DNA of 64,000 nucleotides, taken from positions 1,798,001-1,862,000 of the forward strand of contig NZ_BJOR01000001.1 of NCBI RefSeq assembly GCF_006540305.1, given 5' to 3'. Under the pieces are notes generated by a model. The model made no database searches. It was not told where the DNA came from and worked only from the letters and a program-made list of their open reading frames with translations. Positions 1 to 64,000 of this stretch are shown one piece after another (position 1 is the stretch's first letter; every line of letters starts with the position of its first letter). The stretch is from Streptomyces sp. 6-11-2 (GTDB lineage Bacteria > Actinomycetota > Actinomycetes > Streptomycetales > Streptomycetaceae). The position numbers and the translations under genes were made by a program.

Positions 1-136
1 CGGGGAGACGGTGGCGAGGGATCAGTGCCCGCCCGGAGGACATGACCCGAACGCGGAGGCGGCCGCCTCCGCAGCGCAGGCCGGCCGGGAACCACCAGGC
101 CCCACGCCCCAGGGCCGACAGTGACACAGCCCTCAT
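1..136 (-). CDS. possible 5' end of an unidentified gene, cut by the window edge
   Basis: An ATG at 136 on the minus strand is preceded by GGAGGAGCG about 6 nt upstream, and the frame stays open to the left edge (about 45 codons). The translation (MRAVSLSALGRGAWW...) is Arg/Gly-rich and matches no family I recognise. The good ribosome site is the only positive evidence, and GC-rich DNA gives such frames by chance. The rest of 1-309 shows nothing else recognisable. Confidence 0.25.
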   Translation of the reverse strand, partial: MRAVSLSALGRGAWWFPAGLRCGGGRLRVRVMSSGRALIPRHRLP

Positions 137-309
137 GACGGTCGCTCCTCCGCACCCGCCGGGCGCCGGCCTGGGAGAGCGGTGACGCGGGGGCAGTGAG
201 CGGTCGGCGGATCTTGACGCGGGTGCGGGGTCCGGCACGTCCTCGTTCGCCTGATGGCTGGACGCGCCTGACCCCGCTTGCTGCCGTGAGCCCGTGTCGC
301 GGGGCAGGA

Positions 310-2010
310 CTACGCCGTGAGGCGGGCGATCGCTTCCTCGATCGCGAGCTCCTCGCGCTCGCCGGTGCGGCGGTCCTTCAGCTCGACGACACCCTCGGGC
401 GCGCGGCGGCCGACGACCAGGATCTGCGGGACGCCGATGAGTTCGGAGTCGGTGAACTTCACGCCCGGGGAGACACCGGCCCGGTCGTCGACGAGGACGC
501 GGACGCCTGCCGCGGCGAGCTTCTGGGACACCTCCAGGGCCACCTCGGTCTGCAGGGCCTTGCCGGCGGCGACCACGTGCACGTCGGCCGGGGCGACCTC
601 CTTGGACCAGATCAGGCCCTTGTCGTCGGCGTGCTGCTCGGCGAGGGCGGCCACGGCGCGGGAGACACCGATGCCGTAGGAGCCCATGGTGACGCGGACC
701 GGCTTGCCGTTCTGGCCGAGGACGTCGAGCTTGAGGGCGTCGGCGTACTTGCGGCCGAGCTGGAAGATGTGGCCGATCTCGATGGCCCGGTCCAGCTTGA
801 GGCCGGTGCCGCACTTCGGGCAGGGGTCGCCGTCCTGCACGACCACCACGTCGACGTACTCGTCGACCTCGAAGTCGCGCCCGGCGACCACGTTCTTCGC
901 GTGCGTGTGCTCCTTGTTGGCACCGGTGATCCAGTCCGTGCCGGGCGCCACGCGCGGGTCGGCGATGTACTTCACCTTGTCCAGGCCCTGCGGACCGACG
1001 TAACCGCGGACCAGGTCCGGGCGGCCCACGAAGTCCTCGGCGGTGACCAGCTCGACGGCGGCCGGGGCGAAGTGCGCCTCGACCTTGCCCAGGTCCACCT
1101 CGCGGTCGCCGGGGACGCCGACGGCGACGATCTCCCCGTCGACCTTGACCAGCAGGTTCTTCAGGGTGGCGGAGGCCGGCACGCCGAGGGAGGCGGCGAG
1201 GGTCTCGATGGTCGGGGTGTCCGGGGTGGGGATCTCCTCGGCCGCGGGCACGCCGGAGCCGTCCACCGGCACCAGCTCGTACTCGATCGCCTCGGTGTTG
1301 GCGGCGAAGTCGCAGTTCGGGCAGTCGGCGAAGGTGTCCTCGCCGGCGGCGGCCGGGGCGAGGAACTCCTCGGACTTGGAGCCGCCCATCGCGCCCGCGG
1401 TCGCGGCGCAGATCCGGTAGTCCAGGCCCAGGCGGTCGAAGATCCGCTGGTAGGCCTGGCGGTGCAGGGCGTAGGACTCGGCGAGGCCCTCGTCGGCGAG
1501 GTCGAAGGAGTAGGAGTCCTTCATCAGGAACTCGCGCCCGCGCAGGATGCCCGCGCGGGGCCGGGCCTCGTCCCGGAACTTGGTCTGGATCTGGTAGAGG
1601 ATGACCGGCAGGTCCTTGTAGGAGGTCGCCTGGTCCTTCACCAGCAGGGTGAAGATCTCCTCGTGGGTCGGCCCGAGGAGGTAGTCGCCGCCCTTGCGGT
1701 CCTTCAGACGGAACAGCTCGGCGCCGTACTCGTCCCAGCGGCCGGTCGCCTCGTACGGCTCACGGGGCAGCAGCGCGGGCAGCAGCACCTCCTGGCCGCC
1801 GATCGCGTCCATCTCCTCGCGGACGATCCGCTCCACGTTGGCGAGGACCTTCTTGCCCAGCGGCAGCCAGGTCCAGATCCCGGCGGCGGTGCGCCGCACG
1901 TAGCCCGCGCGGACCAGCAGCTTGTGGCTCAGGACCTCGGCGTCCGCCGGGTCGTCGCGCAGCGTCTTCGCCAACAACTGGGACATGCGCTGGACCGGTG
2001 CGTTGGCCAT
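310..2010 (-). CDS. proS: prolyl-tRNA synthetase (bacterial type with editing insertion)
   Basis: Cytoplasmic class II aminoacyl-tRNA synthetase that charges tRNA-Pro. The 566 residues match the usual length of the bacterial ProS form. The class II motif 2 region ([18 protein letters not shown]) and motif 3 ([18 protein letters not shown]) are visible. Between them, roughly residues 220-400, lies the YbaK-like editing insertion with the sequence [12 protein letters not shown]. The C-terminal anticodon-binding domain carries [14 protein letters not shown]. The ATG at 2010 follows an AGGAG. No T-box leader is evident upstream. Essential housekeeping gene; the identification is secure. Confidence 0.97.
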
Positions 2011-2116
2011 GGTTCTCGTACTCCTGCCGATGGTGGCCCCCGCTCGGGCGAGGCCGAGAGTGGGGGAAGCTGATGGCTAGGAGGTTAGCCGGGCTTGCCG
2101 CGCCGGTGGAAATCGG

Positions 2117-2710
2117 TTAAAGCCGACCGGGCGCCGTGTTCGGACGGCGGCGCAGCGGCAGCGGGGCGCCCATCACGGCGTACGGTTTCGGCGCGCTGGG
2201 GAAGTGCACCTGGCGGGCGAGGTCCTCGTAGCCCAGGGCGTGGTAGAGACCGCGGGCCGGGCTGTCGGTGTCGATGGCGGAGAGGATCGAGCGGGGCTCG
2301 CTCGCACTGTCGGTGATGGTGGTGATCAGGGCCCGTCCGATGCCGCGGTTCTGGTGGCTCGGGTGGACGTGCAGTTCGGTGATCACGAAGGAGTCGTCGA
2401 GCCAGTCGTCGTGGCCGAGGGCGCGCAGGTAGGGCTCGACGACGGTGGACCACCAGTGGGCGCGGTCGTTGGGCATGCCGTAGACGAATCCCGCGAGCCG
2501 GCCGTCGGCCGTGGTGGCACCGAGCGCGCGGGCTCCCCGGCAGGTCATGTGGCGCAGCACGATCTGCCGGCGTACGGCCACCTCGTCGGCGCCGAGACCG
2601 AAGGCGACGGCCTGCACGGCGAGCGCCTCGTCGACACGGACCGACAGGTCCAGGGGGCCGATCACGACGTCGTCGCTGCGGCGGTGTCCGTGACCGGGGA
2701 AGTGCGCCAT
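2117..2710 (-). CDS. GNAT family N-acetyltransferase
   Basis: A 197-residue protein with a C-terminal GNAT fold. The acetyl-CoA loop region reads LHVHPSHQNRGIGRAL (around residues 112-127), the V-hP-x-x-Q-x-R-G-I-G signature of motif A, and is followed by the motif B-like YHALGYE. The acceptor substrate cannot be read from sequence. The ATG at 2710 has no obvious ribosome site. It lies between proS and a second GNAT gene on the same strand, which suggests a small acetyltransferase pair near core genes. Confidence 0.85.
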   Translation of the reverse strand: MAHFPGHGHRRSDDVVIGPLDLSVRVDEALAVQAVAFGLGADEVAVRRQIVLRHMTCRGARALGATTADGRLAGFVYGMPNDRAHWWSTVVEPYLRALGHDDWLDDSFVITELHVHPSHQNRGIGRALITTITDSASEPRSILSAIDTDSPARGLYHALGYEDLARQVHFPSAPKPYAVMGAPLPLRRRPNTAPGRL

Positions 2711-2764
2711 GCCGGGAGACTACAGGGCGTGCACGAGGCGCTGAACAGCGCAGTGAGGCGCAGG

Positions 2765-3613
2765 TCAGAAGAGAACGCTCATGAACGCGCCGACCTCCTG
2801 GAAGCCCGCCTTCAGGTAGGTGCGCCTGGCCGCGGTGTTGAAGTCGTTCACGTACAGACTGACCACCGGGGCCACATCGGCCAGCGCGTACCGCAGGACC
2901 GCCGCCATGCCGGGGACCGCCAGGCCTCGGCCGCGGTACTCGGGGGCCACCCACACGCCCTGGATCTGGCAGGCCTCGGAGGTCGCGGCACCGATCTCCG
3001 CCTTGAACATCACCTTGCCGTGCTCGTCGAGGCGGGCGAAGGAGCGGCCGGAGCCGACGAGTTCGGCGACCCGGGCCTGGTAGAGCAGACCGCCGTCCCC
3101 GGCGAGCGGGGAGACGCCGACCTCCTCCGTGAACATCGCCACGCAGGCCGGCATGATCGTCTCCATCTCGTCCTTGCGGATGCGGCGGACGTAGGGATCG
3201 GGAGCGATGCCGGACGGCATGCGGTCGGTGACCATGAGCGGCTGGTGGGCGCGGATCTCGCGGGCCGGACCCCAGCCGGGTTCCAGGAGCCGCCACAGCT
3301 GGGCGGTGGGTTCGGCCGGTCCCACGATGGAGGAGCAGCGACGGCCGGCCCGGCGCGCACGGTCCGCGAAGGCCCGGACGGCCCTGGGGGTGGCGCAGAT
3401 CGGGACGAGGTTGGCCCCCGCGTAGCACAGGGACGTGAGTATGCCGTCCTCGTACCAGCCCCACATCTCTCCGCCGAGCCGCCACGGGTCCAGTCCGGCG
3501 ACCTGAACGCGGGACGTCACGAAGGCATTCACGACCGGCTCGCGGCCGAGGACCGCGAGCGCGGCGTCGAGGTCGCTCGGTCCGAGGACCGCGGTGGTCG
3601 TCTGGGTCAACAC
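2765..3613 (-). CDS. GNAT family N-acetyltransferase with an N-terminal DUF4081-like half
   Basis: A 282-residue protein. Its C-terminal half has the GNAT acetyl-CoA signature (VWVAPEYRGRGLAVPGMAAV, about residues 221-240) and a following VSLYVNDFNTAARRTYLKAGF, a typical N-A-x-R-x-x-Y-x-x-x-G-F motif B. The N-terminal half (LGREPVVNAFVTSRV..., GWYEDGILTSLCYAGANLVPI) resembles the DUF4081 module seen in actinobacterial GNAT proteins conserved near the dxr/ispG region. The start is GTG at 3613, with GAGG about 11 nt upstream. The substrate is unknown. I am confident of the family, not of a role. Confidence 0.88.
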   Translation of the reverse strand: MLTQTTTAVLGPSDLDAALAVLGREPVVNAFVTSRVQVAGLDPWRLGGEMWGWYEDGILTSLCYAGANLVPICATPRAVRAFADRARRAGRRCSSIVGPAEPTAQLWRLLEPGWGPAREIRAHQPLMVTDRMPSGIAPDPYVRRIRKDEMETIMPACVAMFTEEVGVSPLAGDGGLLYQARVAELVGSGRSFARLDEHGKVMFKAEIGAATSEACQIQGVWVAPEYRGRGLAVPGMAAVLRYALADVAPVVSLYVNDFNTAARRTYLKAGFQEVGAFMSVLF

Positions 3614-3660
3614 GTCGGCGGGGCCTCACCATGAGGATCTACTGGTTCCCGCACTGTACC

Positions 3661-3717
3661 TGGCAGCGACGGGGGACGCCGCCCGGCGGTGAATGCCGCC
3701 CGGCACCGCCGCTGCCA
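3661..3717 (-). terminator. possible terminator hairpin after the 3.8-8.2 kb ABC operon
   Basis: The arms TGGCAGCG (3661-3668) and CGCTGCCA (3710-3717) are perfect inverted repeats that flank a nested GC-rich palindrome. The element sits directly downstream of the last permease gene of a minus-strand operon. There is no clear T-run. Confidence 0.4.
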
Positions 3718-3758
3718 GTGGGAATGGCCGGCTCCCTGCCCCTCGGAGCGGCCGTCTC

Positions 3759-4649
3759 CTACGCCGACCGGTCCTCCTTGACGCGGGTCACCAACTGGGT
3801 GGGATTGACGAAGCGCAGGGCGATCACCAGCAGCACGAGCATCGACAGCGTGTACATCACGGCCATCGCGTCGATGGACTGCTGGGTGCGGATACCGGCC
3901 GAGAAGACGGCGTAGTAGAGGGCCACGACGAGGGTCTGGCTGTCCGGTCCCGCGGTGAGGAAGGTGAGTTCGAACATGCCGACCGTGCGGACCAGGACCA
4001 GTACGGAGGCGGCGAGGATGCCGGGCACCAGCAGCGGCGCGAGGACGCGCAGCAGGACGGAACCGGTTCGGGCCCCGCACATCCGGGCGGCCGCCTCGAT
4101 CCTGGGGTCGATCTGCTCGATGAACGGGGTCATCGTCAGGACGACGAACGGCACGGACGGCACCAGGTTCGCCAGCACCACCCCGGTCAGGGTCCCGGCG
4201 AGCTGGAACTTGTACAGGACGGTGGCCAGCGGGATGCCGTAGGTGAGAGGCGGCACCAGGATCGGCAGCACGAACAACAGCAGCACGGCCTTCTTGCCGG
4301 GGAAGTCCCGCCGGGCCAGCGCGTAGGCGGCCGGCACCCCGATCACCACGGACAGGGCGACGACGAGCACGGAGACCAGCGCGGTCGTCCAGAAGACCTG
4401 GCCGAGCTGGAACTCCCGCCAGGCGGAGCCGTACCACTTCGTCGTCCAGCCCTGCGGCAGCCAGCTGGTGAACCAGCGGGTGCCCAGGGAGTCGACGAGC
4501 GGGACGCCGATGACTCCGGCGAGTTGGAGGAGGAAGAACCCGAAGACGAGGGCGGCGATCCAGGTGCCGGGGCGGATCCGGCGCCACCGGGAGGGGGCGG
4601 CCGGGTCCGTACCGGCCTGCGCCGCGGGGGTACGGACGAGGTCGGCCAT
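3759..4649 (-). CDS. ABC transporter permease (PotC/PhnV-like)
   Basis: A 296-residue inner-membrane permease with a long first hydrophobic segment (WIAALVFGFFLLQLAGVIGV, about residues 30-49) and five further membrane spans. The cytoplasmic EAA loop reads EAAARMCGARTGSVLLRVLAPLL, the docking site for the ATPase. The family is the BPD_transp_1 superfamily used for polyamines, phosphonates, iron or thiamine. Its ATG overlaps the stop of the preceding permease by 1 nt (TGATG), so the two are translationally coupled. It is last in the operon binding protein–ATPase–permease–permease. The cargo is not determinable from sequence. Confidence 0.9.
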   Translation of the reverse strand: MADLVRTPAAQAGTDPAAPSRWRRIRPGTWIAALVFGFFLLQLAGVIGVPLVDSLGTRWFTSWLPQGWTTKWYGSAWREFQLGQVFWTTALVSVLVVALSVVIGVPAAYALARRDFPGKKAVLLLFVLPILVPPLTYGIPLATVLYKFQLAGTLTGVVLANLVPSVPFVVLTMTPFIEQIDPRIEAAARMCGARTGSVLLRVLAPLLVPGILAASVLVLVRTVGMFELTFLTAGPDSQTLVVALYYAVFSAGIRTQQSIDAMAVMYTLSMLVLLVIALRFVNPTQLVTRVKEDRSA

Positions 4650-5580
4650 CAGCCCTTGCCTCCCGTCGCTCCTCGGTACAGCAACGACCGCCAGGCGAGC
4701 ACGAGGACGACGACCGCGAGCATCACCGCGGCCATGATCATGGCGATGGCGGAACCGAGGGAGTAGTCGAATTTCTGGAACGCCGCCTGGTACGCCTCGA
4801 TCGAGATGACGTGCGTGGTCCTGCGCGGGTCACCGACCAGTTGGGCGGACGGGAACACCGCGAACGCCAGCACGAACGACAGGCAGAAGGTGATGGCAAG
4901 GCCCGGTGCGAGCAGCGGCAGGAGCACGTACCGCAGCCGTTTGCGCCAGTCCGCGCCGAGCGTCGCGGCGGCCTGCTCCAGGCTGGGGTCGATACCGGTC
5001 AGGTACGACAGCGTCAGCAGGTAGGAGAAGGGGAAGCCGGTGATGATCAGCGAGGCCAGCACACCCCAGTAGTTGTGCACCAGGGCGAGCGGCTCGTCGA
5101 TGAGGCCGAGTCCCAGCAGGGCCTTGTTGAACCAGCCGTTGGGGCCGAGGTAGCCGAGCAGCCCCTGGGCGGTGAGGACCGTCCCGAGGGTGATCGGCAT
5201 GACCAGCAGCGTGGTGATCAGCCGCCGGCCGCGGAACACTCCGCGGGTGCGGAACGCGACCGGCACGGCGGCAAGGCAGTTGATCAGCGCGGCGGGCACG
5301 GCCAGGCCCAGGGTGATCCACAGGGTCTCCCGCAGATACGGATCGCTGAAGAAGAGCCGGTAGTTGGCGAACGGACCCCCGCCCTGGGCGGGTTGGAACG
5401 ACAGCCCCAGCCCGTAGAAGAAGGGGTAGCAGAACAGCACGGCGAGGAAGAGCACGCCCGGGACCGCGAGGAGCAGGAGCCGGTCGACGCCGCGCTCGGC
5501 CAGGCGGTGGCGGAGCGCGGGCGGGGCGGCCGCGGGTTCCGGCGGCGCGGGCGGCGGGGCCGCGCGGGTGTCGGTGGCGC

Positions 5581-5584
<4 letters not shown>
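4649..5584 (-). CDS. ABC transporter permease (PotB-like)
   Basis: A 311-residue membrane protein. It has a proline-rich cytoplasmic N-terminus (residues 1-35), a first span near LLLLAVPGVLFLAVLFCYPFF, and an EAA loop (LEQAAATLGADWRKRLRYVLLPLL). It is the first of two permeases forming a heterodimeric channel. The start ATG at 5584 overlaps the upstream ATPase stop by 4 nt (ATGA). Substrates of this transporter type include polyamines, 2-aminoethylphosphonate, thiamine and ferric iron; nothing here selects among them. Confidence 0.9.
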
Positions 5585-6920
<1,336 letters not shown>

Positions 6921-6924
<4 letters not shown>

Positions 6925-8150
6925 TGGCCGGCCACCTGACGGTTCCACAGGTCGAAGGCCTTGACCTGCGCCTGCGAGGACAGCGACGGCTTCTTCGGGA
7001 ACTGGTCGATCCACGTGTCGAACTCGGGGACGCCGTACTCCTTGATGACCTGCTGGGACTTGGCGGGCGCCATCGACAGGGGTACGTCCTTGACGGCCGG
7101 GCCCGGGTAGAAGTAGCCGTCGTCGTAGGCCTTCGCCTGCTGCTCGGGGGTGAGCATCCAGTGGAGCAGGTTGAGCACCGCGGACATCTTGTCGGCGCTG
7201 ACTCCCTTGGGGACCACGGCGTACTGGGCGTCGGTCACCCAGGTCATGTCGTCGAAGTGACCGGCTTTCATCTTCTTCGGCACGGTGCCGAGGGCACGCG
7301 GGTTGATGTACCAGCCCGTGGTGCTCATGATCATGTCAACCTGACCGGTGGCCAGGTTCTTCATGGTCTCGGAGGTGCCCGAGCCGTACACGTCGACGTA
7401 CTTGTCGAGTTCCTTCAGGTACGCCCACGTCTTGTCCCACCCCTTCTCGGGGTCGGACGGGTCCTTGTCGCCGAGGAGGTACGGCAGCCCCATCAGCCAG
7501 GTACGGCCGGGGCCCGAGTTGGCCGGGTCGGCGTACTGGAAGCGCTTGGGGTGGGCCTTGGCCCAGTCGAGGAGGTCCTGCGGGGTCCTCGGCGGGTTCG
7601 GCACCTTGGCCGGGTCGTACTCGTACAGCGGCCCCGACGGGTAGTACACGACGGCCGTGCCCTTGCCCTGCGCCAGCTTCGCCATCTCCGCCGCCGGCGG
7701 CAGGTAGTCCGGGTTGCCGATGGCGTCCTGGTGCGCGGCCATGTCCGCCCAGAGGTCCTGCTCGAGCCCCGCGGCGAGACCGTCGGTGCCGGTGAGGACC
7801 ATGTCGATCTGGACGCGGCCCGCCTGCTGCTGCGCCTTGATCTTGCCCGCGAGTTCCGGAGCGGGCGCCTTGGAGTACGAGATCCTGCCGACGATCTCCG
7901 GATGCGTCTTCCGGAACTCGTCGATCATGCCCTGGGTCAACTGGAGGTTCCCGGCGACGTCGAGGATCTCCAGCGAGACCGGCTTGCTCGGCTTGTCCGG
8001 CACCTTCTGGGCGGACTCCCCCTTGTCCCCCGACGACTGACTGCTCGGAGCGCTGCATCCGACCACCGTGACCGCGAGCAACAAGCCGGCGGCGACGAGG
8101 CGCTGAACGGACGGCATACGAAGACTGGCTCTGTGGACGGTGCGGGACAC
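6921..8150 (-). CDS. extracellular solute-binding lipoprotein of the 3.8-8.2 kb ABC importer
   Basis: A 409-residue periplasmic-type binding protein anchored as a lipoprotein. A hydrophobic signal segment ends in the lipobox VVGC, with Cys at about residue 32, followed by a Ser/Gly/Lys linker. The body has the SBP_bac features of the family (LEILDVAGNLQLTQGMIDEFRKTHPEI). The start is GTG at 8150 with GGGAG 5 nt upstream. It is first in an operon with its own ATPase and two permeases, downstream of a LacI regulator gene and directly behind an operator-like palindrome at 8195-8210. The pairing with LacI hints at a sugar or other carbon source, but the permeases are of the polyamine/phosphonate class, so the ligand stays open. 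Confidence 0.9.
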
Positions 8151-8194
8151 AGCAACTCCCTGCGGGCATCGGCCCGATATGCGTCAGCGACAGT

Positions 8195-8210
8195 GAGGAA
8201 ACGCTTTCTC
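8195..8210. promoter_or_regulatory. LacI-type operator candidate before the binding-protein gene
   Basis: GAGGAAACGCTTTCTC is an imperfect palindrome with the central CG typical of LacI-family sites, 45 nt upstream of the binding-protein start codon. It matches the palindrome at 9342-9357 in front of the LacI gene at GAGnnAnCGnTTTCTC. Binding by that regulator is an inference. Confidence 0.6.
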
Positions 8211-8251
8211 AGCCTGGTGCCCGAACAAAATCCTGCCAGCCATCGGATCTG

Positions 8252-9313
8252 TCAAGAAGGTGCGCCGGTCGAACTACGAACGTGCAGGTCGACCGGGATG
8301 GATTCGCCCTCGATGTCATCCTCGCCGGCCATCAGCCGCAGCAGCGCCGCACCGGCGGCCTGCCCGAGTCGGCCTCGGGGAACCGCTACCGTGGTGAGGG
8401 GCGGTGCCGAGAAGCGCGCCATGTCGATCTCGTCGAAGCCCGTCAGGGACACATCGTCCGGCACCCGTACGCCGAGTTCGGCGAACCGCGCCAGCAGTCC
8501 GAGCGCCACGAAGTCGTTGTAGGCCATCACGGCGCTCGCGCCGGTGCCGAGGGCGGCGTCGGCCGCCGCGTATCCGTCGTCGGCGGTGGAGCCCCCGTCG
8601 ACCGTGCGCACACGGAGCCCGAAGTCCTCGGCGGCGGCGAGGGCGCGCATCCGCTCGTGGTGGGCCCAGGCGCTCCCGGGGCCGGCGACGTAGACGACGT
8701 CCCGGTGCCCGAGCTGGGCGAGGTGGCCGCAGAGGGCGAGGACACCGCGGAAGAAGTCGACGGTGATCGCCCGCAGACCGAGACCGGGCTCCTGCCGGTT
8801 GGTGACCAGGATCGGGGTGTCGCGGCCGGTCAGCGCGACGAGGTCGGCGCGCGGCATCCGCGGGGAGCAGAGCAGCAGGCCGTCCGCGTACCGGACGAGG
8901 TCCTCGGCCAGTTCCCGCTCGGCGGCGGGGTCCTCGTTGGAGTCCATGACCAGGACGCGGGACCCGTTGGATCTGGCCACCGCGGAAAGGGCCTTGATGA
9001 TGTCGTGGAAGTACTGGTTCGCCAGGTCCGGGACGAGCACCCCGAGCGTGCCGGAGCGGCCCCTGGCCAGGCCCTGCGCCGCGGCGTTCGGGCGGTAGCC
9101 CAGGTCGGCGATGGTCTCGCGGACCCGGTCGGCGAGGTCCGGGGCGACGGTGCCGACCTGGTTGATCACCCGCGAGACGGTCGACACGGAGGCGCCGGAG
9201 GCGCGGGCCACATCGGCGATGGTGACGCGTTTCTGCCCCCGCCCGGAGGACCGCCTCGCGGACCCTTCACCACCGTGTCCGGCGCGCTCTCCGGTGCGCC
9301 GCGCTGTGGTCAT
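8252..9313 (-). CDS. LacI family transcriptional regulator
   Basis: A 353-residue repressor-type protein. A basic N-terminal extension (residues 1-28, rich in Arg/Ser) precedes the LacI helix-turn-helix and hinge helix (VTIADVARASGASVSTVSRVINQVG, then LGYRPNAAAQGLARGRSGTLG). The periplasmic-binding-protein-like effector domain follows (LVPDLANQYFHDIIKAL; TGFDEIDMARFSAPPLTTV). It lies upstream of an ABC importer operon on the same strand, with about 100 nt between them. One operator-like palindrome precedes each unit, which suggests autoregulation and control of the importer. The ligand is unknown. Confidence 0.95.
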   Translation of the reverse strand: MTTARRTGERAGHGGEGSARRSSGRGQKRVTIADVARASGASVSTVSRVINQVGTVAPDLADRVRETIADLGYRPNAAAQGLARGRSGTLGVLVPDLANQYFHDIIKALSAVARSNGSRVLVMDSNEDPAAERELAEDLVRYADGLLLCSPRMPRADLVALTGRDTPILVTNRQEPGLGLRAITVDFFRGVLALCGHLAQLGHRDVVYVAGPGSAWAHHERMRALAAAEDFGLRVRTVDGGSTADDGYAAADAALGTGASAVMAYNDFVALGLLARFAELGVRVPDDVSLTGFDEIDMARFSAPPLTTVAVPRGRLGQAAGAALLRLMAGEDDIEGESIPVDLHVRSSTGAPS

Positions 9314-9341
9314 CGCATCCCCCCTGGAGTCGTCCCGCGCC

Positions 9342-9357
9342 GAGATAGCGATTTCTC
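9342..9357. promoter_or_regulatory. LacI-type operator candidate before the LacI gene
   Basis: GAGATAGCGATTTCTC is flanked by GCC and GGC, which extends the arms (GCCGAGA...TCTCGGC). It lies about 30 nt upstream of the LacI start at 9313 and resembles the site at 8195-8210, as expected for an autoregulated repressor. Confidence 0.55.
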
Positions 9358-9469
9358 GGCCTGCTCGTCAGCAAGTTAGCAGTCACAAGCGAGCGCGAAG
9401 AGGGCGTGGACGGCGGCGACGGGCGAACCGTCGCAACATTTCGGTGAAGACGCTTTCCGGAGAACCGGA

Positions 9470-9497
9470 CAGCCCCGCCCCTTCAGGGGCGGGGCTG
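9470..9497 (-). terminator. hairpin terminator downstream of ispG
   Basis: A perfect 12-bp stem CAGCCCCGCCCC / GGGGCGGGGCTG with a TTCA loop, in the 295-nt gap between the ispG stop and the LacI gene on the minus strand. No strong U-run, as is common in Streptomyces. Apart from this and the LacI promoter region the gap shows nothing. Confidence 0.65.
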
Positions 9498-9608
9498 CGG
9501 TGTGGCGTGAAGGGTGAGGCGAGGCGGCAGGCGGGGCGGGAGCCGCCGGAGGGCCGGCCGCGCCGCTCTGGGTCGGTCGCCGTCCTGCGGTCAGCCGTCG
9601 TCCTGCGG

Positions 9609-10766
9609 TCAGCCGCTGACCGAGATCTCCGGCTCGCCCGAGGCGACGCCGTCCTGCTCCATCTGCTCGGCGATCTTCATGGCCTCCTCGATCAGGGTCT
9701 CCACGATCTTCGACTCCGGAACGGTCTTGATGACCTGCCCCTTGACGAAGATCTGCCCCTTGCCGTTGCCGGAGGCGACCCCGAGGTCGGCCTCACGGGC
9801 CTCACCGGGACCGTTCACGACACAGCCCATGACCGCGACGCGCAACGGCACCTCCATACCGGTCAGACCCGCCGTGACCTCCTCGGCCAGCTTGTACACA
9901 TCGACCTGGGCCCGGCCGCAGGACGGACAGGAGACGATCTCCAGACCACGCTGACGCAGATTCAGCGACTCCAGGATCTGGATACCGACCTTGATCTCCT
10001 CGACCGGCGGCGCGGACAGCGACACCCGGATGGTGTCGCCGATGCCCTCGGAGAGCAGCGCACCGAAGGCGACAGCCGACTTGATCGTGCCCTGGAAGGC
10101 CGGACCGGCCTCGGTCACGCCGAGGTGGAGCGGGTAGTCGCATTGGGCGGCGAGCTGCCGGTAGGCCTCGATCATCACGACCGGGTCGTTGTGCTTGACC
10201 GAGATCTTGATGTCCCGGAAGTCGTGCTCCTCGAACAGGGACGCCTCCCACAGCGCCGACTCCACCAGCGCCTCCGGAGTCGCCTTCCCGTACTTCTGCA
10301 GCAGCCGCCGGTCCAGGGAACCCGCGTTCACCCCGATACGGATCGGCGTCCCATGGTCCTTCGCCGCCCTGGCGATCTCCCTCACCTTGTCGTCGAACTG
10401 CTTGATGTTGCCCGGATTCACCCGCACCGCCGCACAGCCCGCCTCGATCGCCGCGAACACGTACTTCGGCTGGAAGTGAATGTCCGCGATCACCGGGATC
10501 TGCGACTTCCGCGCGATCGTCGCCAACACGTCCGCGTCGTCCTGCGTCGGACACGCCACCCGCACGATCTGACAACCCGAAGCCGTCAGCTCCGCGATCT
10601 GCTGCAAGGTGGCGCCGACATCCGACGTACGCGTCGTCGTCATCGACTGCACCGACACCGGCGCGTCCCCGCCCACCGCCACGGAACCGACCTGGATCTG
10701 CCGGCTCTTGCGGCGCTCGGCGAGCTTGGTCGGAACGGACGGCATGCCGAGAGAAATCGCAGTCAT
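9609..10766 (-). CDS. ispG: 4-hydroxy-3-methylbut-2-enyl diphosphate synthase (flavodoxin)
   Basis: An iron-sulfur enzyme of the non-mevalonate (MEP) isoprenoid pathway that converts 2-C-methylerythritol cyclodiphosphate to HMBPP. The 385 residues are typical for the two-domain bacterial form. The N-terminal TIM barrel begins [15 protein letters not shown]. The C-terminal 4Fe-4S domain shows the conserved [10 protein letters not shown] and [11 protein letters not shown] motifs with their three cysteines. ATG at 10766. It is in the same direction as dxr and rseP but is separated from them by a strong terminator at 10889-10925, so it probably has its own promoter. Confidence 0.98.
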
Positions 10767-10888
10767 CTGCTGTGCAACCCCAAGTCGTGGATCAAGGTCC
10801 GGCCTCGTTCAGCGGCGGGCTCCAGGCATCGAGATTACGGCACGTCCATGTGCCCCAGCACATCCCACCCGTCAAAACCCACTCAATG

Positions 10889-10925
10889 GAAGGCGGCCGG
10901 ACGGGAGATCCGTCCGGCCGCCTTC
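10889..10925 (-). terminator. strong terminator downstream of rseP
   Basis: Perfect 16-bp stem: 10889-10904 pairs with 10910-10925 (GAAGGCGGCCGGACGG and its complement) around a 5-nt loop. On the minus strand it follows the rseP stop by 12 nt and is followed by a short T-containing run. Confidence 0.85.
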
Positions 10926-10937
10926 GTCAGGGGTCCG

Positions 10938-12242
10938 CTAGGAGATTTTGACCGGGTTGACCACGTCCGCGATCAGGACGAGGACCGTGAAGCAGACGAA
11001 GACGCCCGCCACCACGTAGGCCACCGGCATCAGCTTCGCCACGTCGAACGGACCCGGGTCCGGCCGGCGCAGCACCCTCGCCAGATTCCGCCGCAGCGAC
11101 TCCCACAGCGCCCCCGCGATGTGCCCGCCGTCCAGCGGGAGCAGCGGGAGCATGTTGAACAGGAACAGGGAGAGGTTGAAGCCGGCGACCAGCATCAGGG
11201 CCATGGCCAGCTGCTGGGTGGGCGGGATGTCCAGGGTGAAGATCTCGCCGCCGACGCGGGCCGCGCCGACGACGCCCATCGGGGAGTCGGGCTGGCGGGG
11301 AGCGCCGTCGAAGGCCGCGTTCCACAGGGCCGGCACCTTGGCGGGCAGGCTCGCGATGGAGTGGACGGCCTCGCCGAGCCGGTCGCCCATCCAGGTCACG
11401 GACTGGCCGAGGTCCTGGCGGACGATGCCGGTGGCGGCGCTGAAGCCGAGGAAGCCGGCGCTGACGTACTGCCCCTGCACGATCTGGCCGTGGGAGTCCT
11501 TCTTGGCGACCTGGTTGGTGGCGATCTTCGCGTGCAGGGTGACGTCCTGGCCCTTGCGGTCGACGACGATCGACGCCTCCTTGCCGGGGTTGGCGCGGAT
11601 CAGGTCGGACAGCTGGTTCCAGTTGTCGGTCTTCACCCCGTTGAAGGAGACGATCTTGTCGCCCGCCTTCAGGCCCGCGGCCGCGGCCGGCGCCGGGGCG
11701 TCGGTCTTCTTGCAGTTGTCGCGGTTCTCGCTCTGCGCGATGACGCACTGGGAGACCGAGCTGACGGTGGTCGTCTGCTGCGAGATGCCGAAGCCCATGA
11801 GGACGGTCAGGAACAGCGCGACCGCGAGGATCAGGTTCATGAAGGGGCCCGCGAACATCACGATGACCCGCTTCCACGGGGCACGTGTGTAGAACAGGCG
11901 CTTCTCGTCACCGGGGCCGAGCTCCTCGAATGCCGCCGAGCGGGCGTCCTCGATCATGCCGCGCCAGGGCGACGTGGAGCGCGCGGTGATCCGGCCGTCG
12001 TCGCCCGGCGGGAACATGCCGATCATGCGGATGTAGCCACCGAACGGGATGGCCTTGATGCCGTACTCCGTCTCGCCCTTCCTGCGGGACCAGAGCGTCG
12101 GGCCGAATCCCACCATGTACTGCGGCACTCGGATGCCGAAGAGCTTGGCGGTGGAAAGATGCCCCAGCTCGTGCCACGCGATCGAGACCAGCAGGCCCAC
12201 CACGAAGACGACTATGCCGAGGATCATCATCAAGGACGTCAT
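10938..12242 (-). CDS. rseP: site-2 intramembrane metalloprotease, RseP-type (M50B)
   Basis: A 434-residue membrane zinc protease that cleaves membrane-embedded regulators such as anti-sigma factors. The zinc motif HELGH sits in the first span (about residues 24-28), a PDZ domain occupies roughly residues 160-250, and the second active-site motif LDGG appears near residue 360 ([12 protein letters not shown]). I chose the ATG at 12242 because it overlaps the dxr stop by 4 nt (ATGA) and the family starts just before the first helix. The dxr–rseP coupling is standard in actinobacteria. The real client in this organism is not visible from sequence. Confidence 0.96.
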
Positions 12243-13501
12243 GCACGCGCCTCCGCTGTCGCCGTCCGCGCTGTCAGTTCCCGGGCCCTGGCGCGGGCCC
12301 AGGTCTCCGCTTCGAGGACGTCCGGCACAGTCAGCGTAGTTCCCGTGCGGGGTGTGCCGTGCTCCTCGACCACTTGTGTCACGGTCTCCATGATCCCGTT
12401 GAAGGGCAGTGTGCCGCGCAGAAACGCGTCGACGCACTCCTCGTTGGCCGCGTTGAACACGGCCGGGGCGGTACCGGCGAGCCGGCCCACGTGCCGGGCG
12501 AGCCCCACGGAGGGGAAGGCCTCGTTGTCGAGCGGGAAGAACTCCCAGGTCGACGCCTTGCTCCAGTCGAAGGCGGGCGCGGCGTCCGGAACGCGTTCGG
12601 GCCAGCCCAGGCCGATGGCGATGGGCCCGCGCATGTCGGGGGGCGTCGCCTGGGCGAGGGTGGATCCGTCGGTGAACTCAACCATCGAGTGGACATACGA
12701 CTGCGGATGCACGACGACCTCAATGCGATCGAAGGAAATGTCGTACAGCAGGTGTGCCTCGATGACCTCAAGACCCTTGTTGACCAGGGTGGCGGAGTTG
12801 ACCGTGATCACCGGACCCATCGCCCAGGTGGGGTGGGCGAGGGCGTCCTCGACGGTGACGTCGGCGAGCTCGGCCTTGGTCCGGCCGCGGAAGGGCCCGC
12901 CCGATGCGGTGACGACCAGCTTGCGCACGTCGGTCCGTGTCCCCGCCGCGAGCGCCTGGAAGAGGGCGGCGTGCTCGGAGTCCACCGGGATGATCTGACC
13001 GGGCTTGGCGAGCGCCTTGACCAGCGGGCCGCCGACGATGAGCGACTCCTTGTTGGCGAGCGCGAGGGTGCGGCCCGCCTCCAGGGCGGCGAGGGTCGGG
13101 GCGAGGCCGATGGAGCCGGTGATGCCGTTGAGCACGGTGTGGCAGTCGGAGGCGGCGAGCTGGGGGGCCGCGTCCGGTCCGGCGAGGATCTCGGGGAGCG
13201 GCTCGGACGTCCCGTACTGCGCGGCGAGCGCCTCGCGCAGGGCCGGTACGACGTCCTCGCGGGCCACGGCGACGGTCCGCACGCGCAGCCGGTACGCCTG
13301 CTCGGCGAGGAGACCGACCCGTCCGCCGTTGGCGGAGAGCCCGGTGACCCGGAAGCGGTCCGGGTTGCGCAGTACGAGGTCGATGGCCTGGGTGCCGATG
13401 GACCCGGTGGACCCGAGGACCACCACGTCCTTGGGCCCGTCCCCGGCGACGGGGTCGAAGACGAGGTGCGGGTCGGCGAGAGGGGCTGGACTGTCGCTCA
13501 T
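12239..13501 (-). CDS. dxr: 1-deoxy-D-xylulose 5-phosphate reductoisomerase
   Basis: Committed step of the MEP isoprenoid pathway: NADPH-dependent rearrangement and reduction of DXP to MEP. From the ATG at 13501 it is 420 residues. Visible are the NADPH-binding [27 protein letters not shown], the metal-binding and substrate region [21 protein letters not shown] and the flexible-loop segment [17 protein letters not shown]. Longer upstream frames read as low-complexity and are not part of the family. First gene of the coupled dxr–rseP pair. Confidence 0.98.
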
Positions 13502-13579
13502 CCCCCCATTGTGGCGGCAGCGGCTCCCCGAACGGACAGCGCGTCCCTCCCGGAGGGGGAGCGAGTCGCCGGCCGCCGC

Positions 13580-13609
13580 GCCGGGGGGCGGCGCGGCACG
13601 CCCCCCGGC
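13580..13609 (-). terminator. hairpin downstream of the acyl-CoA dehydrogenase gene
   Basis: A perfect 11-bp stem, GCCGGGGGGCG (13580-13590) with CGCCCCCCGGC (13599-13609) and an 8-nt loop, between the acyl-CoA dehydrogenase stop and the dxr start. Likely separates the two minus-strand units. Confidence 0.6.
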
Positions 13610-13708
13610 GGCGGACGCGGTCGGCCGCCCGGTGACCGATGCCTCCGGGCGGCCGGTGGAGTACGCCGGCAGGTGGCCGTACCGCATGTCAGGGCCGTCG
13701 GCCGGCCG

Positions 13709-15649
13709 TTACCTGATCGGCCGGTGCACGTTCTCCCGCTCGCTCGGGCCGGGGTCCGCCGCCGCGATCCAGGGGCCGTCGTCCGACGGGTCGATGATGC
13801 CTTCCTCCAGCCAGGTGTAGGCGCCGCCGAGGACGCCCTTGACGACCTTGCGGTCAAGGTCGTCGGTGTTGCTCCACAGGCGGTCGAAGAGTTCGGCGAC
13901 GCGGATGCGGGACTGGCGGCAGAAGGCGTCGGCGAGCTGGTAGGCCTCGCGGCCGTGGTCGCCGTGGGCGCGCAGGAGCTCGGCGCGGACGCAGGCCGCG
14001 CTCATCGCGAACAGTTCGGCGCCGATGTCGACGACCCTGCCGAGGAAGCCCTGCTTGGTCTCCATCCGGCCCTGCCAGCGGGACATGGCGTAGAAGGTGG
14101 AGCGGGCGAGCTTGCGGGCGTGGCGTTCGACGTAGCGCAGGTGGCCGGAGAGGTCGACGTGCCCGGGCGGGTGGAACTCGGCGTACGAGCGCGGGAGCTG
14201 GCCCGGGCCCGCGACCAGCTTCGGCAGCCACTTGGCGTAGAAGACGCCGGCGTTCGCGCCCGCCCTCGCCTTGTCCGAGAGGGTCTTGTCGGGGTCGATG
14301 AGGTCGCCGGCGACCGAGAGGTGGGCGTCGACCGCCTCGCGCGCGATCAGCAGGTGCATGATCTCGGTGGAGCCCTCGAAGATGCGGTTGATGCGCAGGT
14401 CGCGCAGCATCTGCTCGGCGGGCACCGCACGTTCTCCGCGGGCGGCGAGGGACGCGGCCGTCTCGAAGCCGCGGCCGCCGCGGATCTGGACCAGTTCGTC
14501 GGCCATCCGCCAGGCCATCTCGGAGCCGTAGAGCTTGGCGAGGGCGGCCTCGATGCGGATGTCGTTGCGGTTCTCGTCGGCCATCTGGGACGACAGGTCG
14601 AGCACCGCCTCCAGCGCGAAGGTGGTGGCCGCGATGAAGGAGATCTTCGAGCCGACCGCCTCGTGCAGCGCGACCGGCTTGCCCCACTGCTCGCGGGCCG
14701 CGGACCACTCGCGGGCGATCTTCAGGCACCACTTGCCCGCGCCCGCGCACATCGCCGGCAGGGACAGCCGGCCGGTGTTCAGGGTGGTCAGGGCGATCTT
14801 CAGACCCTGGCCCTCGGCGCCGATGCGGTGGGCGGCCGGTACCCGGACCTGGTGGAAGCGGGTGACGCCGTTCTCGATGCCGCGCAGGCCCATGAAGGCG
14901 TTGCGGTTCTCCACCGTGATGCCCTCGGAGGCGGCCTCGACGACGAAGGCGGTGATGCCGCCCCGATGGCCCTCCGACTTCGGCACGCGCGCCATGACGA
15001 CGAGGAGGTCGGCCACGACCCCGTTGGTCGTCCACAGCTTGACCCCGTCGAGGATGTAGTCGTCGCCGTCCGGGACCGCCGTGGTCGCCAGGCGTGCCGG
15101 GTCGGAGCCGACGTCCGGCTCGGTGAGCAGGAAGGCGGAGATGTCGGTGCGGGCGCAGCGCGGCAGGAAGGTGTCCTTCTGCTCCTGGGTGCCGAAGAGT
15201 TTCAGCGGCTGCGGCACACCGATCGACTGGTGCGCGGAGAGCAGCGCGCCGATCGCGGGGCTGGCGGAGCCGGCCAGGGCGAGGGCCTTGTTGTAGTAGA
15301 CCTGGGTCAGGCCGAGGCCGCCGTACTTGGTGTCGATCTTCATACCGAGCGCGCCGAGCTCCTTGAGCCCGGTGACGACCTCGTCCGGGATCCGCGCGTC
15401 GCGCTCGATGCGGGCCGAGTCGATCTTCGTCTCGCAGAAGTCACGGAGCTTGGCGAGGAATTCCTCGCCGCGCTGGGCGTCGTCGGGGGCGGGCAGCGGA
15501 TGCGGATGGATGAGGTCGAGCCGGAAGCGGCCGAGGAACAGCTCCTTGGCGAAGCTGGGCCTGCGCCAGTCCTGCTCCCGGGCGGCCTCCGCCACCTGGC
15601 GGGCCTCGCGCTCGGTGACGGTGGGCTTGTTGGACGTTGGTGCGGACAT
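13709..15649 (-). CDS. acyl-CoA dehydrogenase family protein (large FadE5-like form)
   Basis: A FAD-dependent flavoprotein predicted to introduce the alpha-beta double bond in acyl-CoA. At 646 residues it is longer than the ~380-residue classical enzymes and fits the ~600-residue FadE5-like actinobacterial group with a C-terminal extension. Seen: AFLLTEPDVGSDPARL (FAD/substrate loop), MGLRGIENGVTRF, GRLSLPAMCAGAGKW, RGGRGFETAASLAARGE and RINRIFEGSTEIMHLLIARE near the catalytic region. The ATG at 15649 is preceded by GAGGTGAG with good spacing. The GTG at 15658 would fall inside that ribosome site. The acyl chain preference is unknown. Confidence 0.93.
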   Translation of the reverse strand: MSAPTSNKPTVTEREARQVAEAAREQDWRRPSFAKELFLGRFRLDLIHPHPLPAPDDAQRGEEFLAKLRDFCETKIDSARIERDARIPDEVVTGLKELGALGMKIDTKYGGLGLTQVYYNKALALAGSASPAIGALLSAHQSIGVPQPLKLFGTQEQKDTFLPRCARTDISAFLLTEPDVGSDPARLATTAVPDGDDYILDGVKLWTTNGVVADLLVVMARVPKSEGHRGGITAFVVEAASEGITVENRNAFMGLRGIENGVTRFHQVRVPAAHRIGAEGQGLKIALTTLNTGRLSLPAMCAGAGKWCLKIAREWSAAREQWGKPVALHEAVGSKISFIAATTFALEAVLDLSSQMADENRNDIRIEAALAKLYGSEMAWRMADELVQIRGGRGFETAASLAARGERAVPAEQMLRDLRINRIFEGSTEIMHLLIAREAVDAHLSVAGDLIDPDKTLSDKARAGANAGVFYAKWLPKLVAGPGQLPRSYAEFHPPGHVDLSGHLRYVERHARKLARSTFYAMSRWQGRMETKQGFLGRVVDIGAELFAMSAACVRAELLRAHGDHGREAYQLADAFCRQSRIRVAELFDRLWSNTDDLDRKVVKGVLGGAYTWLEEGIIDPSDDGPWIAAADPGPSERENVHRPIR

Positions 15650-15878
15650 GAGGCTCACCTCGCCGCGAATAGGGATGTGGGGGCGGTACGTTACCGACCG
15701 GTGCTACTGGATCGTATGTACCCGATACCGGGCGGATCCACCACCCCACGCGCACGGACGTTCACAGTGCACCGTCTGTCTCGGTGTGATGCCACCCCAG
15801 CATCGTGTGTGCGGGGCGTGACGACCACTCCTGTACTCCGTTCGGATGGCCCCGCTCCGTGCCAGAGGAAGAAAACAA

Positions 15879-15892
15879 TCGAAGCGCTTCGA
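15879..15892. promoter_or_regulatory. operator palindrome 1 of the xyloglucan regulon
   Basis: TCGAAGCGCTTCGA, a perfect 14-bp palindrome with central GC, 107 nt upstream of the LacI gene start at 15999. The same 14-mer occurs at 28109-28122 and 28291-28304 in front of the transporter operon and the GH3 gene. Recognition by the adjacent LacI protein is inferred. Confidence 0.8.
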
Positions 15893-15967
15893 CAGGCTAT
15901 GGACACCTACCTCCGCCGGGGTTACTGTCAAACCACTCTCACACCCCGATGTCAGCACCGCGCACTG

Positions 15968-15981
15968 TCGAAGCGCTTCAC
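15968..15981. promoter_or_regulatory. operator palindrome 2 (imperfect) before the LacI gene
   Basis: TCGAAGCGCTTCAC differs from the 14-mer at its last two positions and keeps the core GAAGCGCTTC. It lies 17 nt before the LacI start codon, a position suited to repression of its own gene. Centre-to-centre distance from the first site is 89 nt. Confidence 0.7.
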
Positions 15982-15998
15982 AACACTTGGAGAGCTGG

Positions 15999-17012
15999 AT
16001 GGTCACCCTCGCCGAGGTCGCCCAGCACGCCGGAGTCTCGGCGAGCACGGTGAGCTACGTCCTCAGCGGCAAGCGGTCCATCTCCGCGAGTACCCGGCAG
16101 CGGGTCGAGGAGAGCATCCGGCAGCTCGGCTACCACCCGAACGCGGGCGCCCGCGCCCTGGCGAGCAGCAGGTCCAACATCATCGCCCTGATGATCCCGC
16201 TGCGTACCGACATGTACGTGCCGGTGATGATGGAGATCGCCATCGCCGTGGCGACCACCGCCCGCACGTACGGCTACGACGTGCTGCTGCTCACCGGTGA
16301 GGAGGGCCCCGACGCGGTGCGCCGGGTCACCGGCAGCGGGCTCGCCGACGCCATGATCCTGATGGACGTCGAGCTGGACGACGAACGGCTGCCGCTGCTG
16401 CGCGGGACCGACCAGCCGTCGGTCCTGATCGGGCTGCCCGCCGACACCAGCGGCCTGACCTGCGTGGACCTGGACTGGGGTGCGACGGGCGCGCTGTGCG
16501 TGGAGCATCTGGCGCTGCTCGGGCACCATGACATCGCCGTCATCGGCGAGGCTCCCGCGGTCTACGAACGGCACACCGGCTTCGCCGAACGCACCCTCGA
16601 CGGTCTGCGCTCCCGGGCCCGCGAGCTGGGCCTGGGCCTGCTGCACCGCCCGTGCGAGGGCGGGTACGACGCGATGGCGGTGACCCTGGCCCGGATCCTC
16701 GACGAGCGTCCGGGCACCACCGGCTTCGTCGTGCAGAACGAGTCCGCCGTCGAACCCCTGCTCGCCCTGCTGCGCCAGCAGGGCCGCGCGGTCCCCGAGG
16801 ACGTGTCGGTGGTCGCGATCTGCCCGGACCAGGTCGCCGTCCAGGCCTCGGTGCGCCTGACCTCGGTGGGCATCCCCGCCCAGGAGATGGGCCGGCACGC
16901 GGTCGCGCGCCTGGTGGCCAAGCTCGACGGGCACGGCGCGGACGAAGTGGTGCTGATCGCGCCCGAGTTGACGGTCCGGGCGAGTTCCGGGCCGGTCCGC
17001 TCCGGCTCCTGA
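15999..17012 (+). CDS. LacI family regulator of the xyloglucan locus
   Basis: A 337-residue DNA-binding repressor. The helix-turn-helix and hinge are at the very N-terminus (MVTLAEVAQHAGVSASTVS, LGYHPNAGARALASSRSNI), which fixes the ATG at 15999; GGAGAG lies 5 nt upstream. The effector-binding domain follows (LMIPLRTDMYVPVMMEIAIA...). It is the first gene of a plus-strand unit with the GH31 gene about 100 nt downstream. Two copies of the 14-bp palindrome precede it and further copies precede the transporter operon and the GH3 gene, so it most likely senses a xyloglucan breakdown product and controls all three units. Confidence 0.95.
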   Translation: MVTLAEVAQHAGVSASTVSYVLSGKRSISASTRQRVEESIRQLGYHPNAGARALASSRSNIIALMIPLRTDMYVPVMMEIAIAVATTARTYGYDVLLLTGEEGPDAVRRVTGSGLADAMILMDVELDDERLPLLRGTDQPSVLIGLPADTSGLTCVDLDWGATGALCVEHLALLGHHDIAVIGEAPAVYERHTGFAERTLDGLRSRARELGLGLLHRPCEGGYDAMAVTLARILDERPGTTGFVVQNESAVEPLLALLRQQGRAVPEDVSVVAICPDQVAVQASVRLTSVGIPAQEMGRHAVARLVAKLDGHGADEVVLIAPELTVRASSGPVRSGS

Positions 17013-17114
17013 AACCGGTCCGCTCCGTCCCGGGCCCGGCCCGCTCGGGGCGGCGCCATGCCTTCTCACGCCTTCTCGCAGGACTCTCCGTCCGCACTCC
17101 TTCAAGGAGCACTC

Positions 17115-19166
17115 GTGAACCAGCATGCCGAGACCCAGCCCCCGCACGGCCCGGTCAGCCTCGCCCAGTCCTCCCCCACGGTCGGCATGTCCCGCGACCG
17201 GGACGGCGTGCTGGAGTGGAGCGGCCGCCAGGAGACCGTACGCATCGAGCCGTGGGGGCCGGACGCGGTCCGGGTGCGCGCCCGGCTCGGGGGCCCGCTC
17301 CTGGACGACCTGCCCGGAGCCCTCCTCGCCCACGCGCCGGCCACCGAGAGCACCGTCAAGATCGAGGACGGCCGGGGGCGCCTGACCGTCGGCGCGCTCA
17401 CGGTCGACGTCGACGCCGCGGGCCTGATCCGCTTCCTGCGCACGGACGACCTCACGGAACTGCTGGCGGAGGAGCGCGCCCACTTCTGGTGGCCCGGCCC
17501 CCGCCTCTACACCGCCGTCGGCAACGGCCACCACCGCCTGGAGCAGCGCTTCTGCGCCTACGACGACGAGAGGCTGTACGGCCTCGGCCAGCACCAGCAC
17601 GGCCGGCTGGACCAGAAGGGCCTGGTCGTCGACCTGGTCCAGCGCAACGCCGAGGTGTCCATCCCCGTGCTCACCTCCAGCCGCGGCTACACCCTGCTGT
17701 GGAACAACCCGGCCATCGGCCGCGTGGAGCTGGCCGGGAACGGCACCCGTTGGGTGGCGGACTCCGCCCGCCAGATCGACTACTGGATCACCGCGGGGTC
17801 CCCGGCCGATGCCCAGCGCCGCTACAGCGCGGTGACCGGCCGTACGCCCATGCTGCCCGAGTGGGCGGCCGGCTTCTGGCAGTGCAAGCTGCGCTACCGC
17901 ACCCAGGACGAACTCCTCGAAGTGGCCCGGGAGTACAAACGGCGGAACCTGCCCATCGACGCGATCGTCTGCGACTTCTTCCACTGGACCCACCTGGGCG
18001 AGTGGAAGTTCGACCCCGAGGAGTGGCCGGACCCGGCGGCGATGGTGCGCGAGCTGGCGGACCTCGGCATCAAGCTGGTGGTGTCCGTCTGGCCGTCGGT
18101 GTCCCCGCTGAGCGAGAACCACCCGGTGATGGAGCAGCGCGGCTACTTCATCGGCACGCAGTACGGTCCGATGGCGCACGCCGACTGGCCGGACAAGCAG
18201 GTCGCCTCGACCGTCCAGGTGGCCTTCTACGACGCCACCAACCCCGAGGCGCGCGCGTTCGTGTGGTCCAGGATCAAGGAGAACTACCTGGACCCGTACG
18301 GCATCACGGCGTTCTGGCTGGACGCCTGCGAGCCGGAGCTGAAGCCGGGCTTCGCCGAGAACCTGCGCTACTGGGCGGGCCCCGGCCTGGAGGTCGGCAA
18401 CCTCTACCCGGCGGAGAACTCCCGCGCCTTCGAGGAGGGCCTTCGCGCCGCCGGCGTGGACGAGGTGATCACCCTCAACCGCTCGGCGTGGGCGGGCAGT
18501 CAGCGGCACGGAGCCGCCCTGTGGTCCGGTGACATCGGCACCGACTTCGCGACCCTGCGCCGCCAGATCGCGGCCGGCCTGAACACCGCGCTGTCCGGGA
18601 TCCCCTGGTGGAACACCGACATCGGCGGCTTCCACGGCGGCGACCCGGACGACCCCGCCTACCAGGAGCTGCTGGTGCGCTGGTTCCAGTTCGGCGCGCT
18701 GTCCCCGCTGATGCGGCTGCACGGCTTCCGTGACCCGGGCATGCCGCTCGGCCCGGAGATGACCGGCGGTCCCAACGAGGTCTGGTCGTACGGCGAGCGG
18801 GCGTACCCCGTCCTGGAGAAGTACCTGCGGCTGCGCGAGCGCCTGAAGCCGTACGTGCTGGAGGTCATGCGGGAGGCCCACGAGGAGGGGCTGCCGGTGA
18901 TGCGGCCGCTGTTCCTGGAGTTCCCCGCGGACCAGACGGCGTGGACGGCGGACGACTCCTACCTCCTCGGCCGGGATCTGCTGGTCGCCCCGGTGCTGAC
19001 GGCCGGGGCCACGGCCCGCACCGCGTACCTCCCGGCGGGCGCGCGGTGGACCGACGCGTGGACCGGCCGGGAGTACGCGGGCGGTACTGCCGTGACGGTC
19101 GACGCTCCCCTGGACCGGATCCCGCTGTTCCTGCGGGACGGGGCCGAGCTGCCGGTCGCCGGGTAG
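17115..19166 (+). CDS. glycoside hydrolase family 31, predicted alpha-xylosidase
   Basis: A 683-residue cytoplasmic enzyme (no signal peptide) predicted to release non-reducing-end alpha-xylose from xyloglucan oligosaccharides. The GTG at 17115 has a perfect AAGGAG six nt upstream, better than the in-frame ATG at 17058. An N-terminal beta-sandwich (Gal-mutarotase-like) precedes the barrel. The nucleophile is Asp403 in WLDACEPE, the form seen in GH31 xylosidases, and the acid/base is Asp473 in WSGDIGTDF. RWFQFGALSPLMRLHG is the substrate-site segment. GH31 also holds alpha-glucosidases. Xylosidase is preferred from the WLDAxEPE motif and from GH95, GH42, GH12 and GH3 neighbours under the same operator. 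Confidence 0.9.
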   Translation: MNQHAETQPPHGPVSLAQSSPTVGMSRDRDGVLEWSGRQETVRIEPWGPDAVRVRARLGGPLLDDLPGALLAHAPATESTVKIEDGRGRLTVGALTVDVDAAGLIRFLRTDDLTELLAEERAHFWWPGPRLYTAVGNGHHRLEQRFCAYDDERLYGLGQHQHGRLDQKGLVVDLVQRNAEVSIPVLTSSRGYTLLWNNPAIGRVELAGNGTRWVADSARQIDYWITAGSPADAQRRYSAVTGRTPMLPEWAAGFWQCKLRYRTQDELLEVAREYKRRNLPIDAIVCDFFHWTHLGEWKFDPEEWPDPAAMVRELADLGIKLVVSVWPSVSPLSENHPVMEQRGYFIGTQYGPMAHADWPDKQVASTVQVAFYDATNPEARAFVWSRIKENYLDPYGITAFWLDACEPELKPGFAENLRYWAGPGLEVGNLYPAENSRAFEEGLRAAGVDEVITLNRSAWAGSQRHGAALWSGDIGTDFATLRRQIAAGLNTALSGIPWWNTDIGGFHGGDPDDPAYQELLVRWFQFGALSPLMRLHGFRDPGMPLGPEMTGGPNEVWSYGERAYPVLEKYLRLRERLKPYVLEVMREAHEEGLPVMRPLFLEFPADQTAWTADDSYLLGRDLLVAPVLTAGATARTAYLPAGARWTDAWTGREYAGGTAVTVDAPLDRIPLFLRDGAELPVAG

Positions 19167-19184
19167 CGCGGCCCGGACGCGGAC

Positions 19185-19222
19185 GTGCGGCCGGTCCCTC
19201 CCCTATGCGGGACCGGCCGCAC
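19185..19222. terminator. bidirectional terminator between GH31 and GH12
   Basis: A perfect 14-bp stem GTGCGGCCGGTCCC / GGGACCGGCCGCAC with a 10-nt loop, midway between two convergent genes (stops at 19166 and 19239). Confidence 0.8.
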
Positions 19223-19238
19223 ACTCATGGCCCCCGGG

Positions 19239-19952
19239 TCAGCTGCTGCTGACCGTGAGGCTGTTGGTGGTGAAGTCCAGTCCGCCGGACGACGACGTGA
19301 TCTCGTAGCCGAACTGCACGTCCCCGATGGTCACGTTGCCGAACCAGCCCTTGGTGTCCTTGATCCACTTCAGGATGGGCAGGATGTTCACCGTGCCGGA
19401 ACTGGAGTTGGAGCTGCGGATGAACGAGAACACGTCGTTCGAGCCGTTGTTGCCCTTGTAGACGGTCCAGGTCGAGCCGCCGAGGGTGACGTTGCCCTGG
19501 GAACTGCCGAGCGGGCCGACGGCCCCGGTCTTGTTGACCCAGAGCATGACCTCGTACTTGTAGCCGGTGTCCCAGATGTCGTACGAGGTGTTGTACGCGC
19601 CGGAGGACGGAACGGTGACGTTGTAGCTGCTGGTGAGCGAGGCGAGGGAGGTGACCGACTTGTTGACCACCTTCTTGGCGTTCGGGTAGGACTTGATGCC
19701 GCCCGTGTTGGGGTGGTTCGCCCATACGCCCCAGTTGGTGCCGGAGTTGGCCCAGATGCACTGGCTGCCGGTGCCGGAGCCCCAGATGTTGTTGTACAGC
19801 GTGTAGCCGTTCAGTGTGGTGTTGCCCCACTGGTCGCAGGAGTTCCAGACGGCGGCCTGGGCGGGGGCGGAGGCGAGGCCGACGGTGGCGCCGAGGGCGA
19901 GGGCGGGCGCGAGCAGCGCCGTGGAGAGCCTGCTCCGGGTGCGTGTTGCCAT
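19239..19952 (-). CDS. secreted glycoside hydrolase family 12 (predicted endo-xyloglucanase/endoglucanase)
   Basis: A 237-residue secreted enzyme with a Sec signal peptide ending APAQA near residue 33 and a single GH12 jelly-roll, no carbohydrate-binding module. Conserved GH12 features: NNIWGS near residue 55, the nucleophile Glu134 in YKYEVMLWV, and the acid/base Glu217 in FGYEITS. GH12 includes beta-1,4-glucanases and xyloglucan-specific hydrolases. The neighbourhood of alpha-xylosidase, fucosidase and beta-galactosidase favours xyloglucan. It is the last gene of the minus-strand transporter operon and the only enzyme here with an export signal, so it would make the first cut outside the cell. 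Confidence 0.93.
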   Translation of the reverse strand: MATRTRSRLSTALLAPALALGATVGLASAPAQAAVWNSCDQWGNTTLNGYTLYNNIWGSGTGSQCIWANSGTNWGVWANHPNTGGIKSYPNAKKVVNKSVTSLASLTSSYNVTVPSSGAYNTSYDIWDTGYKYEVMLWVNKTGAVGPLGSSQGNVTLGGSTWTVYKGNNGSNDVFSFIRSSNSSSGTVNILPILKWIKDTKGWFGNVTIGDVQFGYEITSSSGGLDFTTNSLTVSSS

Positions 19953-19991
19953 GGTGGTGTCCCTTCCATGGGTGGGGGGAGTTGCGGGGGG

Positions 19992-22229
19992 TCACCACGT
20001 CCTCAGGTCGAGGGCGCGGGCCTCTCCGGCGACCAGGTCGAGCGGTCGTGCGCCGGAGGGAGTCCTCAGGTCGATGCGGAGGGTGCGGGTGGGGCGCAGC
20101 AGCGCCGTGGCCGCGTCTGGGCTCCAGGCCAGGTCGACTTCGGCCCCGAACCGGGTGCGGATCCCGCGCAGTTCGCCCTCCGGGTACGCCGGCGGGAGCG
20201 CGGGCAGCAGGACGAGCCGGTCCGGGGTGGACCGCACCAGCGTCTCGATCAGTACGGCGGGCAGGGTGTGGGCGGCGTCGGCGTTGTAGACGTTCCGGTC
20301 CGGGTAGTGGGCGCTCATCAGGGAGGCGTGGAAGTAGTCGCCCTCCAGCACGTACCGGAGGGCGCGGGCGACGCGGTCGCCGTCGCCGAGGCGGGCCGCG
20401 ATCAGGGCGTGGTGGAGGTGGCCGTGGGCCGAGTCGTTCTCCGTGCCGCGCAGTGCGAGGGCGCGGTGGGCGGCGGCGGCCAGGTCCGGGGTGTCGTGGG
20501 GGTCGATCTCGTCCAGCGGCCAGACGGCGTAGAGGTGACTGAGGTGGCGGTGGTCGTAGGCGTCCGCCAGGCCGGGCCACGCCCATTCGGCGAGGGCGCC
20601 GTCGGCGTTGATCCGGTGCGGTGGGAGGCGGTCGGCGAGGACCTGCCACCGGTCGGCGTCGGGGGTGCCGGGGTGGTAGGCGGCGGCCGTCCGCAGGGCG
20701 TGCCGGGCGGCGGAGAGGTCCATGGCCGCGTTGAGCGTGCCCCAGCTGGCGTTGGCGGGACGGTTCTCGGGCGAGTAGGAGGGGACGACCACGAGGTGGC
20801 CGTGTTCGTCGGTGCGGGTGAGGAAGTCCTCGTAGAACCGGGCGGCTTCGGCGAGCGCGGCGGCGGTGCGCGGGTCCTGGGCGCCGCGTGTCTCGTCGAG
20901 GTCGACGAGCGGCTTGAGCAGCCAGTCGGCGCCGGCGGTCCACAGGTGCAGCGGGTACTCACGGCTGAAGTGGTACGCGTGGCCGGACTCGCCGTCGGTG
21001 TGCGCGGGCGCGACGGCCCCTCGGGTGCCGAAGATCGCGCGGGCGTTGTCCCGCCAGTCGGGGAGTTGTGCCTCGACGAGCCGGGCCAGGGCCTCGCCGA
21101 CCTCGGGGAGGCCGGCCGCGGCGGCGGAGGCGGTCTGGAGGTTGAGGTTGGCGTCCGTGGTGAACGCGCCGGACCAGGCCGTGTCCCAGTCGCCGGTCCA
21201 CAGTCCGGTGAGCCGGGGCGGGAGCAGGCCGCTGGCGGAGAGCAGATGGTAGCGGCCCGCCGCGAACAGCCGCTCCGCCAGGGCCGCGCTCCCCGGCCGC
21301 TTGAGCAACTCCGAACCAGACAGGGCACGTTCGGCGGCTTCGCCGCGCAGGTCGAGGGTGACTCGGTGGTAGGCGGTGCGGTGCGCGGGCAGATGGCGGT
21401 CGAGGAGGTCGTCGTACGTCCGCCCGGTCAGCAGGTCGAGCAGGGCCGCCGCTTCCCCGGTCACGGCCGGTGCACCGGTGCACCGGCGCACCCGGGTGAG
21501 CAGCAGCACCGAGTCCGCGCCGGTGACGCGCGCTCCGGACGGGGCGAGCGCCGTGGTGCCACCGGTGACGGCGATCAGCAGCACGCCGGTGTAGGCGCGG
21601 TCGCTGCCGGGGTAGCGGGCGTGCAGGCTCAGCACGGCGCCCTCGGCGGTGAGCCGCGCCCCGTGGCCGACGCCGAGGCCGGGCGGCACACCGGGAAGCC
21701 GGTGGTCCAGGCGGACGTCGAGCGTGGGACCGGGCGCGGTGACGTGCTGGACGATCACGTCGTCGGCGCGGGAGACGAAGACGCGGCTGATCCGGTCCCC
21801 GCACACCGCCGTCACCTCGCCGCTGGTGAAGTCGACCGAGCGGCGGAAGGGGGTCCCTCTTGTTCGAACGGAGTCGTGAACTCGGGGGACCTGCGGGGCG
21901 CGGGGCGGGCGGCTCAGCCGGATCCGGAAGGCCGGGTGGAAGGGCTGCACCCACTGCAACGGCCGGCCGTCGGTGAAGGACTCGGCGGCGGTGCGATCAC
22001 CGGCGAGCAACCGGTCCTGGAGAGCGGGCAGTTCATCGGCGAGGAGCGGCGGCCTGGCGTGCTCGCCGCCGTTGGGGCGGACGAGGGTGTGATGGGTGAC
22101 GATCACGCGGTCGTCGTCCGGATCGCCGAACACCAGGGCGCCGTGGTGGCCGTTGCCGCTGAGGAAGGCGTCCTCCCAGCGGGCGGCCGGGAGAGGTTCC
22201 CAGGTTCCGAGGTGAAGTCCGCCGGTCAC
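19992..22229 (-). CDS. glycoside hydrolase family 95, predicted alpha-1,2-L-fucosidase
   Basis: A 745-residue cytoplasmic enzyme with the GH95 layout: N-terminal beta-sandwich beginning LPAARWEDAFLSGNGHHGALVFG, then an alpha/alpha-barrel. The family signature ALAEWAWPGL...DHRHLSHLYAVWP holds the catalytic Glu (AEW) and conserved His pair. TDANLNLQTASAAAAGLPE corresponds to the catalytic Asn region. C-terminal: EGELRGIRTRFGAEVDLAW. Some GH95 members are alpha-galactosidases, but next to GH31 and GH42 the fit is removal of fucose from fucogalacto-xyloglucan side chains. The start is GTG at 22229, overlapping the GH42 stop by 4 nt (GTGA). Confidence 0.9.
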   Translation of the reverse strand: MTGGLHLGTWEPLPAARWEDAFLSGNGHHGALVFGDPDDDRVIVTHHTLVRPNGGEHARPPLLADELPALQDRLLAGDRTAAESFTDGRPLQWVQPFHPAFRIRLSRPPRAPQVPRVHDSVRTRGTPFRRSVDFTSGEVTAVCGDRISRVFVSRADDVIVQHVTAPGPTLDVRLDHRLPGVPPGLGVGHGARLTAEGAVLSLHARYPGSDRAYTGVLLIAVTGGTTALAPSGARVTGADSVLLLTRVRRCTGAPAVTGEAAALLDLLTGRTYDDLLDRHLPAHRTAYHRVTLDLRGEAAERALSGSELLKRPGSAALAERLFAAGRYHLLSASGLLPPRLTGLWTGDWDTAWSGAFTTDANLNLQTASAAAAGLPEVGEALARLVEAQLPDWRDNARAIFGTRGAVAPAHTDGESGHAYHFSREYPLHLWTAGADWLLKPLVDLDETRGAQDPRTAAALAEAARFYEDFLTRTDEHGHLVVVPSYSPENRPANASWGTLNAAMDLSAARHALRTAAAYHPGTPDADRWQVLADRLPPHRINADGALAEWAWPGLADAYDHRHLSHLYAVWPLDEIDPHDTPDLAAAAHRALALRGTENDSAHGHLHHALIAARLGDGDRVARALRYVLEGDYFHASLMSAHYPDRNVYNADAAHTLPAVLIETLVRSTPDRLVLLPALPPAYPEGELRGIRTRFGAEVDLAWSPDAATALLRPTRTLRIDLRTPSGARPLDLVAGEARALDLRTW

Positions 22230-24184
22230 GGTTTCAGCACCGCCGCTCCGTACCGTCCGAGCGTCGTACGACCGGTCACGGCCGCCCCGGTGAGCAGGTC
22301 GTGGTGGGTGCCCGGCACGTCGACGGTCACCGGCTCACGCCCGTGGTTGAGCAGGAACAGCAGCTCCCCGCGCCGGACGGCCTCGACCCCGGCGGGCAGC
22401 CCGTCCAGCACCGGGCGGACGCCCGCACCGGCGGCGACACGGATGAGCAGGGCGCGCAGCGCCTCGGGCTCCGGGAGGGTCGAGACGTACCAGGCGCGGC
22501 CCCGGCGCAACACGGCGGGCAGCCCGTCGAGCTCGCCGCCCTGGTACGGGACCGTCTCGTCGGCGGTGCCGTCGGCCTCGATCTCCTCCGACCACAGCGT
22601 CCCGCGCAGTCCGCCCGCGCACGCGACGCTCTCCCCCGCGTCCAGCGGCCACCACTCGTGCAGCGTGCGGATGCCGAACAGTTCGCGCAGCCGCGGATCC
22701 ATGCCGCCGGGGCGGATGCGGTCGTCCTCGTCGGCCACCCCGGTGAGGAAACCGCACACGAGGGTGCCGCCGCCGGCGACGTACGCCAGCAGGTTGTCGA
22801 TCGCGGCGTCGGTGAGCAGGTAGAGCTGGGGGACGACGACGAGCCGGTGGGCGGTGAGGTCGTGCTCGGGGTGGGCGAAGTCGGTGGCGAGGCGGGCTTC
22901 CCACAGGGCGCGGTGCCAGGCGCGCAGGACCTCGGGGTACTCGACGTGCGCGGACGGGCGGCCGTCCTGGTCGCATGCCCACCAGGAGTGCCAGTCGTGG
23001 AGGATCGCGATGTCGCGGGTGCCGTGGGTGCCGGACACCTCGGCGCCGATCCGCCGCAGTTCGGCGCCGATCCGCTTGACCTCCTGGAACGTACGGCCCT
23101 GCTCGCCGGCGTGGCCGACCATCGCGGAGTGGAACTTCTCCGCGCCCTGCCGGGACTGACGCCACTGGAAGTAGCAGACGGCGTCGGCTCCGTGGGCCAC
23201 CGCCTGAAGGGACCACAGGCGGTTGAGCCCGGGCGGCTTGGGATGGTTGACGGCACGCCAGTTGACCGGGCCGGCCGCCTGTTCCATGAGCATCCAGGGG
23301 CCGCGGGCCTGGGAGCGGGTGAGGTCCTGGACGAGCGCGCCGTACTGGGCGCCGAGAGGGTCGCGCGGGTCGGGGTAGAGGTCGACGGAGACGACGTCCT
23401 CCTCGGCGGCCCAGCGCCAGCCGTCCTGACCGGACCACAGCGGCATGAAGTTGGTGGTGACCGGAAGGTGCGGGGTGTGCCGGCGGACGATGTCGCGTTC
23501 GGCGCAGTAGCACTCCAGGAGCATGTCGGAGGTGAAGCGGCGGAAGTCCAGGACCTGGGCGGGGTTCTTCAGGTAGTGGGCGCGGCGCAGGGGCAGGATG
23601 CCGTCCCAGCTGTCGTAGCCCTGGCTCCAGAACGCCGTTCCCCAGGCGGTGTTCAGGGCGTCGAGGGTGCGGTACTTCGTGCGCAGCCAGCGGCGGAAGG
23701 CGGCGGCGGCCTCGCCGCCGTGGTCGTGGGTGCAGTACTCGTTGTTGATGTGCCACATCGTGAGGGCGGGGTGGCCGGCGTAGCGGGCGGCCAGGTCCTC
23801 GGTGATGGCGGCGGCGTAGCGGCGGTAGGTGGCGCTGGAGTGCGAGAAGTGCTGCCGGCCGCCCCACCACTCGGTGCGGCCGTCCTCGTCACGGGGCAGG
23901 GTGTCGGGGTGCAGGCGGCCCATCCAGGGCGGGGGCGAGGAGGTGGGGGTGGCGAGGACGACGCCGACGCCGTTCGCCTCCATGAGGTCCATCACCGTGT
24001 CGAGCCAGCCGAACTCCCGTGCGCCGGGGTGCGGTTCGAGCTTCGACCAGGAGAACACGCCGAGGGTGACGGAGTTGACCCCGGCGTCCTTCATCAGCCG
24101 GACGTCCTCGTGCCAGGTCTCCTCGGGCCACTGCTCGGGGTTGTAGTCGCCGCCGAAGAAAATCCGGCCGTTGGTCATCTGCAT
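22226..24184 (-). CDS. glycoside hydrolase family 42 beta-galactosidase
   Basis: A 652-residue cytoplasmic enzyme from the ATG at 24184, chosen because a GGTGAGG lies just upstream and the GH42 start motif follows (FFGGDYNPEQWPEETW). The acid/base is Glu149 in MWHINNEY and the nucleophile Glu301 in LMEQAAGPVNWR. The middle trimerisation domain and the small C-terminal beta domain complete the usual length. The expected role is removal of galactose from imported oligosaccharides after the fucose cap is gone. The stop overlaps the GH95 start and the permease gene ends 44 nt upstream, so it is in one operon with transporter, GH95 and GH12. Confidence 0.93.
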   Translation of the reverse strand: MQMTNGRIFFGGDYNPEQWPEETWHEDVRLMKDAGVNSVTLGVFSWSKLEPHPGAREFGWLDTVMDLMEANGVGVVLATPTSSPPPWMGRLHPDTLPRDEDGRTEWWGGRQHFSHSSATYRRYAAAITEDLAARYAGHPALTMWHINNEYCTHDHGGEAAAAFRRWLRTKYRTLDALNTAWGTAFWSQGYDSWDGILPLRRAHYLKNPAQVLDFRRFTSDMLLECYCAERDIVRRHTPHLPVTTNFMPLWSGQDGWRWAAEEDVVSVDLYPDPRDPLGAQYGALVQDLTRSQARGPWMLMEQAAGPVNWRAVNHPKPPGLNRLWSLQAVAHGADAVCYFQWRQSRQGAEKFHSAMVGHAGEQGRTFQEVKRIGAELRRIGAEVSGTHGTRDIAILHDWHSWWACDQDGRPSAHVEYPEVLRAWHRALWEARLATDFAHPEHDLTAHRLVVVPQLYLLTDAAIDNLLAYVAGGGTLVCGFLTGVADEDDRIRPGGMDPRLRELFGIRTLHEWWPLDAGESVACAGGLRGTLWSEEIEADGTADETVPYQGGELDGLPAVLRRGRAWYVSTLPEPEALRALLIRVAAGAGVRPVLDGLPAGVEAVRRGELLFLLNHGREPVTVDVPGTHHDLLTGAAVTGRTTLGRYGAAVLKP

Positions 24185-24228
24185 GACAGTGTCCTCACCT
24201 TGGAAGAAGGGCCCCGCGCAGAAGCCGC

Positions 24229-25164
24229 CTATCCCTTGACGGCCCCCGTGAGCATCCCCTTCCTGAAGTGCTTCTGGACGAACGGCGACAGCACGGCCAC
24301 CGGCAGCAGTGCCATCACCATGACCGCCATCTGCACGGCCAGTCCGGACAGTTGACCGGTCTTGATGGACTGGGCGAGGCCCACCGGGGCCTGCTGCTTC
24401 TGGACGAGCTGGATCATGACGTTCTGGAGCGGCAGCATGCTCTGGTCGTTGAGGTACAGGGACGCGTTGAACCACGCGCTCCAGTAGCCGACCGCGTAGA
24501 ACAGCGTGATCACGGCGAGCACCGCGCGGGACAGCGGCATCACGATCTGCCACAGGATGCGCAGGTCGCCGGCGCCGTCGATGCGGGCGCTGTCGACGAG
24601 TTCCGGCGAGATGTTCATGAAGAAGCCGCGCAGCACGAGGATGTTGAACACGCTCACCGCGCTGGGCAGGATCAGCGCGAGGTAGGTGTCGGTCAGACCG
24701 AGGGTCTGCACCAGCAGGTAGGTCGGGATGAGACCGGCGCTGAAGAACATCGTCGCCAGCAGCGTCATCAGGATCCAGCGGTGGCCCAGCGAGCCGGTGC
24801 GGGACAGGCCGTAGGCGCACAGCACGGACACGGTCATCGAGAACAGCGTGCCGACCAGGGTGACCAGGATGCTGACGACCGCGGCGCGGGTGACCTGGCC
24901 GCCGCCGAGCAGTTCCCGGTAGGCGACGAAGGTGACGCCCTTGGGCACCATGACGAGACCTCCGGCCTCGTCGATGGTCCTGCGCGAGGAGAGGCTGGTG
25001 ACGACGACGATCCACAGCGGGAAGAGGATCGCCAGGCAGGCCAGGGTCAGGACCAGTCCCTTGCCCGCGAGACCGGCCCCGGTGGGCTTCTCCTCCCACA
25101 CCGGCCGGGCCGGGGCGGCCCACCGGCGGCCTTCGCGTACGGGCTTGCCGATCACGGCGGTCAC
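24229..25164 (-). CDS. carbohydrate ABC transporter permease (MalG-type)
   Basis: A 311-residue membrane protein with six predicted spans. The first is VLTLACLAILFPLWIVVVTSL, and the EAA loop is ELVDSARIDGAGDLRILWQIVMPLSRAVL. This is the CUT1 MalG/LplC-like family. The GTG at 25164 overlaps the stop of the upstream permease by 4 nt (GTGA), which settles the start against a much longer frame. With the preceding permease it forms the channel for oligosaccharides bound by the lipoprotein at 26.2-27.9 kb. No ATPase is encoded here. Streptomyces sugar importers of this type commonly share the MsiK ATPase. Confidence 0.93.
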   Translation of the reverse strand: MTAVIGKPVREGRRWAAPARPVWEEKPTGAGLAGKGLVLTLACLAILFPLWIVVVTSLSSRRTIDEAGGLVMVPKGVTFVAYRELLGGGQVTRAAVVSILVTLVGTLFSMTVSVLCAYGLSRTGSLGHRWILMTLLATMFFSAGLIPTYLLVQTLGLTDTYLALILPSAVSVFNILVLRGFFMNISPELVDSARIDGAGDLRILWQIVMPLSRAVLAVITLFYAVGYWSAWFNASLYLNDQSMLPLQNVMIQLVQKQQAPVGLAQSIKTGQLSGLAVQMAVMVMALLPVAVLSPFVQKHFRKGMLTGAVKG

Positions 25165-26195
25165 TTCCGGTACACCCCCTGCTCGCCCATGAGATGGGCC
25201 ACCTTGTTCGCGGCGAGGACCAGTCCGAGGCTGACCACGCCCTTGATCAGGCCGGCGGCGGCCGCGTAGCCGAAGTCCTGGTTGCGCACGCCGTTCCACC
25301 ACACGAAGGTGTCCAGGACCTCCGCGGCGCCGGGGCCGACGGCGTCGCGTTGCAGCAGGATCTGCTCGAAGCCGACGGTGAGGGCGTCGCCGACGCGCAG
25401 CACGAGCAGCAGCGCGATCACCGGGCGCAGCGCGGGCAGCGTGACGTGCCAGATGCGGCGCCACCGTCCGGCGCCGTCCATCGCCGCGGCCTCGTACAGG
25501 TCCGGGCTCACCGAGGCGAGCGCGGCGAGGAAGACGATGATCCCCCAGCCGGCGTCCTTCCACACGCTCTGCGCGGTGATGAGGAACTTGAAGGTGCTGG
25601 GGTCGGTCATGATGTCGAGGCCGTCGTAGCCGTGCTGCCGCAGCAGCTGGGAGAGCAGTCCGGCGCCGCCGAGCAGTTGCTGGAAGACGGCGACGACCAG
25701 CACCCAGGAGAAGAAGTGCGGCAGGTACAGCACGGCCTGCGCGACCGCCCGCACCCGGGGTCTGACCACGCTGTTGATGAGCAGCGCGAGCAGGATCGGG
25801 ATGGGGAAGTACAGCACGAGCTGGAGGAAGAACAGCACCAGGGTGTTCCGTACCGCGTTCCAGAAGGCCGAGTCCGCGAAGATCGCCTGGAAGTTCTCCA
25901 GGCCCACCCAGGGGCTGTGCAGGATGGAGACGACGCCGTTGTCGCTGATGTAGGGGTCGTAGTCCTGGAAGGCGACGACGTTGCCGAGGATCGGTATGTA
26001 GTTGAACAGCAGGACGAGGACGACGGCCGGGAGTGTCATCAGGAGCACCACGCGGTCGCGTCTGAACCTGACGCGCAGGCTCAGCCTCCCCGGGTGCGGA
26101 TCGTCCCGGGTTCCGGTGGCGCCGCCGGACGCCCCCGCTGTCCTCGCCGTCGGGTCGGCCTCGGCCCTGCTCCGGGGCACCGTGCTGTGGGACAC
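25161..26195 (-). CDS. carbohydrate ABC transporter permease (LplB/MalF-type)
   Basis: A 344-residue CUT1 permease with a polar N-terminal tail (residues 1-47), a first span VVLLMTLPAVVLVLLFNYIPILG and the EAA loop DLYEAAAMDGAGRWRRIWHVTLPALRPVI. The segment VAFQDYDPY is typical of the LplB-like subgroup. The start is GTG at 26195, 28 nt after the binding-protein stop. Middle of the operon binding protein–permease–permease–GH42–GH95–GH12. Confidence 0.93.
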   Translation of the reverse strand: MSHSTVPRSRAEADPTARTAGASGGATGTRDDPHPGRLSLRVRFRRDRVVLLMTLPAVVLVLLFNYIPILGNVVAFQDYDPYISDNGVVSILHSPWVGLENFQAIFADSAFWNAVRNTLVLFFLQLVLYFPIPILLALLINSVVRPRVRAVAQAVLYLPHFFSWVLVVAVFQQLLGGAGLLSQLLRQHGYDGLDIMTDPSTFKFLITAQSVWKDAGWGIIVFLAALASVSPDLYEAAAMDGAGRWRRIWHVTLPALRPVIALLLVLRVGDALTVGFEQILLQRDAVGPGAAEVLDTFVWWNGVRNQDFGYAAAAGLIKGVVSLGLVLAANKVAHLMGEQGVYRK

Positions 26196-26223
26196 GGCCG
26201 GTCTCCTTGCCTCAGCGCCCGGG

Positions 26224-27912
26224 TCAGCCTGCCGCCGAACCGTTCTCGTCGAGGATCTTCCTGTACCAGTCGCGCAGCCTGTCGCCGCCCTTGCTCTTCC
26301 AGTCGGAGACGGCCTGCTGCATGTCGGCGATCTTCTTGTGGCCGCGGACGATGTCGTCCTCCAGCTGTTCGAAGTCGTTGGACAGGTTGGTCCAGCGGGA
26401 GGGTTCGGTGATCTGCATGCCGTAGAAGGCGGACTTCCTGGTGAAGGCGCCCATCCGCTGCTGCCACTCGACCTGCGCCCTGGTGATGTCGGGGAGGTCG
26501 GGGTGGGCGAGGGTCGGGGCGGGGCTCGCGACCATGACGTAGGCGTTCATGACCTCGTTGTTGCCCTTGTCGTTCTTGACGGGCACGCCGTCCTTCAGGG
26601 TGTAGTGCGTGCCCTCGACGCCGTAGTTGGTGAGCATGTACTCCTTGGTGCCGTACGGGGCGGCGGTGACGTTGGCGACGGCCAGCACGTCACGGACGAC
26701 CGACTCGGAGGCCTTCTTGCTGACGAAGGCGAAGATGTTGGCGGGCTGGGTGGCCCACAGGGTGGGGTGGCCGCCGTCGTGGCCGAAGACGTCCATGCCC
26801 GAGACCTTGAAGTCCGGGTTCTGGGTGGCCTGTTCGGCGGCCCGGCCGTACCACTGCGAGATGTCGTTGTTGTAGATCAGGAACTCGCCGGCGGCGAACT
26901 TGGGTCCCGGGTCGGTGGAGGCGCTCTTGCCCAGCTCGAAGTCGGGGTGGACGTATCCGGCGGCGAACAGCTTGCGGGTCCACTCCAGTGCCTCCAGGTA
27001 CTCCTGGGTCTCGACGCGGTTGACCAGCTTGCCGTCGACGAGGTCCCAGCCGAGGGGCTTCTCGCCGCCGGAGAGCACACCGAAGGCGTTGAACGCCGTC
27101 CACTTCATGTCGCCGCAGGCCCACCGCTTGGCCCGGGCGTTGGTGATCTCCTTGGCCAGCGCCAGGAACTCGGCCGCCGAGCGGGGGACCTCGTACCCCT
27201 CCTTGTCGAAGAGGTCCCGGCGGTAGAGGGGCACGATGTTCGTGACGTAGGAGGCGGGCATCGGCAGGCCGCGGAGACTGCCGCCGAAGATGGAGCGCTG
27301 CCAGGCGTCCGACGGGATCGCCGCGAGGTTCGGGTACTCCTTGACCTTGTCCCCGGACAGGTAGGGGCCGAGGTCGGCGAACTTGCTGGTGATGGCGCTG
27401 GGTATCTTGCCGCCCATGTTCCAGCCGGGGACCACCACGACGTCCGGGATGCTGCTGGAGGCGAGGACCGCTCCGAGCTTCTGGTCGTAGGTGTTGCCGT
27501 CCTGGTTCTGCCAGACGACGTCGACGCCGATGAGGTCGTTCATCGCCCGGTAGTACGCGTTGTCCTGCTTGGGCGGGGAGCCCCAGAAGGGCGACATGAC
27601 GCTGACCTTGCCGCCCTTGCCGAGCTTCTTCGGCACGGAGGTCTTGAGGCCGGCGAGGTCGAGCGGGCGGGTGAAGCCGACGGCGGAGCCGTTCTTGGCG
27701 GGGAGGTCGGGCGGGACGACGTTGTTCGCGACGTAGGCCGGCAGCAGCTTCCTGGCGCCCTTGCCCGACGTGGTGCCGCCGCGCGAACCGCTGTCGCCAC
27801 CACCGCAGGCGGTGAGCAGCGGCATCCCTCCCGCCACGGCCACGGCGGCGACCGCCGTGGAGGCGAGGAGGTTTCTCCGGCTGGGGCCGGTGGAGGCGGC
27901 GTTCGGCGTCAT
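26224..27912 (-). CDS. extracellular sugar-binding lipoprotein of the xyloglucan importer
   Basis: A 562-residue solute-binding protein. Its start at 27912 is fixed by the signal sequence: twin arginines (SRRNLL), a hydrophobic stretch and the lipobox LLTAC. Large size (over 520 residues) and GYEVPRSAAEFLALAKEI, NNDISQWYGRAAEQATQNP match the family-1 LplA-like binding proteins that pair with LplB/MalG permeases and take oligosaccharides. First gene of the six-gene operon. The 14-bp operator at 28109-28122 lies 197 nt upstream in the divergent promoter region. Predicted ligand: xyloglucan oligosaccharides, from context only. Confidence 0.92.
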   Translation of the reverse strand: MTPNAASTGPSRRNLLASTAVAAVAVAGGMPLLTACGGGDSGSRGGTTSGKGARKLLPAYVANNVVPPDLPAKNGSAVGFTRPLDLAGLKTSVPKKLGKGGKVSVMSPFWGSPPKQDNAYYRAMNDLIGVDVVWQNQDGNTYDQKLGAVLASSSIPDVVVVPGWNMGGKIPSAITSKFADLGPYLSGDKVKEYPNLAAIPSDAWQRSIFGGSLRGLPMPASYVTNIVPLYRRDLFDKEGYEVPRSAAEFLALAKEITNARAKRWACGDMKWTAFNAFGVLSGGEKPLGWDLVDGKLVNRVETQEYLEALEWTRKLFAAGYVHPDFELGKSASTDPGPKFAAGEFLIYNNDISQWYGRAAEQATQNPDFKVSGMDVFGHDGGHPTLWATQPANIFAFVSKKASESVVRDVLAVANVTAAPYGTKEYMLTNYGVEGTHYTLKDGVPVKNDKGNNEVMNAYVMVASPAPTLAHPDLPDITRAQVEWQQRMGAFTRKSAFYGMQITEPSRWTNLSNDFEQLEDDIVRGHKKIADMQQAVSDWKSKGGDRLRDWYRKILDENGSAAG

Positions 27913-28108
27913 TGCGTCAACCCTTCGTGGCGCACCAGGACACCCGGCGGTGGGGCCGTCGGCTGCGGTGTCTCGATGTATCGATCTGTCGATGCTCGAT
28001 GTCTCGAGTGGAACTGGCTGAGCTGAAGCGGTCCTCGGAGGAATGTCCGTACTGGGGGTGTCCGCCGTGTCCGCACGAGGAGTGACCGTACGGCGAGGGC
28101 GAACTGAG

Positions 28109-28122
28109 TCGAAGCGCTTCGA
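28109..28122. promoter_or_regulatory. operator palindrome 3, transporter-operon side
   Basis: TCGAAGCGCTTCGA, identical to the sites at 15879 and 28291, in the 428-nt divergent region between the binding-protein gene and the GH3 gene. It is placed on the side of the minus-strand operon. Confidence 0.8.
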
Positions 28123-28261
28123 TGTTGCTGCGAGGTTAAGTGAACACCTGAGGGCGCACAAGGGTCGGATCCAAGATTGCTCGGAGGCGGGGCCCACGGG
28201 ACTGGTCTCATATGCCCCTTGAGGTGCGGGCCGGGAACCTGACGTGTTGCCCCGGACCGTC

Positions 28262-28304
28262 TTGACACCCACCCCCGAGTCGCCTGAGCATCGAAGCGCT
28301 TCGA
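28262..28304 (+). promoter_or_regulatory. GH3 promoter with operator palindrome 4
   Basis: TTGACA at 28262-28267 is a good -35 element. A weak GAGCAT follows after 18 nt, immediately overlapped by TCGAAGCGCTTCGA (28291-28304). An operator over the -10/start region is the classical layout for repression. The GH3 start codon is 37 nt further on. Confidence 0.65.
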
Positions 28305-28340
28305 AAGAGGCTTGCCGTTCCAGCGCTAGGGGACCCCCAC

Positions 28341-31196
28341 GTGACCGTACGAACGCCTCACACGCCTCCGTTCCGCGATCCGCGGCTGCCGTTCGCGAAG
28401 CGCGTCGACGATCTGCTGGCGCGGCTGACCCTCGACGAGAAGGTCTCCTTCCTGCACCAGTTCGCGCCCGCCGTTCCGCGGCTGGGAGTCGCCGCGTTCC
28501 GCACCGGTCAGGAGGCGCTGCACGGGGTGGCGTGGATGGGCCCGGCGACGGTCTTCCCGCAGGCCGTCGGGCTCGGCGCCACCTGGAACGACGACCTGGT
28601 GCGCCGGATCGGCGAGGCGGTGTCCCGCGAGGTCCGGGCGATGCGCGCCCGCGACGACCGCGTCGGCCTCAACGTCTGGGCCCCGGTGGTGAATCTGCTG
28701 CGCCACCCGCTGTGGGGCCGCAACGAGGAGGGCTACTCGGAGGATCCGAAGCTGACGTCGGCGATCGCCGTCGCCTACACGCGCGGCCTGCGCGGCGGTC
28801 ATCCGACGTACTGGCGCACGGCACCGGTCCTCAAGCACTGGCTGGCGCACAACAACGAGACCCGCCGGGACACCACGTCCTCCTCGGTGCGCCCGCGCGT
28901 CCTGCACGAGTACGACCTGCGGGCGTTCCGGGAGGCGGTGACGGCCGGCGCGGTGGCCGGTGTGATGCCCGCCTACAACCTGGTCAACGGCCGCCCCAAC
29001 CACGTCTCGCCGTACCTGCGCGAGCATCTGCGCACCTGGACCGACGAGGACCTGCTGGTCTGCTCGGACGCGGGCGCGCCCTCCAACCTGGTCGACTCCG
29101 AGCACTACTTCGCCACGCACGAGGAGGCCGCCGCGGCCGCGCTGCTGGCCGGCGTGGACAGCCTCACCGACCACGGCACGGATCCGGCGAAGACCGTGGC
29201 GCGGGTGCGGGGAGCCCTGGAGCAGGGCCTGCTGACCGAGGCCGACGTCGACACGGCCGTGCGCCGGCAGCTCTCGGTGCGCTTCCGGCTCGGCGAGTTC
29301 GACCCGCGGGACGATCCGCACGCCGGCGCCGGGGAGTTCGACACGCCCGAGCACCGGGCTCTCGCGCTGGAGGCCGCCGAGCAGGCGGTCGTGCTGCTGA
29401 GCAACGACGGGCTGCTGCCCCTGGCCGCCGGCACCCGCGTCGCCGTGGTCGGCCCGCTCGCCGACGAGTGCAAGCTCGACTGGTACAGCGGAACGCTGCT
29501 GCGCCGGTCCACACCGCTGGAGGGTCTGTACGAGCGGTTCGGCGCCGAGCGCGTCGAGTTCGCGGAGGGGGTGGACCAGGTGCGGCTGCGCACGGCCGAC
29601 GGCCGCTTCCTGCACGTGCCGCCCGGGAAGGCCGAGGGTCCGGCGCGCGGCGCGGAGGGGGCGCTGGACCCGGCCCTGCTGGCCGGCCGCACCGACCTGC
29701 CGCCGCTCACCACCGACGCCACCGGCACCGTGCTGTCCCTGATGGACTGGGGCGAGGGCGTCCTGACCCTGCGCGCACCGGACGGCCACTACCTCTCGGT
29801 GGCCGACGACGGCTGTGTGCGCGCCTCGGCCGACCAGCCCGGCGGCTGGGTGGTGCAGGAGACGTTCCGCCTCGAACCGCACGGCGGCGGGCACCTCCTG
29901 CGGCACATCGGGACCGGTCGCCACGTCCGTGTCACTGCCGACGGCGTGAGGATCGCCGAGGAGAACGGGCCGGACGGCGCGGAGGCCGCGGAGGTCTTCG
30001 AACTGGTGGTGTCCGAGCGCGGGGAGGAGGCGGTGGCGCGCGCGGCCCGGTCGGCCGACGTGGTGCTGGTGGTGGCGGGCAACGACCCGCACATCAACGG
30101 CCGCGAGACGCAGGACCGTACGACCCTGCGGCTGCCGGAGCACCAGGAGCGGCTGCTGCGCGCGGCCCGCACCGCGAACCGGAACACGGCGCTGGTGCTG
30201 GTCTCGGCGTACCCGTACGCGGTCGACCCCGCTCCCCTGCGGGCGGTGCTGTGGACCGCCCACGGCGGCCAGGCGGCGGGCACCGCCCTGGCCCGGGTGC
30301 TGGCCGGTGACTCCTCCCCCGCCGGCCGGCTCCCGCAGACCTGGTACGCGGACGACTCCGACCTGCCGGACCTGCTCGACTACGACGTGATCGGCAGCCG
30401 CCAGACGTACCTGTACTTCGAGGGCACCCCGCTGTTCCCCTTCGGACACGGGCTGTCGTACACGTCGTTCGGATACGGCGACCTGGCGGTCCGGGTCGAG
30501 CAGGACACGGTGCGCGTGTCCTTCGCGGTCACCAACCACGGAGGCGTCACCGCGGACGAGGTCGCCCAGCTCTACACCCGCGCCGCGGACCCGTCGGTCC
30601 CGCGCCCGCGCCGGGAGCTGGCCGCCCACCGCCGCATCACGCTCGCGCCCGGCGAAGAGATGGAGCTGACCTTCGAAGTCCCCCTATCCCAAATGGAGTT
30701 CTGGGACGTGTCACAAGGGCGCCGGCGTCTGGAGCCAGGTCCGTACGACCTCCTCGTCGGCGCCTCCAGCGAGGACGTCCGCCTCCGCACGACCCTCACC
30801 CTCGACGGCGAGCCCGGCACGCCGCGCCCGGTTCTGGAACACGGCCTGAACGCCGCCGGCTTCGACGAGCAGTCGGGCATCGAGATCGTCGACCGGACGA
30901 GGACGACGGGCGACGCGGTGACGCCCGCTCCCGGCAGGCAGGGCGAACTCCTCTACCGCCACTGCGACTTCGGCACGGGGGCGACACGGGTGAGCGTCGA
31001 GGTGGCGGGCGAGGGCACCGTCGAACTCTCCCTGGACGGCGGCCCGGTGATCGCGTCCGTCGTCCTGGACACCCCCACGTCGGACGCGTACGACTACACC
31101 ACCCTCACCGCCCCGGCCACCGCCGCCGGCGTACACGATCTGCGCCTCGGGCTGCGCGGCCCCCTGCGCCTCGCGCGGATCGGCTTCACGAGTTGA
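28341..31196 (+). CDS. glycoside hydrolase family 3 (beta-glucosidase/xylosidase) with inserted and C-terminal extra domains
   Basis: A 951-residue cytoplasmic enzyme (no signal) predicted to remove backbone glucose from the reducing-oligosaccharide products. The GTG start at 28341 has GGGGA upstream. The N-terminal TIM barrel carries the nucleophile Asp243 in LLVCSDAGAP. The second alpha/beta domain (AVVLLSNDGLLPLAAG... VVLVVAGNDPHINGRETQDR) is split by an insertion of about 150 residues (roughly 410-560; DGRFLHVPP, DGHYLSVADDG, TGRHVRVTADG repeats) that looks like a beta-trefoil or fascin-like fold. A FnIII-like domain follows and the last ~95 residues resemble a CBM6 (DAYDYTTLTAP...GVHDLRLGLRG). 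Transcribed away from the transporter operon under the shared operator. Confidence 0.93.
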   Translation: MTVRTPHTPPFRDPRLPFAKRVDDLLARLTLDEKVSFLHQFAPAVPRLGVAAFRTGQEALHGVAWMGPATVFPQAVGLGATWNDDLVRRIGEAVSREVRAMRARDDRVGLNVWAPVVNLLRHPLWGRNEEGYSEDPKLTSAIAVAYTRGLRGGHPTYWRTAPVLKHWLAHNNETRRDTTSSSVRPRVLHEYDLRAFREAVTAGAVAGVMPAYNLVNGRPNHVSPYLREHLRTWTDEDLLVCSDAGAPSNLVDSEHYFATHEEAAAAALLAGVDSLTDHGTDPAKTVARVRGALEQGLLTEADVDTAVRRQLSVRFRLGEFDPRDDPHAGAGEFDTPEHRALALEAAEQAVVLLSNDGLLPLAAGTRVAVVGPLADECKLDWYSGTLLRRSTPLEGLYERFGAERVEFAEGVDQVRLRTADGRFLHVPPGKAEGPARGAEGALDPALLAGRTDLPPLTTDATGTVLSLMDWGEGVLTLRAPDGHYLSVADDGCVRASADQPGGWVVQETFRLEPHGGGHLLRHIGTGRHVRVTADGVRIAEENGPDGAEAAEVFELVVSERGEEAVARAARSADVVLVVAGNDPHINGRETQDRTTLRLPEHQERLLRAARTANRNTALVLVSAYPYAVDPAPLRAVLWTAHGGQAAGTALARVLAGDSSPAGRLPQTWYADDSDLPDLLDYDVIGSRQTYLYFEGTPLFPFGHGLSYTSFGYGDLAVRVEQDTVRVSFAVTNHGGVTADEVAQLYTRAADPSVPRPRRELAAHRRITLAPGEEMELTFEVPLSQMEFWDVSQGRRRLEPGPYDLLVGASSEDVRLRTTLTLDGEPGTPRPVLEHGLNAAGFDEQSGIEIVDRTRTTGDAVTPAPGRQGELLYRHCDFGTGATRVSVEVAGEGTVELSLDGGPVIASVVLDTPTSDAYDYTTLTAPATAAGVHDLRLGLRGPLRLARIGFTS

Positions 31197-31268
31197 GAAC
31201 GACCCGTCCCGGCCCGTCCCGGCCATGCGAGTCCCCTGGACGCGGCTCACCGTGATCGGGGTCGGTGT

Positions 31269-32222
31269 TCACCGGATGTCTTCGGCGTCCGGGGACGAGG
31301 CTGCGGCGGTCTGCGTCTCAACGTCGGAGAGAGGGCCGTTGGCCGTGACGATCGAGGTGAGCGGGTAAGGAGGGCCGCTGGTGCCGCAGAGGGTCAGCAG
31401 CGGCATGCCGTCCTCCTGGCGCCGGCCGAGGCAGCTCCACATCTGGCCGTGCCGGTCGACCTGGCCGCGGGCGAGGTCGTAGACGCGGCCTCCCAGAAAG
31501 AACGGCTCGCCGGCGGCCTCCGCGGCTTCGTCGAGGAGGTGAGGCACTTGGTAGGCGGTGAGGTGAACGTCGACGGCGTCGATCCGTCCTGCGGCGGTCT
31601 GGGCCCATCCGGCGCGGTGGGTGGGAGCGTCGAGTGCCGCGCCGATGGCGGTCAGCCAGTACTCCCAGTGGTCGAGCGAGAGGGCGTGGATGTGGATGAC
31701 GACGCGCTCGTGGTCCCAGGTGATGTGCGTGGTCTCGAGCCGGCCTTCGTTCTCGGCCCGCAGCTTGGCGGCCACAGCGGCGGTACGGGCCTGCGCCGGC
31801 GTCCAGTCGGCCGCGCCCTGCTCCTCGGTGCTCGTGGTCCGAGCGGCGGCGGGCCTGATCGCGGGGATCTGCTCTGCGACGGGCACGACGGCCGGCTGCG
31901 GCACACTCGCCGCGGTGTCGGACGCCGGCGGCGCGTCAAGGCCGGTGCCGGGCGGGGCGATCGCGCCACGGAGTGCCGGGGTGGGCGGCTTCGGGCCGGC
32001 GACGGCTTCGGTGACGTCGGCGGCCGGCTGGTCCGTCTCGGGCAGGCCGCGCTGCGCTTCGTCCTGGTCCTGAAGCCGTTTGAGGGCTTCGGCGCCGCCC
32101 GTTTCCACCAGGCGTCCCTGCGCCTGGAGGCTGGCGATGAACCTGCGGGCCAACTGCGCCAGCTGCTCGATCAGTTCGCGCTCGATCTCGACGTCGCCAC
32201 GGCTGTCGGGAGTGGTCGTCAT
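31269..32222 (-). CDS. hypothetical protein, partner of the ECF sigma gene
   Basis: A 317-residue protein I do not recognise. Its ATG at 32222 overlaps the sigma-factor stop by 4 nt (ATGA), so the two are translated together. Residues 1-35 are a predicted helix (IERELIEQLAQLARRFIASLQAQG). Residues ~50-135 are a Pro/Ala-rich disordered linker. Residues ~140-300 form a globular domain (ITWDHERVVIHIHALSLDHWEYWLTAIGA; RVYDLARGQVDRHGQMWSCLGRRQEDGMPLLTLC). No membrane span is visible, so it is not a classical membrane anti-sigma factor, though a soluble anti-sigma or co-regulator role is possible from the coupling. Confidence 0.8.
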   Translation of the reverse strand: MTTTPDSRGDVEIERELIEQLAQLARRFIASLQAQGRLVETGGAEALKRLQDQDEAQRGLPETDQPAADVTEAVAGPKPPTPALRGAIAPPGTGLDAPPASDTAASVPQPAVVPVAEQIPAIRPAAARTTSTEEQGAADWTPAQARTAAVAAKLRAENEGRLETTHITWDHERVVIHIHALSLDHWEYWLTAIGAALDAPTHRAGWAQTAAGRIDAVDVHLTAYQVPHLLDEAAEAAGEPFFLGGRVYDLARGQVDRHGQMWSCLGRRQEDGMPLLTLCGTSGPPYPLTSIVTANGPLSDVETQTAAASSPDAEDIR

Positions 32223-32815
32223 GCTCCCGCCTCCACATAGGCCCTGCGGAGGGAGTCGAGCGCGCGCCACTGCAGGGTCTTGACGGCGGCGTCGGTGGTG
32301 CCCATGGTGCGGGCCGTCTCGCTGACGGACAGTTCGCGGAGGAACCGGAGCCGGATGACGGCCTGTTGACGTGGCGTGATCCCGGACAGGGCGTGGTGCA
32401 GGTCGGCAGCGGCAAGGGTGGACAGGACCGTGTCCTCGGCGGTGCTCACCGGGGTCACCCAGGCGTCCCACACGTGGGTGATCTGGTCCACGAAGGTGAG
32501 CCGCCGTGTCGCGGCGACCTTGAAGTGGTCCGCGACCACGTTGCGGGCGATCGTGCACAGCCAGGCACGGATCGGCGTGCCGGTCCACCGGAAGGTGCCG
32601 ATCTTGGCCCACGCCTTCATGAAGACATCGGCGGTGAGGTCCTCGGCGAGCGTCGGGTTCGATCTGACGCGGAGGCCGATGAACGCGGCGACGACGTCGT
32701 GGTGCATCCGGTACAGCTCGCCGAACGCCTCGGGATCGCCTTGCTGGGCGCGGGTGATGAGGGCCGGTTCCCTCGTTGTGAGGCCGCCGGACACGGCCTG
32801 GGCATGAGAAATCAA
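32219..32815 (-). CDS. ECF-type RNA polymerase sigma factor
   Basis: An alternative sigma factor of up to 198 residues. Region 2 covers about residues 28-100 (EAFGELYRMHHDVVAAFIGLRV, LAEDLTADVFMKAWAKIGTF, PIRAWLCTIARNVVADHFK). Region 4 covers about 130-190 (LSGITPRQQAVIRLRFLRELSVSETARTMGTTDAAVKTLQWRALDSLRRAY). The first start codon is a TTG at 32815; a GTG at 32794 is an alternative. The gene is coupled to the unknown 317-residue gene downstream and lies next to three small HTH genes in an accessory stretch. No SnoaL-like extension is present. Its target promoters cannot be told from here. Confidence 0.9.
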   Translation of the reverse strand: MISHAQAVSGGLTTREPALITRAQQGDPEAFGELYRMHHDVVAAFIGLRVRSNPTLAEDLTADVFMKAWAKIGTFRWTGTPIRAWLCTIARNVVADHFKVAATRRLTFVDQITHVWDAWVTPVSTAEDTVLSTLAAADLHHALSGITPRQQAVIRLRFLRELSVSETARTMGTTDAAVKTLQWRALDSLRRAYVEAGA

Positions 32816-32896
32816 AGCCTGCTTCCGATCGTGAGTGGAGGAACGGTGTCGGGCTGGGTGACGAGGAGAGACCGCCCCCGCGGGCTCCGTGGGCCG

Positions 32897-33181
32897 TCAG
32901 CCGGACCCGCGCCGACGTCCGACTGGAGCGGGCGCCGGCCACCGGCGTGAAGCGGCGGTGCGCCGCGTGGTCAGCGGGTCGTCGTACACGAGAGTGTCGA
33001 GCCCGACCCCGTAGGCGTCGCGCAGCGTCCAGAGCGTGGCCAGGCTCGGTTCTTTCGTCCCGGCCGCGAGTCGGTGGAGCGTCGACCTGCTGATACCGGT
33101 GCGCTGCGCCACGTCGGCAACACTTTCGTCACCAAGCTCCTTGGCCTTCACCAGGAGCTTGGCCATATGGAGGCGGAGCAT
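32897..33181 (-). CDS. small XRE-type helix-turn-helix regulator
   Basis: A 94-residue DNA-binding protein from the ATG at 33181, with AGGGGG about 10 nt upstream. A single HTH_XRE domain fills residues ~15-65 (SVADVAQRTGISRSTLHRLAAGTKEPSLATLWTLRDAYG), ending in a basic tail (TTRRTAASRRW...GRRRGSG). Divergent from the HTH gene at 33402 across a 220-nt AT-richer gap that contains an inverted repeat, a layout seen in phage-like or mobile-element switches. Similar in its HTH to the protein at 39599-39967. Confidence 0.8.
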   Translation of the reverse strand: MLRLHMAKLLVKAKELGDESVADVAQRTGISRSTLHRLAAGTKEPSLATLWTLRDAYGVGLDTLVYDDPLTTRRTAASRRWPAPAPVGRRRGSG

Positions 33182-33350
33182 GGTCAGAAGACCCCCTAAG
33201 GGACTTGCATCCGTGCGGCTAACCCACACGCACGGACGTATGGAAGTTGCCAGGCTGATGTGACGCAAGGCTATTTTTATTCGCACATAAGTACTAGATC
33301 GACGAGTTGGCCTGGAGTAATGCCGATCTAGGCCCTTGACCTGCAAAGGT

Positions 33351-33389
33351 GCACGCATGCAACTAGCGTGAAACTACATGCATGCGCGC
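33351..33389. repeat. inverted repeat in a divergent regulator promoter
   Basis: The arms GCACGCATGCA (33351-33361) and TGCATGCGCGC (33379-33389) match at 10 of 11 positions around a 17-nt spacer. They sit just before the plus-strand HTH gene, in a divergent gap with an unusually AT-rich run near 33270-33300. A plausible operator for one of the flanking regulators. Confidence 0.5.
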
Positions 33390-33401
33390 TACCCTCCGGA
33401 C

Positions 33402-33878
33402 ATGCGGACTACGGAAGATCTCCATCAGGGGACCCGGACCGGGCGACAGGCTCAAACACGGCGTGTCGGCGCCTACCTCTCCGCGGCCGCGACCGCGGCC
33501 GGGTACGACATCCGCCGGCGCAGGGGCGGCCGAGCGCAACTGGCGGCCCTGACCGGACTGAGCCTGACCACCATCAGCCGGACGCTGGACGGCAGAACCC
33601 TGCCGCTCCCCTCACAGCTGGCGAAGTGGGCAACGGTCCTCAATCTCGATCACCGGGCGATGCTGGTGGACAGCGGCCTCATTCCTGAACAACGAGGCCC
33701 CCGGACCGCAAGCCGGGAGGCGGCGTCAGCGGCACTGTCCCCGAACGAGGCGATGAACGCGTGGGGAATTTCCGACCCCATCATTCGCAAGACACTCAAC
33801 GCGAGTATCGTCCACGCGATCAGACTCCAAGAGGAGCTCGACGCGGCCGACGGCTGGGAGGCCGTCGCACTGGGGTGA
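33402..33878 (+). CDS. helix-turn-helix DNA-binding protein
   Basis: A 158-residue protein from the ATG at 33402; an in-frame ATG at 33378 would add eight residues. No ribosome site is visible at either, so leaderless translation is possible. An XRE-like HTH lies at about residues 38-85 (RAQLAALTGLSLTTISRTLDGRTLPLPSQLAKWATVL). The C-terminal half (SPNEAMNAWGISDPIIRKTLNASIVHAIRLQEELDA) is helical and unfamiliar. Faces the 94-residue XRE gene. Confidence 0.75.
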   Translation: MRTTEDLHQGTRTGRQAQTRRVGAYLSAAATAAGYDIRRRRGGRAQLAALTGLSLTTISRTLDGRTLPLPSQLAKWATVLNLDHRAMLVDSGLIPEQRGPRTASREAASAALSPNEAMNAWGISDPIIRKTLNASIVHAIRLQEELDAADGWEAVALG

Positions 33879-33974
33879 ACCGGATAGCCTCCCTCCTGCC
33901 GCGCCAGGATCAGCGGGTCGGAAATGGTGCGCTGGCGAGAGGGGTAGCAGGTGCTCGTCGTACGAGGAACTTCC

Positions 33975-34214
33975 ATGACCGCTGTCGTCCGCGGCAGCAC
34001 TGGTGAGACGGTGATTCTGCTCCCCGGTGATGCGCGTCAGGAAGTGTCCGAGGCAACATTGACCGATCTGATCAAGGTCGCCAGCGCCGTTCTCAGTGCG
34101 GCCGAACTTCAGACCATCAGCAGGGTTGTCCCCAGGTTGACAATAAGTCAGATGGATTCCTGCGTTTCAGTCGATGGAATGGCGCTGACGGTCTACAGGC
34201 TGACCGTCGACTGA
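33975..34214 (+). CDS. small hypothetical protein
   Basis: A 79-residue protein (MTAVVRGSTGETVILLPGDARQ...SVDGMALTVYRLTVD) from the ATG at 33975 with GAGGA 6 nt upstream. A GTG at 33951 with its own AGAGGGG would give 87 residues. The sequence alternates short beta-like and helical segments and shows no known motif, Cys or membrane span. It follows the HTH gene by about 95 nt and ends before a strong hairpin terminator, so it may be the last gene of that small unit. Confidence 0.6.
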   Translation: MTAVVRGSTGETVILLPGDARQEVSEATLTDLIKVASAVLSAAELQTISRVVPRLTISQMDSCVSVDGMALTVYRLTVD

Positions 34215-34283
34215 GTATCGGGCGCGAATAGGAGAATCCCTCCACCACTGAGTTCCGGGATCACCCCCGCTTCAGCAAAAGGT

Positions 34284-34322
34284 GAGCCGCCCGCCGTCGG
34301 AAGGTTCGACGGCGGGCGGCTC
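34284..34322. terminator. strong bidirectional terminator
   Basis: A perfect 16-bp stem (34284-34299 with 34307-34322; GAGCCGCCCGCCGTCG and its complement) and a 7-nt loop between convergent genes. It is followed by a pyrimidine run (CCTTTC) on the plus strand and TTTTG on the minus strand. Confidence 0.9.
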
Positions 34323-34342
34323 GGCCTTTCACAGGAGCGGGA

Positions 34343-34666
34343 CTAGCGGCGCCAGTAGGGGAGGCAGTCCCATCGGTTCGACTCGTAGCGCCAGTCCCGG
34401 TCGCAGTCCCGGTCCCACCTGGAGTGGCGGTCGCAGTACCGGTACCGGTAGTTGTCATGACGCCAGTAGTCACGGTCTCGCCACAGGTCGGAGCCGTGGC
34501 GGTACCCGTAGTGGCTGTAGTGGTCGCCTCGGTCGAACGAGTGGGCCGCCAACGTCGCGGAGGCTGGGGCATGGAACGGAGCCGCGATCGCCTCTGCGGA
34601 GGCGGGCACCACGACGGCGCCGGCAGTCAGAAGCGCGACCGCCACCGATCTCGCAATGGTCTTCAC
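34343..34666 (-). CDS. small secreted protein rich in His, Tyr, Arg, Asp and Trp
   Basis: A 107-residue product from the GTG at 34666, with AAGGAGAG 6 nt upstream. A Sec signal peptide (ARSVAVALLTAGAVVVPASAEAIA, cleavage near residue 24-29) precedes a mature part of strongly biased composition. It consists of alternating RD/RY/HY/RW pairs (DRDYWRHDNYRYRYCDRHSRWDRDCDRDW) with three cysteines and no Lys in the repeat part. I know no family for it. It could bind metal (His/Asp) or act at the cell wall; neither is shown. It has its own terminator. Confidence 0.75.
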   Translation of the reverse strand: MKTIARSVAVALLTAGAVVVPASAEAIAAPFHAPASATLAAHSFDRGDHYSHYGYRHGSDLWRDRDYWRHDNYRYRYCDRHSRWDRDCDRDWRYESNRWDCLPYWRR

Positions 34667-35398
34667 TTACTCTCCTTTCGAACAGCAGGAATTCGTTGTT
34701 TCCCTGCCGCTGGATGCGACGTTACATCGAATTGCTGGGCCCATCGCTGAAGCCGATGTGCGGTCAGACGCGAGGGGGCAGCCGGTCGGGATTACAGAAT
34801 CAGCAGCTCAGCCGCCTTGCCGGGCATGCGTGAAGCTGCGCTGTCCCGTCTTTTCGAAACACCCGTCCAGACGAATTATTGGGCGTGGCGAGATGAGCCG
34901 TCCGCCCAGTTCGCCGGACTGAATCAATGACTTCCGCAGGGGAATTCCCGCTCTTAAACGACCCGTATTTCCAGGAGTGGAAATACGGGGCAGGATCCCC
35001 GCCACCTGTCAGTTCGCCGCCCACAGAGCGCGACAACCGTCATTGATCCGCCCCGGCTTTTGCGGAGTTCACCCACCCCTCGGAGCCCGCGTACGGGTCG
35101 GCACACCGTCGTCGGGACGCCGGCGCCCCCCGTCCCAGTGGGGACCCGGAAGTGAACGACCGTGCGCTTTTGAACGCATGTCGCATATAGGAGGTTTGCA
35201 CTCCCGCTTCCGCTTCCGCTACTGTCCGGGACCTCCGGACAAACCGTTCGGAGTCTCTGGACGGCGCGGCCGGTGTACGCCTGCTGGTTCCCCAGCGGTT
35301 CCGCCGCCTCCGGCTCCACAGCAGGGTTTCCGCATGACCCGGCTGCCGGACTTCTGCCGCCAGAACCCCTCAACAACCCTTCAATGAAAGGTGTCCCC
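34667..35398. other. 732-nt intergenic region upstream of the precursor-like peptide gene
   Basis: No convincing gene on either strand; the open frames here have poor codon use and no ribosome sites. The region is less GC-rich than its surroundings. It holds a perfect small hairpin GTCCGG/CCGGAC at 35224-35240, a possible leader element, and presumably the promoters for the secreted-peptide gene and the RiPP-like locus. No palindrome resembling the other operators was found. Confidence 0.5.
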
Positions 35399-35611
35399 AT
35401 GAACATGGACCAGCTCGAGGCCGAGACCGCGGAACTGCTGCCCGGCCGGGAGGCGCTGGGGAAGTTCTCGTTCAACTTCACCAAGATGACGAGCATCACT
35501 AAGAAGGCCGCGCACGTGGACGCTCACAACGAGTCGGCCGCGCTGAACCAGTGCTCGCCGTGGGCCGTCGCCCAGTCCGAGGCGCAGCAGGCCATCAGCA
35601 TCCAGCAGTAA
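35399..35611 (+). CDS. precursor-like small peptide of a candidate RiPP locus
   Basis: A 70-residue peptide from the ATG at 35399 with GAAAGGTG about 6 nt upstream. The N-terminal part is acidic and leader-like (MDQLEAETAELLPGREALGKF), an ELLPxREAL-type helix of the sort leader peptides use for recognition. The C-terminal half is polar and Ser/Thr/Gln/Ala-rich (SFNFTKMTSITKK...NQCSPWAV...QAISIQQ) with a single Cys. There is no signal peptide or membrane span. A hairpin follows the stop and then a gene encoding an RRE-like domain fused to an M50 protease, the context expected of a precursor. No classical modifying enzyme (LanB/C/M, YcaO, radical SAM) is adjacent. Confidence 0.8.
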   Translation: MNMDQLEAETAELLPGREALGKFSFNFTKMTSITKKAAHVDAHNESAALNQCSPWAVAQSEAQQAISIQQ

Positions 35612-35625
35612 CACCCGCGGGCGGT

Positions 35626-35659
35626 GTGCAGGGCCAGGTCGACGGACTTGGCCCTGCAC
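35626..35659 (+). terminator. attenuator-like hairpin after the precursor gene
   Basis: A perfect 11-bp stem GTGCAGGGCCA / TGGCCCTGCAC with a 12-nt loop, starting 14 nt after the precursor stop and ending 89 nt before the protease gene. Without a T-run it may act as a partial terminator or RNA stabiliser, giving more precursor than protease mRNA. Confidence 0.7.
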
Positions 35660-35748
35660 CCGCTCCACGCCCGGTATCGCATACGGCACGCCTGTTGTCC
35701 AGTGCTGTGACCATTCGTCAGAACATCAGACGCGCCTTGGAGAAGAGA

Positions 35749-37677
35749 ATGACGGCGTCCGAAGAACACAGCGGCTTCAGAACGCTGGATGTTCAGGTTC
35801 CGCATCCCTGGGACGGGTTCCCACAGGAAGCGGCCGTCAACGGCATGCCGGAGTCATTCACCCACTCGATGCACACCAAGGCCGCCGGCGCCTTCATGCC
35901 GTGGAGCGCCGCGCCCGTTCCCCGGCTGAGCCACGGCTTGCAGACCCTCGGGGAGTACCAGGGATCCGGCTTCACCGAGCGCAAGTACATCGTCCGCCGA
36001 GGTGACGGTCAGGTGATCCAGCTTTCGCGCCTGCTGTACGTCGTCGTGAGCTCCATCGACGGCGTACGCGACGCCGAAGCGATTTCCCATCGGGTGAGTG
36101 GGCGCTACGGGGCTGAAGTCACCACGGAGAACGTCGTCCACCTGGTGGAGCGAAAGCTCACTCCCCTCGGTATCACGGTCCCCTTCGGAGACCTGCCGGA
36201 GGAGCCCTCGGCCCCTCGCTCGGACCTGCTCCTCGCCCTCCGCGGCCACAAAGTGATCTTCCACGAGGCGCAAGTGGCCCGCATCGCCGCCGCGCTCTCC
36301 TGGCTGCACCGGCCACTTGTCGTGGCGTTGACGCTCGCAGGCACCGCGGCCATGGACATCTGGCTTTTCGGTGTTCACGGAGCCATCACGCCCGTGCTGC
36401 AAGTGCTCGAACAGCCACTGTGGATGCTCATCCTCTTCGCGCTGACGGTCGCCTCCCTCGTCTTTCACGAGTTCGGGCACGCGTCGGCCTGCCGGTACAG
36501 CGGGGGCGTACCCGGAAAGATCGGATGCGGCATCTTCCTGATCTGGCCATCCATGTACACGGACGTCACCGACGTGTACCGGATCGGGAAGACCGGCCGC
36601 CTGCGCACCGGACTGGGGGGCGTGTATTTCAACATCATCTTCATGCTGGCCCTCACCGCGGGCTACCTTCTCACGGGCCAGTCCTTCTTCCTTGCCGCGG
36701 TCTACCTCACGCACTTCGAGGTCCTCGAACAGTTGGTGCCGGCGGTGCGGCTCGACGGCTACTACATCCTCGGCGACCTGGCCGGTGTTCCCGACCTGTA
36801 CGGCAAGGTCAAGCCCATCCTGTTGAGCATGCTGCCCGGACGGAGACGCGCCGCCGCAGGTGCGGCCGACCTCAAGCGCTCCGCCCGGATCATCGTGACG
36901 GTGTGGGTCTTGACCATGGTTCCCCTGCTCCTGGCAGAGGCCGCGTACGCCCTGTGGAACCTTCCACGCCTCCTGGCCACCGCACTGCGCAGTCTTTCGG
37001 CCCAATGTCTCGGCACGTACTCGGCGTTCACGGCAGGGCAGTGGGCTGCCGGGCTGGTCGGAGTCATCGGCACGCTCATGCTGCTCTGCCCGATGGCAGG
37101 AGGCGCCTATCTCGCAGGCCGGCTGGCGGCCCGCCTGTACCGCGCCGCCATGAGAGCGACCGAGGGAAAGCCGGCCAAGCGTCTCGTTCTGGCAGCCGCG
37201 GTCGCCGCCGGCTGCGCCATTCTCGGAACCGCCTGGGTGCAGGGGCTCGCGCCCAAGCCCCTTCCCGAATCAGCCCCGGTCACGCCTGTCCTGCAACCCG
37301 GTGTGCCCACCACTCGAGCCCCGCACCCCACCCCCACGGGCTCCCCGGCGGGCCACCCTGCCGGCACCACGCCGGAGAAGCGGGTCACCCGACGCAACAG
37401 CACCTCGTCGCCCCGAACCGTTCCATCCCACTCCGCGGCGGCCCCGCCTGCCCCCTCGGCAACCGCCCCGGCGCCTCACTCCGGCACACCGGCCGCCTCC
37501 ACGGCGGAGGCCGGCCCCACCCCGAGCACACCGGCCGGCAGCACCCCCACCACGCCGTCCCCACGCCCTTCCGAGAGCCGGACAACCTCCGCATCCCCCT
37601 CTCCCCCTCCCTCCGAGTCCGTCACCGCATCCCCCTCACCCTCCGCGACAGCCCCCTCCGGCCCCAGCCCTTCCTGA
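35749..37677 (+). CDS. membrane M50 metalloprotease fused to an N-terminal RRE/PqqD-like domain
   Basis: A 642-residue protein from the ATG at 35749 with GGAGAAG upstream. Residues ~78-145 resemble the PqqD/RRE winged-helix that binds RiPP leader peptides (KYIVRRGDGQVIQLSRLLYVVVSSIDG...VVHLVERKLTPLGI). The body is a polytopic peptidase: HEFGH at residues 240-244 as zinc ligands and catalytic Glu, and LDGYY at 335-339 with the third ligand Asp, as in the 'putative peptide zinc metalloprotease' group. About eight membrane spans lie between 185 and 500. The last ~130 residues form a Pro/Ser/Thr-rich tail, probably outside the cell. Likely cuts and/or exports the upstream peptide. A spacing of 34 nt to the secreted-protein gene supports one operon. 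Confidence 0.88.
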   Translation: MTASEEHSGFRTLDVQVPHPWDGFPQEAAVNGMPESFTHSMHTKAAGAFMPWSAAPVPRLSHGLQTLGEYQGSGFTERKYIVRRGDGQVIQLSRLLYVVVSSIDGVRDAEAISHRVSGRYGAEVTTENVVHLVERKLTPLGITVPFGDLPEEPSAPRSDLLLALRGHKVIFHEAQVARIAAALSWLHRPLVVALTLAGTAAMDIWLFGVHGAITPVLQVLEQPLWMLILFALTVASLVFHEFGHASACRYSGGVPGKIGCGIFLIWPSMYTDVTDVYRIGKTGRLRTGLGGVYFNIIFMLALTAGYLLTGQSFFLAAVYLTHFEVLEQLVPAVRLDGYYILGDLAGVPDLYGKVKPILLSMLPGRRRAAAGAADLKRSARIIVTVWVLTMVPLLLAEAAYALWNLPRLLATALRSLSAQCLGTYSAFTAGQWAAGLVGVIGTLMLLCPMAGGAYLAGRLAARLYRAAMRATEGKPAKRLVLAAAVAAGCAILGTAWVQGLAPKPLPESAPVTPVLQPGVPTTRAPHPTPTGSPAGHPAGTTPEKRVTRRNSTSSPRTVPSHSAAAPPAPSATAPAPHSGTPAASTAEAGPTPSTPAGSTPTTPSPRPSESRTTSASPSPPPSESVTASPSPSATAPSGPSPS

Positions 37678-37710
37678 CCCCGCACACCACCTCATCCGCA
37701 GGAGAGAACG

Positions 37711-38400
37711 ATGAACCACCGCAAGCCTCGTCCCAGGACCTCCTCCAAAACAGCGATCGGCCTCGGCATCGCCGCGACCGCCGGACTGGCCGTGACGGCC
37801 AGTACCACCTCGGCGGGCGCCAGCCCCGGAGGTTCCCGCATCTCCCAGAGCGTCGCCATCGCGGTCGACATGGCGCAGAGCCATGCCAACAGGGCCCACA
37901 GGAACCAGTTCGACGAGTCCTTCAAGATCCACGAATACGGCTCGTCCGTCGCCGTGACGGCGAACAACCGGGCTACGGCGGTATCGTCAGGCTGCTCCAT
38001 CGACGCCCCCTGCCGTTCGATCGCCCTCTCCTACCAGATCGTCACCACGGCCGGCCGAAACGCGCGTCTCATCAACGCCTCCAACATCAGCAGGGGCGTC
38101 AACGAACACTGCCCGGCGTGCGAGACGTTCTCCGGGGCATATCAGTTCATCGTGGCCACGCCACGGGGATTCAGCCTCAGCCGCGAAGGCCGCGGCGAGC
38201 TCGACTCGATCAACCACCAGGTCGAGGCCCTCAAGACGTCTCGTCTGCCGATCTCCCAGGTCACGCAGCAGGCGGACGAGCTGGCCCGCAGGGTGAAAAC
38301 CGTCCTCGACCGTGAGGCGGCCCGTGCGCCCAGGGGTAGCGGGAGCGACGCGTCGGCCGACTTCGCACCGACCGTGACCATGCACCGCTACGTCCGGTAG
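37711..38400 (+). CDS. secreted protein of the RiPP-like operon, function unknown
   Basis: A 229-residue product from the ATG at 37711 with AGGAGAG 4-5 nt upstream. Residues 1-36 are a signal peptide with a basic start and hydrophobic core (TAIGLGIAATAGLAVTAST, cleavage near ASA/GAS). The mature part has a Cys pair (SGCSIDAPCRSIALSYQIVTTAG), a CPAC motif (EHCPACETFSGAYQFIVATP) and a helical C-terminus. The CPAC sequence resembles a CxxC redox motif, but no thioredoxin fold is evident. It could be a substrate, receptor or immunity partner for the exported peptide; this is speculation from position only. Confidence 0.8.
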   Translation: MNHRKPRPRTSSKTAIGLGIAATAGLAVTASTTSAGASPGGSRISQSVAIAVDMAQSHANRAHRNQFDESFKIHEYGSSVAVTANNRATAVSSGCSIDAPCRSIALSYQIVTTAGRNARLINASNISRGVNEHCPACETFSGAYQFIVATPRGFSLSREGRGELDSINHQVEALKTSRLPISQVTQQADELARRVKTVLDREAARAPRGSGSDASADFAPTVTMHRYVR

Positions 38401-38413
38401 GTCCCGCAATACG

Positions 38414-38446
38414 CTCAGGGCTGTGGACTCCCACCGCAGCCCTGAG
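38414..38446 (+). terminator. terminator of the RiPP-like operon
   Basis: CTCAGGGCTG (38414-38423) pairs perfectly with CAGCCCTGAG (38437-38446), with further TGG/CCA pairing possible in the loop, 14 nt after the secreted-protein stop. Confidence 0.75.
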
Positions 38447-38477
38447 TGCTGAAATCACGGTCGGGAAGCGAGGTCCA

Positions 38478-38621
38478 GTGAGCAGCGCTCATCTCATGTC
38501 TCCGTCCAAGCTGAAGCAGGCGCAGGCTCGCATCGAAAAGCTGGAGGGCGAGATCGCGGCATGCCGGAAAGCCATTGACCTCATGATGGAAGTGGTGCCC
38601 CCAAAAGACGATACGAAGTGA
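38478..38621 (+). CDS. 47-residue coiled-coil protein, remnant-like IS3 OrfA
   Basis: Reading from the GTG at 38478: a 47-residue protein (VSSAHLMSPSKLKQ, then AQARIEKLEGEIAACRKAIDLMMEVV) whose centre is a short leucine-zipper-like helix, as at the C-terminal end of IS3-family OrfA. The HTH part of OrfA is missing. Its stop overlaps the GTG of the transposase-like gene by 4 nt (GTGA), so the two look translationally coupled rather than linked by the programmed frameshift of active IS3 elements. Confidence 0.6.
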   Translation: MSSAHLMSPSKLKQAQARIEKLEGEIAACRKAIDLMMEVVPPKDDTK

Positions 38622-39370
38622 TTTCCGCGATGGCGGATGACGGCTTCCCGGCACGCGGAATCATTGAGCTGCTCGGCGTCTCGGAGTCCGGCTATTACGC
38701 GTGGCGTGACCGCGTTCCGTCGGCTCGGTCATTGCGGCACGCCTGGCTGACCCGGGTCATTCTCGACATCTACGGCTCATCCGGTTCGACCTTTGGCTAC
38801 CGCCGCATCCGGCAGGAGCTCGGCCGCCGCTACGGCATCAGTGTCAGCCATGGAACGGTGGAGCTTCTCATGGTTCAGGCCGGCATCCGCGGCAGGGCCG
38901 GCAGGCTGCACGAGGGCGCGCCGCCCGCGGTCTCCGAGGTTTCCAACCGGCGCTGGGTCGTCGACGTTTTCACCTACAGAACACCGAAGGGCGCCGTGTC
39001 CGCGGCTGTCGTCCTCGACTCGGCGTCGCATCACCTGGTGAGCTGGAGCGCGGCCCCCGAGGCAAGCGCCTCGCTCATTGATCGCGCCCTCGACAGGGCG
39101 ATTTCTCATGAGGCCGCCATGGAGCAGGCCGCCGGCACCGCCAAAGGCATCCTTACCGGATGCTGTTTCACCAAGCGCGCGCAGGCCCTGAGGCACGGAC
39201 CTGCTCCTGGGACCATCGGCGATTGGTACGAACACGCGCTGGTCGAGGCATTCTGGGAAAGAATGCACCGCGAACTCACGGACCACAACGAAGAGGATGA
39301 TCCGAGAAGACTCGAGAAAAGTCTGGAGACATGGACGTCACACCACCCCTGCCCATCGCCGAAGAATTAA
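38618..39370 (+). CDS. IS3-type OrfB transposase-like protein lacking part of the DDE triad
   Basis: A 250-residue intact frame from the GTG at 38618. The N-terminal HTH_21 (GIIELLGVSESGYYAWRDRVPSAR, STFGYRRIRQELGRRYGISVSHGTVELLM) and the start of the integrase core (NRRWVVDVFTYRTPKG, first Asp kept) are clear. The stretch that normally holds the second Asp (HSDxGxQYTS) is replaced by GILTGCCFTKRAQ, while IGDWYEHALVEAFW keeps the catalytic Glu. The protein ends soon after and lacks the usual C-terminal helices. It should not be an active transposase. No terminal inverted repeats were found. Decay or domestication are both possible. Confidence 0.75.
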   Translation: MISAMADDGFPARGIIELLGVSESGYYAWRDRVPSARSLRHAWLTRVILDIYGSSGSTFGYRRIRQELGRRYGISVSHGTVELLMVQAGIRGRAGRLHEGAPPAVSEVSNRRWVVDVFTYRTPKGAVSAAVVLDSASHHLVSWSAAPEASASLIDRALDRAISHEAAMEQAAGTAKGILTGCCFTKRAQALRHGPAPGTIGDWYEHALVEAFWERMHRELTDHNEEDDPRRLEKSLETWTSHHPCPSPKN

Positions 39371-39567
39371 GAGCCGGAATGGATGCGGGAAGGCCTCTGT
39401 CGGCGACGCAGGCCCATCAAGTGCTGCTGTACTGCGCCCTGGATGCGGCGTGCGTGCCGATGGATCCCCATGGCTTGCAAGCGATTGTCAGGGTGGCAGA
39501 GCTCGACTACGCAACAGTGCGGACACTGATCGACTGGATCAAAACGGCAGGAATGGAGAGGTTTTGA
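39331..39567 (+). CDS. small hypothetical protein overlapping the transposase-like gene
   Basis: A 78-residue predicted all-helical protein (PLPIAEELRAGMDAGRPLSATQAHQVLLYCALDAACVPMD...VRTLIDWIKTAGMERF) from an ATG at 39331, 37 codons of which lie before or across the end of the upstream frame. A GGAG is only 2 nt from the start. No family recognised. It lies in the same direction as the transposase-like pair and just before a tandem repeat. Confidence 0.5.
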   Translation: MDVTPPLPIAEELRAGMDAGRPLSATQAHQVLLYCALDAACVPMDPHGLQAIVRVAELDYATVRTLIDWIKTAGMERF

Positions 39568-39603
39568 TCCACCCTGCTCCAGGATGATCCACCCTGCTCT
39601 AGG
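39565..39603. repeat. tandem 19-nt direct repeat
   Basis: TGATCCACCCTGCTCCAGG (39565-39583) recurs with one change at 39585-39603, at the junction between the convergent small gene and the XRE gene. It may mark an old insertion or duplication boundary. Confidence 0.7.
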
Positions 39604-39967
39604 GCTCCCCCGCCTGCAGCAAGGACTCGACGAGCACAGCCACATGCCGACGGGCCGTGGGGCTGAGCTTCTGCACGCTCGCGATGAGGATCTCCACCTC
39701 CGGATCCGCGATCTCCGGCGCGTTCTCGAAGTAGACATTGACACCTGCGGCCTCGGCCGCTGCGCGCAGCACGGGTGCCACCGGTATGCCCAGGCCTCTG
39801 GCCAGACCCTCCAGCGTGGTCTGCTGAGGCATCTGCGCCAGCTTCGCCGACGTCGCCAGATGGTGAACAGTCGAGCGAGAGATGCCGCCCCGGCGCGCTA
39901 CATCGCTGTAGGACCATCCCTTTTGGTCCAGCTTGTTCTTGATCATTTCCTGCAGTGTGTTGGGCAC
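39599..39967 (-). CDS. XRE-type helix-turn-helix regulator
   Basis: A 122-residue protein from the GTG at 39967 (AGGA about 9 nt upstream). An HTH_XRE domain covers residues ~8-65 (MIKNKLDQKGWSYSDVARRGGISRSTVHHLATSAK...TTLEGLARGLGIPVAPVLRAAAEAAG). The C-terminal ~40 residues (DPEVEILIASVQKLSPTARRHVAVLVESLLQAG) are helical, as in small actinobacterial regulators of the same layout. It closes the accessory stretch and faces the transposase-like genes. Confidence 0.8.
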   Translation of the reverse strand: MPNTLQEMIKNKLDQKGWSYSDVARRGGISRSTVHHLATSAKLAQMPQQTTLEGLARGLGIPVAPVLRAAAEAAGVNVYFENAPEIADPEVEILIASVQKLSPTARRHVAVLVESLLQAGEP

Positions 39968-40164
39968 CCCTGGTGCTTCCTGTCCGAGGGAGGTTGATCG
40001 GCCGCTTGCCAATGAGTCTAACGGCGTGGCCCTCAGGTCGTTCTGCACGTTTTCTCTGGTCGCCGCCTTCGGTGCCGGTGACGGCGGCGAAGGCCGGGAA
40101 GACGGTCCGCCGGTCCGGTCGCCGGTCCCCCGAGCCACCCTCTTCCGTCAGCACCCGGGCAGAC

Positions 40165-40207
40165 GACGACGGCCGGAGCCCCCGCACAGCGGGCTCCGGC
40201 CGTCGTC
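40165..40207 (-). terminator. strong terminator after the 40.2-41.7 kb aldehyde dehydrogenase gene
   Basis: A perfect 17-bp stem (40165-40181 with 40191-40207; GACGACGGCCGGAGCCC and its complement) and a 9-nt loop, 20 nt beyond the aldehyde dehydrogenase stop on the minus strand. Confidence 0.9.
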
Positions 40208-40226
40208 GGTCGGCGGACCGTCGGGC

Positions 40227-41672
40227 CTACAGGGCGAGGCCGGTCAGGACCAGGACGCGCTCGTAGGTGTAGTCGTCCATCGCGAACTTGACGCCTTCGC
40301 GGCCCACGCCGGACTGCTTGACGCCGCCGTACGGCATCTGGTCGGCGCGGTAGGAGGGGACGTCTCCGACGACCACGCCGCCGACCTCCAGCGCGCGGTG
40401 GGCGCGGAAGGCGGTCTGCAGGTCGTGGGTGAACACGCCTGCCTGGAGGCCGTACTTGGAGTCGTTGACGGCGGCGAAGGCCTCGGCCTCGCCGTTCACC
40501 TTCTGCACGGTCAGGACGGGGCCGAAGACCTCCTCGCAGGAGATCGTCACCTCGGAGGGCACGTCCGTGAGGACGGTCGGGGCGTAGGAGGCACCGTCAC
40601 GCTTGCCGCCGGCGTGCAGGGTGGCGCCGGCCTCGACGGCCTCCTGCACCCAGGACTCCACGCGCTTGGCGGCGTCCTCGCTGACCAGCGGGCCGACGTC
40701 GGTCTTCGGGTCGGAGGGGTCTCCGGTGACCTGGGCCTCGACGGCGGCGACGATGCGCGGCAGCAGGCGCTCGTAGACCGAGGCGTCGGCGATCACGCGC
40801 TGCACGGAGATGCAGGACTGACCGCCCTGGTAGTTGGAGAAGGTCGCGATACGGCCCGCGGCCCAGTCCAGGTCCTCGTCGCTCGCGTAGTCGGCGAGGA
40901 CGACGGCCGCGCCGTTGCCGCCGAGCTCCAGGGTGCAGTGCTTGCGCGGCACCGAGTCCATGATCGCGTAGCCGACCTTCTCGGAACCGGTGAAGGAGAT
41001 GACCGGCAGGCGCTCGTCCTGGACGAGGGCCGGCATCTTGTCGTTGGCGACCGGGAGGATCGACCAGGAGCCGGCCGGCAGGTCGGTCTCGGCCAACAGC
41101 TCGCCGAGGACCAGCCCGGACAGCGGGGTGGCCGGGGCGGGCTTGAGGATGATCGGCGCGCCGGCGGCGATGGCCGGGGCGATCTTGTGGGCGCACAGGT
41201 TCAGCGGGAAGTTGAACGGCGCGATACCGAGGACGACGCCCTTGGGGAAGCGGCGGGTGAGGGCGAGGCGGCCCTGACCGCCGGCGTCGGTGTCCAGGCG
41301 CTGGGCGTCGCCGCCGTTGAACCGGCGGGCCTCCTCCGCAGCGAACCGGAACACGGACACGGCACGGCCGACCTCACCGCGCGCCCACTTGATCGGCTTG
41401 CCGTTCTCGGCGGAGATGAGCTGCGCGATCTCCTCGGTGCGCTCGACCAGCCGCTTGCTGACGTGGTCGAGGGCGGCGGCCCGCACGTGCGCGGGGGTGG
41501 CGGCGAACTCGTCCCGCACGGCGTACGCGGCGGCCACGGCCTCCTCGACCTGGGCGTCGGTCGGCACGCCGACCTTGCCCACCAGCCGCCCGTCCCACGG
41601 GTTGGTGACGTCGAAGGTGTCCTCGCCGGTGACCTGGCGGCCGGCGAGCCAGAAGGCGTGGGTGGAAGTCAT
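40227..41672 (-). CDS. aldehyde dehydrogenase (NAD(P)-dependent, semialdehyde dehydrogenase-like)
   Basis: A 481-residue soluble enzyme that oxidises an aldehyde to the acid. The ATG at 41672 is used; the preceding TTG is unlikely. Seen: the cofactor region GIAPFNFPLNLCAHKIAPAI and ILKPAPATPLSGL, GSEKVGYAI, the catalytic Glu motif LELGGNGAAVVL and the catalytic Cys in YQGGQSCISVQRV. C-terminal: EEVFGPVLTVQKV. The nearby gabT (46.4 kb) and PucR regulator make a GABA/succinate-semialdehyde or related amino-aldehyde role attractive, but the subfamily is not fixed by the motifs. Single-gene unit with its own terminator. Confidence 0.93.
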   Translation of the reverse strand: MTSTHAFWLAGRQVTGEDTFDVTNPWDGRLVGKVGVPTDAQVEEAVAAAYAVRDEFAATPAHVRAAALDHVSKRLVERTEEIAQLISAENGKPIKWARGEVGRAVSVFRFAAEEARRFNGGDAQRLDTDAGGQGRLALTRRFPKGVVLGIAPFNFPLNLCAHKIAPAIAAGAPIILKPAPATPLSGLVLGELLAETDLPAGSWSILPVANDKMPALVQDERLPVISFTGSEKVGYAIMDSVPRKHCTLELGGNGAAVVLADYASDEDLDWAAGRIATFSNYQGGQSCISVQRVIADASVYERLLPRIVAAVEAQVTGDPSDPKTDVGPLVSEDAAKRVESWVQEAVEAGATLHAGGKRDGASYAPTVLTDVPSEVTISCEEVFGPVLTVQKVNGEAEAFAAVNDSKYGLQAGVFTHDLQTAFRAHRALEVGGVVVGDVPSYRADQMPYGGVKQSGVGREGVKFAMDDYTYERVLVLTGLAL

Positions 41673-41834
41673 CAAGGAGTCCCGGCCCTTCCGCGTAGGA
41701 GATGTACTTGGCTTTCGTCGTCCACGGTAGGGCGGGGGCGGCCCGGGGTCGTTTGTCCGAGTCGTAGCAGTGCGGGGCGGGGGTGCGCCGGATTGGCGTA
41801 CGAGCGGGGTCCGGCCCGGTCTCCGGCGGGATCC

Positions 41835-43502
41835 CTACTCCGTGGAGGTGGCCTTCAGCGCCAGCCACAGCTCCATCCGCACGTCCGGATCGTCCAGGGA
41901 ACGGCCGAGGATCTCCTCGACCCGGCGCATCCGGTACCGCAGGGTGTGCCGGTGGACGCCGAGGTCGGCGGCGGCCGCGTCCCACTGGCCGTGCCGGGAC
42001 AGCCAGGCCCTCAGCGAGGCCACCAGATCGCCGCGTCCCGTCGCGTCGTGCTCGTACAGCGCGCGCAGCAGCCCGTCCGCGAACGCCCTGACGGCGTCGT
42101 CCGCCAGCAGCGGCAGCACCGATCCGGAGGCGAGCTGGTCGTGCTCGACGAGTACCCGCCCGCGCCTCCGCGCCACCGACAGCGCCTGTTCGGCCTGCTT
42201 GTACGCGGCGGCGGCCGCGATGGGACCGGCGGGCCCGGACAGCCCGACGACCAGTTCGCCCTCCTCCCCGCCCGACTGCTCGCGCACGTTCTCGGCCCGC
42301 GCCGCCTCCAGCGCCGCGGCGTACTGGCCGCACACCGCCACCGCCGCGCCCCCGTCGGCGGCCAGCACCACCAGGCGCTCCCCGTCGGGCACCACCAGCA
42401 CCGTCTCCCCCGACCTGGCGGCGGCCGCCTCCACGACCTCGGCCAGCACGGCGAGCGGGTCGGCGCCGGTGCCGGCGGCGGCCAGTAGGGCGACCGGGGA
42501 GGGGGCGGCGGACTGCACGCGCGCGTGGGCACCGGCGTGCGCCCGTGCGGCGGACGCCGAGGCGGACTCGGCGACGATCATGCGGAAGGGGGCGTCCAGC
42601 AGCCCACCGTACAGGTCGCCGGCCACCGCGCGGGCGTGGTCGGGCTGCCCGGCGAGGAGCATCCGCAGCACGGCGGCGCCGATCCGCTGCTCGGCGGCGT
42701 GCAGCGAGCGTGAGCGTTCCGTGGTGAGCGTCAGCAGGGCCACGGCGGAGTGGACGGCGTACCGCTCGGCGGTGCCGAGGGTGGCGGCCGTGCCGACGGC
42801 GAGCGCGGCGCGCGGGCGGCGCCCGGTGCCGATCGAGTGCAGTTCGACGCGGTCCTCGGTCTCGGGTCCGCCGACCACGGCGGACGCGGGGGCCGACCGG
42901 TCGCGCAGCCGCTCGATGTCGGCCGTGAGCCGTTCGGCGCGGCGCGCGGCCCACTCGGGTGCCGCGGCGACGACGGCGCCCGAGGCGTCGTAGAGCGCCG
43001 TCCAGCCGTCCACCTGGGCCGCGAGCGCCGCGAGCAGCCCCTCCGGTCCGGCGTTCAGGGCCTGCTTGGTCAGTTCCCGCTGGGCGGCGAAGCCGGCCGT
43101 GACCGCCCGGTACTGGTCGGCCGCGATGGCCGCCGAGACCGCCTTGCTGATGGCGAGGAACGGGGTGCGCCGGGGCACCTCGAGCAGCGGCAGCCCCTCC
43201 TCCTCGGCGGCGTCGACGAGCGCCGCGGGGATGTCCTCGTAGTTGACCCCGACGGCGAAGCCGAGCCCGACGACCCCGGCCTTGGCAAGCCGCTTCACAT
43301 AGCGGCGCATGGCGTCGGGATTCTCCGCGTCCAGCTTGAGCGCGGTGATCAGCAGCAGTTCCCCGCCCTCCATGTACGGCACGGGGTCGGCGAGCTCGCT
43401 GACGTGGGCCCAGCGGACGGGTACGTCCAGGCGGTCCCCGCCCGCGCGCACGGTCAGCTTGAGCGCGGAGTGGTGGACGAGCGAGGCGAGCGTCGGGGGC
43501 AT
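41835..43502 (-). CDS. PucR family transcriptional regulator
   Basis: A 555-residue regulator. The N-terminal PucR (purine catabolism-type) sensory domain covers residues ~5-125 (SALKLTVRAGGDRLDVPVRWAHVSELADPVPYMEGGELLLITAL). A middle GGDEF-like region follows. The C-terminal HTH_30 lies at about residues 490-550 (QWDAAAADLGVHRHTLRYRMRRVEEILGRSLDDP). It lies 160 nt upstream of the aldehyde dehydrogenase gene in the same direction and near gabT. Related PucR-type proteins control polyamine or GABA use in Streptomyces, so control of those neighbours is a fair inference. Confidence 0.93.
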   Translation of the reverse strand: MPPTLASLVHHSALKLTVRAGGDRLDVPVRWAHVSELADPVPYMEGGELLLITALKLDAENPDAMRRYVKRLAKAGVVGLGFAVGVNYEDIPAALVDAAEEEGLPLLEVPRRTPFLAISKAVSAAIAADQYRAVTAGFAAQRELTKQALNAGPEGLLAALAAQVDGWTALYDASGAVVAAAPEWAARRAERLTADIERLRDRSAPASAVVGGPETEDRVELHSIGTGRRPRAALAVGTAATLGTAERYAVHSAVALLTLTTERSRSLHAAEQRIGAAVLRMLLAGQPDHARAVAGDLYGGLLDAPFRMIVAESASASAARAHAGAHARVQSAAPSPVALLAAAGTGADPLAVLAEVVEAAAARSGETVLVVPDGERLVVLAADGGAAVAVCGQYAAALEAARAENVREQSGGEEGELVVGLSGPAGPIAAAAAYKQAEQALSVARRRGRVLVEHDQLASGSVLPLLADDAVRAFADGLLRALYEHDATGRGDLVASLRAWLSRHGQWDAAAADLGVHRHTLRYRMRRVEEILGRSLDDPDVRMELWLALKATSTE

Positions 43503-43692
43503 GAGGCCTTCTGGTCTGCGGGGTGCTTCTACGGGGCTCTTCTACGGCTTCTTGTGCGGAGGTTCTGCGGAGATCGGATGATCATTGTGATCCTTTGGAC
43601 GTCACGTATGAACGGCCTATGCCGATTCTGCCTCACCGTACGGTCAACGCGTGACGGCCGTGCGCACACCCGCCGCGTTCGCCCCCGCTCCT

Positions 43693-46119
43693 TCAGTCCC
43701 GCAGATCCACCAGCAGTGGCGGCGCGTGCTCGCCCCGGACGCCGGTCAGCGACAGCACCGCGTGCCCGGGCGGGACCTCGTGGGCCAACTGGGAGGCGGA
43801 CCAGCGCTCCCGCTCGACCTGCCGGGTCGTCACGGCGTCCGTGGTCACGGCCCGTCCGGTCACCAGCTTGCGCAGGGCGTGGATGGCGCGGGTCATCGGC
43901 TGGTGGGCGAAGACGGTGTGCTTGGCCACCTCCTTGGTCTCCACCCATTCGGTCCCCCAGGCCTGCGCGAACCGGCTGCCGTCCCAGGTCGTCACGCCGG
44001 CGAGCGCCATACGGCAGCCGACGGCCCCCAGCAGCGGACCGTGCAGCGCCTCGGGCACGTCGGCGACCGACCGGAGCGCCAGGACGACACCGGCGTTCCG
44101 GGAGCGCAGCCCCTGGACGCGGCGCACCGACTCGGCCGTGACGGCCCCGGTGGCGTCGTCGAGGACCAGACAGGCGAAGTGGGGGCGCCGGGTGTCCCGT
44201 ACGACGGTGTGGAACTGGGCCAGGACCAGCCGGGTGATCAGCCGGGCCGCCTCCTCGTGTCCGCGTTCGGGCAGGTCGATGCGGACCCGCAGTGGATGGT
44301 GGGCCACCGCGCGCAGCGAGAAGGGCCGGCTGCCGGGCCCCGCCGTGCCGAAGAACTCGGCGAAGGCCGGCCGGTCCAGGAGCGCGAGCCGGTCCGCGAG
44401 GGCCGGTCCGGCGTCGACCGTGGAACCGGACTGCCGCATCCGGGCGTCGAGTTCGCGCCGCATCACGGCGTGCTCGTCCGCCGGCAGCGCGGCCCGCAGG
44501 GACGCCAGCGCGCCGGGATCGCCCTCCAGCAGTTCGCGCAGCGCCGGCAGCGGCGGGAAGTGCCCGTGCGCCGCCCGGTAGGGGCCGAGCAGCTGGGCGA
44601 GCGCGGTGGCGGCGCTTTGACCGCCGACGGTGTCCAGGTCGCCGACCAGGGCCTCGGCCAGGAAGGCGGCGGCCTCGTCGGGGTCGTCGGACCCGGCGTA
44701 CGGGTCGAGGTCGTGGACGGAGGCGGGGTCGCCGATCCGGACCACCACGTCGTACGCGGTGTCCGGGCCGAGCGGGGTCCCGGCGGCACAGACGGCGACC
44801 ACCGCGCACGCTCCGGTGAGGGCCTGGAGGGTGAGCGCCTCGGTGACCGGCCCGGTGACGTGGCGGGTCTTCCCGGAGCCGGACGGCCCCACCAGCAGCA
44901 GCGAGGTGCCGAGTGTCTCGGCGCCGAGGGCGGCACCCGCCCCCTCGTAGTCGCGCGGGGTCCGCTCCCCCGCCCACCGTCCGATGCGCACCTGCCCCTC
45001 CAGCAGGTCGTGGCGGGCGGTGCGGCCGGGCAGGTCGCGCGCCCCGGAGGGGTGCGTCCAGGCGGCGGCGCCCTGCCGCAGCACGGTCTCGGTGAAGGCG
45101 GCCGGGCGTGCCTCCCCCCGGGCCGCCTCCCACGCCCGCTCGACCCGGGCGCAGTCCACGTCGTTCATCCGGCCGGCGGCCACCTCGGCGGCCAGCAGGT
45201 CGGCCGCCTGGTACTGCCCGGCGTGGCGCGGTCCGGGCCACTGCGAACGCGGCAGGTCCGCCGCGGGCGGGGCGACGGGGTCCGCGGCCGCCCGGCGGCG
45301 TGCGGCGAGTTCCCCGGCGTACGCCCACCAGGCGCCGACCCGAGCGAACGGCCAGACGACCAGCAGGGTGATGAGCGCGTACAGGGCGTCGGTGAACAGC
45401 TGGGAGGTGAACAGGCCGTAGCCGCCCGAGACGAGGACGATCAGGGAGAAGACGGGGTCGACGACCGGCAGGGGGTCCCAGCCGGCGCCCGGGAAGGCGC
45501 CGGGGAAAACGAGGCTGAGCGCGATCAGGGCGCCGGCGACGGCGAACAGCGCCCGCGCGGGCTGCGGGCGGCGGCCGACGAAGTGCCGTACGACGTCGGA
45601 CCAGCTGCCCAGCCGTCCGGCGGCGTAGACGAGCACGGCGAAGAACACACCGTCGTAGACCACCATGGCCTCGCGGCCCTGCGTCCCCTTGGGGGACACG
45701 GTCCCGCCCCACCACCAGTCGTCCGGGGTCAACAGTTTCAGCGGCGCCCACTGGTACGGCAGCGCGCCCTGCCGCCACAGCGACCACACCAGCAGGGCCA
45801 CGACCAGCGGGATCAGCAGCCCGACGACCGTGATCGACGGCAGCCGGTCCGGCGTCCTCGCGGCCTTGGGCGGGCGGTGCCCGAAGCGCCAGATGCCGGG
45901 CGCGGCGGCCGGGCGGACGGTGTCGAGCCACTCGGCGACGCCCGGCCGCCGTCCGGGGAGCTGTCCGTGTCCAGGTCCCTCTTGGGGATACTGCTCGTAG
46001 GCGCCGGGCGCCGGGGGGCTGCTCGGCCGGGGTGGTGTCGTGGGAGCGTCCCGCGGCATCGCCGGGCGTGGCACGGGGTTCGCGTGCGTACCCCGGACGT
46101 CCTGCGTCCCGTCGTCCAT
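43693..46119 (-). CDS. membrane-anchored ATPase of the FtsK/VirD4-like class
   Basis: An 808-residue protein. Residues 1-55 are proline-rich. Four or five hydrophobic segments lie between about 85 and 260 (VVGLLIPLVVALLVWSLW; MVVYDGVFFAVLVYAAG; LFAVAGALIALSLVFPGAF; LYALITLLVVWPFARV). A C-terminal P-loop ATPase domain follows with Walker A in LLVGPSGSGKTRH and a Walker B-like ACLVLDDATG. The gene order gives no other conjugation or secretion component. It resembles actinobacterial 'ATP/GTP-binding' proteins related to type IV coupling proteins. Role unknown. It is flanked by GABA-related genes that give no functional clue. Confidence 0.8.
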   Translation of the reverse strand: MDDGTQDVRGTHANPVPRPAMPRDAPTTPPRPSSPPAPGAYEQYPQEGPGHGQLPGRRPGVAEWLDTVRPAAAPGIWRFGHRPPKAARTPDRLPSITVVGLLIPLVVALLVWSLWRQGALPYQWAPLKLLTPDDWWWGGTVSPKGTQGREAMVVYDGVFFAVLVYAAGRLGSWSDVVRHFVGRRPQPARALFAVAGALIALSLVFPGAFPGAGWDPLPVVDPVFSLIVLVSGGYGLFTSQLFTDALYALITLLVVWPFARVGAWWAYAGELAARRRAAADPVAPPAADLPRSQWPGPRHAGQYQAADLLAAEVAAGRMNDVDCARVERAWEAARGEARPAAFTETVLRQGAAAWTHPSGARDLPGRTARHDLLEGQVRIGRWAGERTPRDYEGAGAALGAETLGTSLLLVGPSGSGKTRHVTGPVTEALTLQALTGACAVVAVCAAGTPLGPDTAYDVVVRIGDPASVHDLDPYAGSDDPDEAAAFLAEALVGDLDTVGGQSAATALAQLLGPYRAAHGHFPPLPALRELLEGDPGALASLRAALPADEHAVMRRELDARMRQSGSTVDAGPALADRLALLDRPAFAEFFGTAGPGSRPFSLRAVAHHPLRVRIDLPERGHEEAARLITRLVLAQFHTVVRDTRRPHFACLVLDDATGAVTAESVRRVQGLRSRNAGVVLALRSVADVPEALHGPLLGAVGCRMALAGVTTWDGSRFAQAWGTEWVETKEVAKHTVFAHQPMTRAIHALRKLVTGRAVTTDAVTTRQVERERWSASQLAHEVPPGHAVLSLTGVRGEHAPPLLVDLRD

Positions 46120-46398
46120 CGCCCTGCCCCCTGACCAGCCGTTCCGTCCACCATCAGCGAGTCAATCTAACGCCCGCGCAAGGGGAGTTCACCGATTGCG
46201 CGGCACGCCGCAGGTCACGGCGCCGATGCCCGCGTTTTCCGGCCCGCGCCCCCCCTATGTCCACCGCGGACAACCGCGGGCGCCGACAACGCCCACATGG
46301 AGCATGCCCACGTCCTCCTCGCCGCCCTAACCTGCGAGAAAAGAAGGAAAAGCGTCCGAAAAACGCCGCCGTACGCAAGATCTCATCAGGGAGCCCCC

Positions 46399-47733
46399 AT
46401 GACCGCACTTGAGCAGGAGCGCCGCGTCGTCACCGCCATCCCCGGCCCGAAGTCGCAGGAGCTGCAGGCCCGCCGGACCGCTGTGGTCGCGCAGGGCGTG
46501 GGCTCCACGCTGCCGGTCTTCGTCACGCGTGCCGGCGGCGGCATCATCGAGGACGTCGACGGCAACCGCCTCATCGACTTCGGCTCCGGCATCGCGGTGA
46601 CCTCGGTCGGCGCGTCCGCCGAGGCCGTCGTACGCCGTGCCTCCGCGCAGCTCGCCGACTTCACCCACACCTGTTTCATGGTCACGCCGTACGAGGGCTA
46701 CGTGGCCGTCGCCGAGGCGCTGGCCGAGCTCACGCCGGGTGACCACGCCAAGAAGTCCGCGCTGTTCAACTCGGGTGCCGAGGCCGTCGAGAACGCCGTC
46801 AAGATCGCCCGCGCGTACACCAAGCGCCAGGCCGTCGTCGTCTTCGACCACGGCTACCACGGCCGCACCAACCTCACCATGGCGCTGACGGCGAAGAACA
46901 TGCCGTACAAGCACGGCTTCGGCCCCTTCGCGCCCGAGGTCTACCGGGTGCCGGTGGCCTACGGCTACCGCTGGCCGACCGGCCCGGAGAACGCCGGCCC
47001 CGAGGCCGCCAAGCAGGCCATCGACCAGATCACCAAGCAGGTCGGCGCGGACAACGTGGCCGCGATCATCATCGAGCCGGTGCTCGGCGAGGGCGGCTTC
47101 ATCGAGCCGGCCAAGGGCTTCCTGCCCGCGATCCGCCAGTTCGCCGCCGACAACGGCATCGTGTTCGTCGCCGACGAGATCCAGGCCGGTTTCTGCCGCA
47201 CCGGCCAGTGGTTCGCCTGCGAGGACGAGGGCATCGTCCCGGACCTGATCACCACCGCCAAGGGCATCGCCGGCGGCCTGCCGCTGGCCGCCGTCACCGG
47301 CCGCGCCGAGATCATGGACGCCGCGCACGCGGGCGGCCTCGGCGGCACCTACGGCGGCAACCCGGTGGCCTGCGCGGGCGCGCTCGGCGCGATCGAGACC
47401 ATGAAGGAACTCGACCTCAACGCCAAGGCGAAGCGGATCGAGGAGGTCATGAAGGCCCGCCTCACCGCGATGCAGGACAAGTTCGACATCATCGGCGACG
47501 TCCGCGGCCGCGGCGCGATGATCGCCATCGAACTGGTCAAGGACCGTGACACCAAGGAGCCGAACCCGGAGGCGACGGCCGCGCTCGTCAAGGCCTGCCA
47601 CGCCGAGGGCCTGCTCGTCCTGAGCTGCGGCACCTACGGCAACGTGCTGCGCTTCCTGCCCCCGCTCGTCATCGGCGAGGACCTGCTGAGCGAGGGCCTC
47701 GACATCATCGAGCAGGCGTTCACGCGCATCTGA
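46399..47733 (+). CDS. gabT: 4-aminobutyrate transaminase
   Basis: A 444-residue PLP enzyme (class III aminotransferase) that converts GABA plus 2-oxoglutarate to succinate semialdehyde and glutamate. The ATG at 46399 is preceded by GGGAG. Seen: the cofactor phosphate site FNSGAEAVENAVKIAR, FDHGYHGRTNLTMAL, the PLP ring Asp in FVADEIQAGFCRTG, and the Schiff-base Lys in TTAKGIAGGLPLAAVTGR. GTYGGNPVACAGALGAIE is the family C-terminal motif. It would take the GABA produced by the polyamine operon at 51.5-58.7 kb and feed succinate semialdehyde to a dehydrogenase. Confidence 0.96.
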   Translation: MTALEQERRVVTAIPGPKSQELQARRTAVVAQGVGSTLPVFVTRAGGGIIEDVDGNRLIDFGSGIAVTSVGASAEAVVRRASAQLADFTHTCFMVTPYEGYVAVAEALAELTPGDHAKKSALFNSGAEAVENAVKIARAYTKRQAVVVFDHGYHGRTNLTMALTAKNMPYKHGFGPFAPEVYRVPVAYGYRWPTGPENAGPEAAKQAIDQITKQVGADNVAAIIIEPVLGEGGFIEPAKGFLPAIRQFAADNGIVFVADEIQAGFCRTGQWFACEDEGIVPDLITTAKGIAGGLPLAAVTGRAEIMDAAHAGGLGGTYGGNPVACAGALGAIETMKELDLNAKAKRIEEVMKARLTAMQDKFDIIGDVRGRGAMIAIELVKDRDTKEPNPEATAALVKACHAEGLLVLSCGTYGNVLRFLPPLVIGEDLLSEGLDIIEQAFTRI

Positions 47734-47869
47734 GCGGCGGATATGCACGCCTGGCGCAGCCGGCGGCAGAGCGTGTGAAGAAGGTGTGCGAGGTGGATGG
47801 CAGGACGCCGTTCCCGCTGTCCTCCGCCCACCGGCTGCCGTAGGTTCTTCCCCGGATGAGAGATACACC

Positions 47870-47893
47870 CGCCCACAGGGGACTGTGGGCGGC
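47870..47893 (+). terminator. hairpin between gabT and the PAP2 gene
   Basis: A perfect 10-bp stem CCGCCCACAG / CTGTGGGCGG with a GGGA loop, 137 nt after the gabT stop in a 310-nt gap. The rest of the gap shows no gene. A terminator is likely. Confidence 0.6.
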
Positions 47894-48043
47894 CTCAGGC
47901 CGTAGCCTCCCCAGCTTCGACCTGGTCGTGCCTCGCGCACACACCCGGAACCCACGGGTTCCGGTTCTCCTCAATGATCGGACAGTCGCCCGCCCCAAAC
48001 CCCCCGGGGCGCGCGGCCTTCCGATCCGGACGGTCGCAGACAG

Positions 48044-48808
48044 ATGGGACGGCCGTCCCCGTCGGGCCGGCGCGCATCCCCCCTTGTGCGCCGGCCCTTC
48101 GGTGTCTCCGGGGCCGGCCGGCACGGACCGGGACCGACCGGCCCGGGTCCGGGCTCACTCGCCCTGCCTGCGAAGCTGTGCACCGTGGTGTTCGTGGTGT
48201 TCCTGCTCGCCGTCCCGGCCCTCCTGTTCGCACTGATCACCTGGCAGGTGCGGGTGGGCGGCCCGCTGCTGGGCGCGGACCGGGAGGTCAGTCACGCCCT
48301 GCTGCACCCGGACCGCCTCTCCGAACTGCTCTCCGATCTGGGCCAGGTGCAGATCGCGGTACCCGTACTCCTGGCCGTCCTGATCCACACGGCCTGGCGG
48401 GGACGCGCCGCCGGCGCGGAGCGCTGGTGGCTCGCGCCCCTCGCGGCAGCCGTGCCGATGGCCCTGCTCCCGGCACTCGTCGTGCCGTTGAAGGCCTGGA
48501 CGGCCCGGCCCGGTACCGCGGTCATGCCGCCCGGTACCGGGTACTTCCCGTCGGGGCACGCGGCCACCGCCGCCGTCGCCTACGGTGCCGCGGCGCTCGT
48601 GCTTCTGCCCTGGCTGCGCACGGCCGCCGCCCGCCGGACCGTCGTGGCGCTGTTCGCGGCGCTCGTGTCCGGCGCCTCCTTCGGGCTGGTCCGGCGTGGC
48701 TACCACTGGCCGCTGGATGTCGTGGCCAGTTGGTGCCTGGCTTCCGTGCTGCTCTCCGCGCTGTGGCTGCTGATCGGCGTCGTCGTGACCACTGACGCCG
48801 CCCCCTAG
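48044..48808 (+). CDS. PAP2 family membrane phosphatase
   Basis: An up to 254-residue integral membrane lipid-phosphatase-type enzyme. The three signature motifs are present: KAWTARPG (K-x6-RP type, here shortened), the PSGHA motif in YFPSGHAATAAVAYG, and SFGLVRRGYHWPLDVVASW with the catalytic His. Six membrane spans start at about residue 48. The first 45 residues are Gly/Pro/Arg-rich with a weak ribosome site, so the true start may be later (for example a GTG near 48183). The substrate could be undecaprenyl diphosphate, phosphatidate or another lipid phosphate. Confidence 0.85.
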   Translation: MGRPSPSGRRASPLVRRPFGVSGAGRHGPGPTGPGPGSLALPAKLCTVVFVVFLLAVPALLFALITWQVRVGGPLLGADREVSHALLHPDRLSELLSDLGQVQIAVPVLLAVLIHTAWRGRAAGAERWWLAPLAAAVPMALLPALVVPLKAWTARPGTAVMPPGTGYFPSGHAATAAVAYGAAALVLLPWLRTAAARRTVVALFAALVSGASFGLVRRGYHWPLDVVASWCLASVLLSALWLLIGVVVTTDAAP

Positions 48809-48848
48809 CACTGGTATCCCATCCGTGTGTTCGGGTCGGCTCCCCGTG

Positions 48849-49301
48849 TCAGCCCTCCTCCTCGAGGGCCAGGGCCGCGGCCGCCTCGTGCATCGCCAGT
48901 TCCAGCAGTGCCGGGTCGGTGAGGGTGCCCGAGCCGTCCGGGGTGACCAGCCAGCGCACCCTGCCGGTGCTCCGCCCCGGATACGGCACGACGATCCAGG
49001 TGCCGGGCCCCGCGCTGCGGATACCGGTGCCGAGCCAGCGGGCCGCGGTGCCCGGCGGCACGAAGAAGCCCGTGCGCTCGTCCCCGAAGTCGGCCAGCAC
49101 CGGCCCTGGCCGGTCGAGGAAACGGGTCAGGACGTCGAGCGTCGGACAGCCGAGCGTCCCGGGCAGGATCAGGACGTCCCAGGCCTTGCCCGCGGGCAGC
49201 AGGGCGGTCCCCCGGGGGTTGCGTTCCCACTCCCAGCGGCAGGCCTCGGGGTCCGGCGCGACCGATGCCAGCCAGGCGACCTCCGTCTTCGCCCCAGTCA
49301 T
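48849..49301 (-). CDS. hypothetical protein conserved-looking, primase/polymerase-type small domain
   Basis: A 150-residue protein from the ATG at 49301 with GGGAGGT 6-7 nt upstream. It is compact, soluble and without signal (MTGAKTEVAWLASVAPDPEACRWEWERNPRGTALLPAGKAWDVLILPG...). The middle WIVVPYPGRSTGRVRWLVTPDGSGTLTDPALLELA has a faint resemblance to actinobacterial bifunctional primase/polymerase-type domains, too weak to name. The ribosome site lies inside a hairpin stem (49302-49363), so translation may be controlled by RNA structure. Last in line behind the chitinase gene. Confidence 0.75.
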   Translation of the reverse strand: MTGAKTEVAWLASVAPDPEACRWEWERNPRGTALLPAGKAWDVLILPGTLGCPTLDVLTRFLDRPGPVLADFGDERTGFFVPPGTAARWLGTGIRSAGPGTWIVVPYPGRSTGRVRWLVTPDGSGTLTDPALLELAMHEAAAALALEEEG

Positions 49302-49363
49302 GAGAAGACCTCCCTCATCGTTCGTGGACGCGGCCCGCGTCACAAGGGAGAGGGAGGTATCTC
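49302..49363 (-). promoter_or_regulatory. stem-loop that includes the ribosome site of the downstream gene
   Basis: GAGAAGACCTCCCT (from 49302) can pair with AGGGAGGTATCTC (to 49363) with one mismatch, enclosing an inner GGACGCG/CGCGTC element. On the minus strand it lies after the chitinase stop, and its 3' arm is the AGGGAGGTCTTCTC ribosome site directly before the ATG at 49301. Very similar to the hairpin at 51419-51471. Confidence 0.65.
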
Positions 49364-49415
49364 ATCAGCCATTACGCGGATTGTGACCGCTCGTTGGAGT
49401 GAACCGGCTCAGAGC

Positions 49416-51281
49416 TCAGCGGCCGCGCCCGAAGTAGCTGTCGAAGGTGTTCTGGAACTGCCAGTTCCCGAACCGGTCCCAGTTGACCGACCACGTCATC
49501 AGGCCGCGCAGGGCCGGCCAGGTGCCATGGGTGGTGGAGGAGCCGCAGTTCGTCTTCCTGGTCAGGCAGTCCAGGGCCTTGGTGACCTCCGACGGGGCGA
49601 CGAAGCCGTTGCCCGCGTTGGTGGACGCCGGCATGCCGATGGCGACCTGGTCGGGGCGCAGCGGCGGGAAGACGTTCGCCGCGTCGCCGGCCACCGGGAA
49701 GCCGGTCAGGAGCATGTCGGTCATGGCGATGTGGAAGTCCGCGCCGCCCATGGAGTGGTACTGGTTGTCCAGGCCCATGATCGGGCCCGAGTTGTAGTCC
49801 TGGACGTGGAGCAGGGTCAGGTCGTCGCGGAGGGCGTGGATCACCGGAAGGTAGGCGCCGCAGCGCGGGTCCTGGCCGCCCCACTTGCCTGTGCCGTAGT
49901 ACTGGTAGCCCATCTGCACGAAGAAGGTCTCCGGGGCCATGGTCAGGACGAACTTGGCGCCGTACTTCGCCTTCAGGGTCTTCAGGGCCGAGATCAGGTT
50001 GACCACGACGGGCGTGGTCGGGTTCCGGAAGTCCGTGTCGTTCGCGTTGAGGGACAGGGAGTGACCCTCGAAGTCGATGTCGAGGCCGTCGAGGCCGTAT
50101 TCGTCGATGATCCGCGAGACGGACGAGACGAACATGTCCCTGGCCCCCGTCGTGGTCAGCTGCACCTGGCCGTTCTGGCCGCCGATGGAGATCAGGACCT
50201 TCTTGCCGGCCGCCTGCTTGGCCTTGATGGCCGCCTTGAACTCGGCGTCGCTCTCGACGTTCGGGCACTCGGTGACCGGGCAGCGGTTGAAGCGGATGTC
50301 GCCCGAAGTGACCGACGTCGGCTCGCCGAAGGCCAGGTCGATGACGTCCCAGCTGCCGGGGACGTCGGCCATGCGGGTGTAACCGGAGCCGTTGGCGAAG
50401 CTCGCGTGCAGGTAGCCGACCAGGGCGTGCGGCGGGAGGTCCGTGGTGCCGCCGCCCGAGTCCGCGGCCGTCTTCGCCGTCACCGTCGCCGACTTCGCCG
50501 ACTCGCCCGCGGCGTTCACCGCCGCGACCTGGAAGCCGTACGCGGTCGAGGGCGACAGACCGGTGATCGTGGCGGACGCGCCGGTCACCGTCTGGACCTT
50601 CGTGCCGTCGCGGTAGACCGTGTAGCCCGTGGCGTCGGCCACCGGGGACCAGGACAGGGCCACGCTGGTCGAGGTGACGGTGCCGGTCTTCAGACCCGTG
50701 GGAGCGGCGGGCGGCTGCTGGCCGGTGCTGCCGCCCGGGCCGACGAGCGAGAGGTCGTCGGCGTTGTAGGCGCCCGTGCCGTACCAGCCGTGGGTGTAGA
50801 CCGTGACCTTGGTGGTCTGCGCGCCGGTGCGGAACGTGGTGGTGAGCTGCTGCCAGTCGGGGGCGGACTGGGTCCAGGTGGAGACGTCGGTGGTGCCGGT
50901 GCCGCTCGCACCCAGGTAGACGTAGGAGCCGCGGACGTAACCGCTCAGCGTGTACTGGGAGTTCGGCTGGACCGGCACCGTCTGGGTGCACTGGGCGTTG
51001 TCGCTGCCGGCCGGGGTCGCCTGCAACGCCGAACTGCCGCTGCGGACCGGGGACTTCACCGTCGTACCGGATCCCGAGCAGGTCCAGCCGTCGAGGCCCG
51101 CCTCGAAGCCGCCGTTGCGCAGGATGTCCGCGTCGGCCGCTCGCGCGGTCGTCGTGAGCGCGGTGACGCCGGGCAGGGCGAGAAACGTGGCCGTCAGCGC
51201 GGCGAGCAGCCGGCGCCTGGCCGGTCCGGCCGGGCCGGCTGGTCTGTCTGAACTACCTGGTCGCCGTATGTCGCGGTCCAC
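49416..51281 (-). CDS. secreted multidomain chitinase (CBM–FnIII–GH18)
   Basis: A 621-residue extracellular enzyme that hydrolyses chitin. The GTG at 51281 has GGAGG upstream. A signal peptide with RRR start ends near TTTARA (about residue 48). Residues ~50-185 are a carbohydrate-binding beta-sandwich (ILRNGGFEAGLDGWTCSGSG). Residues ~200-285 are a fibronectin III module (PAAPTGLKTGTVTSTSVALSWSP). Residues ~305-621 are the GH18 barrel with the DGxDxDxE motif; the acid/base is Glu405 in GLDGLDIDFEG. MAPETFFVQMGY and AIGMPAS are further barrel motifs. The promoter contains a DasR-type site. Stands alone between hairpins. Confidence 0.96.
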   Translation of the reverse strand: MDRDIRRPGSSDRPAGPAGPARRRLLAALTATFLALPGVTALTTTARAADADILRNGGFEAGLDGWTCSGSGTTVKSPVRSGSSALQATPAGSDNAQCTQTVPVQPNSQYTLSGYVRGSYVYLGASGTGTTDVSTWTQSAPDWQQLTTTFRTGAQTTKVTVYTHGWYGTGAYNADDLSLVGPGGSTGQQPPAAPTGLKTGTVTSTSVALSWSPVADATGYTVYRDGTKVQTVTGASATITGLSPSTAYGFQVAAVNAAGESAKSATVTAKTAADSGGGTTDLPPHALVGYLHASFANGSGYTRMADVPGSWDVIDLAFGEPTSVTSGDIRFNRCPVTECPNVESDAEFKAAIKAKQAAGKKVLISIGGQNGQVQLTTTGARDMFVSSVSRIIDEYGLDGLDIDFEGHSLSLNANDTDFRNPTTPVVVNLISALKTLKAKYGAKFVLTMAPETFFVQMGYQYYGTGKWGGQDPRCGAYLPVIHALRDDLTLLHVQDYNSGPIMGLDNQYHSMGGADFHIAMTDMLLTGFPVAGDAANVFPPLRPDQVAIGMPASTNAGNGFVAPSEVTKALDCLTRKTNCGSSTTHGTWPALRGLMTWSVNWDRFGNWQFQNTFDSYFGRGR

Positions 51282-51326
51282 AACTGCCTCCGGTCATGGG
51301 GGGATTGGGGAGGGTGGAGCGCGCCC

Positions 51327-51355
51327 AATTTGGTCCAGACCAATTCGGTTGTCAA
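51327..51355 (-). promoter_or_regulatory. chitinase promoter with DasR-responsive-element-like palindrome
   Basis: On the minus strand TTGACA (51355-51350) is followed after 17 nt by CAAATT (51332-51327). Between them lies TTGGTCTGGACCAA (TTGGTCCAGACCAA on the plus strand, 51330-51343), which matches the TGGTC..GACCA arms of the known DasR site and the repeats of Streptomyces chitinase promoters. GlcNAc-dependent control is therefore likely. Confidence 0.8.
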
Positions 51356-51418
51356 GACCTGTGGCATCGGCGGCATGTCCCGGGCCGTGGCCGCTGCCGT
51401 CTTCGCGTGGGCATGCGA

Positions 51419-51471
51419 AGACCTCCCTCCCCCGTGGACGCGCGGGAGCGCGTCGTGAGGGAGGGAGGTCT
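51419..51471 (-). terminator. terminator of the polyamine operon
   Basis: A perfect 13-bp stem (AGACCTCCCTCCC, 51419-51431, with GGGAGGGAGGTCT, 51459-51471) and an inner GACGCGC/GCGCGTC hairpin, 12 nt after the FAD oxidoreductase stop. Confidence 0.8.
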
Positions 51472-51482
51472 CCTCGCGGGTG

Positions 51483-52910
51483 TCAGCTGTCGAAGCCCAG
51501 GCCCAGGCGGTCCATCGTCCGCAGCCACAGGTTGCGCCGGCCGCCGTGTTCGTCGGCGCGGGCCAGTGACCACTTGGTGAGCGCGATGCCGGTCCAGGCG
51601 AACGGCTCCGGCGGGAAGGGCAGCGGCTTCTTGCGGACCATCTCCAGCTCGGTGCGCTCGGTGCGCCGACCGGCCAGCAGGTCGAGCATCACCTCGGCAC
51701 CGAAGCGGGTCGCGCCCACGCCGAGGCCCGTGTAGCCGGCCGCGTAGGCGACCTTCCCCTGGTGGGCGGTGCCGAAGAATGCCGAGAAGCGCGAGCAGGT
51801 GTCGATCGCCCCGCCCCAGGCGTGGGTGAAGCGGACGCCCTCCAGCTGCGGGAAGCAGGTGAAGAAGTGCCCGGCCAGCTTGGCGTAGGTCTCGGGGCGG
51901 TCGTCGTACTCCGCGCGCACCCGGCCGCCGTACGGGTAGATCGCGTCGTAACCGCCCCACAGGACACGGTTGTCGGCCGACAGCCGGAAGTAGTGGAACT
52001 GGTTCGCCGAGTCCCCGAGGCCCTGCCGGTTCTTCCAGCCGATCGACGCCATCTGCTCGGCGTTGAGCGGCTCGGTCATCAGGGCGTAGTCGTAGACCGG
52101 GACGGTGTACGAGCGCACCCGCTTGACCAGGTTGGGGAAGACGTTGGTGCCGAGCGCGACCCGGCGGGCCCTGATCCGGCCGTAGGGCGTACGCACGGAC
52201 ATTCCGTCGCCGTACGGCATCAGGGTCAGGGCGGGCGTGCGCTCGTAGACGCGCACGCCGAGGCGCACGCACGCCTGTTTCAGGCCCCAGGCGAGTTTGG
52301 CCGGGTGGACCATGGCGACGCCCCGGCGGTCCCACAGGCCGGCCTCGAAGGTCGGTGAGGCGACCTGCTCGCGCACCGCGTCCCGGTCGAGGAACTCGAA
52401 GCCCTCGGCCAGGCCCTGCTCCTGCATCTGCGCGTACCAGTCCTTCAGTTCCCGGGCCTGGTACGGCTCGGTGGCGACGTCGAGTTCGCCGGTGCGCTCG
52501 AACTCGCAGTCGATGGAGTGGCGGGCGACCGTCTCCTCGATGGCGTCGAGGTTGCGGGCGCCCAGCTCCTCCAGCTTGTGGATCTCCTCCGGCCAGCGGG
52601 TGAGACCGTTGGGCAGGCCGTGCGTGAGGGAGGCGGCGCAGAAGCCGCCGTTGCGGCCGGAGGCGGCCCAGCCCACCTCGCGGCCCTCCACCAGCACCAC
52701 GTCCGTGGCGGGGTCGCGCTCCTTGGCGATCAGCGCGGTCCACAGTCCGCTGTACCCACCTCCGACCACCAGCAGGTCGCAGCTCTCGGCTCCGGTCAGC
52801 GCCGGCTCCGGGCGGGGCCTGCCGGGGTCGTCCAGCCAGTACGGGACCGGCTGGGCCTCGGAGAGGGATGTGGTCCAGTCGTGCTCACGGCTCATGGCGC
52901 CAGGGGCCAT
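51483..52910 (-). CDS. FAD-dependent oxidoreductase (DAO family), gamma-glutamylputrescine oxidase-like
   Basis: A 475-residue flavoprotein. The dinucleotide-binding GxGxxG appears as DLLVVGGGYSGLWTALIAKE near residue 45, followed by VVLVEGREVGWAASGRNGGF, the conserved SGRNxG of the DAO/PuuB-like group. C-terminal: YAAGYTGLGVGATRFGAEVMLDL. Placed last in an operon with polyamine transporter genes and an aminoaldehyde dehydrogenase, it most likely oxidises the amine of putrescine or its gamma-glutamyl derivative. Whether the free or glutamylated amine is used cannot be told. The ATG at 52910 has GGGAG nine nt upstream. 49 nt after potC. Confidence 0.9.
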   Translation of the reverse strand: MAPGAMSREHDWTTSLSEAQPVPYWLDDPGRPRPEPALTGAESCDLLVVGGGYSGLWTALIAKERDPATDVVLVEGREVGWAASGRNGGFCAASLTHGLPNGLTRWPEEIHKLEELGARNLDAIEETVARHSIDCEFERTGELDVATEPYQARELKDWYAQMQEQGLAEGFEFLDRDAVREQVASPTFEAGLWDRRGVAMVHPAKLAWGLKQACVRLGVRVYERTPALTLMPYGDGMSVRTPYGRIRARRVALGTNVFPNLVKRVRSYTVPVYDYALMTEPLNAEQMASIGWKNRQGLGDSANQFHYFRLSADNRVLWGGYDAIYPYGGRVRAEYDDRPETYAKLAGHFFTCFPQLEGVRFTHAWGGAIDTCSRFSAFFGTAHQGKVAYAAGYTGLGVGATRFGAEVMLDLLAGRRTERTELEMVRKKPLPFPPEPFAWTGIALTKWSLARADEHGGRRNLWLRTMDRLGLGFDS

Positions 52911-52933
52911 GATTTCAACTCCCTACAGAGTCA

Positions 52934-52944
52934 ATTTCGTTGTT
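52934..52944. promoter_or_regulatory. shared 11-mer before the oxidoreductase gene
   Basis: ATTTCGTTGTT lies 24 nt upstream of the oxidoreductase start. An almost identical ATTCCGTTGTT (58779-58789) precedes the aldehyde dehydrogenase that opens the operon. A common regulator is possible, but two copies are thin evidence. Confidence 0.35.
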
Positions 52945-52959
52945 TCGGTGAGGCGGGTG

Positions 52960-53760
52960 TTACGCCTTCTGCCTGGTGCGGCGGCGGCCGATGGCCATGG
53001 AGCCCAGGACGAGCAGTACGGCGATGACGAACATGGCCGTACCGATGACGTTGATCTGGACGGGTGTGCCGCGCTGTGCCGAGCCCCAGACGAACATCGG
53101 GAAGGTCACGGTCGAGCCCGCGTTGAAGTTCGTGATGATGAAGTCGTCGAACGACAGCGCGAAGGCGAGCATCGCGCCCGCGGCGATTCCGGGGGCCGCG
53201 ATCGGCAGGGTGACCCGGACGAAGGTCTGCACCGGTCCGGCGTACAGATCCTGCGCGGCCTGCTCCAGCCTCGGGTCCATCGACATCACACGCGCCTTGA
53301 CGGCGACGACGACGAAGCTGAGGCAGAACATGATGTGCGCGATCAGGATGGTCCAGAAGCCGAGCTGCGCACCCATGTTGAGGAACAGGGTGAGCAGCGA
53401 GGCCGCCATGACCACCTCGGGCATCGCCATCGGCAGGAAGATCAGCGAGCTCACGGTGCCCCGCGCGCGGAAGCGGTAGCGGACCAGTGCGAAGGCGATC
53501 ATCGTGCCGAGGGCGGTGGCGCCGACCGTGGCCCAGACGGCGATCTGGAGGCTGAGCGACAGCGATCCGCACATGTCGGCGACACCGCACGGGTCCTTCC
53601 AGGCGTCCATGGAGAACGCCTGCCACTGATAGTTGAAGCGGCCCTTCGGCTTGTTGAAGGAGAAGACCGTGACGACGATGTTCGGCAGGAGCAGGTATCC
53701 GAGCGTCAGCAGTCCGGCGATGACGACGAAGCGGCGCTTGAGCCAGTTGACGAAGGCCAT
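52960..53760 (-). CDS. potC: spermidine/putrescine ABC transporter permease PotC-like
   Basis: A 266-residue membrane protein with six spans (FVVIAGLLTLGYLLLPNIVVTVFSF first). The EAA loop reads DPRLEQAAQDLYAGPVQTFVRVTLPIAAPGI. The conserved PotC-type segment LAFALSFDDFIITNFNAG is typical of polyamine importers. It starts directly at the potB stop, so the genes are tightly coupled in the order potD-potA-potB-potC. Confidence 0.93.
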   Translation of the reverse strand: MAFVNWLKRRFVVIAGLLTLGYLLLPNIVVTVFSFNKPKGRFNYQWQAFSMDAWKDPCGVADMCGSLSLSLQIAVWATVGATALGTMIAFALVRYRFRARGTVSSLIFLPMAMPEVVMAASLLTLFLNMGAQLGFWTILIAHIMFCLSFVVVAVKARVMSMDPRLEQAAQDLYAGPVQTFVRVTLPIAAPGIAAGAMLAFALSFDDFIITNFNAGSTVTFPMFVWGSAQRGTPVQINVIGTAMFVIAVLLVLGSMAIGRRRTRQKA

Positions 53761-54684
53761 TTAAACCAGATCCTCCGTGCCGGACTTGCGGATGTAGGTG
53801 GTGATCATGGCGAGGATCGCGGCCATGAGGATGAAGGACAGGGCCGCCGCCGTCGGATAGTCCAGGATCCGCAGGAACTGCGTCTGGATGACGTTGCCGA
53901 CCATGCGGGTGTCGGTCGAGCCGAGCAGGTCCGCGTTGACGTAGTCGCCGGCCGCCGGGATGAAGGTCAGCAGCGTGCCGGAGACCACGCCCGGCATCGA
54001 CAGCGGGAAGGTGACCTTGCGGAAGGTGGTGAACGGCTTGGCGTACAGGTCGCCCGCCGCCTCGTGCAGCCGCGGGTCGATGCGCTCCAGCGAGGTGTAC
54101 AGCGGCAGGATCATGAACGGCAGGAAGTTGTACGTCAGACCGCACACCACCGCCATCGGGGTGGCGAGCACCCGGTCGCCGGCGGTCCAGCCGAGCCAGT
54201 TGGTGACGTCCAGGACGTGCAGCGTGTTGAGGGCGCCCACAACCGGGCCGCCGTCGGCGAGGATCGTCTTCCAGGCCAGGGTCCGGATCAGGAAGCTGGT
54301 GAAGAACGGCGCGATCACCAGGATCATGATCAGGTTGCGCCAGCGGCCCGCGCGGAAGGCGATGAGGTACGCCAGCGGGTAGCCGAGCAGCAGGCACAGG
54401 ATCGTCGCGGAGGCCGCGTACAGGACCGAGCGGACGAACTGCGGCCAGTACTCGGACAGCGCGTGCCAGTAGGTCGCGAAATGCCAGGTGACCTTGTATC
54501 CCTGCTCCAGGGAGCCCGTCTGCACGGACGTGGACGCCTGGTAGATCATCGGCAGCGCGAAGAAGACGACCAGCCAGAGGATGCCGGGCAGCAGCAGCCA
54601 GTACGGCGTGAAGCGGCCCCGCCTGCGCGGCGGTCTCGTCTGCTGGGTGGCGGGCGGCGCGGGCGCCTCGGTGACGGCGGCCAT
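53761..54684 (-). CDS. potB: spermidine/putrescine ABC transporter permease PotB-like
   Basis: A 307-residue membrane protein with a Pro/Arg-rich cytoplasmic N-terminus and a first span YWLLLPGILWLVVFFALPMIY. The EAA loop is DPRLHEAAGDLYAKPFTTFRKVTFPLSMPGV. The segment LTFIPAAGDYVNADLLGS is conserved in PotB-like proteins. The ATG overlaps the potA stop by 1 nt (TGATG). Confidence 0.93.
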   Translation of the reverse strand: MAAVTEAPAPPATQQTRPPRRRGRFTPYWLLLPGILWLVVFFALPMIYQASTSVQTGSLEQGYKVTWHFATYWHALSEYWPQFVRSVLYAASATILCLLLGYPLAYLIAFRAGRWRNLIMILVIAPFFTSFLIRTLAWKTILADGGPVVGALNTLHVLDVTNWLGWTAGDRVLATPMAVVCGLTYNFLPFMILPLYTSLERIDPRLHEAAGDLYAKPFTTFRKVTFPLSMPGVVSGTLLTFIPAAGDYVNADLLGSTDTRMVGNVIQTQFLRILDYPTAAALSFILMAAILAMITTYIRKSGTEDLV

Positions 54685-55847
54685 CAGGCTGCGTCCTCCT
54701 CGACGCTCTCGACGCCCGCGTCTATGTCCTGCGCCGCGTCCAGCCCGAAGGTGTGGGCCGGATTCCAGTGCAGGACCACCTCGGCGCCGGGCACCAGGCG
54801 GGCGTCGCGGTCGATGTTCTGCGCGTAGACCTCGAACTCGGGACAGACAGGGCTGTCGATCACGTACTGCGTGGAGACGCCGATGAAGCTCGACTCGGAG
54901 ATCCGGCCGGTGATGCGGTTGCGGCCGTCGGGGATCTCGCCCGCGTCGTCGGCGTGGGTGAGGGAGATCTTCTCCGGGCGGACGCCGACGAGCACCTTGC
55001 CGCCGGTCGTGGCCGGGGCGGAACAGCGCGCCTGGGGCAGGGTGAGCTTGCCGCCGCCCGCCTTCAGGACGATCTCCTCGCCGCTCCTGGCGTCGACCTC
55101 GGCCTCTATCAGGTTGGAGGTGCCGAGGAAGTTCGCCACGAACGTGGTCTGCGGGTTCTCGTAGAGGTCGGTGGGCGAGCCGAGCTGCTCCACCCGGCCG
55201 CCGTTCATCACGGCGACCGTGTCGGCCATGGTCATGGCCTCCTCCTGGTCGTGCGTGACGTGGATGAAGGTGATGCCGACCTCGGTCTGGATGCGCTTGA
55301 GCTCCAACTGCATCTGGCGGCGCAGCTTCAGGTCCAGGGCGCCGAGCGGCTCGTCGAGCAGGAGCACCTTGGGGTGGTTGATCAGCGCGCGGGCGACCGC
55401 GACGCGCTGCTGCTGGCCGCCGGAGAGCTGGTGCGGCTTCTTGCGGGCCTGCTCGCCCAGCTGCACCAGGTCCAGCATCTCCTCGACCTGCTTCTTCACC
55501 GACTTGATGCCGCGCCGGCGCAGACCGAAGGCGACGTTCTCGAAGATGTCGAGGTGCGGGAAGAGCGCGTAGGACTGGAAGACCGTGTTCACCGGGCGCT
55601 TGTACGGCGGCAGATGCGTCACGTCCTGGTCGCCGAGGTGGACGGTGCCCTGCGTGGGCTCCTCCAGTCCGGCGATCATGCGCAGGGTGGTGGTCTTGCC
55701 GCAGCCGGAGGCACCGAGCAGGGCGAAGAAGGACCCCTGAGGCACGGTCAGGTCCAGCGGGTGCACGGCGGTGAAGCCGCCGTAGCGCTTGCCGATCTGG
55801 GAGAGGCGGACGTCGCCGCTGTTGTCTTTCGTCGTCATTGTCGTCAC
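54684..55847 (-). CDS. potA: spermidine/putrescine ABC transporter ATP-binding protein PotA-like
   Basis: A 387-residue ATPase. Walker A is [12 protein letters not shown], the signature [15 protein letters not shown], Walker [13 protein letters not shown] and the H-loop [11 protein letters not shown]. The C-terminal TOBE_2 domain is present ([12 protein letters not shown]...). The start ATG at 55847 overlaps the potD stop by 4 nt. It powers uptake of polyamines by the same operon's PotB/PotC and binding protein. Confidence 0.95.
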
Positions 55848-57091
55848 GCCCCTGTGAGCTTCGCGAACTTCGCTTCGTAGGCCGCCTCTTCCTTGTCGCT
55901 CAGCGCGCGGAAGGAGTGGGACTTGGCCACCATGTCCTTGGTGGGGATGATCAGCGGGTTTTCCGCCGCCGACTTGTCGATCTTGGCCAGCTCCGCTTGT
56001 GCACCGTCGACGGGACTGATGAAGGCGGTGTAGGCACAGAGCTGTGCAGCGGTCAGAGGCCGGAAGTAGAAGTCGATCAACCGCTCGGCGTTCGCCTTGT
56101 GGCGAGCCCCGCGGGGAACGAGCAGGTTGTCGGTGGCCGTCGTGAATCCGGCTTCCGGCATGATGTAGTCGACGTTGGCGCTGTCCGCCTGGAGCTGGAC
56201 GATGTCACCGCCCCAGGCAAGGCACACTGCGACGTCGCCCTTGGTCAGGTCGGACGTGTAGTCGTTGCCGGTGAAGCGGCGGATCTGCCCCTTGTCGACC
56301 GCCTTCTGGAGGCGGGCTATCGCCGCGTCGTAGTCGTCGTCGGTGAACTTCGCCGGGTCCTTGCCCATGTCGATCAGCATCATGCCCATGGTGTCGCGCA
56401 TCTCCGACAGGAAGGCGACCCGCCCTTTGAGCTTGGGGTTGTCCAGCATGTCGGAGATCGACTTCACCTCGATGCCGTCGAGAGCCTTCTTGTTGTAGGC
56501 GATGACGTTCGAGACACCCTGCCACGGATAGGAGTAGGCGCGCCCCGGGTCCCAGTCCGGGCTGCGGAACTGCTCGGACAGGTTGGCGAAGGCGTGCGGC
56601 AGGTTCGCCGGGTCCAGCTTCTCCACCCAGCCCAGACGGATCATCCGCGCGGCCAGCCAGTCGGTGAGGACGATGAGGTCCCGGCCGGTGTCCTGGCCGG
56701 CGGCGAGCTCCGGCTTGACCTTGCCGAAGAACTCGTTGTTGTCGTTGATGTCCTCGTTGTACTTGACCTTGATGCCGGTCTGCTGGGTGAACGTGTCGAG
56801 CGTGGGGTGCTTCTTTCCGCTGTCGTCGACATCGATGTACACGGGCCAGTTGGAGAAGTTGAGGATCTTCTCCTTGGCCGAGTGGTCCTCCGCGGAGGTG
56901 CCACCCTGTGCCTGGCCGGCCGGGGGGATCCCGCAGGCGCTCAGCGCCCCGAGTCCCCCGACCGCGAGCGCGCCGCCCGCCGAGGCGCGCAGCATCGAGC
57001 GTCGGCTGAAGGAGGCCCTGCCGTTGCGGAAACTGCGCCGCACGGCGGCCAGCTGGGCCGGGGTGAGGCGGTCGGGCTCGTACTGCTCCAT
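55844..57091 (-). CDS. potD: spermidine/putrescine-binding protein PotD-like (Tat lipoprotein)
   Basis: A 415-residue binding protein with a long N-terminus, a twin-arginine motif (SFSRRSMLRAS) and a lipobox LSAC with Cys at about residue 53, so it is exported by Tat and anchored outside. Mature part: FSNWPVYIDVDDSGKKHPTLDTF, NDNNEFFGKVKPEL, GNDYTSDLTKGDVAVCLAWGGD and the polyamine-type acidic pocket residues. Closely similar to the second copy at 62.8-64.0 kb. 47 nt after the aldehyde dehydrogenase stop, same operon. Confidence 0.95.
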   Translation of the reverse strand: MEQYEPDRLTPAQLAAVRRSFRNGRASFSRRSMLRASAGGALAVGGLGALSACGIPPAGQAQGGTSAEDHSAKEKILNFSNWPVYIDVDDSGKKHPTLDTFTQQTGIKVKYNEDINDNNEFFGKVKPELAAGQDTGRDLIVLTDWLAARMIRLGWVEKLDPANLPHAFANLSEQFRSPDWDPGRAYSYPWQGVSNVIAYNKKALDGIEVKSISDMLDNPKLKGRVAFLSEMRDTMGMMLIDMGKDPAKFTDDDYDAAIARLQKAVDKGQIRRFTGNDYTSDLTKGDVAVCLAWGGDIVQLQADSANVDYIMPEAGFTTATDNLLVPRGARHKANAERLIDFYFRPLTAAQLCAYTAFISPVDGAQAELAKIDKSAAENPLIIPTKDMVAKSHSFRALSDKEEAAYEAKFAKLTGA

Positions 57092-57138
57092 GCGCGTGGT
57101 GCCCTTTCGGGAAGGCCTGGTTCAAGGCCTGGTCGTTG

Positions 57139-58674
57139 CTATCGGTCCCCGAAGATCGTGCGGTGCCAGTCCTTGCGGGACACCGCCGTGTTGTCGAACA
57201 TGACGTGCTTGATCTGCGTGTATTCCTCGAACGAGTACGAGGACATGTCCTTGCCGAAGCCGGACTGCTTATAACCGCCGTGCGGCATCTCGCTGATGAT
57301 CGGAATGTGGTCGTTGACCCACACGCACCCCGCCTTGATCTCCCGCGTCGCGCGGTTGGCCCGGTAGACGTCCCGGCTCCACGCCGAGGCCGCCAGACCG
57401 TACGGAGTGTCGTTGGCCAGCCGAATCCCCTCATCATCACTGTCGAACGGCAGAACGACCAGCACCGGACCGAAGATCTCCGACTGGACGATCTCGCTGT
57501 CCTGCGCGGCGTCCGCGACGAGGGTGGGGCGATAGTACGCCCCGTTCTTCAGTTCGCCCTGGGGAGCCTCACCGCCGGTGACCACGCGCGCGTAGGCACG
57601 CGCCCGGTCGACGAAGCCGGCGACGCGGTCGCGGTGGACGTGCGAGATCAGCGGGCCGAGGTCGGTGCCGGGGGCGAACGGGTCGCCGAGCCGGACGGTC
57701 GCCATCAGGGCGGCCGTCCGTGCGACGAACTCCTCGTACAGGGGGCGCTGCACGTACGCGCGCGTGGCGGCCGTGCAGTCCTGCCCGGTGTTGATGAGCG
57801 CGCCCGCGACCGCGCCGTTGACGGCGGCCTCCAGATCGGCGTCGTCGAAGACCACGAACGGCGCCTTGCCACCGAGCTCCAGGTGCAGCCGCTTGACGCT
57901 CGCGGTGGCGATCTCGGCGACACGCTTGCCGACGGCGGTGGAGCCGGTGAAGGACGTCATGGCCACGTCCGGGTGGCCGATCAGGTGCTCGCCGGCCACC
58001 TTGCCGGTGCCGGTGACGATGTTGATCACGCCGTCCGGGATGCCCGCGTCGGTGGCGGCCTGGGCGAACATCAGCGCGGTCAGCGGGGTCAGCTCGGCCG
58101 GCTTGAGCACGATGGTGTTGCCCGCGGCGATGGCCGGGAGGATCTTCCAGGCGGCCATCTGGAGGGGGTAGTTCCAGGGCGCGATGGAGCCGACGACCCC
58201 GATGGGCTCACGGCGGACGTAGGACGTGTGGTCGCCGGAGAACTCACCGGCCGACTGCCCCTGCAGATGCCGGGCGGCGCCGGCGAAGAAGGCCGCGTTG
58301 TCGATCGTGCCCGGCACGTCGAACTCGCGGGTCAGCTTCAGCGGCTTGCCGCACTGGAGGGACTCGGCGCGGGCGAAGTCCTCCGCCCGGTCGGCGAGCA
58401 CGGCCGCGAAGCGGTGCAGCGCGTCCGAGCGGTCGCCGGGCGTGGCGCCCGCCCAGCCGGGGAACGCCTCGCGCGCGGCGGCCACCGCGGCGTCGACGTC
58501 CTCGGGGCCGGCCAGTTCGTACGTGTAGACCTCCTCGCCGGTGGCAGGGTCGACGACCGCGTGGCTGCGGCCCGAGGTGCCCTTGGTCAGCCTTCCGGCG
58601 ATGTACTGCGCACCGTCAGCGAAACGGTCCTGCGCCGGGAATCGGTCCGGGGTGGCGGTGCCCGGGTTGTGCAT
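57139..58674 (-). CDS. gamma-aminobutyraldehyde dehydrogenase-like aldehyde dehydrogenase
   Basis: A 511-residue NAD-dependent enzyme from the ATG at 58674, chosen because coding-like sequence starts there (MHNPGTATPDRFPAQDRF). Seen: GSIAPWNYPLQMAAWKILPAIAAGNTIVLKPAELTPL, the GSTAVGKRV turn, the catalytic Glu in LELGGKAPFVVFDD and the catalytic Cys in NTGQDCTAATRAYV. First gene of the six-gene polyamine operon, so it should oxidise 4-aminobutanal (or the gamma-glutamyl form) to GABA, which gabT at 46.4 kb can then use. Confidence 0.93.
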   Translation of the reverse strand: MHNPGTATPDRFPAQDRFADGAQYIAGRLTKGTSGRSHAVVDPATGEEVYTYELAGPEDVDAAVAAAREAFPGWAGATPGDRSDALHRFAAVLADRAEDFARAESLQCGKPLKLTREFDVPGTIDNAAFFAGAARHLQGQSAGEFSGDHTSYVRREPIGVVGSIAPWNYPLQMAAWKILPAIAAGNTIVLKPAELTPLTALMFAQAATDAGIPDGVINIVTGTGKVAGEHLIGHPDVAMTSFTGSTAVGKRVAEIATASVKRLHLELGGKAPFVVFDDADLEAAVNGAVAGALINTGQDCTAATRAYVQRPLYEEFVARTAALMATVRLGDPFAPGTDLGPLISHVHRDRVAGFVDRARAYARVVTGGEAPQGELKNGAYYRPTLVADAAQDSEIVQSEIFGPVLVVLPFDSDDEGIRLANDTPYGLAASAWSRDVYRANRATREIKAGCVWVNDHIPIISEMPHGGYKQSGFGKDMSSYSFEEYTQIKHVMFDNTAVSRKDWHRTIFGDR

Positions 58675-58778
58675 GTCGCTCTCCTCCGCCGTTGCCCCTC
58701 GGTCACCGAGGGCAGGTGGCGTAGCTCCAGCTCGATTTGAGTGCCGATCCTGACAGAGCTCGGGGACTCCAACAAGTG

Positions 58779-58789
58779 ATTCCGTTGTT
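58779..58789. promoter_or_regulatory. shared 11-mer in the promoter of the polyamine operon
   Basis: ATTCCGTTGTT lies 105 nt upstream of the operon's first start codon, inside a CAACA...TGTTG inverted repeat (58770-58790). It matches the 52934 element at 10 of 11 positions. Confidence 0.35.
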
Positions 58790-58885
58790 GCCTTTTGGTT
58801 ACGCGACGGAATCTGTCGACCAGGTGTCGAGTAGGCACGGAAAAGGCAGGACGGTGTGTCCGTGGTGCGTGCCACACTCGCGTGC

Positions 58886-59455
58886 ATGGGGAACATCGAC
58901 TCCTGGCAGGCTCTGACCAGGGAAGTCCGCGCGGGGACCCGCGTGCGCTACCTGTATTTCTGGGGGCATCGGCCGCACCCGGACGGCCGGGTCGGCCCGA
59001 GCTGTCTGAGTCAGTGGTGGCCGTCGCCGTTCACGGTGGACGAGGTGCCGTACGCGACCGCGGAGCACTGGATGATGGCCGGCAAGGCGCGGCTGTTCGA
59101 GGACGCGGAGGCGGAGCGGCGGGTACTGGCCGCGCGGCATCCGGCGGAGGCCAAGACTGCGGGGCGGCTCGTGCGCGGCTTCGACGAGGACGTGTGGGAG
59201 CGGGAGCGGTTCCGGATCGTGGTGGAGGGCGGCGTCCACAAGTTCGCCGCCCACCCCGTGCTGCGCGAGTTCCTGCTGGCCACGGGCGACCGTGTGCTGG
59301 TGGAGGCCAGCCCGGTGGACCGGATATGGGGCATCGGACTGGCCGCCGGCGACGAGGCGGCGGCCGATCCGGAGCGCTGGCGGGGGCCGAACCTGCTGGG
59401 CTTCGCGCTGATGGAGACGCGCGAGCGGCTGCGGGCCGGCACGCGGGCGAGCTGA
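58886..59455 (+). CDS. NADAR family protein (YbiA-like)
   Basis: A 189-residue soluble protein from the ATG at 58886; an upstream in-frame start at 58856 would add ten residues. NADAR domains act on ADP-ribose-linked or riboflavin-intermediate N-glycosides. Conserved pieces: YLYFWGHRPHPDGR, SQWWPSPFTV, YATAEHWMMAGKARLF, DRIWGIGLAAGDE and WRGPNLLGFALMETRERL. Divergent from the polyamine operon, and single. The exact substrate in this organism is unknown. Confidence 0.92.
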   Translation: MGNIDSWQALTREVRAGTRVRYLYFWGHRPHPDGRVGPSCLSQWWPSPFTVDEVPYATAEHWMMAGKARLFEDAEAERRVLAARHPAEAKTAGRLVRGFDEDVWERERFRIVVEGGVHKFAAHPVLREFLLATGDRVLVEASPVDRIWGIGLAAGDEAAADPERWRGPNLLGFALMETRERLRAGTRAS

Positions 59456-59645
59456 CCGGCCCGCGCGGAGTGCGGGCCGGGCTGGCGGCGGAGTGCGGGC
59501 CGGGCCGACGGCGGCATGCGGGCCGGGTGGGGCCAGGCGGGGCAGCACCGGCCCGCGCGGAGTGCGGGCCGAGCTGGCGGCAGCGTGCGGGCCGGGTGGG
59601 GCCAGGCGGGGCAGCACCGGCCCGCACCGAGTGCGGGCCGGCCCC
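59456..59645. repeat. tandem GC-rich repeats with terminator-like hairpins
   Basis: A 40-bp unit (59517-59556) recurs exactly at 59586-59625, period 69. Several CGGCCCGC/GCGGGCCG arms in and around it can form hairpins (for example around 59458-59478 and 59550-59570). It fills the whole gap between the convergent NADAR and DUF4190 genes and probably stops transcription from both sides. Confidence 0.85.
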
Positions 59646-59649
59646 GGTG

Positions 59650-60354
59650 TCAGCGGTCGGTCAGGACGGTCACGGCCGGCAGGGGGGCGCGGGCGCCCTC
59701 GTCCCAGGTGCTGTCCGAGGAGACCTCGACGTTGTTGACATAGAAGACGCCGATGACCAGCAGGACGATCGTGGCGAGGCCGAGGACGATGCCGATGATT
59801 CCCGTGATCAGGCCGGCCTGGGCCTGGCCGTGGTTGTTGGCCTCGCCGCGTTCGGCCTTCCGGCGGCCCTTGATGCCGAAGATCACGGCGAGGACGCCGA
59901 GCACCACCCCGAAGATGCCGTAGAAGCAGAACATGGTGCAGGACAGGATGCCGAGCACCATCGCGGCGGTGCCCATCCCGTTCTGCGGGGGCATCGGCAT
60001 ACCGGGCCAGCCCTGGCCCGCTCCCGGATAGGCGGGGTAGCCGTACCCGTCGGGTACAGGACCGGTGGGTATGCCCGGACCGGTGGGAGCGACGGGTGGC
60101 GGCGGCACGGCGGAGTCCGCGGTGGGGCCACCGTAGCCGGGCGGCGGGAAACCGGCCCCCGGCATCGAGACCATCGTCTCCTGGTCGTGCACGGAGGGCG
60201 GGGGAAAGGCAGGCGGGGCGAAGCCGGGCGCCTGCCCGGGCCCGGGCGACTGCGCCGGGTCGGACGTGTTCTTCTCCAGAGAAGGCCTGCTGCCGGGCGG
60301 CGCCCACGGATCCTCGGCTCCCGCGCCCCCGCCGGCCTGCGTTCCGTCCGTCAT
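59650..60354 (-). CDS. DUF4190 domain membrane protein
   Basis: A 234-residue protein. The first ~140 residues are a Pro/Gly-rich cytoplasmic region (PPGYGGPTADSAVPPPPVAPTGPGI...). Two membrane segments follow: VLGILSCTMFCFYGIFGVVLGVLAVIFG and LITGIIGIVLGLATIVLLVIGVFYV, separated by a basic loop (KGRRKAERGEA). This is the DUF4190 hairpin found widely in actinobacteria. Function unknown. Ends in a short outside tail with the sequence WDEGARAPLPAVTVLTDR. Confidence 0.88.
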   Translation of the reverse strand: MTDGTQAGGGAGAEDPWAPPGSRPSLEKNTSDPAQSPGPGQAPGFAPPAFPPPSVHDQETMVSMPGAGFPPPGYGGPTADSAVPPPPVAPTGPGIPTGPVPDGYGYPAYPGAGQGWPGMPMPPQNGMGTAAMVLGILSCTMFCFYGIFGVVLGVLAVIFGIKGRRKAERGEANNHGQAQAGLITGIIGIVLGLATIVLLVIGVFYVNNVEVSSDSTWDEGARAPLPAVTVLTDR

Positions 60355-60487
60355 CTCGTCGTCTCCCCCTCGATCGATCGCCCCGCCATGCTAAGGCCTC
60401 GTCGGCGCAGGCGAGCGGCCGGGCACCGGGCAGCACCGCCCCCGGTCGGGAACGCGGCCCGCGGCCACGGCGGGGCATGCGCCTACG

Positions 60488-61651
60488 ATGACGGTGCTCA
60501 CCGATCAGCCGATCACCAGCGCCGCGCCCGCAGGGCCCGCGGCGCCCTTCCCGGGGAGGGACCCGTTGACCGACCAGTACGCACCCCGTGACCCGCACGC
60601 ACTGTTCGACCCGCACGCGCCGCGCGACCGGCACGCCTTCATCGCCGGACTGCCCAAGGCCGAACTGCACGTGCACCACGTCGGGTCCGCCTCCCCCCGG
60701 ATCGTCTCCGAGCTGGCCGCCCGCCACCCCGACTCCAGGGTGCCCACCGATCCCGAGGCCCTGGCCGACTACTTCACCTTCACGGACTTCGCCCACTTCA
60801 TCGAGGTGTACCTGTCCGTCGTGGACCTGATCCGCACCCCGGAAGACGTCCGGCTGCTGACCTACGAGGTGGCCCGCGACCTGGCCCGGCAGCAGGTGCG
60901 CTACGCGGAGCTCACCATCACGCCGTTCTCCTCCACCCGGCGGGGCATCGACGAGCGCGCCTTCATGGACGCGATCGAGGACGCCCGCAAGGCGGCCGAG
61001 GCCGAGTTCGGAACCGTACTGCGCTGGTGCTTCGACATCCCCGGTGAGGCCGGTCTCGAATCGGCCGAGGAGACCATCCGGCTCGCCACCGACGACCGGC
61101 TGCGCCCCGAGGGCCTGGTGTCGTTCGGGCTCGGCGGGCCGGAGATCGGCGTACCGCGGCCCCAGTTCAAGCCCTACTTCGACCGGGCCATCGCCGCCGG
61201 GCTGCACTCCGTGCCGCACGCGGGCGAGACCACCGGGCCCGAGACGGTGTGGGACGCGCTGACCGAGCTGCGCGCCGAGCGCATCGGCCACGGCACCAGC
61301 TCCGCCCTGGACCCGAAGCTGCTCGCCCACCTCGCCGAGCACCGCATCCCGCTGGAGGTCTGCCCCACCTCCAACATCGCCACCCGGGCCGTGCGCACCA
61401 TGGAGGAACACCCCATCAAGGAGTTCGTCCGCGCCGGGGTGCTCGTCACGGTCAACTCCGACGACCCGCCCATGTTCGGCACCGACCTCAACAACGAGTA
61501 CGCCGTGGCCGGCCGGCTGCTCGACCTCGACGAGCGGGGCCTGGCCGAGCTGGCCAAGAACGCTGCGCACGCCTCCTTCCTGGACACGGCCGGCAAGGCG
61601 AGCATCGTGGAGGAGATCGACGCCTACACCGCGCGGTGGCTCGCGCCCTGA
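60488..61651 (+). CDS. adenosine deaminase family protein
   Basis: A 387-residue metal-dependent hydrolase of the purine salvage/catabolism type that converts adenosine (or a related aminopurine) to inosine. The barrel starts at about residue 55 with the zinc motif in AELHVHHVGSASP. Further ligands and catalytic residues appear in SVPHAGETTGPE, RIGHGTSS, LEVCPTSN and the SDDPPMF motif. The HxH is kept, but the usual HLHLDG is HVHHVG. The first 50 residues are not part of the barrel, and a later start such as the TTG at 60566 is possible. Related subgroups include adenine deaminases; substrate not certain. Confidence 0.9.
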   Translation: MTVLTDQPITSAAPAGPAAPFPGRDPLTDQYAPRDPHALFDPHAPRDRHAFIAGLPKAELHVHHVGSASPRIVSELAARHPDSRVPTDPEALADYFTFTDFAHFIEVYLSVVDLIRTPEDVRLLTYEVARDLARQQVRYAELTITPFSSTRRGIDERAFMDAIEDARKAAEAEFGTVLRWCFDIPGEAGLESAEETIRLATDDRLRPEGLVSFGLGGPEIGVPRPQFKPYFDRAIAAGLHSVPHAGETTGPETVWDALTELRAERIGHGTSSALDPKLLAHLAEHRIPLEVCPTSNIATRAVRTMEEHPIKEFVRAGVLVTVNSDDPPMFGTDLNNEYAVAGRLLDLDERGLAELAKNAAHASFLDTAGKASIVEEIDAYTARWLAP

Positions 61652-61680
61652 GCGGGACACGGCGGGACACAATGGGGCCC

Positions 61681-62379
61681 ATGCAGACCGTGACCGCCGT
61701 GGCGCACCGCGGCGACCCCTACCGCTTCCGCGAGAACACCGTCGACTCGCTGCGCTCCGCGTTCGTACAGGGCGCGGACGCGGTCGAGATCGACGTACGG
61801 CTGACCCGGGACGGTGTTCCGGTGCTGCTGCACGACGAGTCGCTGAAGCGGCTGTGGGCCCACGACCGGCCGCTGCACGCGCTGTCCGCGGCAGAACTGC
61901 GCGACGTGACGGACGGCCGGGTGCCCACGCTGGAGGACGCCCTCGCCGCGACGGGCACCGGCCGGGTGATGATCGACCTGCCGGGCCCGGCCCGCCCGCG
62001 GGCGGTGCGGCGGATCGTCGACGTGGTCGACGCGTGCGGGGCGCGGGACCGCGTGTACTACTGCGCGGGCGCCGAGGCCATGCTCGCGGTGCGCGCCGCC
62101 GACCCGGCCGCCGAGATCGCGCTGACCTGGACGAGCCTGGCGCCCCCGCGGGCCGGGCTGCTGGAGGCGGTGCGGCCCCGGTGGCTGAACTACCGGTTCA
62201 CCCTGGTGGACCGGGACCTCGCCACCCGTGTCCATCGCGACGGCTACCTGCTGTCCGTCTGGACCCCCGACACCCGACGCTCCCTGCGCCGCCTCCTCGA
62301 CCTCGGCGCCGACTCCATCACGACCAACCGCGTCGACCTGCTGCACACCCTGCGCACCGCGCAGACCGCGGCACCGTAG
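61681..62379 (+). CDS. glycerophosphodiester phosphodiesterase
   Basis: A 232-residue soluble TIM-barrel enzyme that splits glycerophosphodiesters to glycerol 3-phosphate and an alcohol. Catalytic and metal motifs: AHRGDPYRFRENT at the N-terminus, EIDVRLTRDGVPVLLHDESL, and SVWTPDTRRSLRRLLDLGADSITTNRVD at the C-terminus. The start is ATG at 61681; an ATG three codons earlier (61672) is also possible. It begins 30 nt after the deaminase stop, probably the same transcript. Confidence 0.93.
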   Translation: MQTVTAVAHRGDPYRFRENTVDSLRSAFVQGADAVEIDVRLTRDGVPVLLHDESLKRLWAHDRPLHALSAAELRDVTDGRVPTLEDALAATGTGRVMIDLPGPARPRAVRRIVDVVDACGARDRVYYCAGAEAMLAVRAADPAAEIALTWTSLAPPRAGLLEAVRPRWLNYRFTLVDRDLATRVHRDGYLLSVWTPDTRRSLRRLLDLGADSITTNRVDLLHTLRTAQTAAP

Positions 62380-62437
62380 GGCCTCTCGTTCGGATCATGC
62401 CGGGCTCCCTGATCCGGTCCGATCCCGACGAAGGACC

Positions 62438-62737
62438 CTAGCGGCGGGCCCCCGACAACACCTCGGTACGGTCCGGCACTTGCTCCGGAACGCCTCGGCG
62501 ATGGGTGCCCTCCCCGACGGACGCGGCGGCGGCGATGGCGCCCATCATCCCAACGACCACCGCGAATTCACGCGTGTCCACGGACCCCAGTCGCCGCCAC
62601 ACCGCCTCCGGCACCCCCGGGAAGCGCTCCCGCAGCGCCGATACGCTGCGCCGCTGCCAGCCCGGCACGGCGGCCAACTCCGCCACATCGTGCGGGGCCC
62701 AGGCCGCCAGCAGCCCGAACGTGACGGCGGGGCACAC
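62438..62737 (-). CDS. possible small hypothetical protein
   Basis: A 99-residue frame from a GTG at 62737 (PAVTFGLLAAWAPHDVAELAAVPGWQRRSVSALRERFPGVPEAVWRRLGSVDTREF). The middle looks like a short helical domain. No ribosome site and no recognisable family. It fills the space between the convergent phosphodiesterase and the PotD-like gene. Coding status uncertain. Confidence 0.4.
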   Translation of the reverse strand: MCPAVTFGLLAAWAPHDVAELAAVPGWQRRSVSALRERFPGVPEAVWRRLGSVDTREFAVVVGMMGAIAAAASVGEGTHRRGVPEQVPDRTEVLSGARR

Positions 62738-62777
62738 CGGTTGGTCGCTCTACGTGTGCGTCACGCAGGTGAGTCTG

Positions 62778-63968
62778 CTACAGGCCCACGATGGCGTTCC
62801 AGCGCTTGGCGAACTCCACACGCTCCCCGGAGGACATGTCGCGGGCGATGGCGAGGCGCTCGCGCATGGTGGCGTCGGGGAAGATCAGCGGGTTCTCGGC
62901 GAGTTCGGCGGTGTCCTGGTCCTTGGAGTCGGCGAGCACCGCCTGGGCCGCCGGGACGGGGCAGACGTAGTTGACCCAGGTGGCGAGTTCCGCGGCCACC
63001 TCGGGGTCGTAGTAGTAGTCGATCAGGCGTTCCGCGTTGGCCTTGTGGCCGGCCCGGTTGGGGATCATCCAGGAGTCCGACCACAGTTCCGCGCCCTCCT
63101 CGGGCACGACGAAGCGGATGTCGGGGTTGTCCGCCTGGAGCTGGATCACATCGCCCGAGTAGGCCTGGCAGGCCAGGACGTCCCCGCTGACCAGGTCCTT
63201 GGTGTAGTCGTTGCCGGTGAAGCGGCGGATGTGGCCCTTGCGGATCTGCCGCTCCACCTGGTCGCAGATCTTGTCGAAGTCGTGGGTCTTCCACTTGGTG
63301 ATGTCCACGCCGTTGGCCTGCATCAGCAGCGCGAACGCCTCGTCCAGGCCGGACAGCAGGGTGACCCGGCCCTTGAGGTCGCTCGCCCACAGGTCGGAGA
63401 CCTGGCGTATCTCGCGGCCGAGCTTGCGGCGGTTGTAGGCGATGCCGGTGATGCCCGACTGGTACGGCATCGTGAACTTGCGTCCCGGATCGAAGGCGGG
63501 GTCGCGCAGCAGCGGGTCCAGATACTTGGCCACCTGCGGCTGACGGGCGCGGTCCATCTCCTGCACCCAGCCCAGCCGGACGAACCGCGCGCACAGCCAG
63601 TCGCTGATCACGATGAGATCGCGGCCCGGGTCCTGATGGTTCATCAGGGACGGGCTGATCTTGCCGAAGAACTCGTCGTTGTCGTTGATCTCCTCGACGT
63701 AGTCGACGGCGATGCCCGTCTGCTTCTCGAAGGCCTCCAGAGTGGGCCGCTTGTTCGGGTTCTTGTCGTCGGTGTCGATGTAGAGCGGCCAGTTCGCCCA
63801 GGTCAGCCGGTGATCGGTGGCGGAGATGTCCGGGATGGCGCGGTCACCGGGCTGGACGTAGGCGGCGGGCACCCCGCAGCCGGCGAGCGCACCGAGCGCG
63901 GCCGTGCCGCCCAGGGCACGCAGCAGGGAGCGACGGGAGAGCGGGGGCGTCTTCGGAGTCTTGGGCAC
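62778..63968 (-). CDS. second PotD-like spermidine/putrescine-binding lipoprotein
   Basis: A 396-residue binding protein with a Tat motif (LSRRSLLRALGG) and a lipobox LAGC (Cys near 31). The mature sequence is parallel to that at 55.8-57.1 kb: WANWPLYIDTDDK, NDNDEFFGKISPSL, GRDLIVISDWLCARFVRLGWVQ, GNDYTKDLVSGDVLACQAYSGDVIQLQADNPDIRF. No transporter genes follow downstream in the window; partners may lie beyond the right edge, upstream of this gene. The copies probably differ in polyamine preference. Confidence 0.92.
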   Translation of the reverse strand: MPKTPKTPPLSRRSLLRALGGTAALGALAGCGVPAAYVQPGDRAIPDISATDHRLTWANWPLYIDTDDKNPNKRPTLEAFEKQTGIAVDYVEEINDNDEFFGKISPSLMNHQDPGRDLIVISDWLCARFVRLGWVQEMDRARQPQVAKYLDPLLRDPAFDPGRKFTMPYQSGITGIAYNRRKLGREIRQVSDLWASDLKGRVTLLSGLDEAFALLMQANGVDITKWKTHDFDKICDQVERQIRKGHIRRFTGNDYTKDLVSGDVLACQAYSGDVIQLQADNPDIRFVVPEEGAELWSDSWMIPNRAGHKANAERLIDYYYDPEVAAELATWVNYVCPVPAAQAVLADSKDQDTAELAENPLIFPDATMRERLAIARDMSSGERVEFAKRWNAIVGL

Positions 63969-64000
63969 CGGCCCAGGATGCCGCTCCTGTCCGCGGCCGG

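Follow-up and report, generated by a model that had tools for sequence, protein, structure and literature searches.

A conserved actinobacterial gene set encoding a leader-bearing peptide, an M50 protease with a putative RRE-like domain and a secreted partner

A conserved gene cassette, which encodes a small leader-bearing peptide, a fusion of a recognition-type domain with an M50 protease and a secreted partner, was identified at positions 35399-38400 of the window, that is, the whole stretch of 64,000 nt analyzed, within which all coordinates are given. We suggest, with a probability of roughly 0.6, that the peptide is released unmodified under the guidance of its leader and assembles outside the cell. 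The processing of the peptide through its leader, the RRE (RiPP recognition element) and the M50 protease is well supported and highly probable, and the extracellular beta assembly of the core is put forward tentatively, at somewhat less than even odds. New here are the alternating conservation of the core, a partner predicted to be beta-rich, the weak likeness between core and partner, and the hairpin after the peptide gene.

Gene set and distribution

All three genes are located on the plus strand. The first (35399..35611), with GAAAGG ahead of its ATG, encodes a peptide of 70 aa, in which the leader MNMDQLEAETAELLPGREALGK is followed by the core FSFNF...ISIQQ, the boundary between them being putative. 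The second (35749..37677) encodes an M50 intramembrane metalloprotease of 642 aa from the chosen ATG, which carries a putative RRE-like N-terminal domain at about residues 60-150 (35926..36198), the HEFGH zinc motif (36466..36480), the second metal-binding motif LDGYY (36751..36765) and a long Pro/Ser/Thr tail. The third (37711..38400) encodes the secreted partner of 229 aa, with a signal peptide recognized by eye and a 'CPAC' motif. The initial annotation had placed here a peptide, an M50 protease extended by a further domain at its N terminus, and a Cys-containing protein that is secreted; all of them are present.

Then, could these open reading frames have occurred by chance? A peptide-based scan of genome contigs yielded 35 peptide loci, 32 of which have a protease match (the exceptions are L011, L012 and L035) and 30 a secreted-protein match, that at L012 being only a fragment. 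Since the matches recur across the 35 loci, the three open reading frames are genes rather than chance occurrences. Among the loci without a secreted-protein match, the contigs of L001, L002 and L018 terminate in or at the protease gene and that of L007 a few hundred bases past it, while L011 holds an additional copy of the peptide, some 13 kb away from the L004 cassette. In the retrieved loci, which overlap and were selected for these genes, 98 of 101 leader-motif matches have a HExGH frame within 4 kb downstream; residue shuffles of 20 loci gave no match to the motif.

The peptide, the secreted protein and the close protease are all found in the same 14 of 150 Streptomyces genomes, so that together with the 35-locus scan one conserved cassette is indicated. 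Relatives in Actinospica and Nocardioides retain the gene set, mostly with two peptides, and the Nocardioides-type loci have kept two peptides, the protease and the secreted protein. Tandem peptides occur in 21/35 loci, and three peptides at L096. A sister protease group adjoins peptides with the same leader (EL....E.LP.R) and a different core. The tblastn searches of plasmids added a single complete cassette and a single locus of the sister type. A protease lacking such a peptide would have spoken against the initial annotation; the close protease is accompanied by the peptide in 14/14 genomes, and the sister protease by peptides bearing the same leader in 5/5.

Features of the three proteins

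The searches retrieved 585 peptide homologues at E<=1e-3 and, in a second search, 192 homologous peptides. The part of the peptide previously described as leader-like is near-invariant, with the consensus EL....AELLPGREALG. Between the window-type and sister groups, one leader is combined with different cores, as is expected of a ribosomal precursor with a separable conserved leader and core. The core is kept across genera instead of diversifying, and contains invariant Ser, Asn and Gln residues and no invariant Cys; Gln is the C-terminal residue in 120/120 of the homologues listed. The conserved positions of the core follow a strict alternation (p=2e-5; p=4e-5 for the Nocardioides-type set), whereas the same test gave no alternation for the leader positions (p=0.61). 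At the sequence level, such alternation is the signature of a putative strand-turn-strand unit. No Pfam or NCBIfam family model, including those of rodlins and chaplins, matched the peptide, and, with E values of up to 1 allowed, neither the peptide nor the secreted protein was matched by the Pfam curlin repeat model. The FXSXX-COOH label attached to a few UniRef entries of the peptide is doubtful, because their last residue is Gln and the corresponding model gave no match. By eye, the peptide has no Sec signal.

In the protease, the HExxH and LDG motifs are invariant (the HE.GH columns across 26 sequences) and the hydropathy segments are those of a multi-spanning membrane protein, as expected of the M50 family; the Pro/Ser/Thr tail is probably located outside the cell. 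Among Pfam and NCBIfam models searched with the three cassette proteins, only two M50 models were hit, both below threshold: the daptide type NF041824 (69.8 bits, cut-off 300) and the epipeptide type NF058609 (44 bits, cut-off 225). The latter match begins at residue 224 and therefore excludes the N-terminal domain. Neither the protease nor this domain has a Pfam match, including any Pfam M50 match at E<=1. The alignment of the N-terminal domain to the daptide_HExxH profile is, however, collinear from position 17-20, and the domain is similar to the N termini of daptide proteases (P=2.3e-4); we interpret it as a putative PqqD/RRE-like domain. The structure prediction for it is a low-confidence model. 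Sequence searches against solved structures gave only MJ0392 (E=0.3) for query A2, nothing credible for A3 and A8, and no match for A1.

The model of the secreted partner, with 144 of 229 residues at pLDDT >=90, contains six strands of 12-14 residues, and the protein is thus predicted to be beta-rich; it has four invariant Cys and a predicted C-terminal helical pair. One stretch weakly resembles the peptide core, with a profile score reached by 0/300 and 0/300 permuted nulls. This likeness is absent in the Nocardioides-type set. The Nocardioides-type and window-type secreted families are related (P=4.4e-7). Since nothing significant was returned by Foldseek for the protease or by Foldseek/VIA for the secreted protein, no fold is claimed for either.

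Neighbouring genes and the hairpin

Just past the peptide stop codon lies a strong hairpin (35620..35664, plus strand; -41.6 kcal/mol, z -8.2), and 0/100 shuffles were as strong. A hairpin with z <= -2.2 follows the peptide gene in 16 of the 17 loci tested. It is read as a partial terminator or attenuator, which would allow more peptide than protease to be made.

Neighbour genes were called with a home-made gene caller, which missed the window gene for a conserved small accessory protein of 87 aa (33951..34214, plus strand). Relatives of this protein, which is 53% identical to the L010 copy, are near the peptide in 32/35 loci, and those of an XRE-type HTH regulator (39602..39967, minus strand) in 29/35. 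An ECF sigma factor is found near window-type loci, and in 11/36 loci overall.

As for modification, no tailoring gene common to the clades was found among the 30 neighbour proteins scanned with Pfam, nor in the Nocardioides loci, whose neighbour genes were compared by eye, consistent with the initial annotation, which had noticed no lanthipeptide, YcaO, radical SAM or graspetide enzyme nearby. In the seven sister loci, only the peptides and the protease recur in 7/7; a GNAT-like gene is present in 3/7, and nothing else tailoring-like is shared. The modifying enzyme that a RiPP precursor should be encoded with was therefore found neither among the 30 scanned neighbours nor in the sister loci. 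Judged from the sequences, the cassette has the leader/core organization of RiPPs and may have, in the putative RRE-like domain, their leader recognition, and core modification lends no support to strict membership.

Proposed mechanism, alternatives and known systems

According to the proposed mechanism, the RRE-like N-terminal domain would lie at the inner face of the membrane, bind the conserved leader and bring the junction of leader and core to the HEFGH/LDGYY active site. The protease would remove the leader, and a core of roughly 45-50 aa, modified by no local enzyme, would leave the cell. Outside, the core would most likely fold as a beta-arch of two strands and a turn, with every second residue conserved, and would stack, in many species as a paralogous pair, on or with the Cys-containing, beta-rich secreted partner, while the hairpin would hold peptide output above protease output. 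The initial annotation had proposed an unmodified processed peptide signal or one modified by distant enzymes. The unmodified product agrees with the lack of a modifying gene common to the clades, but nothing found indicates a diffusible signal, whereas the alternating core conservation and the partner predicted to be beta-rich point to beta assembly.

Could the product instead be a peptide signal or a two-peptide bacteriocin, which the M50 protease processes and exports and for which the secreted protein provides immunity or acts as a receptor factor? The small leader peptides, often paired, the patchy occurrence (14/150 genomes) and a plasmid copy would fit, as would the M50 protease EpeP, to which the available text of PMC10885120 ascribes, as a supposition, both the cleavage and the export of an antimicrobial epipeptide. 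However, the core does not diversify, and within the clusters examined the protease is the only membrane protein family that several clades share. Helices are usual for two-peptide bacteriocins, and the alternating core pattern fits beta strands rather than helices. We consider this alternative unlikely.

Likewise improbable is a RiPP of the conventional kind, with a core that distant or clade-specific enzymes modify before the protease removes the leader, as MpaP does in daptides. The nearest named families of the protease are RiPP-maturation M50 proteases, the invariant core Ser, Asn and Gln could be modified, and a methyltransferase and FAD enzymes lie within the shared synteny of one clade, in addition to the GNAT-like gene of some sister loci. 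However, no such gene is common to the clades or the Nocardioides loci, and the core has no invariant Cys. Regulated intramembrane proteolysis, in which a site-2 protease would act on another membrane substrate with the peptide as inhibitor or cofactor, is very improbable: the M50 membership, the XRE regulator and the ECF factor of window-type loci would suit it, but the ECF gene is present in only 11/36 loci and the sister peptides share nothing but the leader, which is what a substrate-recognition element predicts.

If leader-guided release and assembly is correct, the cassette represents a widespread actinobacterial system in which leader recognition serves the proteolytic release of an unmodified peptide, RRE-M50 proteases act outside modified natural products, sister systems combine one leader with exchangeable cores, and leader-guided proteolysis feeding extracellular beta assembly in Streptomyces becomes testable. 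More doubtful is the further suggestion of an actinobacterial extracellular cross-beta structure, built from leader-tagged peptides that bypass Sec, whose subunits are selected and released by the RRE-guided protease and nucleated or capped by the Cys-rich partner with its related unit; RiPP-style leader recognition would then be joined to functional-amyloid biogenesis. In the literature searched, no description of this system, no mention of the leader motifs and no joint occurrence of 'RiPP recognition element' and 'functional amyloid' was found.

Among known systems, daptides resemble the cassette in their multiple small precursors, short leader motif (ELExMEAP, compared with EL....E.LP.R) and an RRE-type domain, putative in the cassette, fused to an intramembrane M50 protease. 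According to the available text of PMC10036551, the daptide MpaP is an RRE-dependent intramembrane peptidase. The RRE assignment in the fusion noticed initially derives from a profile-level resemblance to daptide proteases and the collinear alignment with them; with MpaP as a precedent, an RRE-M50 fusion is not new. However, the daptide dehydrogenase, aminotransferase, methyltransferase and RRE protein are absent among the window and recurring neighbours, whereas they are present at L079, the positive control, as are the two of them scanned at L080; the proteases of these loci score 500 and 433 bits with the daptide model, compared with 69.8 here. In addition, the cassette peptide ends in Gln rather than Thr, and the secreted partner is extra. 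The epipeptide systems (YydH/LiaK/EpeP; PMC10885120, in its available text) also have an M50 protease whose substrate is a small peptide that is exported, as proposed here, but the match to their model leaves out the N-terminal domain, and no radical SAM family was found among the 30 scanned neighbour proteins.

The likeness to curli CsgA/CsgB is one of proposed logic only, i.e., a short strand-turn-strand unit in which conserved polar residues alternate, and a partner with a related unit; the cassette matches no curlin model and its host is monoderm. Curli serve here as an analogy, and the alternation is an indirect sequence signature of possible cross-beta fibrils. Streptomyces rodlins and chaplins are also small secreted paralogue pairs, found on the surface of aerial hyphae, but they differ from the cassette peptide, for which no Sec signal was seen and release by leader and M50 protease is proposed. 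In 7 loci, rodlin-family genes lie on the upstream side of the cassette, past its two accessory genes.

The three genes and their co-occurrence

The three same-strand open reading frames that the initial annotation had proposed as a RiPP-type system were all found intact in the window, encoding a peptide of 70 aa (35399-35611), an M50 protease of 642 aa (35749-37677) and a secreted protein of 229 aa (37711-38400). The genome containing the window is 8.7 Mb in size. Co-occurrence, proposed there as a check, was borne out across 150 genomes of the genus. Peptide and secreted protein (both at E ≤ 1e-3) and close protease (at E < 1e-250) each occur in 14/150, and the 14 are identical for all three, the window's own genome included; two of them (G106 and G117) carry two cassettes each. 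Searching genome contigs with the peptide as query yielded 35 loci from Streptomyces, Actinacidiphila and Actinospica, which overlap the 14 positive genomes in several strains. A protease match is present at 32 of the 35 (absent at L011, L012 and L035) and a secreted-protein match at 30, that at L012 being only a fragment. Where the secreted-protein match is missing, the contigs stop in or at the protease gene (L001, L002 and L018) or a few hundred bases past it (L007), or, at L011, the locus is an additional peptide copy lying about 13 kb away from the cassette of L004.

Tandem peptide genes occur at 21 of the 35 loci, and four further loci have a second peptide copy 6-8 kb off. An 86-aa protein, with no function assigned, and an XRE regulator lie near the peptide in 32/35 and 29/35 loci, respectively. 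Two inverted copies of the 86-aa gene were seen at L013 (708-1995), and at L096 (4920-6177) two such copies flank a small secreted-protein gene. Streptomyces sp. DHE7-1 has one cassette near each end of a 7.8-Mb contig (L004 and L005); the L005 protease match is continuous, and that of L004 is broken across two frames, either because the assembly is faulty there or because this copy is decaying.

Of the 17 loci tested (of 36), 16 have a strong hairpin directly 3' of the final peptide stop codon, with z from -2.2 to -8.2, the exception being L008 (-0.86). The window hairpin (-41.6 kcal/mol) was reached by 0/100 shuffles, and those at L013, L014, L017 and L033 by 1 to 4 of 100. Such a hairpin would raise peptide output above protease output.

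Leader, core and protease

With a profile built from 29 peptides, 585 homologues were retrieved; those that have a name are called 'hypothetical protein', and a few UniRef entries 'FXSXX-COOH'. A broader profile retrieved at least 1549. Among the best 120 of the 585, the leader L..E.AELLPGREALG is almost invariant, the C-terminal residue is Gln in 120/120, and, beyond the F.F of the leader/core boundary, no Cys, aromatic or acidic residue of the core is invariant. Along the core, conserved columns alternate with variable ones, V.A.N.S.A.N..S..A.A.S.A.Q.I.V.Q. By permutation, this alternation of column entropy gives p=2e-5 for the core versus 0.61 for the leader, and a separate set, the best 120 of 192 Nocardioides-type homologues, gives 4e-5 and 0.16; since the members of each set are related to one another (only 7 and 6, respectively, are below 75% identity), these values speak for columns, not for independent lineages. 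In the latter set, Gln is next to last in 119/120, and the named homologues are from Nocardioides.

Conservation at i and i+2 is the pattern expected of beta strands with one conserved face, and two strands with a turn make a beta-arch. Our preferred reading, which is tentative, is that the product may form a beta assembly together with the secreted partner; that it would be a true amyloid is somewhat less likely still. Processing of the leader peptide by the recognition-domain/M50 protease is probable (about 0.8), being well supported by inheritance and homology, and the cassette would operate like RiPP leader processing.

Across 26 protease sequences, neither HE.GH nor LDGY varies. The protease has no Pfam match at E ≤ 1; the nearest NCBIfam model is daptide_HExxH (69.8 bits, cut-off 300), and the LiaK/YydH model gives 44 bits (cut-off 225). 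The former match begins at profile position 17 and therefore covers the segment preceding the membrane part. The daptide protease MpaP is termed an RRE-dependent intramembrane peptidase in PMC10036551. When 14 N-terminal domains, from proteases of the groups described in what follows, were compared as a profile with two daptide proteases, they matched over 70 columns (P=2.3e-4, probability 44%). No Pfam PqqD match was found for this domain. The predicted protease structure is of low confidence (mean pLDDT 62.9, and only about 28-60 in the N-terminal domain, which has a strand-strand-three-helix order), and no fold match was obtained for it.

Hydropathy gives six membrane segments in three window-type proteases versus five in the Nocardioides-type protease of L092. 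These three window-type proteases terminate in a Pro/Ser/Thr tail, and the Nocardioides-type ones (L092 5279-7570, L093 5313-7601 and L094 6683-8899) in a MinD/ParA-like ATPase domain (35-38 bits, under model cut-offs). The simplest topology would place the tail outside and the ATPase domain inside, and the fusion could energise or localise peptide release.

Related systems

A more distant, sister protease is present in 5/150 genomes (G018, G035, G051, G060 and G129; E 1e-91 to 1e-110). Seven sister loci were fetched (L073-L078 and L036 on a S. changanensis plasmid), all with one or two small genes upstream of the protease. Their peptides have the leader EL....[AG]E.LP.R..[LM][SG] in common with the cassette peptides and differ after it, where a linker, in some a Gly/Ser spacer, leads to a two-Cys core; the leader profiles match (P=1.6e-4 and 2.5e-4) in alignments that do not extend past the leader. 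Clustering of called genes left only peptides and protease in 7/7 loci, with a GNAT-like gene in 3/7 and seven other families in two syntenic loci. The sister-peptide search matches the same five genomes and, marginally, G032 (E=0.003), and G129 has an additional copy (L095 5001-5300) with no protease within the 10 kb fetched. Matches occur in 9/296 genomes of the class; outside the window's genus these are G277, G317 and G157, which carry two peptides, a protease and a secreted protein, next to a gene that by eye looks regulator-like. The L092 copy of this gene has no NCBIfam match.

Two of the three most distant proteases (G125 and G122) belong to daptide clusters, and the third is that of G042 (L081). 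The dehydrogenase, aminotransferase, methyltransferase and RRE protein of L079, and the protease, dehydrogenase and aminotransferase of L080, all score above cut-off, and these daptide clusters serve as a useful positive control.

Neighbouring genes

The Pfam scan of neighbours covered thirty proteins, namely ten from the window and representatives of twenty families recurring at other loci. Transport, glycosidase, aldehyde dehydrogenase, aminotransferase and regulator genes were found, and, in single clades, a CMAS-type methyltransferase, FAD and pyridine-nucleotide oxidoreductases, a thiolase, a PLP enzyme and AfsA. Since none of those found among these 30 is common to different clades, they are read as chromosomal synteny. 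The system is not placed in a RiPP class, because a shared modifying gene was sought nearby and not found; the product is likely unmodified, modification by a distantly encoded enzyme being the less probable case.

In seven S. cinnamoneus-clade loci, a rodlin-family cluster lies upstream of the cassette, past the 86-aa accessory gene and the regulator; two rodlin-family proteins of L016 match NF041022 at E 1e-53 and 5e-50. PMC5314377 describes RdlB as a spore-surface functional amyloid. Being confined to one clade, this neighbourhood may be inherited synteny.

In the window, 38470-39600 (+) contains an IS3-like transposase reading frame (38618-39367; 117.5 bits, cut-off 160) with small genes around. 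Several loci have genes of this kind next to the peptide (clusters 21, 6 and 31), which suggests a resident element. About ten window-type loci keep, upstream of the cassette, a BN159_2729-family protein, an ECF sigma factor and an XRE gene (31272-33181, -, in the window), and the Streptomyces sRNA Scr5676 (RF02832) was identified at 47854-47982 (+) of the window with 124.2 bits.
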